A DNA stretch of 39,250 bases, from assembly GCF_000231035.2 (NCBI RefSeq), contig NZ_KI912260.1, forward strand, positions 28,910 to 68,159, read 5' to 3'. The position numbers and the translations under genes were made by a program. Numbering within the stretch: position 1 is the stretch's first letter; the number at the start of each line of letters is the position of its first letter. Origin of the DNA: Saccharomonospora iraqiensis subsp. paurometabolica YIM 90007. Its GTDB lineage: Bacteria > Actinomycetota > Actinomycetes > Mycobacteriales > Pseudonocardiaceae. Shown here in pieces: positions 1 through 39,250 of this stretch. The notes below the pieces were generated by a model. It searched no databases. It was not told where the DNA came from and saw only the letters and a list, made by a program, of their open reading frames with translations.

Positions 1-1
1 C

Positions 2-790
2 ACGGCGGGCGTCGGAACCGCCCCGCGGCCGGACACCGGGTTCGGGGACGGGCCGGATCCGGTGGCCGGGGCCGGTGGGGCGCAACGCCGCAGGCCCGGT
101 TACCCCGTCGCGGTGGTCCTGCTCGTGTGCGCGGTGGGCTTCTCCGGCCTGGCGGTGCTGTTCGCCCAGCGCTACAGCGATGCCGCGGCGACGACCGGCA
201 ACGCCGCTCTGGTGGACGTCGCGACCACCGCCGAGGTCACGGAGGCCGTGAACGACGCGGCCGAGCGTCTGTTCTCCCTCGATCACAACAATCTCGGCGC
301 GAACGAGAAGGCCGCGGACGAGTTGCTCATCAACGGGGACGTGCGCGACACCTACGAGGCGATGATGCGCGACGTGCGGCAGAAGGCGCCCGAGCAGAAG
401 CTCGTCGTCACGACGACGGCGGTGCGCAGCGCCGTGGTGCGGCTGCAGGACGACACCGCCCGGGTCCTGGTCTACCTCGATCAGAGCGCCACCCGGACGG
501 GCAACGACCAGCAGACCTCGGCGGCGGGCTCGGCCATGTGGTTCCGGGCGGAACAGCGCGACGGCACCTGGAAGATCGCCGACATGGACACCTACTCGGC
601 GGGCCAGTCGATGGATCCGGAGTCGGGATCCGGTGAGTCGGGTCCGTCACAGCCCGGCCAGCAGCCACGTCCGGGTGATGCCGGAGCGGGACAGGGCGGC
701 GACTCGTCGCAGCAACAGCCCTCCGACCAGCAGGAACAGCAGGAACAGGGCGGCGCGGACGGCAACGGGGGCGCGACCGACGGCAACTGA
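2..790 (+). CDS. Mce-associated-type membrane protein (partial, N-terminus outside window)
   Basis: The frame is open from the first bases of the window to a TGA at 788-790, so the gene starts upstream; a GTG at 62 is only an internal candidate start. The visible protein has a Pro/Gly-rich cytoplasmic tail, one transmembrane helix (PVAVVLLVCAVGFSGLAVLF, coded around 104-163), then an alpha-beta extracytoplasmic domain of about 150 residues ending near MWFRAEQRDGTWKIADMDTY. This single-pass layout with an NTF2-like outer domain is that of Mce-associated membrane proteins, which accompany actinobacterial Mce lipid importers. The last 50 residues are a low-complexity Gln/Gly/Ser/Asp tail (QQQPSDQQEQQEQ). 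Family assignment is by architecture and residue pattern; no mce gene is visible in the window to confirm it. Confidence 0.7.
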   Translation, partial: TAGVGTAPRPDTGFGDGPDPVAGAGGAQRRRPGYPVAVVLLVCAVGFSGLAVLFAQRYSDAAATTGNAALVDVATTAEVTEAVNDAAERLFSLDHNNLGANEKAADELLINGDVRDTYEAMMRDVRQKAPEQKLVVTTTAVRSAVVRLQDDTARVLVYLDQSATRTGNDQQTSAAGSAMWFRAEQRDGTWKIADMDTYSAGQSMDPESGSGESGPSQPGQQPRPGDAGAGQGGDSSQQQPSDQQEQQEQGGADGNGGATDGN

Positions 791-931
791 CCGTGCGTCG
801 GGCGGGTGTCGTCCGCCGATCGACGCTTGACTCAGCGTCCGCGGGGGTTCACGCTTACAGGCAGCGGAACGCCCCCACGGGGGCGAACCGACGACGCTGA
901 CCGAGGCTGGGCCCCGATCGGGTGTGCCCCC

Positions 932-960
932 TCGACAACTGTCGTGTTCCGGGCTAGACT
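932..960 (+). promoter_or_regulatory. Candidate rpoB promoter P1
   Basis: A -35 box TCGACA (932-937) and a -10 box TAGACT (955-960) are separated by 17 bp, a good match to the actinobacterial housekeeping sigma consensus (TTGACA/TAnnnT). It would give an rpoB leader of roughly 130 nt. The rest of 791-1096 holds no gene. Confidence 0.5.
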
Positions 961-1029
961 GCTTGTTTGCGCTGCCCACTTTCAGGCTGCCCATATGCGG
1001 TAGCTAGGATGGTCGGCAACACCGCACCC

Positions 1030-1057
1030 TTGACAGCCCGCGTTGCGAGTTGCTAGC
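1030..1057 (+). promoter_or_regulatory. Candidate rpoB promoter P2
   Basis: A perfect -35 hexamer TTGACA (1030-1035) is followed after 16 bp by GCTAGC (1052-1057), a weaker -10. Transcription would start about 33 nt before the rpoB TTG. A further -10-like TAGGAT sits at 1005-1010 without a good -35. Confidence 0.4.
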
Positions 1058-1096
1058 GCGGCTGATCAACCAGCTATGTCCCCGGAAGGACGCATC

Positions 1097-4000
1097 TTGG
1101 CAGTCTCTCCCGCGAACCAGGCCACTGCTGCGACCAACTCGATTCGACCGTCGACGGGCATTCCAGGAGCACCGAAGCGGGTCTCGTTCGGGAAGATCCG
1201 GGAGCCGCTCGGCACGCCGAACCTGCTCGATATCCAGGTTCGCTCCTTCGAGTGGTTCACCGGCTCGGAAGCGTGGTTCGAACGCGCGGTCAACGAGGGT
1301 GAGGAGAACCCGAGCGGCGGTCTCGAGGAGGTCCTCAGCGAGATCTCGCCGATCGAGGACTTCTCGGGCTCGATGTCGCTGTCCTTCTCCGACCCGCGCT
1401 TCGACGAGGTGAAGGCCTCCGTCGAGGAGTGCAAGGACAAGGACATGACGTACGCGGCGCCGCTGTTCGTCACGGCCGAGTTCGTCAACAACAACACCGG
1501 TGAGATCAAGAGCCAGACGGTCTTCATGGGTGATTTCCCCGTGATGACCGACAAGGGCACGTTCATCATCAACGGCACCGAGCGGGTCGTGGTCTCGCAG
1601 GTCGTCCGGTCGCCCGGTGTGTACTACGACCAGTCCATCGACAAGTCGACGGACAAGGACGTCTTCAGCGTCAAGATCATCCCGAGCCGGGGTGCGTGGC
1701 TCGAGTTCGACGTCGACAAGCGGGACACCGTCGGGGTGCGCATCGACCGCAAGCGCAGGCAGCCGGTGACCGTGCTGCTGAAGGCGCTCGGCTGGAGCAC
1801 CGAGGCGATCCGCGAGCGGTTCTCCTTCTCCGAGACGCTGCTCGCGACCCTGGAGAAGGACCACACGGCGGGCACCGACGAGGCGCTGCTGGACATCTAC
1901 CGCAAGCTGCGCCCCGGTGAGCCGCCGACGAAGGAGAGCGCCCAGACGCTGCTGGAGAACCTCTTCTTCAAGGACAAGCGCTACGACCTCGCCAAGGTCG
2001 GCCGCTACAAGGTCAACAAGAAGCTCGGCCTCCAGCTTCCGTACGACAGCGGCACGCTCACCGAAGAGGACATCGTCACCACCATCGAGTACCTCGTCCG
2101 GCTGCACGCCGGTGAGGAGACGATGGGCGAGGGCGAGACCGAGGTGCCCGTCGAGACCGACGACATCGACCACTTCGGCAACCGCCGCCTGCGCACCGTC
2201 GGTGAGCTGATCCAGAACCAGATCCGGGTCGGCCTCTCCCGCATGGAGCGCGTGGTCCGCGAGCGGATGACCACCCAGGACGTCGAGGCGATCACGCCGC
2301 AGACCCTGATCAACATCCGCCCGGTCGTCGCCGCGATCCGCGAGTTCTTCGGCACCTCGCAGCTCTCGCAGTTCATGGACCAGGGCAACCCGCTGTCCGG
2401 GCTCACGCACAAGCGCCGGCTGAACGCGCTCGGCCCCGGTGGTCTCTCCCGGGAGCGCGCGGGCATGGACGTCCGTGACGTGCACCCCAGCCACTACGGC
2501 CGGATGTGCCCGATCGAGACGCCGGAAGGCCCGAACATCGGCCTGATCGGCTCGCTGTGCTCCTACGGCCGGGTCAACCCGTTCGGGTTCATCGAGACCC
2601 CGTACCGCCGGGTCGTCGAGGGCCGGGTCACCGACGAGATCGACTACCTCACCGCCGACGAGGAGGACCGCTACGTCAAGGCGCAGGCCAACGCGCCGCT
2701 GAATGACGACGGGACCTTCTCGGAGGAGAAGGTCCTCGGGCGGCGGAAGGGCGGCGACGTCGAGCTGATCGACCCGCTCGACATCGACTACATGGACGTC
2801 TCGCCGCGGCAGATGGTCTCGGTCGCGACGGGCATGATCCCGTTCCTCGAGCACGACGACGCCAACCGTGCGCTGATGGGCGCGAACATGCAGCGTCAGG
2901 CGGTACCGCTGCTGCGCAACGAGTCGCCGATGGTCGGCACCGGCGTCGAACTCACCGCCGCGGTGGACGCGGGCGACGTGATCGTGGCCGAGCAGGCGGG
3001 TGTGGTCGAGGAACTGTCGGCCGACCTGGTCACCGTCATGCAGGACGACGGCGACCGCAAGACCTACGGGCTCTACAAGTTCCGCCGGACGAACGCGGGC
3101 ACCTGCTTCAACCACCGCCCGGTGGTCAACGAGGGCGACCGCGTGGAGAAGGGCCAGGTCATCGCGGACGGCCCGTCCACCGAGGACGGCGAGATGGCAC
3201 TCGGCAAGAACCTCCTCGTCGGCATCATGCCGTGGGAGGGCCACAACTACGAGGACGCCATCGTCATCTCGCAGCGTCTGGTGCAGGACGACGTGCTCAC
3301 CTCGATCCACATCGAGGAGCACGAGACCGACGCGCGGGACACCAAGCTCGGCGCCGAGGAGATCACCCGGGACATCCCGAACGTCTCCGAGGACGTGCTG
3401 GCCGACCTCGACGAGCGCGGCATCGTCCGGATCGGTGCCGAGGTCCGCGACGGCGACATCCTGGTCGGCAAGGTGACCCCGAAGGGTGAGACCGAGCTGA
3501 CGCCGGAGGAGCGGCTGCTGCGGGCCATCTTCGGCGAGAAGGCGCGGGAGGTCCGGGACACCTCGCTGAAGGTGCCGCACGGGGAGACCGGCAAGGTCAT
3601 CGGCGTCCGGGTGTTCTCCCGCGAGGACGACGACGAGCTGCCGCCCGGCGTCAACGAGCTCGTCCGCGTGTACGTGGCCAAGAAGAGCAAGGTCCAGGAC
3701 GGCGACAAGCTCGCGGGACGGCACGGCAACAAGGGCGTCATCGGCAAGATCCTCCCGGTCGAGGACATGCCGTTCATGGAGGACGGCACCCCGCTCGACG
3801 TCGTGCTCAACACGCACGGCGTGCCGCGCCGGATGAACATCGGGCAGATCCTCGAACTCCACCTCGGGTGGCTCGCCTCCCAGGGATGGAAGATCGAGGG
3901 CAATCCCGAGTGGGCGGCCAAGCTCCCCGAGGAGCTGTACGACGTGGAGCCCGGCACGAACACCGCCACGCCGGTGTTCGACGGTGCCCGCGAGGAGGAG

Positions 4001-4588
4001 CTCACCGGGCTGCTCGCCTCCACCAAGCCGAACCGGGACGGCGAGCGGATGGTCCGGGAGGACGGCAAGGCCGTCCTGCTGGACGGCCGGACGGGCGAAC
4101 CGTTCCCGTACCCGGTCGCGGTGGGGTACATGTACACCCTGAAGCTGCACCACATGGTGGATGACAAGATCCACGCGCGGTCCACCGGCCCGTACTCGAT
4201 GATCACCCAGCAGCCGCTGGGTGGTAAGGCGCAGTTCGGTGGTCAGCGCTTCGGTGAGATGGAGTGCTGGGCGATGCAGGCGTACGGCGCGGCCTACACG
4301 CTGCAGGAACTGCTCACCATCAAGTCCGACGACGTGCTCGGCCGCGTGAAGGTGTACGAGGCCGTCGTCAAGGGCGAGAACATGCCGTCGCCGGGCATCC
4401 CCGAGTCGTTCAAGGTGCTGCTGAAGGAGCTGCAGTCGCTGTGCCTGAACGTCGAGGTGCTGTCCAGCGACGGGGCCGCCATCGAGATGCGTGACTCCGA
4501 CGACGAGGACCTGGAGCGCGCCGCCGCCAACCTCGGCATCAACCTGTCCCGCAACGAGTCGCCCTCCGTGGACGACGTCGTGCAATGA
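1097..4588 (+). CDS. rpoB: DNA-directed RNA polymerase subunit beta
   Basis: Beta subunit of core RNA polymerase, forming one pincer of the active-site cleft. I chose the TTG at 1097 because GGAAGGA (1084-1090) lies 6 nt upstream; in-frame ATG 1076 and earlier starts lack a ribosome binding site. That gives 1163 residues, usual for actinobacteria. The rifampicin pocket is clear ([11 protein letters not shown]...[13 protein letters not shown]), followed by the conserved [20 protein letters not shown] segment and the C-terminal [19 protein letters not shown] block. Two pocket residues differ from the usual sequence: Gly430 (E. coli 518, usually Asn) and Asn443 (E. coli 531, usually Ser; codon AAC 2423-2425). 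It is co-transcribed with rpoC across a spacer with a hairpin. Confidence 0.98.
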
Positions 4589-4596
4589 CCCAGCCG

Positions 4597-4630
4597 CCCG
4601 GTGGGGAGGGCCACCACCCTCCCCACCGGG
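4597..4630 (+). terminator. rpoB-rpoC intergenic hairpin (attenuator or processing site)
   Basis: A perfect 14-bp inverted repeat: CCCGGTGGGGAGGG (4597-4610), loop CCACCA, CCCTCCCCACCGGG (4617-4630). It lies 9 nt after the rpoB stop. No T-run follows, so full termination is doubtful; partial attenuation or an RNase processing site between the two cistrons fits better. Confidence 0.6.
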
Positions 4631-4713
4631 TAGCCGAACCCCTCTAGCCGCCGTGGGGACCGGGGAGCGATCGCCCCGGACCCTCGAGAAGAATCCCAAG
4701 GGGATGCAAGAAC

Positions 4714-8625
<3,912 letters not shown>

Positions 8626-8644
8626 GGTCGCCGGCTCACGTCGA

Positions 8645-8691
8645 ATACGAAGAGGGGCCCCGCCCGGTGTTGGCGGGGCCCCTCTTCGTAT
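8645..8691. terminator. Bidirectional terminator after rpoC
   Basis: A perfect 20-bp stem, arms 8645-8664 and 8672-8691 around a 7-nt loop (CGGTGTT). The stem core is GAGGGGCCCCGCC and the outer ends are A/T-rich (ATACGAAG / CTTCGTAT), so transcripts from either strand end in a U-containing arm. It sits between convergent rpoC and the minus-strand cassette and probably terminates both. Confidence 0.9.
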
Positions 8692-8718
8692 CTCGGGGTC
8701 GCGACGCTGCTTACCTGC

Positions 8719-9339
8719 TCAGCCGTGCACCGGCCCGAGGAGCATGTCCAGGTCGGCGAACAACCGTTTCCTGGTCAGCCGTCTCCCTCGGTACTCGACC
8801 GAGCGCAGGCCCGAACCGCTGCGAAGACCGTGCTCCGGTAGGCGCTCAGCCGAGTCGAGAACCGAGAAAATGTCCGACTCCCAATTCAGGAACGTCGGAT
8901 ACAGGGCCAACCGTTGGTCACTGCACGACCCGGCCGACTGCTCCGGAACATACTCCGCGGGGGGACGAGCGGTGGTCGCCAGAGTCGCCACGTAGTCGTA
9001 CCGCCAGGCATAGGAGGGCTCCCCGGGATGCCCACTGGTGCGCGTGACGCGGACGCGACGTTCTCGGACGTGAAAGGACCGCCCGTGGTGTTGTCCGAGT
9101 ATCTCCAGGGTGGTGTCGGGTGGTGCGGTACCACTCCAGCCGAGGTTATCGTGGTCGCCGTAGGCCGATCGTCCGACTTTCACCAGCCAGCCGCGCTCCC
9201 GCGCGAGTCTCCGCGCACCCACGAGTGTGAACAGCGCGGCGGACAGCCTCAGGTATGCCCACAAGCCCAGCGCGAAACCGAGTACGGCGAGGAGAACCCA
9301 GCCGAGTGGATGGTCCGGAAGCCAGGTTGAGGGTGTCAT
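8719..9339 (-). CDS. Membrane-anchored protein of unknown function, last gene of ESX-like cassette
   Basis: I do not recognise this family. The start is ATG 9339 with GAGGAAGG 5 nt upstream; an in-frame GTG at 9360 has no comparable site. The 206-residue product begins MTPSTWLPDHP, then has one hydrophobic segment (LGWVLLAVLGFALGLWAYLRL) continuing into LSAALFTLVG, so one long or two short membrane helices near the N-terminus. The rest is soluble, rich in Arg, Tyr and Trp with several beta-like stretches (YAWRYDYVATLAT). It is the distal gene of a five-gene minus-strand cluster, 80 nt after the WxG-protein gene. By position it could be a partner or immunity protein for that product; this is inference only. 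Confidence 0.7.
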   Translation of the reverse strand: MTPSTWLPDHPLGWVLLAVLGFALGLWAYLRLSAALFTLVGARRLARERGWLVKVGRSAYGDHDNLGWSGTAPPDTTLEILGQHHGRSFHVRERRVRVTRTSGHPGEPSYAWRYDYVATLATTARPPAEYVPEQSAGSCSDQRLALYPTFLNWESDIFSVLDSAERLPEHGLRSGSGLRSVEYRGRRLTRKRLFADLDMLLGPVHG

Positions 9340-9419
9340 CGTGCCTTCCTCGTGTGTCACCGGAGGATGATGGTCGGCCGCCCGTCGGATCCCCCCGTTT
9401 CGAGTTGGGTGCGCCCGAC

Positions 9420-10559
9420 TCAGATATCGAGATAATCCTCGGTCTCGGCGGCTGACTGATCGTCGCCGGTCCGGTCGTATTCGGCACCCTTCGACAGGTT
9501 GGACTGGTTACGCAGGACCTTGTCGGCCCCGGCGTTGGTTCCGACACCGGCACCGACCTGAGCGGCTGCGGTGTCGCCGGCCGCACTTCCCATCGACTGC
9601 CAGAACCCTTGTTGCACCCGTTCGCCGATCATGCCGTCGGTACCGCGGAGTTTGTCCATGGGCTGTCTCCACGGCATTTTCGATGCGTCAGCAAGATTGT
9701 CGTCGGCCTGGGTGGCGCGTGTCCGTTTGGCTTCCATGGCGCGCCGGAAGCCGTCCCGGAAATTGCTGGCCCGGTTGCGCAGGGAACGCAGGAAGTTCAG
9801 AAAGTCGTCGAGCAACTTGCGCAACCGTGCGACCATCCGAGCTACCCGAGAACCGGTGGTGGCCACCCGCGCGGTGGTGCTCGCTCCGGCTGCGGCGGTC
9901 GAGGCGCCTGCCGTGGGTACCGCGGCTGCCAGCGCGGGTATCCAGATCATGATCAGCCAGGTGACGAGCTCGGTGAGGATCGCCTTGATGAAGTCCTCGA
10001 TCACGGTCATCACCATGCTCGACATCTGGAGCAACTGCGCGATCTCTCCAGCTTGTCCCGCCACGCCATCGATTCCCTTGGCGAATTCGCCGAGCTTGGT
10101 ACCGGCGGCTTCCGAGGCGTCCCCTCCCCAGTTCGACAGCGAGGACTCGAGGTCCTCCCGGAACTTGTCGCGCAGTTCCGTGAGACCTTTTCCGATTTCG
10201 TTGAAGTTCTCCGCCGCCTGCGAGAGTGCCGGGCCGTCACCGCTCACCCAGTGAATGGCGTCCTGGATCGGCCCGACCACGCTGATCAAGAAATTGAGCC
10301 CCTGCCCGACCAGCCAGCCGATCGGGTCGGTAGCTATTCCCATCGCGGTACCGGCGCAGGACTGGATGAAACCGGACGCTTCGCCCTGGAGCGCTTGTAT
10401 CTCGCTTCGCGTCACATCACCGTCGGTCAGCTTCTCTGCCGCACCGGCCGCCTTGACGGCGTTGCCCAGTACCGGTATGGATTCCAGAGCCTGGGTGCCG
10501 GTGGACTTGTCCCCGGTGGTGACCTCGATGCCTCCGGCCGTGTGTTTCTGTTCCGCCAC
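9420..10559 (-). CDS. WxG-motif type VII secretion substrate-like protein (379 aa)
   Basis: The start is GTG 10559, preceded by GGGGG, 11 nt after the EspC-like gene. The helical protein has W144-G145-G146 (LSNWGGDASEAAG) in a helix-turn-helix setting between two long amphipathic helices, the hallmark of WXG100/PPE-type ESX substrates. Before it are hydrophobic helices (residues about 65-105); after it a hydrophobic stretch (about 185-215, IKAILTELVTWLIMIWIPAL), an Ala/Thr-rich linker, a strongly basic helix (RMVARLRKLLDDFLNFLRSLRNR) and a Gly/Ala-rich, finally acidic tail. The first gene of the pair supplies YxxxE, so the two may be exported together as PE/PPE pairs are. No toxin catalytic motif was recognised in the C-terminal 150 residues. 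Export and function are inferred. Confidence 0.7.
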   Translation of the reverse strand: MAEQKHTAGGIEVTTGDKSTGTQALESIPVLGNAVKAAGAAEKLTDGDVTRSEIQALQGEASGFIQSCAGTAMGIATDPIGWLVGQGLNFLISVVGPIQDAIHWVSGDGPALSQAAENFNEIGKGLTELRDKFREDLESSLSNWGGDASEAAGTKLGEFAKGIDGVAGQAGEIAQLLQMSSMVMTVIEDFIKAILTELVTWLIMIWIPALAAAVPTAGASTAAAGASTTARVATTGSRVARMVARLRKLLDDFLNFLRSLRNRASNFRDGFRRAMEAKRTRATQADDNLADASKMPWRQPMDKLRGTDGMIGERVQQGFWQSMGSAAGDTAAAQVGAGVGTNAGADKVLRNQSNLSKGAEYDRTGDDQSAAETEDYLDI

Positions 10560-10570
10560 TTCTGCCCCCG

Positions 10571-10900
10571 TCAGACGGTCTTCTGCTCGTCGAACTGCAG
10601 CGCAATACCGTTCAGCAGATCTCTGATCCCTTCCTCGTTGCGCCGGTAGCCCTCCGCGGCCTGCTTGAACTTCTCAGCTCCGCTCTGCAGCCCCTGGTCG
10701 AGTTGACCGAACAACTCCTTGAGATCCGCCAGCATCTCCGAGTACTCGCTCTTCACGAAAAGTCCGACGACTCCCCACGATTCATCCCCGACGTCGACCG
10801 TGTCCACCAGCCCACCGATCGCCGTGGCTCGTTCTCGCTGGTTCGACAATTTGTCCGCGTAGCGGCGGAGGTCCTCGTCATCGACGACGAAACCGGTCAT
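10571..10900 (-). CDS. EspC-like ESX secretion-associated protein
   Basis: The 109-aa alpha-helical protein matches the general pattern of the actinobacterial type VII secretion target/EspC family (DUF2580, Pfam T7SS_ESX_EspC): a short first helix (DDEDLRRYADKLSNQRERA), a central SWGVVGLF segment and a long second helix. Y85-x3-E89 (YRRNE) near the C-terminus fits the YxxxD/E export signal known for ESX substrates. The start is ATG 10900 with GAAGGAG about 6 nt upstream. It precedes the WxG protein by 11 nt, the same order as PE before PPE. Family membership is judged by pattern; the secretion role is inferred from the motif and neighbours. Confidence 0.75.
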   Translation of the reverse strand: MTGFVVDDEDLRRYADKLSNQRERATAIGGLVDTVDVGDESWGVVGLFVKSEYSEMLADLKELFGQLDQGLQSGAEKFKQAAEGYRRNEEGIRDLLNGIALQFDEQKTV

Positions 10901-10918
10901 GGAAACTCCTTCGTTGTG

Positions 10919-11740
10919 TCACGTGTTGGCTGATGCCGTCGTCTCGCGGGACGAGTCCGATCGTGCACGGAAGGCGGCGACGGCGAGCAGTGCCCCGGGC
11001 ACTGTCAGCACCGCGGCGATGACCATCCACAGGGCGGCGTCCAGCGTCGAGGTCAGGAAGGGGTAGGGCCACCACGGCCCGATGGCGAGATTGACCACGG
11101 TCCCGGGTTCGGGGACTGCGCCACCCAACCACCAGATCTGATCGGCGTAGTGCTCGCTGCCTCCGAGTTCGTAGGTACCGCTGACCGTGTTGCGCGAGGA
11201 ATTGCCGGAAAAGCTGCTGGTGATGCGAAGCGCGACCCGTTCGCCGTAGTCGAAGAAGTAGGCGGCGCTGTTGACCACCAGGTTCACGGCGATCACGAGG
11301 AACACCAGTCCGCCACCGCCGAGCAGTAGCTGCGGCCAGATGGGATCGACCGGCCCCCCGGAACGGCGTTTCCGAGCGGCGCCGATCAGCATTCCGCCGA
11401 AGGTCACGACAAACGGAATCACGACCAGCACCAGTACGATCGTGATGATGCCTTCGATGCCGACAGCGGCGTAGAGCCAGGTGATCGTGACCGCGACTCC
11501 GAGCACCCAGGCCAGCGTCGTACATGTGGCGGCGAGACGGCGTCTACCCGGGTCCCGGTCGTCCGGGGCCGGGGCGACCGTGGCCGGCGTTTCGGGTTCG
11601 TCCCCGGTCTCCGCGGCGGGCTGATCGCCCGTCTCGACCGGGACGGTCCTGGGCCGGACCCGGCTGCCGAGTAGGCCCAGGCCGACCACCAGCGCGTAAC
11701 CGAGGACCACGATCGCCGGAAGTGTCTCTTCGAACGTCAT
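10919..11740 (-). CDS. Multi-pass membrane protein of unknown function in ESX-like cassette
   Basis: The family is not recognised. The 273-residue protein shows an N-terminal helix (LPAIVVLGYALVVGLGLLG), an acidic Pro/Thr/Glu linker with a short basic patch (DPGRRRLA), two further hydrophobic helices (about residues 72-115), a fourth (LLLGGGGLVFLVIAVNLVVN), then an extracytoplasmic region of about 75 residues rich in Gly, Ser, Trp and aromatic residues, and a last helix (MVIAAVLTVPGALLAVAAF). The start is ATG 11740 with a weak ribosome binding site. It lies 43 nt after the YbaB-like gene and 18 nt before the EspC-like gene, so it is co-transcribed with them. A membrane accessory role for the substrate pair is inference. 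Confidence 0.7.
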   Translation of the reverse strand: MTFEETLPAIVVLGYALVVGLGLLGSRVRPRTVPVETGDQPAAETGDEPETPATVAPAPDDRDPGRRRLAATCTTLAWVLGVAVTITWLYAAVGIEGIITIVLVLVVIPFVVTFGGMLIGAARKRRSGGPVDPIWPQLLLGGGGLVFLVIAVNLVVNSAAYFFDYGERVALRITSSFSGNSSRNTVSGTYELGGSEHYADQIWWLGGAVPEPGTVVNLAIGPWWPYPFLTSTLDAALWMVIAAVLTVPGALLAVAAFRARSDSSRETTASANT

Positions 11741-11783
11741 GCGGTTTACCGTGCTTTCGTTGTGCGGTGGTGATCCGCCCCGC

Positions 11784-12365
11784 TCAGCGTTCGTCGTCGA
11801 AGAGGTTCCGCAGGAAGTCGTCGCCGGCGGAACCGCCGTCGTCCGCGGGCGGCGGTGTGGGCGGGGCCGGGCGGTCGTCCTCGTCGGCGCCGAAGAGGTC
11901 CTGCTGGGAGTAGTCCTCGTGGATCTCCTCCTCGGGCGGGGTCGGCCGTGCGGGGCGGGCCTCCTCCATCCGCGCGCGCAGGTCCTCGGGGGAGGTGCCG
12001 AACAGCTGTGCCTGGGTCTCGACCACCTGGTCGGTGGTATTCAGCTCCCCACCCATGTGCTCGTCGACGATCGTCGCCTGTTTGCGCGCGGCCTCGGCGA
12101 CGGCCTCCTGCAGCGTCGACATGATCGACGACGACAGCTCCTGCGGGGAGCGCGTCAGCGCCTTGTCGGTGAGCTGGATGTCCTTGACCGACCCTCCGGG
12201 GCCGGCGACCACGGTGATCGCACGGTCGGCCGAGCTCGCGGTCGCCTCGAGATCGGCGAGCTCGGTCTGCATCCGACCGACATCGGCGAGCTGGTCGTCG
12301 ACGTTGCGGATCTTGGACTGGAACTGTTCGAACTGGGCGACGAGCTGCTCGAACTCGGCGGACAC
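11784..12365 (-). CDS. YbaB/EbfC-family protein with acidic C-terminal extension
   Basis: Residues 1 to about 110 have the YbaB/EbfC layout: an N-terminal coiled coil (FEQLVAQFEQFQSKI), then VVAGPGGSVKDIQLTDKAL and a second long helix (LSSSIMSTLQEAVAEAARKQ). Canonical members are small dimeric nucleoid-associated DNA-binding proteins. Unlike them, this protein has an additional tail of about 80 residues rich in Pro, Glu and Asp. The start is GTG 12365, with GGAGG 5 nt upstream; longer in-frame starts run into the spacer shared with rpsL. It is the first gene of the minus-strand cassette. YbaB-like proteins are often found next to ESX substrate genes in Pseudonocardiaceae-type genomes, which fits the neighbours here. 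DNA binding is not shown by the sequence. Confidence 0.8.
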   Translation of the reverse strand: MSAEFEQLVAQFEQFQSKIRNVDDQLADVGRMQTELADLEATASSADRAITVVAGPGGSVKDIQLTDKALTRSPQELSSSIMSTLQEAVAEAARKQATIVDEHMGGELNTTDQVVETQAQLFGTSPEDLRARMEEARPARPTPPEEEIHEDYSQQDLFGADEDDRPAPPTPPPADDGGSAGDDFLRNLFDDER

Positions 12366-12769
12366 TCCTGCCTCCCCGATGGATGGATTCTCGTGTAGGT
12401 GATCGGACACGGTGCGCGACCAATGATGGACCACGCGGCCCCCGTTCCGGCGCGGGATGGGGTAAGCTGGGATGGAAAAGACGTCCGCCGGGCTCGCATC
12501 GAGGGTCTCAGCGACCCCCGATGTGGTAGCTCTGAGCATGGGCGGGTATCTTTGACGACCGTGCCCGGCAGGTGTCGGGCCCTCCGTGTGCCTTCAGGTC
12601 ACGGCGGGGTGCTTCGGGTGCCCCGGTGGCAGAGGTGGCGCGGGTTTCCACGGCAACCCCGAGGGGACGTTGACGGATCTCAATGATCCGCAAGACGGGC
12701 CGACACGCCCGACCGCGGGTACCGGGGAGCACAGTAGAGCTAAGTAGGACGCAACAGAAAGCTGGTCCA
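12366..12769 (+). promoter_or_regulatory. Divergent promoter region between ESX-like cassette and rpsL
   Basis: About 400 bp without a gene. The best rpsL-directed -10 is TATCTT (12547-12552) with a weak -35 (TGGTAG, 12524-12529, 17-bp spacing). A -35-like TTGACG occurs at 12670-12675 without a convincing -10. A small palindrome GGATC/GATCC lies at 12675-12689. No confident minus-strand promoter for the cassette was seen. Confidence 0.35.
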
Positions 12770-13144
12770 TTGCCCACGATCCAGCAGCTGGTCCGCAAGG
12801 GCCGCCAGGACAAGGCTGCCGCTCAGAAGACGGCGGCGCTCAAGGGGAGCCCGCAGCGTCGCGGTGTGTGCACGCGCGTGTACACCACCACGCCCAAGAA
12901 GCCGAACTCCGCACTGCGCAAGGTCGCCCGTGTGAAGCTGAGCAACGGCATCGAGGTCACGGCCTACATTCCCGGTGAGGGCCACAACCTGCAGGAACAC
13001 TCGATGGTGCTCGTGCGTGGCGGCCGTGTGAAGGACCTTCCGGGTGTTCGCTACAAGATCATCCGCGGTTCGCTCGACACGCAGGGCGTGAAGAACCGTA
13101 AGCAGGCGCGCAGCCGGTACGGCGCGAAGAAGGAGAAGAGCTAA
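12770..13144 (+). CDS. rpsL: 30S ribosomal protein S12
   Basis: S12 sits at the decoding centre of the 30S subunit. The TTG at 12770 gives the expected 124 residues beginning [12 protein letters not shown]; longer in-frame starts only add non-homologous leader. The conserved [16 protein letters not shown] loop has Lys43 and the second loop ([10 protein letters not shown]) has Lys88, the wild-type residues for streptomycin sensitivity. The TAA overlaps the rpsG ATG by one base (TAATG), so the two are translationally coupled. The ribosome binding site before TTG is weak. Confidence 0.97.
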
Positions 13145-13614
13145 TGCCCCGCAAGGGTCCGGCCCCGAAGCGGCCACTGACCTCCGACCCGGTGTACGCA
13201 TCTCCGCTCGTCACCCAGTTGGTGAACAAGGTGTTGCGGGACGGGAAGCGTTCGGTGGCCGAGCGCATCGTCTACGGCGCGCTCGAGGGCGCCCGGGAGA
13301 AGACCGGCACCGACCCGGTCGTCACCCTCAAGCGTGCGCTCGACAACGTGAAGCCCACTCTCGAGGTGAAGAGCCGCCGCGTCGGTGGTGCCACCTACCA
13401 GGTGCCCATCGAGGTCAAGCCGGGCCGGTCGACGACTCTCGCGCTGCGTTGGCTCGTCACCTATTCGCGGCAGCGTCGCGAGAAGACGATGGTCGAGCGC
13501 CTGCAGAACGAGCTGCTCGACGCGAGCAACGGCCTCGGGGCCAGCGTGAAGCGCCGCGAGGACACCCACAAGATGGCCGAGTCGAACAAGGCCTTCGCTC
13601 ACTACCGTTGGTGA
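13144..13614 (+). CDS. rpsG: 30S ribosomal protein S7
   Basis: Primary 16S rRNA-binding protein that organises the 3' major domain (head) of the 30S subunit. It is 156 residues, the usual bacterial length. The N-terminus [12 protein letters not shown], the basic [19 protein letters not shown] helix and the C-terminal [13 protein letters not shown] are family features. The start ATG overlaps the rpsL stop by one base. The fusA start follows 93 nt later in the same operon. Confidence 0.97.
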
Positions 13615-13707
13615 GCGCGAACATCGCAGTGAACCGTCGGACACGGTCGCCCGGTCCGTTTGACCGCGCCAATGCCGGGTTCCACGTTCAGGACAGGGGA
13701 ACATCAA

Positions 13708-15807
13708 GTGGCACGTGACGTGCTGACCGACCTCAACAAGGTCCGCAACATCGGCATCATGGCCCACATCGACGCCGGTAAGACCACCACCACCGAACGG
13801 ATCCTGTTCTACACCGGGATCAACTACAAGCTCGGTGAGGTCCACGACGGCGCGGCCACGATGGACTGGATGGACGAGGAGCAGAAGCGGGGTATCACGA
13901 TCACCTCGGCTGCTACCACGACGTTCTGGGACGACTACCAGATCAACATCATCGACACCCCGGGCCACGTGGACTTCACCGTCGAGGTGGAGCGCTCGCT
14001 GCGCGTGCTCGACGGTGCCGTCGCCGTGTTCGACGGTAAGGAGGGCGTCGAGCCGCAGTCCGAGCAGGTCTGGCGGCAGGCCGACAAGTACGACGTCCCG
14101 CGCATCTGCTTCGTCAACAAGATGGACAAGCTCGGCGCGGACTTCTACTTCACCGTGGACACCATCTCTGAGCGGCTCGGCGCCCGCCCCCTGGTTCTCC
14201 AGCTGCCGATCGGCGCGGAGAGCGACTTCCAGGGGATCGTCGACCTCGTCCAGATGAAGGCTCTGACCTGGCGTGGTGACGTCAAGAAGGGCGAGAAGTA
14301 CGAGGTCGAGGACATCCCGGCCGACCTCGTCGACCGGGCCGCGGAGTACCGCGAGAAGCTCGTCGAGGCGGTCGCCGAGACCGACGACGAGCTGATGGAG
14401 CGGTACTTCGGCGGTGAGGAGCTGAGCGAGGCCGAGATCAAGGCCGGCATCCGCAAGCTCACCGTCGACCGGGAGGCGTTCCCGGTGCTCGCGGGATCCG
14501 CGTTCAAGAACAAGGGCGTGCAGCCGATGCTGGACGCCGTGGTCGACTACCTTCCGTCGCCGCTGGACGTGCCGCCGGTCGAGGGCACGCTCCGGGACGG
14601 GGAGACCCGCGTCTCCCGGAACCCCTCGACGGAGGAGCCGTTCTCGGCGCTCGTGTCCAAGGTCGCGGTGCACCCGTTCTACGGCAAGCTGACCTACATC
14701 CGGGTCTACTCCGGCAAGGTCTCCTCGGGTACGCAGATCATCAACGCGACCAAGGAGCGCAAGGAGCGCATCGGGAAGCTGTTCCAGATGCACTCCAACA
14801 AGGAGAACCCGGTCGAGGACGCCCAGGCGGGGCACATCTACGCGGTTCAGGGCCTCAAGGACACCACGACCGGGGACACCCTGGCCGACGCCCAGAACCC
14901 GATCGTGCTCGAGTCGATGACCTTCCCGGAGCCGGTCATCAAGGTCGCGATCGAGCCGAAGACCCGTTCCGACCAGGACAAGCTCTCCACGGCGATCCAG
15001 AAGCTCGCCGAGGAGGACCCGACGTTCCGGGTGAGCCAGGACGAGGAGACCGGTCAGACCATCATCGAGGGCATGGGTGAGCTCCACCTCGAGGTGCTGG
15101 TCAACCGGATGAAGACCGACTTCAAGGTCGAGGCGAACATCGGTAAGCCTCAGGTCTCCTACCGCGAGACCATCCGCAAGACCGTGGACAAGCTCGAGTT
15201 CACGCACAAGAAGCAGACCGGTGGGTCCGGTCAGTTCGCGCGGGTGATCGTGAAGCTGGAGCCGCTGACCTCCGGGGACGGCGCGCTGTACGAGTTCGAC
15301 AACCAGGTCACCGGTGGGCGTGTGCCGAAGGAGTACATCCCGTCGGTCGACGAGGGCGCGCAGGACGCCATGCAGTACGGCGTGTTGGCCGGTTACCCGC
15401 TCGTCGGGCTGAAGTTCACCCTGTTGGACGGTGCGTACCACGAGGTCGACTCCTCGGAGATGGCCTTCAAGGTCGCCGGTTCGATGGCGATGAAGGATGC
15501 CGCGAAGAAGGCGAACCCGGTACTGCTGGAGCCGATGATGGCGGTCGAGGTGACCACACCCGAGGAGTACATGGGTGACGTCATCGGTGACCTGAACTCC
15601 CGCCGTGGCCAGATCCAGGCCATGGAGGAGCGTTCCGGTACGCGCGTCGTGAAGGCGCTCGTGCCGCTGTCGGAGATGTTCGGGTACGTGGGTGACCTGC
15701 GGTCGAAGACCCAGGGTCGCGCCAACTACACGATGGTCTTCGACTCCTACGCCGAGGTTCCGGCGAACGTCGCGAAGGAGATCATCGCGAAGGCGACGGG
15801 GGAGTGA
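13708..15807 (+). CDS. fusA: Elongation factor G
   Basis: Translocation and ribosome-recycling GTPase. GTG 13708 has AGGGGA at 13695-13700 and gives 699 residues beginning [20 protein letters not shown]. The G1 P-loop is A19-H-I-D-A-G-K25-T-T, followed by the switch [10 protein letters not shown] and the G4 NKMD. The domain IV-V region is intact ([38 protein letters not shown]). The protein ends AKATGE with TGA at 15805-15807. Its last codons are repeated downstream in a tandem array. Confidence 0.97.
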
Positions 15808-16049
15808 GCATCGAGTGAGCGGTAGCTCGCGAGGCGCGCAACTCTCCCGGAGTCGAGCATCGATGACGCGAAGGCGACGGGGGAGTGAGCATCGAGTGAG
15901 CGGTAGCTCGCGAGGCGCGCAACTCTCCCGGAGTCGAGCATCGATGACGCGAAGGCGACGGGGGAGTGAGCATCGAGTGAGCGGTAGCTCGCGAGGCGCG
16001 CAGCTCTCCCGGAGTCGAGCAGTGGTTATCGCGAAGGCGACGGGGGAGT
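15787..16049 (+). repeat. 81-bp tandem repeat array copying the fusA 3' end
   Basis: Units lie at 15787-15867 and 15868-15948 (identical, 81 bp) and 15949-16030 (82 bp, diverged at its end), plus a partial copy 16031-16049. Each begins with the last 19 nt of fusA coding sequence (GCGAAGGCGACGGGGGAGT), followed by about 62 nt of non-fusA sequence. A 22-nt segment flanks the whole array (15784-15805 and 16028-16049). In each unit GGGGGAGT can pair with ACTCTCCC around an inner GAGC-GGTA-GCTC hairpin, so the transcript could fold into a row of stem-loops. There are no unique spacers, so it is not CRISPR. Confidence 0.9.
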
Positions 16050-16174
16050 AACCCGGAGCACCCATCCGCGGGCGTGAAAGGGGACTCCCCCTAGGGTCCG
16101 CACAACCGACCAGATCGAGTCGTCGGCCGGCTGCCACGCCGGTCGCGAGCAAGAAAGTCCAGGAGGACATTCCA

Positions 16175-17368
16175 GTGGCGAAGGCGAAGTTCGAGCGGGG
16201 CAAGCCGCACGTCAACATCGGGACCATCGGTCACGTCGACCACGGCAAGACCACGCTGACCGCGGCGATCACCAAGGTGCTTCACGAGAAGTACCCCGAG
16301 CTGAACAAGTCCAGGGCGTTCGAGCAGATCGACAACGCCCCGGAGGAGAAGCAGCGCGGCATCACGATCAACATCGCGCACGTCGAGTACCAGACCGAGG
16401 CGCGGCACTACGCGCACGTTGACGCGCCCGGCCACGCCGACTACATCAAGAACATGATCACCGGTGCGGCGCAGATGGACGGCGCCATCCTGGTGGTCGC
16501 GGCGACCGACGGCCCGATGCCGCAGACCCGGGAGCACGTGCTGCTGGCCCGCCAGGTCGGCGTCCCCTACATCGTGGTGGCGCTGAACAAGGCGGACATG
16601 GTCGACGACGAGGAGATCCTCGAGCTCGTCGAGATGGAGGTCCGTGAGCTGCTCAGCTCGCAGGAGTTCCCCGGCGACGACGCCCCGGTCGTCCGCGTCT
16701 CGGCGCTGCAGGCGCTCGAGGGCGAGGAGAAGTGGGCGCAGAGCATCATGGAGCTGATGGACGGCGTCGACCAGAACATCCCGGACCCGGTGCGGGCCAC
16801 CGACAAGCCGTTCCTGATGCCGATCGAGGACGTCTTCACGATCACCGGCCGCGGCACGGTGGTCACCGGCCGGATCGAGCGCGGCGAGATCAAGCTGAAC
16901 GAAGAGGTCGAGATCGTCGGCATCAAGCCGGACGCCCGCAAGACCACGGTCACCAGCATCGAGATGTTCAACAAGATGCTGGACTACGGCCAGGCCGGCG
17001 ACAACGCCGCCCTGCTGCTGCGTGGTGTCAAGCGGGAGGACGTCGAGCGCGGCCAGGTCGTCGTGAAGCCGGGCACCACCACCCCGCACACGGAGTTCCA
17101 GGCCTCGGTCTACATCCTGGCCAAGGACGAGGGTGGCCGGCACACGCCGTTCTTCAACAACTACCGCCCGCAGTTCTACTTCCGCACCACCGACGTCACC
17201 GGTGTCGTGACGCTGCCGGAGGGCACGGAGATGGTGATGCCGGGCGACAACACCGAGATCTCGGTCCAGCTGATCCAGCCGGTCGCGATGGACGAGGGTC
17301 TGCGGTTCGCCATCCGCGAGGGTGGCCGCACCGTGGGCGCCGGCCAGGTCACCAAGATCGTCAAGTGA
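16175..17368 (+). CDS. tuf: Elongation factor Tu
   Basis: GTPase that delivers aminoacyl-tRNA to the ribosome. GTG 16175 has AGGAGGA at 16161-16167, 7 nt away. The product is 397 residues, the usual length. Motifs: G1 G19-H-V-D-H-G-K25-T-T, effector region [12 protein letters not shown], switch II D83-A-P-G-H (Ala where E. coli has Cys, common in actinobacteria), G4 NKAD, and the domain II-III landmarks [12 protein letters not shown] and [24 protein letters not shown]. It follows the repeat array by about 125 nt and ends at a long inverted repeat. Confidence 0.98.
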
Positions 17369-17432
17369 GGTACCCGGACCCCCGGGTGCGGATGTCGCAC
17401 CTCGGTGTGGCATCCTGAACAGGTTGCTCGAC

Positions 17433-17491
17433 GTGGGGCGGCCGATTTCGCAAGGACTCGTCACGCAGGCCGGAGAAATCGGCCGCCCCAC
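17433..17491 (+). terminator. Long inverted repeat after tuf (probable terminator)
   Basis: A perfect 17-bp stem, GTGGGGCGGCCGATTTC (17433-17449) with GAAATCGGCCGCCCCAC (17475-17491), encloses a 25-nt loop. It lies 65 nt after the tuf stop and upstream of the S10 operon promoter, so it probably ends the rpsL-tuf transcript. The loop is unusually long for an intrinsic terminator and there is no T-run. Confidence 0.65.
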
Positions 17492-17646
17492 TGTGAGCGC
17501 CCCGGGCTCGTGAACTTCGCGAGTCGGGAGTGATCGGCCGAGCCGACGCTCCGAGGAAGCAGACCTGGCGGCACGACAACGATCCTGCGGGATCAGTCTG
17601 CGTGGCCCGGGCGACACGCCCGAGCGCGGGGGCCGGGGATAGGTCG

Positions 17647-17675
17647 TTGACGTGCGAGAACAGCGGTACTAGACG
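17647..17675 (+). promoter_or_regulatory. Candidate S10 operon promoter
   Basis: A -35 box TTGACG (17647-17652) and -10 box TAGACG (17670-17675) are separated by 17 bp, about 115 nt before rpsJ. Together with the tuf hairpin this explains the 424-bp gene-free stretch 17369-17792; nothing else was recognised in it. Confidence 0.5.
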
Positions 17676-17792
17676 ATTCCCCGACCGTCCGGTGGCGAGC
17701 TGCGGTGGGACGGGTCGGCGATCGAACGATCGAAGGCGGACCGGACCCGCGGAGTCGTGTCGGACCGGTCGAGGACGAGACGGTAAGGAACC

Positions 17793-18098
17793 ATGGCGGG
17801 ACAGAAGATCCGCATCAGGCTCAAGGCCTACGACCACGAGGCGATCGACAGCAGCGCGCGCAAGATCGTCGAGACGGTGACGCGCACCGGTGCCTCGGTG
17901 GTCGGACCTGTGCCGCTGCCGACCGAGAAGAACGTTTACTGCGTCATCCGCTCGCCGCACAAGTACAAGGACTCGCGCGAGCACTTCGAGATGCGCACGC
18001 ACAAGCGTCTGATCGACATCCTCGAACCGACGCCGAAGACGGTGGACGCGCTCATGCGCATCGACCTTCCGGCGAGCGTCGACGTCAACATCCAGTAA
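17793..18098 (+). CDS. rpsJ: 30S ribosomal protein S10
   Basis: S10 is a 30S head protein and, in other bacteria, a partner of NusB in antitermination. The product has 101 residues, the usual length, beginning [19 protein letters not shown] and containing [35 protein letters not shown], the family signature region. ATG 17793 follows TAAGGAA closely. It is the first gene of a long ribosomal operon; rplC starts 30 nt after its stop. Confidence 0.97.
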
Positions 18099-18128
18099 GC
18101 GTTGGTCGAGCGGCGGAGATAGAGACTG

Positions 18129-18785
18129 ATGTCTGAAAGGCAAGTGAAGGGCATCCTGGGCACCAAGCTCGGCATGACCCAGGTCTTCGACGAGAACAAC
18201 CGGGTCATCCCGGTGACGGTCGTCAAGGCGGGGCCGAACGTGGTGACCCAGGTGCGCGACAAGGACAAGGACGGCTACTCGGCCGTGCAGCTGGCGTTCG
18301 GCGCCGTGGACCCGCGGAAGGTGAACAAGCCGAAGTCGGGCCACTTCGAGAAGGCCGGTGTGACCCCGCGGCGGCACCTCGCGGAACTGCGCACCTCGGA
18401 CGCGGACGCCTACGAGGTCGGCCAGGAGCTCACCGTCGAGATCTTCGACGACGGCACGCTGGTCGACGTGACCGGCACGACCAAGGGCAAGGGGTTCGCC
18501 GGCGGCATGAAGCGGCACGGCTTCTCCGGTCAGGGTGCCGCCCACGGTAACCAGGCCACGCACCGCAAGCCGGGTGCGATCGGCGGGGCGGCGACGCCCG
18601 GTCGCGTGTTCAAGGGCAAGAAGATGGCGGGCCGGATGGGCCGCAACCGCGTCACGACGCAGGGCCTGCGCGTGCACTCGGTGCGCGCCGACGACGGTCT
18701 GCTGCTGATCAAGGGAGCGGTTCCCGGCCCGAAGAACGGCCTGGTGTTCGTCCGCAGCGCCGCGAAGGGTGGTGTGACGCAATGA
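18129..18785 (+). CDS. rplC: 50S ribosomal protein L3
   Basis: L3 is an early-assembly 23S rRNA binder whose long loop reaches the peptidyl-transferase centre. It is 218 residues, starting [20 protein letters not shown]. The internal loop [31 protein letters not shown]... and [14 protein letters not shown] are diagnostic. Its TGA overlaps the rplD ATG by 4 nt (ATGA at 18782-18785). Confidence 0.97.
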
Positions 18786-19462
18786 CCGCGACGGTCGAGG
18801 TGAAGACTCCGGCGGGCGAGGCCGGGGGCACGGTCGAGCTGCCCGCGGAGATCTTCGACGTGCAGGCCAACATCCCGTTGATGCACCAGGTCGTGGTGGC
18901 GCAGCTCGCCGCGGCGCGTCAGGGTACGCACGAGACGAAGACCCGGGGCGACGTCCGCGGCGGTGGCCGCAAGCCGTACCGGCAGAAGGGCACCGGGCGG
19001 GCGCGTCAGGGCTCGGTCCGGGCGCCGCAGTTCGTCGGTGGTGGCACGGTGCACGGGCCCACGACCCGGGACTACACCCAGCGGACGCCGAAGAAGATGA
19101 AGGCCGCGGCACTGCGGGGCGCGCTGTCCGACCGTGCGCGGTCCGGGCAGCTGCACGTGGTGACCGAGCTGGTCAGCGGTGCGAAGCCGTCGACGAAGGC
19201 GGCGAAGGCCGCCCTGGCCGCCGTCACCGACGCCACGCGCGTGTTGGTGGTGGTGGACCGCGACGACGAGCGCAGCGTGCTGTCGGCGCGGAACCTGCCG
19301 TACGTCCACCTGATCACGCCGGACCAGCTCAACACCTACGACGTGCTCGTGAACGACGACGTGGTGTTCACCAGGGCCGCGTTCGACGCCTTCCTGGCCG
19401 GGCCCGCCCAGCACAAGGGCGCCGGCGCGGAGACGACGGCCGAAGGGAGTGTGCAGGCATGA
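18782..19462 (+). CDS. rplD: 50S ribosomal protein L4
   Basis: L4 binds 23S rRNA domain I; its loop lines the exit tunnel. The 226-residue product has the tunnel-loop sequence [27 protein letters not shown] and the [21 protein letters not shown] block. In E. coli L4 autoregulates the S10 operon; no equivalent leader could be identified here. It overlaps both rplC and rplW by 4 nt (ATGA), indicating tight coupling. Confidence 0.97.
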
Positions 19463-19770
19463 GCTCCGTGGCGATCCCCGACCCGCGCGACGTGCTGATC
19501 GCGCCGGTGATCTCCGAGAAGTCCTACGGGCTGCTCGACGACCACAAGTACACGTTCCTGGTTCGTCCCGACGCCAACAAGACGCAGGTCAAGGTGGCGG
19601 TCGAGAAGATCTTCGGCGTGAAGGTCGTCAGTGTGAACACCCAGAACCGCCCGGGCAAGCGCAAGCGCACCCGGTACGGGTTCGGCAAGCGCAAGGACAC
19701 CAAGCGCGCCATCGTCACGCTGTCGGCCGAGAGCAAGCCGATCGAGATCTTCGGCGGACCAGCCGCGTAA
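19459..19770 (+). CDS. rplW: 50S ribosomal protein L23
   Basis: L23 lies at the polypeptide exit and docks trigger factor, SRP and the Sec translocon. It is 103 residues beginning [23 protein letters not shown], with the family [26 protein letters not shown] and the basic [21 protein letters not shown] loop. The start ATG overlaps the rplD stop by 4 nt. rplB begins 14 nt downstream. Confidence 0.97.
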
Positions 19771-19784
19771 GGGACTGAGACGAC

Positions 19785-20624
19785 ATGGGCAGCATCCGCA
19801 AGTACAAGCCAACAAGTGGGGGGCGCCGGGGTTCCTCGGTCGCCGACTTCGCTGAGATCACGCGGTCCGAGCCGGAGAAGTCGCTGGTCAAGCCGGTCAC
19901 CAAGACCGGAGGCCGGAACGCCCGCGGCAAGATCACGACTCGGCACAAGGGCGGTGGGCACAAGCGGGCCTACCGGATCGTGGACTTCCGGCGCAACGAC
20001 AAGGACGGCGTCCCGGCGAAGGTCGCGCACATCGAGTACGACCCGAACCGGACCGCCCGGATCGCTCTGCTGCACTACGCCGACGGCGAGAAGCGCTACA
20101 TCATCGCGCCGGACAAGCTGAAGCAGGGCGACAAGATCGAGAACGGCCCGAAGGCCGACATCAAGCCGGGCAACAACCTGCCGCTGCGCAACATCCCGGT
20201 CGGCACGGTGGTGCACGCGATCGAGCTGCGGCCCGGCGGCGGCGCGAAGATCGCCCGCTCGGCGGGTGCGCGCGTGCAGCTCGTGGCCAAGGACGGACCG
20301 TACGCGCAGCTGCGGATGCCCTCGGGCGAGATCCGCAACGTGGACGTGCGCAACCGGGCCACGGTCGGCGAGGTCGGCAACTCGGAGCACTCGAACATCA
20401 GCTGGGGCAAGGCGGGCCGCAGCCGTTGGCGTGGCAAGCGCCCGACGGTGCGCGGTGTCGTGATGAACCCGGTCGACCACCCGCACGGTGGTGGTGAGGG
20501 CAGGACGTCCGGTGGCCGGCACCCGGTCAACCCGAACGGTATGCCCGAGGGTCGTACCCGCCGGCGCAAGCCGAGCGACCAGTTGATCGTCCGCCGTAGG
20601 CGCACCGGCAAGAAGAAGCGCTGA
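19785..20624 (+). CDS. rplB: 50S ribosomal protein L2
   Basis: L2 is a core 23S rRNA-binding protein needed for subunit association and peptidyl transfer. It has 279 residues, usual for actinobacteria. The N-terminal [18 protein letters not shown], the RNA-binding [16 protein letters not shown] motif and the C-terminal [22 protein letters not shown] segment, which holds the conserved His close to the peptidyl-transferase centre, are all intact. Confidence 0.97.
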
Positions 20625-20641
20625 GTAGGAGGTAGCCACCG

Positions 20642-20923
20642 ATGCCACGCAGCCTGAAGAAGGGCCCGTTCGTGGACGACCACCTGCTCAAGAAGGTGGA
20701 CGCGCTCAACGACTCGGGCAAGAAGACCGTCATCAAGACCTGGTCCCGCCGGTCGACGATCACTCCGGACATGCTCGGCCACACCATCGCGGTGCACGAC
20801 GGTCGCAAGCACGTCCCGGTGTTCGTCACCGAGGCGATGGTGGGGCACAAGCTGGGCGAGTTCGCCCCGACGCGGACCTTCAAGGGCCACGTCAAGGATG
20901 ACCGCAAGTCGCGCCGCCGCTGA
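20642..20923 (+). CDS. rpsS: 30S ribosomal protein S19
   Basis: S19 is in the 30S head at the intersubunit bridge near the A-site tRNA. It is 93 residues, with [65 protein letters not shown] in family order. ATG 20642 has a strong AGGAGGT (20627-20633) 8 nt upstream. The flanking genes rplB and rplV are separated by short spacers. Confidence 0.97.
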
Positions 20924-20946
20924 GCGCGCACCGAGAAGGGCAAGTA

Positions 20947-21369
20947 ATGATGAACGCGCGTAGTGACGCGGTTGCCGAGGCGCAGGAACTGCCCACGGCT
21001 TTCGCGCGGGCTCGCTTCGTCCGGGACTCGCCGACCAAGGTGCGCCGGGTGATCGAGCTGATCAAGGGCCGTAACGCCAACGAGGCCCTGGCCGTGCTCC
21101 GGTACGCGCCGCAGACGGCCAGCGACCAGTTGGCCAAGGTGCTCGCCAGCGCCATGGCCAACGCGGAGAACAACCTCGACCTCGACCCGGACACGCTCTG
21201 GGTCAAGAACGCCTACGCCGACGAGGGTCCGACGCTCAAGCGCATCCGCCCGCGGGCGCAGGGCCGTGCGTTCCGCATCCGGAAGCGGACCAGCCACATC
21301 ACGGTGGAGGTCGAGTCGCGTCCCGACAAGGCGAAGTCGAAGAGCAAGAAGAAGGCAGGTGGCCGGTAG
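20947..21369 (+). CDS. rplV: 50S ribosomal protein L22
   Basis: L22 spans the exit tunnel and can carry macrolide-resistance changes. It has 140 residues including a C-terminal Lys-rich tail ([14 protein letters not shown]). The core [26 protein letters not shown] and the tunnel hairpin around [29 protein letters not shown] are intact. ATG 20947 is directly followed by a second ATG; either could be used. The TAG overlaps the rpsC GTG by one base. Confidence 0.97.
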
Positions 21370-22214
21370 TGGGCCAGAAGATCAACCCGCACGGCTTCCG
21401 GCTCGGGATCACCACGGACTGGAAGTCCCGCTGGTACGCCGACAAGCAGTACTCGGAGTACGTGGCCGAGGACGTCAAGATCCGCAAGCTCCTGTCCACC
21501 GGCATGGAGCGCGCGGGTATCTCCAAGGTGGAGATCGAGCGCACCCGGGAGCGGGTCCGTGTCGACATCCACACCGCCCGTCCGGGCATCGTCATCGGGC
21601 GCCGCGGCGCCGAGGCGGACCGGATCCGCGGCGCGCTGGAGAAGCTCACCGGTAAGCAGGTGCAGCTCAACATCCTCGAGGTGAAGAACTCCGAGGCCGA
21701 CGCGCAGCTCGTGGCCCAGGGCATCGCCGAGCAGCTGTCCAACCGTGTCGCCTTCCGGCGCGCGATGCGCAAGGCGATCCAGACGTCGATGCGCTCGCCG
21801 CAGGTCAAGGGCATCCGCGTGCAGTGCAGCGGCCGGCTCGGCGGCGCCGAGATGTCCCGGTCGGAGCACTACCGCGACGGCCGGGTCCCGCTGCACACCC
21901 TGCGTGCCGACATCGACTACGGGTTCTTCGAGGCCCGGACGACGTTCGGCCGCATCGGCGTGAAGGTGTGGATCTACAAGGGCGACCTGATGGGTGGCCT
22001 CAAGGCCAAGCAGGAGCGGGAGGCCGCCGCGGCCTCCGAGCGTGCGCCGCGCCGTGAGCGCCCGTCGCGGCGTCGGTCCGGCTCGTCCGGCACGACGCCG
22101 ACGTCGACCGAAGCAAGCAGGGCCGCCGCGAACACGCAGACCGACACCGACGTCGCGGCGAGCCAGGCCCCGGAGGTGGCGTCCCCGGACGCCGCAGAGA
22201 AGACGGAGGGCTGA
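21369..22214 (+). CDS. rpsC: 30S ribosomal protein S3, with C-terminal extension
   Basis: S3 forms the mRNA entry channel with S4 and S5. GTG 21369 overlaps the rplV stop (TAGTG). The type II KH domain is visible ([25 protein letters not shown], with the GRRG signature), followed by the C-terminal domain [20 protein letters not shown] and the segment to [12 protein letters not shown]. The total of 281 residues exceeds the roughly 210-230 core: the last 60 or so are a low-complexity Arg/Ser then Thr/Ala/Glu tail, a frequent variable extension in actinobacteria. Confidence 0.97.
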
Positions 22215-22217
22215 GGC

Positions 22218-22637
22218 GTGCTCATCCCACGCAAGGTCAGGTACCGCAAGCAGCACTCGCCGAGGACTTCCGGTGCGGCCAAGGGCGGCACGAAGGTGCA
22301 CTTCGGTGACTACGGCATCCAGGCGCTCGAGCAGGGTTACGTGACAAACCGGCAGATCGAGTCGGCACGTATCGCGATGACCCGGCACGTCAAGCGCGGC
22401 GGCAAGATCTGGATCAACATCTTCCCGGACCGGCCGCTGACCAAGAAGCCCGCCGAGACCCGCATGGGTGGCGGCAAGGGGTCGCCCGAGTACTGGGTGG
22501 CCAACGTCAAGCCCGGTCGCGTCATGTTCGAGATGAGCTTCCCGAACGAGGCGGTCGCCCACGAGGCGCTGCGTCGCGCGATCCACAAGCTGCCGATGAA
22601 GTGCCGGATCGTGAACCGCGAAGGTGGTGAGTTCTGA
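22218..22637 (+). CDS. rplP: 50S ribosomal protein L16
   Basis: L16 binds near the A-site tRNA elbow and the central protuberance. It is 139 residues with GTG 22218 as start, 3 nt after the rpsC stop. Family features are [16 protein letters not shown], the [32 protein letters not shown] segment, [24 protein letters not shown] and the C-terminal KLPMKCRIV. The stop overlaps the rpmC ATG by one base (TGATG). Confidence 0.97.
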
Positions 22638-22888
22638 TGGCGAAGGCCGGAGGAGTTGCGGCGTCAGAACTTCGTGAGCTCACTGCTGACGAGCTCGTGC
22701 TGCGCCTGAAGGAGTCGAAGGAGGAACTGTTCAACCTCCGCTTCCAGATGGCCACCGGGCAGCTCGACAACAACCGCAGGCTGCGCACGGTGCGCGCGGA
22801 CATCGCCCGCATCTACACCGTGATGCGGGAGCGGGAGCTCGGCCTGTCCGTCTCCCCCGAGGAGAACGAGAGTGAGGGTGCCGCATGA
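22637..22888 (+). CDS. rpmC: 50S ribosomal protein L29
   Basis: L29 is a small helical-hairpin protein next to L23 at the exit site. It is 83 residues: [57 protein letters not shown] is the family core, followed by a short acidic tail. The start overlaps the rplP stop by one base and its end overlaps rpsQ by 4 nt (ATGA), so it is coupled on both sides. Confidence 0.97.
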
Positions 22889-23166
22889 CGGAGGCGGTGC
22901 AGAGCAGGGACACCGACCGGAACTACCGGAAGGTGCGTGAAGGCCTGGTCGTGTCCGACAGGATGGACAAGACGATCGTCGTGGAACTCGAGGACCGTAA
23001 GAAGCACCCGCTCTACGGCAAGATCATGCGCCGGACCAAGAAGGTCAAGGCACACGACGAGGGCAACACCGCGGGCGTGGGCGACCGGGTCACGCTGATG
23101 GAGACCCGGCCGATGTCGGCGACCAAGCGTTGGCGGCTCGTCGAGATCCGTGAGAAGGCCAAGTAA
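22885..23166 (+). CDS. rpsQ: 30S ribosomal protein S17
   Basis: S17 is an OB-fold primary binder of the 16S rRNA 5' domain. It is 93 residues with an N-terminal extension ([16 protein letters not shown]) before the core [45 protein letters not shown] overlaps the rpmC stop by 4 nt. The following 75-nt spacer has two 6-bp hairpins (GGGGCC/GGCCCC and CTCGGC/GCCGAG) and leads to rplN, the classical S10/spc operon boundary. Confidence 0.97.
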
Positions 23167-23241
23167 TCAGGGGCCGGGCGGCCCCGTTCGTTCCGCCAGG
23201 CTCGGCGTCGCCGAGAACCGGCGCGACATACAGGAGTTGAC

Positions 23242-23610
23242 GTGATCCAGCAGGAGTCGCGACTGCGAGTCGCCGACAACACGGGTGCCAAGGAGATCCT
23301 GACCATCCGGGTGCTCGGTGGCTCGGGGCGGCGCTACGCGGGCATCGGCGACATCATCGTCGCCACCGTCAAGGACGCCATCCCGGGCGCCAATGTGAAG
23401 CGTGGTGACGTCGTCAAGGCCGTCATCGTCAGGACGGTGAAGGAGAAGCGTCGCCCCGACGGCTCCTACATCCGGTTCGACGAGAACGCTGCGGTGCTCA
23501 TCAAGAACGACAACGATCCACGCGGCACACGCATCTTCGGGCCGGTCGGCCGCGAGCTGCGCGATCGGAAGTTCATGAAGATCATCTCGCTCGCGCCGGA
23601 GGTGCTCTGA
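23242..23610 (+). CDS. rplN: 50S ribosomal protein L14
   Basis: L14 binds 23S rRNA at the subunit interface and is the first gene of the classical spc operon. It has 122 residues from GTG 23242 with AGGAG about 7 nt upstream. The N-terminus [18 protein letters not shown], the [30 protein letters not shown] region and [26 protein letters not shown] end are textbook L14. rplX starts 2 nt after its stop. Confidence 0.97.
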
Positions 23611-23612
23611 CA

Positions 23613-23927
23613 ATGAAGGTGAAGAAGGGCGACACGGTCCTCGTCATCGCGGGCAAGGACAAGGGTGCCAAGGGCAAGGTCATCCAGGCCTACCCGGGCC
23701 GCCAGCGCGTGCTGGTCGAGGGTGTGAACCGCATCAAGAAGCACACCCGGATCACCCAGACACAGCGCGGTGCCCAGTCCGGCGGCATCGTCACCCAGGA
23801 GGCCCCCATCCACGTGTCGAACGTGATGGTCGTCGACTCCGACGGAAAGCCGACCCGGGTGGGACACCGCATCGGCGAGGACGGCAAGAAGGTTCGTATC
23901 TCGCGTAGGACGGGCAAGGACATCTGA
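23613..23927 (+). CDS. rplX: 50S ribosomal protein L24
   Basis: L24 is a 23S assembly initiator with a KOW motif. It is 104 residues: [39 protein letters not shown] contains the KOW domain, followed by the [30 protein letters not shown] segment. It overlaps rplE by one base (TGATG) and sits 2 nt after rplN. Confidence 0.97.
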
Positions 23928-24499
23928 TGACCACCGCAGAGAAAAGCTACCCGACGCCGCGGTTGAAGACCCGGTACCGCGACGAGATCGCCGGCCAGCT
24001 GCGTGAGGAGTTCGACCTGGGGAACCCGCACCAGATCCCCGGTGTGGTCAAGGTCGTGCTGAACATGGGTGTCGGTGACGCCGCCCGGGACAGCAAGCTC
24101 ATCGAGGGCGCGGTCCGGGACCTCGCCGCGATCACCGGCCAGCGTCCCGAGGTCCGCCGGGCCCGGAAGTCGATCTCGCAGTTCAAGCTGCGGGAGGGGC
24201 AGCCGATCGGTGCCCGTGTGACGCTGCGGGGCGACCGGATGTGGGAGTTCCTCGACCGGCTGCTGACCATCTCGCTGCCCCGGATCCGGGACTTCCGCGG
24301 CCTGTCGAGCAAGCAGTTCGACGGCAAGGGCAACTACACGTTCGGGTTGACCGAGCAGTCGATGTTCCACGAGATCTCGCCGGACTCGATCGACCGCCCC
24401 CGCGGCATGGACGTCACGGTCGTCACCACGGCGACCAACGACGACGAGGGCCGCTCGTTGCTCCGCAAGCTCGGCTTCCCGTTCAAGGAGGCGTCATGA
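23927..24499 (+). CDS. rplE: 50S ribosomal protein L5
   Basis: L5 binds 5S rRNA in the central protuberance. It has 190 residues with the family segments [56 protein letters not shown] and the C-terminal [31 protein letters not shown] 23927 overlaps the rplX stop by one base. Its own stop overlaps the ATG of a 24-codon small ORF (ATGA at 24496-24499) rather than being followed directly by S14. Confidence 0.97.
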
Positions 24500-24570
24500 G
24501 CGACACTCGGTCCGTTGTGCTGAGGAAAGCCGACCGGGTGCGGGTGTCCCGCAAGAATCAGGAGAGTTGA
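24496..24570 (+). CDS. Small coupled ORF (24 aa) between rplE and rpsZ
   Basis: The family is not recognised. ATG 24496 overlaps the rplE TGA by 4 nt, and AAGGAGG (24485-24491) lies just upstream. It encodes a basic peptide, [20 protein letters not shown] plus NQES, ending at TGA 24568-24570, only 4 nt before the S14 ATG. 19 of 24 codons end in G or C, near but slightly below the surrounding genes. Its likely role is to carry ribosomes from rplE to rpsZ; a functional peptide is possible but unsupported. Confidence 0.4.
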
Positions 24571-24574
24571 TCAG

Positions 24575-24760
24575 ATGGCCAAGAAAGCTCTGATCGCCAA
24601 GGCTGCCCGCAAGCCCAAGTTCCGGGTGCGCGCCTACACCCGCTGCCAGAAGTGTGGCCGGCCGCGTTCGGTCTACCGCAAGTTCGGCCTGTGCCGGATC
24701 TGCCTGCGGGACATGGCGCACGCGGGCCAGCTCCCCGGCGTGAACAAGTCGAGCTGGTGA
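24575..24760 (+). CDS. rpsZ: 30S ribosomal protein S14, zinc-binding (type Z)
   Basis: S14 of the 30S head, short zinc-ribbon form: 61 residues with C24-x2-C27...C40-x2-C43 (RCQKCGRP ... GLCRICLRD), the Zn ligands, and the conserved [15 protein letters not shown] end. Under zinc limitation many actinobacteria use a zinc-free paralogue elsewhere; none is in this window. The ribosome binding site is GGAGAG inside the preceding small ORF. A 122-nt spacer with no recognised feature separates it from rpsH. It is often named rpsN as well. Confidence 0.97.
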
Positions 24761-24882
24761 AGGCTTTTACCGCACCCTGCGCAGACAGGGATCCATCCCA
24801 CTTCGCCACAGGCCCCGAGCCGGCCCGGTACGCACCGGCCGCCGGTGAGGGGAACCGGGGCGAGAAAGGTTGACAGGTCACC

Positions 24883-25281
24883 ATGACGATGACCGACCCG
24901 ATCGCAGACTTCCTGACACGTCTGCGGAACGCGAACTCGGCGTACCACGACGTGGTCGAGCTGCCGCACTCGAAGATCAAGGCGAACATCTCGGAGATCC
25001 TCAAGCGTGAGGGCTACATCTCGGACTACCGCACCGAGCCGGGAGACAAGCACAAGAACCTGGTCGTCGAGCTGAAGTTCGGCCCCAACCGCGAGCGCAG
25101 CATCGCCGGCCTGCGGCGTGTGTCGAAGCCCGGCCTGCGTGTGTACGCGAAATCGACCAACCTGCCCAGCGTTCTGGGTGGCCTCGGCGTGGCGATCATC
25201 TCGACCTCGTCCGGCCTGCAGACCGACCGGCAGTGCAAGCGCAACGGCGTGGGCGGGGAAGTCCTCGCCTATGTCTGGTGA
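24883..25281 (+). CDS. rpsH: 30S ribosomal protein S8
   Basis: S8 binds the 16S central domain; in E. coli it represses the spc operon. It is 132 residues from ATG 24883 ([25 protein letters not shown]), with the central [38 protein letters not shown] typical of S8. A second in-frame ATG at 24889 (MTDPIADF) is a possible alternative. rplF follows 15 nt downstream. Confidence 0.97.
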
Positions 25282-25296
25282 GGAAGGGGGACAGGC

Positions 25297-25836
25297 ATGT
25301 CACGCATCGGTAAGCTGCCGATCACCGTCCCCTCCGGGGTCGAGGTGACCATCGACGGTCAGCACGTCTCGGTCACCGGGCCGAAGGGCACCCTCGAGCA
25401 CACCGTCCCGGAGCCGATCACCGTGGAGCGGGACGAGGACGGCACGCTCGCCGTCCGGCGCCCGGACGATGAACGGGAGAACCGCTCGCTGCACGGACTG
25501 ACCCGGACCCTGGTCAACAACCTGGTCACCGGCGTCAAGGACGGCTTCGAGAAGCGGATGGAGATTCACGGCGTCGGCTACCGCGTCCAGGCCAAGGGCG
25601 ACGACCTCGAATTCGCGCTCGGCTTCAGCCACCCGGTGACGGTGTCCGCGCCCGAGGGGATCACCTTCAAGGTGGAGAGCCCGACCAAGTTCTCGGTGTC
25701 CGGCATCGACAAGCAGAAGGTCGGCCAGACGGCGGCGGTCATCCGCAAGCTCCGGCGTCCCGACCCCTACAAGGGCAAGGGCCTGCGGTACGAGGGCGAG
25801 CGCATCCGTCGCAAGGTCGGAAAGACGGGTAAGTGA
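25297..25836 (+). CDS. rplF: 50S ribosomal protein L6
   Basis: L6 lies at the base of the L7/L12 stalk near the factor-binding site. It is 179 residues: [62 protein letters not shown] and the C-terminal signature [27 protein letters not shown] are all present. It ends with TGA at 25834-25836, adjacent to or overlapping rplR depending on the start used there. Confidence 0.97.
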
Positions 25837-25838
25837 TC

Positions 25839-26237
25839 ATGAGCGAAACGGTGACGAAGCGCAAGCCGGTCGGCAAGGACATCTCCACCCGTCGTCGCGC
25901 CGGCAAGGCCCGCAGGCACGCACGGCTGCGGAAGAAGATCAGCGGCACGGCGCAGACCCCGCGGATGTCGGTCAAGCGCTCCTCGCGGCACCTCGTCGTC
26001 CAGTTGATCGACGACGACGCGGGCCACACGCTGGCGTCGGCGTCGACGCTGGAGGCGGACGTGCGCACCGTCGAGGGCGACAAGAAGGCCAAGGCCACGA
26101 GGGTCGGCGAGCTGGTCGCCGCCCGCGCCAAGGACGCGGGCGTCTCGCGAGCGGTGTTCGACCGGGGAGGCAACGCCTACCACGGCCGGATCGCGGCTCT
26201 CGCCGACGCCGCCCGCGAGGCGGGGTTGGAGTTCTGA
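25839..26237 (+). CDS. rplR: 50S ribosomal protein L18
   Basis: L18 binds 5S rRNA together with L5. ATG 25839 gives 132 residues ([20 protein letters not shown]); an in-frame GTG at 25833, overlapping the rplF stop as GTGA and better placed behind GGAAAG (25819-25824), would add two residues, so the start is uncertain. The core [42 protein letters not shown] and C-terminal [27 protein letters not shown] are L18 hallmarks. Confidence 0.95.
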
Positions 26238-26273
26238 CATGAGCACATTTCTCGAGAACGGAAGGAACGCCTG

Positions 26274-26909
26274 ATGCCGGGACGTACGCGGCAATCCGGC
26301 GGCCAGGGGGGACCGGGCGGCGACCGCGAGCGCGGTGGCGGCCGGGACCGCAGGGACCGTCGTGACGGTGGCCGTGGCGGGGCGGCCCAGGACAAGACCC
26401 CGCACCTCGAGCGCGTCGTATCGATCAACCGGGTGGCGAAGGTCGTCCAGGGTGGTCGGCGCTTCAGCTTCACCGCGCTGGTCGTCGTCGGGGACGGCGA
26501 CGGGCAGGTCGGTGTCGGCTACGGAAAGGCCAAGGAGGTGCCCTCGGCGATCGCCAAGGGTGTCGAGGAGGCCAAGAAGAACTTCTTCCGCGTGCCCCGG
26601 ATCGGGGGCAGCATCCCGCACCCCGTGCAGGGTGAGGAGGCCGCGGGCGTGGTTCTGCTCCGTCCGGCCAGCCCCGGTACCGGTGTGATCGCCGGTGGTG
26701 CCGTGCGTGCCGTGCTGGAGTGCGCCGGGGTGCACGACGTGCTGTCGAAGTCGCTGGGCAGCGACAACGCGATCAACATCGTGCACGCGACCGTGCGGGC
26801 CCTGCGGGATCTGCAGCGTCCGGAGGAGGTGGCGGCCCGCCGTGGGCTGCCGCTCGAGGACGTCGCCCCGGCCCGGATGCTGCGCCAGCGCGCGGGGCAG
26901 GAGGTCTGA
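26274..26909 (+). CDS. rpsE: 30S ribosomal protein S5, with Gly/Arg-rich N-terminal extension
   Basis: S5 helps form the mRNA entry site and affects decoding fidelity. It has 211 residues; the first 45 or so are Gly/Arg/Asp-rich ([18 protein letters not shown]), longer than in E. coli but common in actinobacteria. The double-stranded RNA-binding core is clear ([29 protein letters not shown]), as is [33 protein letters not shown] 26274 has GGAAGGA (26260-26266) 7 nt upstream. An 11-codon reading frame (26239-26274) fills the gap to rplR. Confidence 0.97.
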
Positions 26910-26910
26910 C

Positions 26911-27093
26911 ATGACGCAACTGAAGGTCACGCAGATCAGGGGCCTGGTCGGCACGCAGAAGAGCCAGAAGGCCTCGCTGCGCACCCTCGGCCTGCGCAAG
27001 ATCCACCAGTCGGTGGTGCGGGAGGACACGCCCCAGGTGCGTGGTCTGATCAACGCGGTCCGCCACCTGGTGAACGTGGAGGAGGTCAAGTAA
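26911..27093 (+). CDS. rpmD: 50S ribosomal protein L30
   Basis: L30 is a small 23S-binding protein. It is 60 residues beginning [20 protein letters not shown] and containing [33 protein letters not shown], the family signature. ATG 26911 is preceded by GGCAGGAGG within the rpsE end. Its TAA overlaps the rplO ATG by one base (TAATG at 27091-27095). Confidence 0.96.
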
Positions 27094-27536
27094 TGGCCAT
27101 CAAGATCCACCACCTGCGGCCGGCCCCCGGCGCGAATCGGGACAAGATCCGTGTCGGCCGTGGTGAGAGCTCGAAGGGCAAGACCGCGGGTCGCGGTACG
27201 AAGGGCACCAGAGCCCGGAAGAACGTGCCCGCCGGCTTCGAGGGTGGGCAGATGCCCATCCAGCAGCGGCTTCCGAAGCTGCGCGGGTTCAAGAACCGCA
27301 ACCGCACCGAGTACCAGGGAATCAACGTGGGCGACCTCGTCCGCGCGTTCCCGGACGGCGGCACGGTCGGCAGGGACGAACTGGTGTCCCGGGGCCTGAT
27401 CCACCGGGACGAACTCGTGAAGGTCCTCGGTGACGGCGACGTGAACGGCGTCAAGCTCGACGTCGCCGCCGACGCCTTCTCCAAGTCGGCCCGGGAGAAG
27501 ATCGAGTCGGCGGGCGGCACGACGACCCGACTCTGA
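27093..27536 (+). CDS. rplO: 50S ribosomal protein L15
   Basis: L15 is a late-assembly 50S protein. It has 147 residues: [60 protein letters not shown] and the C-terminal [21 protein letters not shown] are L15 features. It overlaps rpmD by one base and is the last gene before a terminator; secY begins 451 nt further on, unlike E. coli where the two are adjacent. Confidence 0.97.
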
Positions 27537-27578
27537 CTCGCACGCTCACCGGTCGTCGAACCGGGAGACCCGCACAAC

Positions 27579-27619
27579 GAAACGGCCCGCAGCCCCCCAC
27601 CGGGGCCGCGGGCCGTTTC
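27579..27619 (+). terminator. Terminator after rplO
   Basis: A perfect 12-bp stem GAAACGGCCCGC (27579-27590) / GCGGGCCGTTTC (27608-27619) encloses a 17-nt loop which itself can pair internally (CCCC/GGGG). The descending arm ends in TTTC. It lies 43 nt after the rplO stop and separates the S10/spc ribosomal genes from secY-adk-map. Confidence 0.85.
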
Positions 27620-27670
27620 ACGTTCCCACCCCGACCCGACTCGCCCTCCCGACCCGCGCCCGGCCACCCA

Positions 27671-27712
27671 GGGACGACATTCCGCCCGCGAACTGTCCCC
27701 ACGAGGGCCGGG
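27671..27712 (+). repeat. Short palindromic intergenic repeat, copy A
   Basis: The core ATTCCGCCCGCGAACTG is preceded by GGGACGAC and followed by CAC...GGGCCGGG. The same arrangement recurs at 27731-27767 and 30781-30828, and as weaker core matches at 37019-37060 and near 30680, always outside genes. Confidence 0.5.
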
Positions 27713-27721
27713 CACGTCGCC

Positions 27722-27767
27722 GTGGTGGCGCGTTCCGCCCGCGGAACGCGCCACCACCCGGGCCAGG
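27722..27767 (+). repeat. Short palindromic intergenic repeat, copy B, forming a 15-bp hairpin
   Basis: A perfect 15-bp stem GTGGTGGCGCGTTCC (27722-27736) / GGAACGCGCCACCAC (27743-27757) has the 6-nt loop GCCCGC. The centre (GTTCCGCCCGCGGAAC) is the same core as copy A. It lies in the secY leader region 27620-27987, where a possible -10 TAGAGT (27848-27853) has no good -35. Confidence 0.6.
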
Positions 27768-27987
27768 ACGTACCCCCGTTCGTGGGGTCGTTCGGCGACG
27801 AACGTGGGCAAAGCCGCACTATGTGCGGCGGCACTCAGAGAGGCTGTTAGAGTCGCACTCGACGCTTGGGGCACCCATGTGCCCCGAGCGTGTCTGGCTT
27901 GCCCGCCAGTGACAGAGTGTCCAGCCGGCCAAGGTGGTCGGCCAAGCCGATCGTCGGTTCGCCGACGACGCCGAGGAGGTCCCCCGC

Positions 27988-29307
27988 GTGCTCAGCGCCT
28001 TCCGCTCGGCTCTCGCGACGCCGGACCTGCGCAAGAAGATCCTGTTCACGCTGATGATCGTGGCCGTCTACCGCGTCGGTGCGGTCACGCCAGCTCCCGG
28101 GGTTTCCTACCCCAACGTGCAGGCATGTCAGGCGCAGGCAGAGGATCAGAACATCTTCTCGCTGCTGAACCTGTTCAGTGGTGGGGCGCTGCTACAGCTG
28201 TCCGTGTTCGCCACGGGCATCATGCCCTACATCACGGCGAGCATCATCGTGCAGCTGTTGACGGTGGTGATCCCCCGGTTCGAGGAGCTGAAGAAGGAAG
28301 GCCAGGCCGGACAGGGCAAACTGACGCAGTACACGCGGTACCTGACGATCGGACTCGCGATCCTGCAGGCAACCGGCGTGGTCGCGTTGGCGGACCGCAA
28401 TCAGCTGTTCGTCGGCTGTGAGGTGCCGGTACTGCCGGACGACAGCGTCTACTCGCTGGCCCTCACGGTGCTGACGATGACCGCGGGCACCGCCGTGATG
28501 ATGTGGCTCGGCGAGCTGATCACCGAGCGCGGCGTCGGCAACGGCATGTCCCTGCTCATCTTCCTCAACATCGCCGCGCGGATCCCCGAGGAGGGCGCGA
28601 ACATCCTGAGCTCGGCGGGTGGACTCACGTTCTTCTTCGTCTGTGTCCTCGGGCTGGCGATCATCGCGAGCGTGGTCTTCGTCGAGCAGGGCCAGCGCCG
28701 GATCCCGGTGCAGTACGCGAAGCGGATGGTCGGACGCCGGATGTACGGCGGGACCTCGACCTACCTGCCGATCAAGGTCAACCAGGCCGGCGTGATCCCG
28801 GTGATCTTCGCGTCCTCGCTGCTGTACCTGCCCGATCTGCTCGGGCAGCTCATCGGGGATCCGAACGAGGCGTCCGGATGGCAGCAGTTCATCCAGACGT
28901 ACCTGACCGATCAGTCGAGCTGGGTACACATCCTGCTGTACTTCTCGATGATCATCTTCTTCACGTACTTCTACATCACGATCACCTTCAACGTGGACGA
29001 CCGCGCTGAGGAGATGAAGAAGTTCGGCGGCTTCATCCCGGGGATCCGCCCGGGTCGGCCGACCGCCGAATACCTCGGGTTCGTGCTCAACCGGATCACC
29101 CTGCCGGGGTCGATCTACCTGGGTGTCGTGGCGATCCTGCCCAACTTCTTCCTGTCCATGACCGGGAGCCAGCAAGGCGGTGGCGGCGCCCAGAACTTCC
29201 CGTTCGGCGGAACAGCTGTGCTGATCATGGTCGGTGTCGCCCTGCACACCGTGAAACAGATCGAGAGCCAGCTGATGCAGCGCAACTATGAAGGGTTCCT
29301 CCGATGA
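27988..29307 (+). CDS. secY: Protein translocase subunit SecY
   Basis: Channel-forming subunit of the SecYEG inner-membrane translocon. GTG 27988 has GAGGAGGT (27973-27980) 7 nt upstream and gives 439 residues, the usual actinobacterial length; a longer frame from 27934 lacks a comparable site. Ten hydrophobic helices can be traced; signatures are [32 protein letters not shown], the YTRYLTI segment and [25 protein letters not shown]. The C-terminus ends EGFLR, and the stop overlaps the adk ATG by 4 nt. Confidence 0.97.
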
Positions 29308-29858
29308 CGCGTGTGGTCCTCGTTGGTCCTCCAGGGGCCGGAAAAGGTACGCAAGCGGCGGCGCTGTCCGACAGGCTCGGCGTCCCGCACATCTCGACCG
29401 GTGATTTGTTCCGGTCGCACGTGGGGCAGGAGACCCCGCTCGGCCGGGAGGCGAAGCGCTATCTCGACTCCGGCGAGCTCGTGCCGGACACGGTGACGAA
29501 CGAGATGGTGCGCGAGCGCCTGACCGACCCGGACGCCAAGAACGGCTTCCTGCTCGACGGATTCCCGCGGAACACCAAGCAGGCCGAGGTGCTCGGCGAG
29601 ATGCTCGCCGACAACGACACCGCGCTCGACGCGGTGATCGAACTCCAGGTGTCCGAGGACCTGCTGGTGGAGCGGCTGCTGGAGCGCGGACGGTCCGACG
29701 ACACCGAGGACGTCATCCGCCGCAGGCAGCAGGTGTACCGCTCGGAGACGGCACCGCTGCTGGAGTACTACTCCGACATCCTGGTGACGGTCGACGGTGT
29801 CGGGGACATCGACGAGGTCTCGGACAGGGTGCTCGACGCGCTCGGCAAGCGCTCGTGA
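29304..29858 (+). CDS. adk: Adenylate kinase
   Basis: Catalyses ATP + AMP to 2 ADP in the cytoplasm. It is 184 residues, the short form without the zinc-type lid insertion. The P-loop is G8-P-P-G-A-G-K14-G, the AMP-binding region contains ISTGDLFR, and the nucleotide-binding signature is [31 protein letters not shown] forms the short lid. ATG 29304 overlaps secY by 4 nt (ATGA), and its stop overlaps a GTG for map (GTGA), so the three genes are coupled. Confidence 0.97.
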
Positions 29859-30682
29859 CCCTGGTCGGCTCACTGCTGGGTATGTTCCGACGTCGAAACA
29901 CGATCGAGGTCAAGACGCGCGGCGAGCTCGACGCGATGCGACGCGCCGGGCTCGTCGTCGCCCGCACCCTCGACCTGGTACGGCGGTCGGCCGTGCCCGG
30001 GGCGAGTACCGGTGAGCTGGACGAGCTCGCCGAGCAGACGATCCGGGACGCCGGTGCGGTGCCGTCGTTCAAGGGCTACCACGGGTTCCCCGCGTCGATC
30101 TGCGCGTCGGTGAACGAGCAGATCGTGCACGGGATCCCGACCTGGGACCGCGTGCTCGACGACGGTGACCTGCTGTCGGTGGACTGTGGCGCGATCCTCG
30201 ACGGGTGGCACGGCGACTCGGCGGTGACCATCGAGGTCGGGACGGTCTCGGATCGCGACCGCGCACTGTCCGAGGCAACCAGGGCGGCGATGGAGGCGGG
30301 GGTGGCAGCCCTCGGTTCGGCCACCCGGCTGACCGACATCTCGCACGCCATCGAGACCGCGGCCCAGCGGAAGGCCGCGGAGCACGGCGTGGAGTACGGG
30401 ATGATCGCCGAGTACGGCGGACACGGGATCGGCCGTGAGATGCACATGGAGCCGTTTCTGCCGAACCTCGGCCGACCGGGCCGGGGACCGAAGCTCACGA
30501 CCGGCATGGCGCTCGCCATCGAGCCGATGCTCACGGCCGGATCCTCGGAGGCCGTCGAGCTGGACGACGGCTGGACCGTCGTCACCGCGGACGCCTCCCG
30601 CGCCGCCCACTGGGAACACACCGTCGCGATCACCGACGACGGCCCGTGGGTCCTCACCGCCCCGGACAACGGGAACAGTTAG
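29855..30682 (+). CDS. map: Methionine aminopeptidase, type I
   Basis: Removes the initiator Met from nascent proteins using a two-metal site. From GTG 29855 (overlapping the adk stop) it has 275 residues; ATG 29882 (MFRRRNTIE) is an alternative start. The five metal ligands are visible: D110 (VDCG), D121 (WHGD), H190 (GGHGIG), E223 (AIEPM) and E254 (HWEHT). The conserved [22 protein letters not shown] is present. There is no N-terminal zinc-finger extension, consistent with the short actinobacterial class. Confidence 0.96.
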
Positions 30683-30780
30683 CCCGCGAACTGCGGTACA
30701 CGTACACGGGGTGCGGTGGCCTGGAAACCGGCACCGGCTCCCCTCCCCCCCCCCACCCGCCGAACGCCCCGGGCCGGCCC

Positions 30781-30828
30781 GGGGACGACGTTTCGCCCGC
30801 GAACCGCGTCACTACGGGAGCCGGGGGC
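30781..30828 (+). repeat. Short palindromic intergenic repeat, copy C
   Basis: The core GTTTCGCCCGCGAACCG is preceded by GGGGACGAC and followed by CACTACGGGAGCCGGGGG, matching copy A at 27671-27712. It lies in the 374-bp map-infA spacer, which also holds a 10-C run (30745-30754) and the infA promoter candidate. Confidence 0.5.
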
Positions 30829-30914
30829 AGGCTGATACGACACCGTCGTCCGGTCGAACGCGCGGAGTGGTCGCGCGGTCGCTGCGGGGTCTGACACGGC
30901 CCCGGTGGTCGGGC

Positions 30915-30942
30915 TTGACACGCGTTGCGTACACTGTCTGAT
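30915..30942 (+). promoter_or_regulatory. Candidate infA operon promoter
   Basis: A perfect -35 hexamer TTGACA (30915-30920) is followed after 16 bp by TCTGAT (30937-30942), a fair -10. It would start the infA-rpmJ-rpsM-rpsK-rpsD-rpoA-rplQ transcript with a leader of about 105 nt. Confidence 0.45.
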
Positions 30943-31056
30943 TGGCGTGCTCATCACGTCGGTCCCATCGTGCTCGCTTATCGGGTTCCGGCCGACGTGA
31001 CGTGTGTGCCACCCAGGCAAGCACTCAACGCTCAACGATCACGAAACGCGGAGTAC

Positions 31057-31278
31057 ATGGCGAAGAAGGACGGGGCCATCGAGGTCGAGGGCCGCGTAAT
31101 CGAGCCGCTTCCCAACGCGATGTTTCGCGTCGAGTTGGAGAACGGCCACAAGGTCCTAGCACACATCAGCGGCAAGATGCGGCAGCACTACATCCGCATC
31201 CTGCCGGAAGACAGGGTCGTCGTGGAGCTCTCGCCCTACGACTTGTCCCGTGGACGCATCGTCTACCGCTACAAGTGA
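31057..31278 (+). CDS. infA: Translation initiation factor IF-1
   Basis: IF-1 is an OB-fold protein that occupies the 30S A site during initiation. ATG 31057 gives exactly 73 residues, the family length: [42 protein letters not shown] followed by [27 protein letters not shown]. Longer in-frame starts from 30925 only add leader sequence containing the promoter. GGAG (31050-31053) is the only, closely spaced, ribosome binding site. Confidence 0.97.
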
Positions 31279-31353
31279 TTTCGTGAGCGTGGCGGAGGGC
31301 GACCTCTGCCAGGGGGCGCGCAGCAACTCAGCACGAGCAGGAGAGCAGGAGAC

Positions 31354-31467
31354 GTGAAGGTCAAGCCGAGCGTCAAGAGGATCTGCGACAAGTGCCAGAT
31401 CGTCCGTCGTCACGGGCGGATCATGGTGATCTGCGACAACCTGCGGCACAAGCAGCGGCAGGGCTGA
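31354..31467 (+). CDS. rpmJ: 50S ribosomal protein L36 (zinc form)
   Basis: The smallest 50S protein, 37 residues: [10 protein letters not shown] then C11-x2-C14, C27 and H32 as zinc ligands (CDKC ... ICDNLRH), ending KQRQG. GTG 31354 is preceded by CAGGAG. It lies 75 nt after infA, the usual neighbour. The 211-nt spacer to rpsM (31468-31678) has no recognised feature. Confidence 0.95.
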
Positions 31468-31678
31468 TCGCGGCACTCGTTCAGGTGTTCTGACGACGCC
31501 GAACACAGTATCTCCCCGCGCCTGTCGGGTCGGCCGGACACGGCGGTCCGACCTACCCCCGGAACTTCGGGCCGGGGCCGGGACACCGTCCCGCGAGAGC
31601 GGACGGACGACGCGAGTCGGTCCCGGAACGGACGGGGAGGAGACCCGAAGTTGTGACAACGAAGGAGCACGAGCGCCA

Positions 31679-32059
31679 ATGGCACGACTCGCCGGCGTCG
31701 ACCTCCCCCGCGAGAAGCGGCTGGAGATCGCGCTGACCTACATCTACGGGATCGGCCGTACCCGCTCCAAGGAGGTCATCGCCGCGACGGACCTGAACGT
31801 GGACACCCGCGTCCGGGACCTCAGCGACGACGACCTCGTGAAGCTGCGGGATCACATCGAAGAGAACTTCAGGGTCGAAGGTGACCTCCGGCGCGAGGTG
31901 AACGCCGACATCCGGCGGAAGATCGAGATCGGGTGCTACGAGGGGCTGCGGTGGCGCCGCGGGCTCCCGGTGCGGGGCCAGCGCACCAAGACGAACGCCC
32001 GCACCCGTAAGGGCCCGAAGAAGACGGTCGCCGGCAAGAAGAAGGCGGGCAAGAAGTGA
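31679..32059 (+). CDS. rpsM: 30S ribosomal protein S13
   Basis: S13 in the 30S head contacts P-site tRNA and forms intersubunit bridges. It is 126 residues: [26 protein letters not shown], then the [30 protein letters not shown] region and the C-terminal [32 protein letters not shown] tail. AAGGAG lies upstream of ATG 31679. Its stop overlaps the GTG of a 62-codon ORF (GTGA at 32056-32059). Confidence 0.97.
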
Positions 32060-32244
32060 GCGTCCGGGTCCGGCGGGGCGTCCGTGCCGGCGCGGTCCAG
32101 CGTCGGCGTGCGGCCTCCCGCATGTCCCCCAGAGCTCTCTACGCCCGTCCGATGGCGCTGCGCCAGCTGTACACGGACGCCGGGACGCTCATCCGGCGTG
32201 GCCAGCACGAGGCCGCGGCCACCCATCACCAGAACTCGCGCTAG
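32056..32244 (+). CDS. Small coupled ORF (62 aa) between rpsM and rpsK
   Basis: I do not recognise this product. GTG 32056 overlaps the rpsM stop by 4 nt, and the TAG at 32242-32244 is directly followed by the rpsK ribosome binding site AGGAGA (32245-32250), so the frame fills the whole gap. 54 of 62 codons end in G or C (87%), as in real genes here. The peptide is basic and Arg/Ala-rich ([20 protein letters not shown]) with a more mixed C-terminal half ([18 protein letters not shown]). It is not a ribosomal protein known to me; it may be a new small protein or a coupling leader for rpsK. Confidence 0.5.
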
Positions 32245-32259
32245 AGGAGAAACCCGACC

Positions 32260-32664
32260 ATGCCACCCAAGGGTCGTACGACCGGAACCAAGAAGGTCCG
32301 GCGCAGGGAAAAGAAGAACGTTGCACACGGGCACGCCCACATCAAGAGCACGTTCAACAACACCATCGTCTCGATCACCGATCCGCAGGGCGCGGTGATC
32401 TCCTGGGCGTCCTCCGGCCACGTCGGCTTCAAGGGCTCCCGGAAGTCGACGCCGTTCGCGGCGCAGATGGCCGCGGAGAACGCGGCCCGCAAGGCGACCG
32501 AGCACGGCATGAAGAAGGTCGACGTGTTCGTGAAGGGGCCCGGTTCGGGACGCGAGACCGCGATCCGTTCGCTGCAGGCCGCCGGACTCGAGGTCGGCAC
32601 CATCCAGGACGTGACCCCGCAGCCGCACAACGGCTGCCGCCCGCCGAAGCGTCGCCGGGTCTGA
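32260..32664 (+). CDS. rpsK: 30S ribosomal protein S11
   Basis: S11 lines the mRNA exit channel of the 30S platform. It is 134 residues: the basic N-terminus [63 protein letters not shown] and the C-terminal [18 protein letters not shown] are classic. AGGAGA (32245-32250) is 9 nt before ATG 32260. Confidence 0.97.
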
Positions 32665-32687
32665 GGAACGGGGAGGAGTAAAGAACC

Positions 32688-33293
32688 ATGGCTCGATACA
32701 CCGGCCCCGCGACCCGTCTCTCGCGTCGCCTCAAGGTCGATCTCGTCGGTGGCGACAAGGCCTTCGAGCGTCGCCCCTACCCGCCGGGCCAGCACGGCCG
32801 CGGCCGGGTCAAGGAGAGCGAGTACCTGCTGCAGCTGCAGGAGAAGCAGAAGGCCCGTCACTCGTACGGCATTGTCGAGCGGCAGTTCCGCCGCTACTAC
32901 GAGGAGGCCACGCGGCGTCCCGGCAAGACCGGCGAGAACCTGCTGCAGATCCTGGAGTCGCGGCTGGATAACGTCGTGTACCGGGCGGGGCTCGCGCGGA
33001 CCCGCCGTCAGGCCCGGCAGCTGGTCAGCCACGGCCACTTCACGGTGAACGGGACGAACGTCAACATCCCGAGCTACCGCGTCACGAAGTTCGACATCAT
33101 CGATGTCCGGCCGAAGTCGCTGCAGATGCTGCCGTTCGTCGCGGCCAAGGAGTCGCTGGGCGAGCGTCCGGTGCCCGGCTGGCTGCAGGTCGTCCCGTCG
33201 AACCTGCGCATCCTCGTGCACCAGTTGCCCGAGCGCGCACAGATCGACATTCCGGTGCAGGAACAACTGATCGTCGAGTTCTACTCGAGGTGA
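32688..33293 (+). CDS. rpsD: 30S ribosomal protein S4
   Basis: S4 nucleates 30S assembly and, in E. coli, represses the alpha operon. It is 201 residues without the N-terminal cysteines of the zinc-binding form ([19 protein letters not shown]). The S4 RNA-binding domain is visible as [41 protein letters not shown] lies before ATG 32688. A hairpin follows the gene before rpoA. Confidence 0.97.
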
Positions 33294-33324
33294 TCCGGCA
33301 CCGGCCCGGTGCCGGTCCGGATCG

Positions 33325-33353
33325 GGTGGCGGCGCCCCGAGCGCGCCGCCACC
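33325..33353 (+). terminator. rpsD-rpoA intergenic hairpin
   Basis: A perfect 11-bp stem GGTGGCGGCGC (33325-33335) / GCGCCGCCACC (33343-33353) has loop CCCGAGC. No T-run follows and rpoA starts 55 nt later, so partial attenuation or RNA processing between rpsD and rpoA is more likely than full termination. Confidence 0.5.
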
Positions 33354-33408
33354 ACGCCATCCCTTTCGGCGTCATATGGCGGGCGCCGGTAGGAAAGGAA
33401 GAAGGACA

Positions 33409-34473
33409 GTGCTGATTTCCCAGCGGCCGACTCTCAGCGAGGAGACGGTCAACGAGACGCGCTCACGGTTCACGATCGAACCGCTGGAGCCGGGCTTCGG
33501 CTACACCCTCGGCAACTCGTTGCGGCGCACGCTGCTGTCGTCGATCCCGGGTGCCGCGGTCACGAGCATCCGTATCGACGGCGTGCTGCACGAGTTCACC
33601 ACCGTGCCGGGCGTCAAGGAAGACGTCACCGAGATCATCCTGAATCTCAAGGAACTCGTCGTCTCCTCGGAGGAGGACGAGCCCGTCACGATGTACCTGC
33701 GCAAGCAGGGGCCGGGCGAGGTGACCGCGGCGGACATCGTGCCCCCGGCCGGGGTGACGGTGCACAACCCGGATCTGCAGATCGCGTCGCTCAACGACAA
33801 GGGCAAGCTCGAGATCGAACTGGTCGTCGAGCGTGGCCGCGGGTACGTGCCCGCTCTGCAGAACAAGCAGGCCGGTGCCGAGATCGGTCGGATCCCGATC
33901 GACTCGATCTACTCGCCGGTGCTGAAGGTGACGTACAAGGTCGAGGCGACCCGTGTCGAACAGCGGACCGACTTCGACAAGCTGATCCTCGACGTGGAGA
34001 CCAAGCCGTCCCTCACGCCGAGGGACGCGGTCGCGTCGGCGGGCAGGACGCTGGTCGAGCTGTTCGGGCTCGCCCGTGAGCTCAACGTCGACGCGGAGGG
34101 CATCGAGATCGGGCCGTCGCCGCAGGAGGCGGACACCATCGCGGCCTACGCGATGCCGATCGAGGACCTGGACCTGACGGTGCGGTCGTACAACTGCCTG
34201 AAGCGCGAGGGGATTCACACGGTCGGCGAACTGGTCTCGCGGAGCGAGGCCGACCTGCTCGACATCCGGAACTTCGGCGCCAAGTCGATCGACGAGGTCA
34301 AGATGAAGCTCGTCGGTCTGGGCCTCGCGCTGAAGGACAGCCCGCCCGGGTTCGACCCCACTGCCGCTGCGTCCACCTACGAGGGGGAGACGTGGGGCGC
34401 GGACACCGCGACCGATTTCCCCGACACCGGCCCCGACGACGGCCAGGACTTCGCGGAGACGGAACAGCTGTAA
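33409..34473 (+). CDS. rpoA: DNA-directed RNA polymerase subunit alpha
   Basis: Alpha subunit, whose N-terminal domain dimerises to assemble the core enzyme and whose C-terminal domain binds DNA and activators. GTG 33409 gives 354 residues beginning [21 protein letters not shown], with GAAGGA and AGGAAAGG upstream; an earlier in-frame ATG (33376) only extends into leader. The N-domain has [28 protein letters not shown]; the C-domain has [21 protein letters not shown] with Arg259 at the place of E. coli Arg265. The tail is acidic. Confidence 0.98.
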
Positions 34474-34512
34474 GTGGTCCTGCGGCGCTAGAAGCTCAAA
34501 CGAGGAGAACCG

Positions 34513-35076
34513 ATGCCCACCCCCACGAAGGGATCCCGTCTCGGCGGATCGCCTGCGCACGAGCGGTTGATGCTGGCCAACCTGGCTACGTCGTTGTTCG
34601 AGCACGGCAAGATCACCACGACCGAGGCGAAGGCCAAGCGGGTGCGCCCGCTCGCCGAAAAGCTGATCACCAAGGCGAAGCGTGGTGACCTGCACAATCG
34701 GCGTCAGATCATGCGGACGATCCGGGACAAGGACGTCGTGCACAAGCTGATGGCCGAGATCGGACCGTTCTACAGCGACCGCAACGGTGGCTATGTGCGG
34801 ATCACCAGGACGCTACCGCGCAAGGGTGACAATGCGCCCATGGCGGTCATCGAACTGGTCCCGGAGAAGACGGTGACCTCCGAGGCGGAGGCCGCACGGA
34901 AGACGAAGTTCGCGAAGGACGAGGCCGCGCAGAAGCCGCAGCCCGAGTCCACCACGGAGGAGTCCGGCGGGCAGGACGGGGAGACGTCCGGCCCGGGCGA
35001 TGAGGCCGAGGCCGACAACGCGGACGAGTCGAACGACGCCGTCGAGGAGCCGAGCGACAAGAAGGACGAGTCCTGA
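34513..35076 (+). CDS. rplQ: 50S ribosomal protein L17, with acidic C-terminal extension
   Basis: L17 borders the exit site. It is 187 residues: the first 120 are the family core ([53 protein letters not shown], then [25 protein letters not shown]). The last 65 or so are a Glu/Asp/Ser-rich low-complexity tail ([20 protein letters not shown]), longer than usual but of a kind seen in actinobacteria. GAGGAG precedes ATG 34513. The stop region overlaps the probable truA start, and a large hairpin follows. Confidence 0.97.
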
Positions 35077-36002
35077 CGGCTCAGCACGAGACGAACGAGC
35101 CCGCCGTTCCCCACGGGGACGGCGGGCTCGTTCGTCTCCGCCTCGATCTCGGCTACGACGGTACGGACTTCTACGGCTGGGCCCGCCAACCGACACTTCG
35201 CACGGTGCAGGGCGTCTTGGAGGACGCGCTGACAAAGCAACCCCCGGGCGCCTCCGTCCGCACCCCGATAGTCGTGGCCGGCCGCACCGACACCGGCGTC
35301 CACGCCACCGGCCAGGTGGCCCATGTGGACGTGACGCGTTTCGCGGGCGGAACGCGAGACCGGCGCAGGATGACGGTCGATGCCGATGGCGTCCCCGATT
35401 TCGGACAGGCTCGGTACCGGTTGAACCGCGCTCTGCCCGCAGATGTACGGGTTTTCGACGTTCGGCGTGCCCCTGCGGGCTTCGACGCACGCTTTTCGGC
35501 CGCGGAACGTCATTACGAGTACCGGGTGTCGGATGCGGCCTGGGGGGTGAGTCCGCTCCGCCGTCGGGATACGTTGGCGTGGCCACGGGAGCTCTCCGTG
35601 GAGGCCATGAACGAGGCGGCGACCCACCTCGTCGGCCTGCACGACTTCGCCGCCTTCTGCAAGCGAAGAGAGGGTGCGACGACGATCCGGGAGTTGCGCC
35701 ACCTCCGCTGGGAACGCGTCGACGAGCATGAATTGGTGCTGCATGTGTCGGCGGACGCCTTCTGCCACTCGATGGTGCGAAGTCTCGTCGGTGCGTTGCT
35801 CTACGTGGGTGATGGTCGGCGAGGGGTCGACTGGCCGGCGGAGCTGTTGGCCCTGGGGGACCGTAGCAGTGTGGTCGCTCCTGCCCACGGGTTGACGCTG
35901 GTCCGTGTCGAATACCCGCCCGACGAACAGCTGGCGACCCGGGCGGAGATCACGCGTAATGTGCGCAGTACCGGGCTGGCCGATCAGCGGTCCCGGAAGT
36001 GA
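35073..36002 (+). CDS. truA: tRNA pseudouridine synthase A (non-canonical start proposed)
   Basis: Makes pseudouridine at positions 38-40 of tRNA anticodon arms. The conserved N-terminus ([20 protein letters not shown]) is encoded from about 35130, and the catalytic Asp lies in [18 protein letters not shown] (Asp73 in my numbering). No in-frame ATG, GTG or TTG exists between the TGA at 35001-35003 and GTG 35205, which is inside the conserved fold. CTG 35073, overlapping the rplQ stop as CTGA with GAAGGA (35061-35066) 6 nt upstream, is the best start and gives 309 residues. The C-terminal [23 protein letters not shown] and [17 protein letters not shown] are intact. The start is inferred; the family is certain. 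Confidence 0.88.
35091..35135 (+). terminator. Large hairpin after rplQ, inside the truA reading frame
   Basis: A perfect 17-bp stem ACGAACGAGCCCGCCGT (35091-35107) / ACGGCGGGCTCGTTCGT (35119-35135) can be lengthened by a wobble and three G-C pairs inside the loop (CCC/GGG). It looks like the terminator of the infA-rplQ operon, yet lies between the proposed truA start and its conserved N-terminus. Confidence 0.75.
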
Positions 36003-36883
36003 GCCTCGCGCACTTCGGCGAGCAACCGTTCGTGGTTCCCGGCGAGTTTCTCCGCGGTGACGATGACGAATCGCCACCCCTCCGCGGTCAACCACTTCCG
36101 ACGTAGCTTGTCCCGCCGCAACTGCCGTTTGGTCCGGTGCCACAGGCCGTCGTATTCGACGGCTGTCTTGCTCTCCTGAAGGACGTGATCGAGTCGGGCC
36201 ACCTCCCTGCCCGCCCGGACGATGCGGTATTGCGGCGTCGGTTTGAATCCCCCACACACCAGGACGACCCGCAGTTCCGATTCCGGGAGTGACTCTGCCC
36301 GGTCGTCGGACAACTCGAACGCCTTCCGCGCGAGCCGGATACCCCGGTTGCGGCGGCGATAAAGTATGCGCCCGAGTCTTGCTCGGGAAACCATACGGGC
36401 GCGGATGAAGGCGTCCAGGTCGGGAACGGCGAGTCGAAGTCTGCGTACCCAGCTACGGGTGCGTGGAGAGTGCCGTAGGAGCAGGTCGAGCGCGATGCGG
36501 CAGGGCCGTGCTATCCGCACACCGTGCCACGGCCGGGATTCCTTCCTCCCCACGGCGGTTCGCCGGACGTGGATACCACGGACCGGACCGAAGCGTGCTT
36601 CCTCGGGCACGACGAATTCCACCGGATCGTTCGGCTTGGCGAGGTCGACGCCCAGAACGGTCGCTGCCGAGCGCCCGGTCAGAACCGCACGCTTCGGAAC
36701 GATCAGAGCTGCTCCGCGGCAGCGGAGTTCGTGAGTGACCTCGAGGTGGGCGGGTGCGTACACGTCCTGGAAGAGGCGACGAAACCGCGGGCCCCGAAGC
36801 TGGGCAGCGGTGAGGTACCCCGCGGAGCGTGCCGCCGAGCCACGGAAGACGTCGTTGATGTCGATTCGCGTCGGTGAGTCCAT
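35984..36883 (-). CDS. DUF559/VSR-like nuclease-fold protein with AbiEi-like N-terminus
   Basis: This 299-residue protein belongs to a common actinobacterial family combining an AbiEi-like winged-helix N-terminal part ([28 protein letters not shown], then [23 protein letters not shown]) with a C-terminal DUF559 domain related to VSR endonucleases (ESELRVVL ... [24 protein letters not shown] ... [24 protein letters not shown]). The E...D...EYDGxWH arrangement holds the putative metal-binding residues. ATG 36883 was chosen over GTG 36901; neither has a clear ribosome binding site. Its 3' end overlaps truA by 19 nt tail to tail. Substrate and role are unknown. Confidence 0.8.
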
Positions 36884-36932
36884 GGACACAGCGTGACCCA
36901 CAGCGCCGACACACGCTCTTCACGACCAGCAG

Positions 36933-36970
36933 TTGTCCACAGGTTCCTCGGAGAGACGCACTTGTCCACT
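36933..36970 (+). other. Two DnaA-box-like sites
   Basis: TTGTCCACA (36933-36941) equals the high-GC actinobacterial DnaA-box consensus, and TTGTCCACT (36962-36970) differs by one base; they are in the same orientation, 29 bp apart, upstream of the DUF559 gene. In a 39-kb window one perfect 9-mer by chance is not very unlikely; two close together are less so. Confidence 0.35.
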
Positions 36971-37067
36971 GGCGCCGGACGACGCCTTGACAGGCAACAG
37001 ACGTGCGAAAGCGGCGCGGTCCGCCCGCAGAACGACCTACCTCCACCCGCCCGCGGAACGACCCACC

Positions 37068-37107
37068 CCCGCCCGCCCGGGACCACGGCCGGTGCCGGGC
37101 GGGCGGG
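37068..37107 (-). terminator. Probable terminator of the ESX (eccE) operon
   Basis: A perfect 13-bp inverted repeat CCCGCCCGCCCGG (37068-37080) / CCGGGCGGGCGGG (37095-37107) has a 14-nt loop. It lies just beyond the stop of the minus-strand gene 37126-37848, in the position of its terminator. Very GC-rich, without a T-run. The rest of 36884-37125 holds weak copies of the intergenic repeat core (37019-37060) and no gene. Confidence 0.6.
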
Positions 37108-37125
37108 CAGGGGAGGGGGACGAGG

Positions 37126-37848
37126 TCAGTCGCCTCGGCGGACCGGGCCGAGGAGTTGCTGCTCCTTGGGAGTGGTGACCAGGCGGAGCGGACGCCACAG
37201 GTTACGGCCCAGGGCAACGACCTGGTCGTCCTTCAAGGTCGTCAGCTGCCGCATCATCTGCGGCGGGAGCCGCCAGATGCGACCCGCGAGTTCCGCCTGC
37301 CCCGCGGGAAGCCGTTGCATCAGCACCAGGTCCGCCGCATTGGCCAGTGCACCTGCCTGCGGATGGAGGTACGGCAGGACATAGATCGTCGTCTGCCACG
37401 GCGAGCGTGGAGGAAACAGATCCTGTGGTGTCGGACCACCGTCGTGGACGACGAGTAGCGGTGCGTCTTCCGAGGGCCTGGGCAGTTCGACCGGGGAGAG
37501 TCGCCGGATCTGGACCAGCGGCGAGGGCTGTCCGTTTTGCTGCTGCCCCGCCGCCTGGGGCAGGACATGCCAGGCCGTGGGACGTCCGGTCGCGATGACG
37601 ACCCAGGCACCGACCGCCATCGCGCGCAGCGCGACCTGCCGGGACAGGTACAGTCCACCGACCAGAACGATGCGCGTGGGTGCCGACCGCAGCGCGGAGA
37701 CCGTCAGCGGTTCCCCCTGCAGCCCCGATCCGAGCACGATCCCCCCACGGTCACCCGAAGGGCTGACAACGTCGAGCAGTTCGGGATCGACGACGAACTC
37801 CGGTGCCACACCTGTGGCCTCGTTCGCGTCGTGCACACGGGTGCTCAC
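37126..37848 (-). CDS. ESX-locus protein of unknown function
   Basis: The family is not recognised. The 240-residue product starts at GTG 37848, overlapping the eccE stop by 4 nt (GTGA), so it is translated with eccE and probably acts in the same secretion system. It has no signal peptide or membrane helix. The middle resembles a Rossmann or P-loop-type alpha/beta fold without a Walker A motif (APTRIVLVGGLYLSRQVALRA, GAWVVIATGRP, DAPLLVVHDGG, TTIYVLPYLHP, AADLVLMQRLP), which could be a degenerate ATPase-like domain; that is inference. The end is basic (GPVRRGD). Confidence 0.75.
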   Translation of the reverse strand: MSTRVHDANEATGVAPEFVVDPELLDVVSPSGDRGGIVLGSGLQGEPLTVSALRSAPTRIVLVGGLYLSRQVALRAMAVGAWVVIATGRPTAWHVLPQAAGQQQNGQPSPLVQIRRLSPVELPRPSEDAPLLVVHDGGPTPQDLFPPRSPWQTTIYVLPYLHPQAGALANAADLVLMQRLPAGQAELAGRIWRLPPQMMRQLTTLKDDQVVALGRNLWRPLRLVTTPKEQQLLGPVRRGD

Positions 37849-39250
37849 GCGGTACCTCCCAGGGGTAACGTCGAGGCGAATCCGGAGGCCTGTGATCCAC
37901 GGAGCGGTGTCAGTGTGACGCCGATCCGTTCGGAGACGCTCGTCAACCGTTGATCGCCCGCCTCGAGTTCACGTGGATTCCGTGCGCTGATACGGACGAC
38001 GCCCCGCAGCCCGACCTTACCCTCGTCGGACGCGGGCGAGAGGGACATGGCGACGGTCGCGGACAACGCGCGGACGCTGGTGAGCGCGTTGAGGTTGCTG
38101 CTGATCCGCCCCTTCGGCCACCCCGTGATCGCGTAACTGGCGTGGCCGATCCCGGCGGCGGTGACCCCGCCCCACTTCTCATGCAGCCGGACACGGGTGG
38201 TCGAACCGGCGACGTCGGTCAGTTCGGCCGCGGAAATCCCCGACCTCAGCAGCTCCTCGGGGTTCAGCGGCCTGGTCGGCACTCCCTGTGACTCCAGTGC
38301 ATTGCGGACGCGCGACAGGGCACCCATCAGCGCTCTGTGCGCACCGACGACACCCCCGCCGCGTTCACGGACAGCCGTCGGACACCGTTTCGGGTCGAGT
38401 CGGACGGAGATCCAGGTGGTGCGTCGCGCCGGGGCGGACAATGGCCCGAGAACCTCCAGGTAGGACTCGAGTGCCGGTGACTCCGCCGGGAGTGCCGCAC
38501 TGCCCGGGTAACAGTGCGAGGTCATCTGGATCGAGTCGAGGATGACTCCACGGTCCTCCAGGCAGGGCGCCAGTGCCGCGAGGGGAAGGCTCGGTGCGGC
38601 ATCCGCCTGGGTGATCAGTGCCGGTGTCGGTTCCACCAGAAGAACCGCCGTCCACGTCCCGTCGTGCCAGGCGAGCCCGACCTCGTGATGCTCATGGTCC
38701 TTCGTCTTCGCCACGACGAGGTCGGGCACCGCGAGTCGCAGCAGACTGACGCGGGCGTCCTCGGGTCCGAGGATCTCCTCGCCGTCGTCCTCGCCGACGG
38801 CGACGGGCTCGACATTGGTCGGATCCGGTGGGGTAATCACGCGATCGTGTGAGCGAAGCGCGTATCGGACCGTAAGCCCCGCCCATTGCGTGAACCACTG
38901 GCCCTTCCACCGGAGGAAGGCCAGGACAAGTGCCACGGCGGTGACGCCGATCGCCGGGTAGAGCAATCCGTCGTTGATCGCGACAAGGACGAGGCCGACC
39001 GCGAACCCCAACTCGAGCACCACGATGTTGGCTACCGGGAACAGGCCGAAGCTCGCCGCCGCCATCCGGCGTCGTGCGGGTGGTACCTCACGCGTCGTGC
39101 TTCCGGTTTCTCCCTGGCCACCGGGGGGCTCCCCGGAACCCCCCGACTCTGACGGGCCACCGCCCGGTCCGCCGGGCCCGCCGGGACCTCCCGGTCCACC
39201 GGGCCCACCCGGTCCGCCCGGACCACCGGGCCCACCCGGGCCCCCGGGCC
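37845..39250 (-). CDS. eccE: Type VII secretion protein EccE (partial, N-terminus outside window)
   Basis: EccE is a membrane component of ESX secretion machines, at the periphery of the EccBCDE complex. From an internal ATG at 39065 the protein shows two N-terminal transmembrane helices (VANIVVLELGFAVGLVLVAI and LYPAIGVTAVALVLAFL) and then the soluble EccE domain (WFTQWAGLTVRYALRSHDRVI, HHEVGLAWHDGTWTAVLLVE, RTTWISVRLDP). The frame remains open upstream to the window edge through a Glu/Ser/Gly linker and ten Pro-Gly-Gly triplets, so ATG 39065 is probably internal. It is followed by the unknown gene 37126-37848 with a 4-nt overlap. Confidence 0.85.
   Translation of the reverse strand, partial: PGGPGGPGGPGGPGGPGGPGGPGGPGGPGGGPSESGGSGEPPGGQGETGSTTREVPPARRRMAAASFGLFPVANIVVLELGFAVGLVLVAINDGLLYPAIGVTAVALVLAFLRWKGQWFTQWAGLTVRYALRSHDRVITPPDPTNVEPVAVGEDDGEEILGPEDARVSLLRLAVPDLVVAKTKDHEHHEVGLAWHDGTWTAVLLVEPTPALITQADAAPSLPLAALAPCLEDRGVILDSIQMTSHCYPGSAALPAESPALESYLEVLGPLSAPARRTTWISVRLDPKRCPTAVRERGGGVVGAHRALMGALSRVRNALESQGVPTRPLNPEELLRSGISAAELTDVAGSTTRVRLHEKWGGVTAAGIGHASYAITGWPKGRISSNLNALTSVRALSATVAMSLSPASDEGKVGLRGVVRISARNPRELEAGDQRLTSVSERIGVTLTPLRGSQASGFASTLPLGGTA
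39159..39250 (-). repeat. 9-bp tandem repeat encoding (Pro-Gly-Gly)n in eccE
   Basis: Ten consecutive Pro-Gly-Gly triplets are encoded on the minus strand with a strict 9-bp period from 39165 to the window end, and the tract may continue beyond. Codons vary (GGT/GGC/GGA/GGG, CCG/CCC), suggesting selection for the peptide as well as slippage. Confidence 0.8.

Follow-up and report, generated by a model that had tools for sequence, protein, structure and literature searches.

At the 3' end of fusA, in the 39,250-nt stretch of DNA analyzed here (the window), lie three tandem units that probably form the fusA-resident branch of an apparently mobile, MIRU-like actinobacterial repeat, whose copies turn over by recombination between gene-end copies and whose hairpin is under selection on the sense strand. 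This reading draws on the presence of homologous units where fusA ends in other genera and families, compensatory changes and a sense-strand preference in the hairpin, the existence of dispersed as well as tandem copies, an exact 244-bp difference between presence and absence of the array, and the low background of a covariance model of the units (R1). Weighing against it, the window's own genome holds no dispersed copies, the association with start codons is not family-wide, and R1 was trained mainly at fusA. The unit would be a sense-strand hairpin of about 76 nt followed by a short linker: the last 19 to 22 nt of fusA would serve as the 5' arm, the inserted sequence would provide the loop, a variable terminal stem and the 3' arm, and a second gene-end copy downstream would carry the original TAA stop. 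The features of the locus are as follows.

13660..15807, + strand: fusA (EF-G); listed frame of 715 aa with a TTG start; NCBIfam TIGR00484, 1097 bits, residues 23-712
15784..15805, + strand: proximal 22-nt fusA-end copy (ATCGCG...GAGT), inside fusA; its final T is the T of the TGA stop
15787..15862, + strand: unit 1 hairpin, 76 nt; -42.2 kcal/mol, z -4.45; R1 82.9 bits
15863..16051, + strand: predicted small ORF of 62 aa, in frame across units 2 and 3 (translation of the sequence)
15868..15943, + strand: unit 2 hairpin, identical to unit 1; fold z -4.45; R1 82.9 bits
15949..16024, + strand: unit 3 hairpin; -42.5 kcal/mol, z -4.05; R1 86.4 bits
16028..16049, + strand: distal 22-nt fusA-end copy; its final T is the T of TAA, the same TAA stop as at the empty site of genome G011
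16175..17368, + strand: tuf (EF-Tu), the downstream neighbor; NCBIfam TIGR00485, 720 bits

The tandem 81-bp repeats that an earlier note had described from the letters of this locus were recovered by Tandem Repeats Finder at 15786-16049 (period 81, 3.2 copies, 96% matches) and resolve into units of 81, 81 and 82 bp (15786-15866, 15867-15947 and 15948-16029). Units 1 and 2 are identical; unit 3 shows 5 differences, 4 of them within its last 8 nt. The two 22-nt gene-end segments said to flank the array are likewise identical and are spaced 244 bp apart. Folded as RNA, each window unit gives a single long interrupted hairpin of 76 nt, whose 5' arm consists of the final 19 nt of the gene end and the letters GAGC; the last six codons of fusA and its stop (TGA, 15805-15807) fall within the 5' arm of the first hairpin. 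Because the gene end itself forms this arm, the element is a unit of about 76 nt with the gene end included, rather than the 62-nt insert first proposed. The accompanying idea of insertion with target duplication was right in that gene-end copies flank the array, but the gene end is the 5' arm of a hairpin and not a passive duplication. The array lies at the fusA end, 123 nt upstream of tuf, and ATGA occurs in it at the unit junctions only; the predicted 62-aa ORF starts at one such ATGA and ends at the TAA of the distal fusA-end copy. The nearest named fusA among the matches listed, which may omit the nearest records, was that of Prauserella endophytica, at 89%.

The array is real, not a product of chance, because its units fold far better than shuffled sequences and because other genera carry homologous units at the corresponding position. 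The earlier placement of an element at the fusA end is supported. A terminator and promoter scan of the locus found none, with no T-run terminator, and an Rfam search of window positions 15600-16250 and of the loci of six relatives gave no match near its gathering score. The tuf start (GTG GCG AAG GCG AAG; 16175-16190) and the fusA end (15787-15800) have GCGAAGGCGA in common, so that simple repeat searches report false second copies in the spacer. A search for a second gene-end copy by 19-nt match, positive in 24 of 80 named fusA loci at p<=0.01, was discarded in favor of the R1 count, many of its matches being the tuf start with this motif. Elsewhere in the window, other GC-rich tandem repeats lie near its end (37021-37079 and 39159-39250, with periods of 26 bp and 27/18/9 bp), and a 1028-aa open frame runs antisense to fusA (13141-16227, minus strand); long antisense open frames are common in GC-rich genomes.

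Copy number was compared across 12 genomes of the same genus (G000-G011, G000 being the window genome), with G002 excluded from the counts since it gave no match there, even to the gene end. The fusA end carried four units in G007, three in G010 and in G000 (as assembled, in a draft of 82 contigs and 4.67 Mb), two in G003 and G004, and one in G001, G005, G008 and G009. G006 had a shortened unit there plus a second R1 match of unlisted place, and G011 had no unit. With 0 to 4 units per genome, the array is not fixed among its relatives. Aligned over 3033 positions, G000 and G011 agree at 3010 (99.2%), and the only gap between them is exactly 244 bp long. Where G011 lacks the array, its 22-nt gene end runs directly into TAA, which identifies the distal fusA-end copy as the carrier of the original stop. 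The C-terminus of EF-G is unchanged in G000 and G011, with or without the array, because the hairpin arm spells it. Inner sequences of the units are alike inside one genome and differ between G000 and G007. The units of one genome thus seem, from their sequences, to be homogenized, and the identity of units 1 and 2, together with the likeness of units inside G000 and, with other letters, inside G007, agrees with the recent amplification suggested before. The identical gene-end copies would let copy number change, through unequal recombination or through slippage between them, and the same recombination could remove the array cleanly, as the exact 244-bp difference suggests for G011; alternatively, G011 could represent the state before insertion. 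In a Mycobacterium draft genome, the fusA end is followed by ten identical 80-bp units (L251, G085:C99:106900-109200).

The fold of the window units is far more stable than expected from their composition, with z scores of -4.45, -4.45 and -4.05 for units 1 to 3 and 0 of 200 shuffles as good. Unit 1 reached -42.2 kcal/mol on the sense strand and -25.4 kcal/mol (z -0.77) on the antisense strand, and the antisense fold of unit 3 was little better than shuffles (z -0.44). One dispersed copy folded alone (L135) was no better than its shuffles (z 0.06). Conservation of the structure was assessed in an alignment of 31 units (24 from the fusA locus, 7 dispersed; 18 named pairs), in 60 distinct copies found by R1 in 8 genomes (7 of them training rows and 2 from the fusA locus of G021), and in 27 distinct Mycobacterium copies found by R1 (3 of them at fusA); alignments A2 and A3 were fitted to the structure. 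Because the sequences are related, the shuffle counts overstate significance: paired cells amounted to 91.6%, 85.9% and 84.7% in the three sets, respectively, and double-change cells to 25 versus 11.2 in shuffles (0 of 500 as high), 57 versus 17.8, and 44 versus 14.6. Moving the partner by 1 to 3 columns in the 31-unit alignment lowered pairing to 27 to 45%. The hairpin has one weak stretch, over the positions of the last Gly and Glu (Gln) codons, where three pairs are unpaired in 11 to 12 of the 31 units and two columns fail in 19 to 20 of the 27 Mycobacterium copies; the RNAalifold consensus left these three pairs out, and its covariation term was small.

The sense strand folded better than the antisense strand in 31/31 and 57/60 units of the first two sets and in 26/26 Mycobacterium units. 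The mean sense advantage was greater than composition predicts, and the sense lead exceeded all 20 shuffles in 26/31, 25/60 and 6/26 units, the last being those of Mycobacterium. U-G pairs are conserved at one column pair in 31/31 units and at another in 26/31, and such pairs become mismatches on the opposite strand. From the modeled structures we infer that RNA is the form under selection. Selection would then maintain the hairpin on the sense strand, most likely in RNA form, and the benefit may lie either in the repeat's own spread or in rendering it harmless or useful within the fusA-tuf transcript.

R1 was built from the 31 aligned units, two of which are window units, and its matches lean toward fusA-like 5' arms because most of this training came from the fusA locus. 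Its recovery of three full-length units in the window (positions 1-77; 86.4, 82.9 and 82.9 bits; E 6.7e-18 to 5.2e-17) is therefore partly by construction. The search of the window genome for the insert that the earlier note had proposed returned, by both blastn and R1, only the fusA array itself. The suspicion of a dispersed repeat held for other genera, where a dispersed family exists, but not for this genome, which has no dispersed copies by either method. Among 61 relatives, 29 had a match at E<=0.01, with 61 matches in G021 (same family), 18 in G051, 10 in G053, 9 each in G040 and G044, 7 in G020 and 6 in G037. Scans of more than 40 genomes used strict filters, by which weak matches are lost. 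In such scans, 29 of 150 genomes of the family matched at E<=1e-4 (25 matches in G802, 17 in G770), as did, at E<=0.001, 78 of the 198 genomes of Mycobacterium, the genus that includes M. sherrisii. Across the class only 13 of 296 genomes, own genome included, matched at E<=1e-4 and 283 had no match; the others were 7 genomes of one genus in the same order and 5 outside the order with weak matches (E 9.5e-6 to 4.2e-5). This class-wide result places the center of the family in this order and indicates a low R1 background. Tandem 81-bp units with the core GAGGATCGCAGCGAGCGCCAGCGAGCGAGGACCGGAG and a weak R1 match (2.7e-5) were seen outside the order, in another family of the class (L271, L277; G504:C1). 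The pattern AAGGCGACSGGNSAGTGAGCATCG, allowed 2 mismatches, gave 23 matches in 21 of the 198 Mycobacterium genomes, 22 at fusA and one elsewhere (L119); some of those at fusA (e.g., L116, L127 and L128) mark a gene end without a hairpin unit. It was rejected as a detector of the family, as it misses dispersed copies that R1 found.

Away from fusA, the Mycobacterium copies have a characteristic position. At 17 of 18 dispersed loci the repeat stops at an ATG that is followed by A and leads into a continuing open frame, and 15 have ATGA just upstream of the first unit. An identical 11-nt repeat flanks both sides at 5 of 17 scorable loci, at start codons, and tandem dispersed loci have a period of 76 to 77 bp in nine cases out of ten and of 68 in one. 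The frame downstream of one pair of these loci is presumably PknA. Several units of G051 and G053 also lie at ATGA or GTGA. The start-codon habit is not family-wide, however, since only 1 of 19 loci away from fusA in G021 (L171-L190) ends on ATG or GTG. Two further kinds of fusA spacer were seen in passing. In L182 (G021:C9:57900-59350), two diverged units follow fusA in a genome with many dispersed copies, and Saccharopolyspora spacers (L031, L032, L041, L044 and L055) contain, beyond an insert that looks unrelated, another copy resembling the fusA end (about CGCGAAGGCGACCGGGGAGCAA), possibly a decayed unit.

These properties invite comparison with the mycobacterial interspersed repetitive units (MIRUs), reportedly described by Supply et al. 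in 1997. A pattern from MIRU typing primers had 0 matches in 396 Mycobacterium genomes, and the comparison is one of descriptions. Extracts of the cited papers describe MIRUs as 46- to 101-bp tandem repeats at 41 loci of strain H37Rv (PMC3914561), with units of 77 bp in senX3-regX3 (PMC4213456), often in 5' UTRs (PMC4128351), and as apparently mobile elements that insert at start codons with a -4 spacing and a small ORF coupled to the next gene (PMC12548453). Their range is given as M. leprae and the M. tuberculosis complex only (PMC4213456) or as "many mycobacteria" (PMC12548453). The window array resembles them in unit length (81/82 bp, and 76 to 77 bp in nine of ten tandem dispersed relatives in Mycobacterium), in being a tandem array of variable copy number, and in having ATGA at the junctions of units 1-2 and 2-3 with a predicted small ORF through the units; in most dispersed Mycobacterium relatives, moreover, the repeat ends at the next frame's start codon, with an ATGA overlap. 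It differs in lying at a gene end and using the codons of that gene as a hairpin arm, in being the only such locus of its genome whereas relatives in other genera are interspersed, in lacking start-codon placement or a -4 (ATGA) overlap with the next gene, and in lying outside Mycobacterium with a covarying hairpin that is absent from these MIRU descriptions. The mycobacterial relatives fit the MIRU description in length, place and small ORF, and we call the family MIRU-like, likening it to the M. tuberculosis repeats by description alone. Mobility of the repeat, likewise, is something that we infer from sequence distribution.

Stem-loops in such repeats have been touched on before: a genome-wide search seeded on stem-loops picked up the M. 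tuberculosis family Myt-11, which "contains MIRU repeats," although in the available text the secondary-structure table lists Myt-1 and Myt-8 without Myt-11 and no fusA-locus or nonmycobacterial members are named (PMC2267715). MIRU-VNTR-like sequences have been mentioned in several NTM species and in "non-mycobacteria"; in the part of that source available these are typing tandem repeats, one cited source concerns Leptotrichiaceae, and an overlap with the R1 family is possible (PMC5849605). Among the literature matches listed, no description of fusA-locus or Pseudonocardiaceae MIRU-like repeats was found, though unlisted papers or subscription journals may hold one. Other short repeats are alike by description as well. 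REP/BIME, ERIC and other proteobacterial palindromic repeats are short, intergenic, dispersed, nonautonomous and form RNA hairpins; the present units share the small size, dispersal and hairpin but also stand in tandem arrays and, in mycobacteria, at start codons. The attC sites of integrons are also imperfect hairpins; like the present units, they are interrupted at regular intervals, keep conserved ends and vary in the length of the terminal stem, whereas the conserved G-U pairs of R1 units point to one strand of RNA.

The most serious competing explanation, which we regard as a good deal less likely than a mobile repeat, is a resident cis-regulatory RNA of the fusA-tuf operon, either an mRNA processing or stability element or an attenuator, which selection would maintain at this locus, with the tandem copies as by-products. 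The covarying structure with its sense-strand preference would suit such an RNA, and so would the arms: across 33 fusA-locus units, the 3' arm paired with its own fusA end at a mean of -22.2 kcal/mol versus -19.1 with the fusA ends of other species (none of 5000 permutations reached so low a value), a test in which kinship between units remains and in which the own end ranked first in 3/33 units only. A motif test of the loci placed the best R1 match at fusA in 16 of the 29 matching genomes of the relatives scan, in 20 of the 30 strongest of the 78 in Mycobacterium, and in 10 of 19 new loci in the family scan, which also favors residence there. Yet the array is absent from G011 at 99.2% identity, no T-run terminator was found, and dispersed copies adjoin other genes. 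Among 80 named loci chosen by fusA similarity alone, 66 had no R1 match even at E<=0.1; 10 had clear matches at the fusA end (E<=5.5e-5), one more matched at 0.0022, L048 and L092 matched weakly (0.057 and 0.099), and the weak match of L037 lies away from the fusA end. On a fusA tree of 99 rows, presence and absence changed at least 14 times (23.3 with shuffled labels), a count that is a guide only since 19 rows entered the set through a match to the array or the gene end.

Two further explanations would dispense with a mobile hairpin repeat, and both are very unlikely. Purely local duplication by replication slippage at the fusA end would account for the exact tandem units, the whole-number differences in copy number and the likeness of units inside one genome, but the insert is non-fusA sequence and homologous units occur at many other loci and in other genera. 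Integration at gene 3' ends restores the gene end and displaces the original one downstream, as is seen at this junction, and the array might on these grounds be the relic of a site-specific integrative element with the fusA 3' end as its attachment site and att-like direct repeats left behind; the units, however, are only about 80 nt long, with a conserved hairpin common to several families, and in mycobacteria the dispersed relatives lie at the start codons of a variety of genes. Least probable of all is an assembly artefact of the 82-contig draft, because units of the same kind are present in the one- or two-contig genomes G003 (2 units), G010 (3 units) and G005.

Within the preferred reading of an apparently mobile, MIRU-like repeat, its birthplace is a separate matter. 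The fusA 3' end may have been the cradle of the whole family, MIRU-like repeats included, a hairpin on the last codons, with a 3' arm complementary to them, having become mobile and taken its fusA-derived arm to start codons genome-wide, but we put this forward tentatively and think it improbable on present evidence. In its support, the 3' arms at fusA pair better with their own gene end than with those of others, also where the codons differ: units at fusA genes with an AKARGE C-terminus (L267, L268 and L270, in other families of the class) have the gene-end copy and a largely complementary arm. Among seven dispersed copies in G040, four start with the precise letters GCGAAGGCGACGGG that are seen at fusA. 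For three dispersed 5' arms, the fusA end was the best or equal match in 56, 64 and 60 of 66 element-free loci (5.7 to 8.8 kb). For the other ten of the thirteen arms, it was best in only 0 to 36 of 66, and because of this and of searches biased toward fusA-like arms, birth at fusA is held as a hypothesis only. Much of this evidence can also be explained by the main alternative, in which the repeat has repeatedly inserted into, or captured, a look-alike target.

Strain typing in tuberculosis relies heavily on MIRU repeats, and a model built mostly from units at one gene end now detects repeats like them in Pseudonocardiaceae, in Mycobacterium and in other families of the order. Together with the conserved sense-strand hairpin, R1 offers a structural definition of the family that can be applied to any genome, so that the origin and spread of the family become testable in soil actinomycetes. 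For a repeat, using as an arm the coding end of a gene that is both essential and highly expressed would be an unusual way to be harmless. If the fusA end was indeed the cradle, a live gene end is still used as an arm at fusA, and host codons and a mobile hairpin would coevolve.
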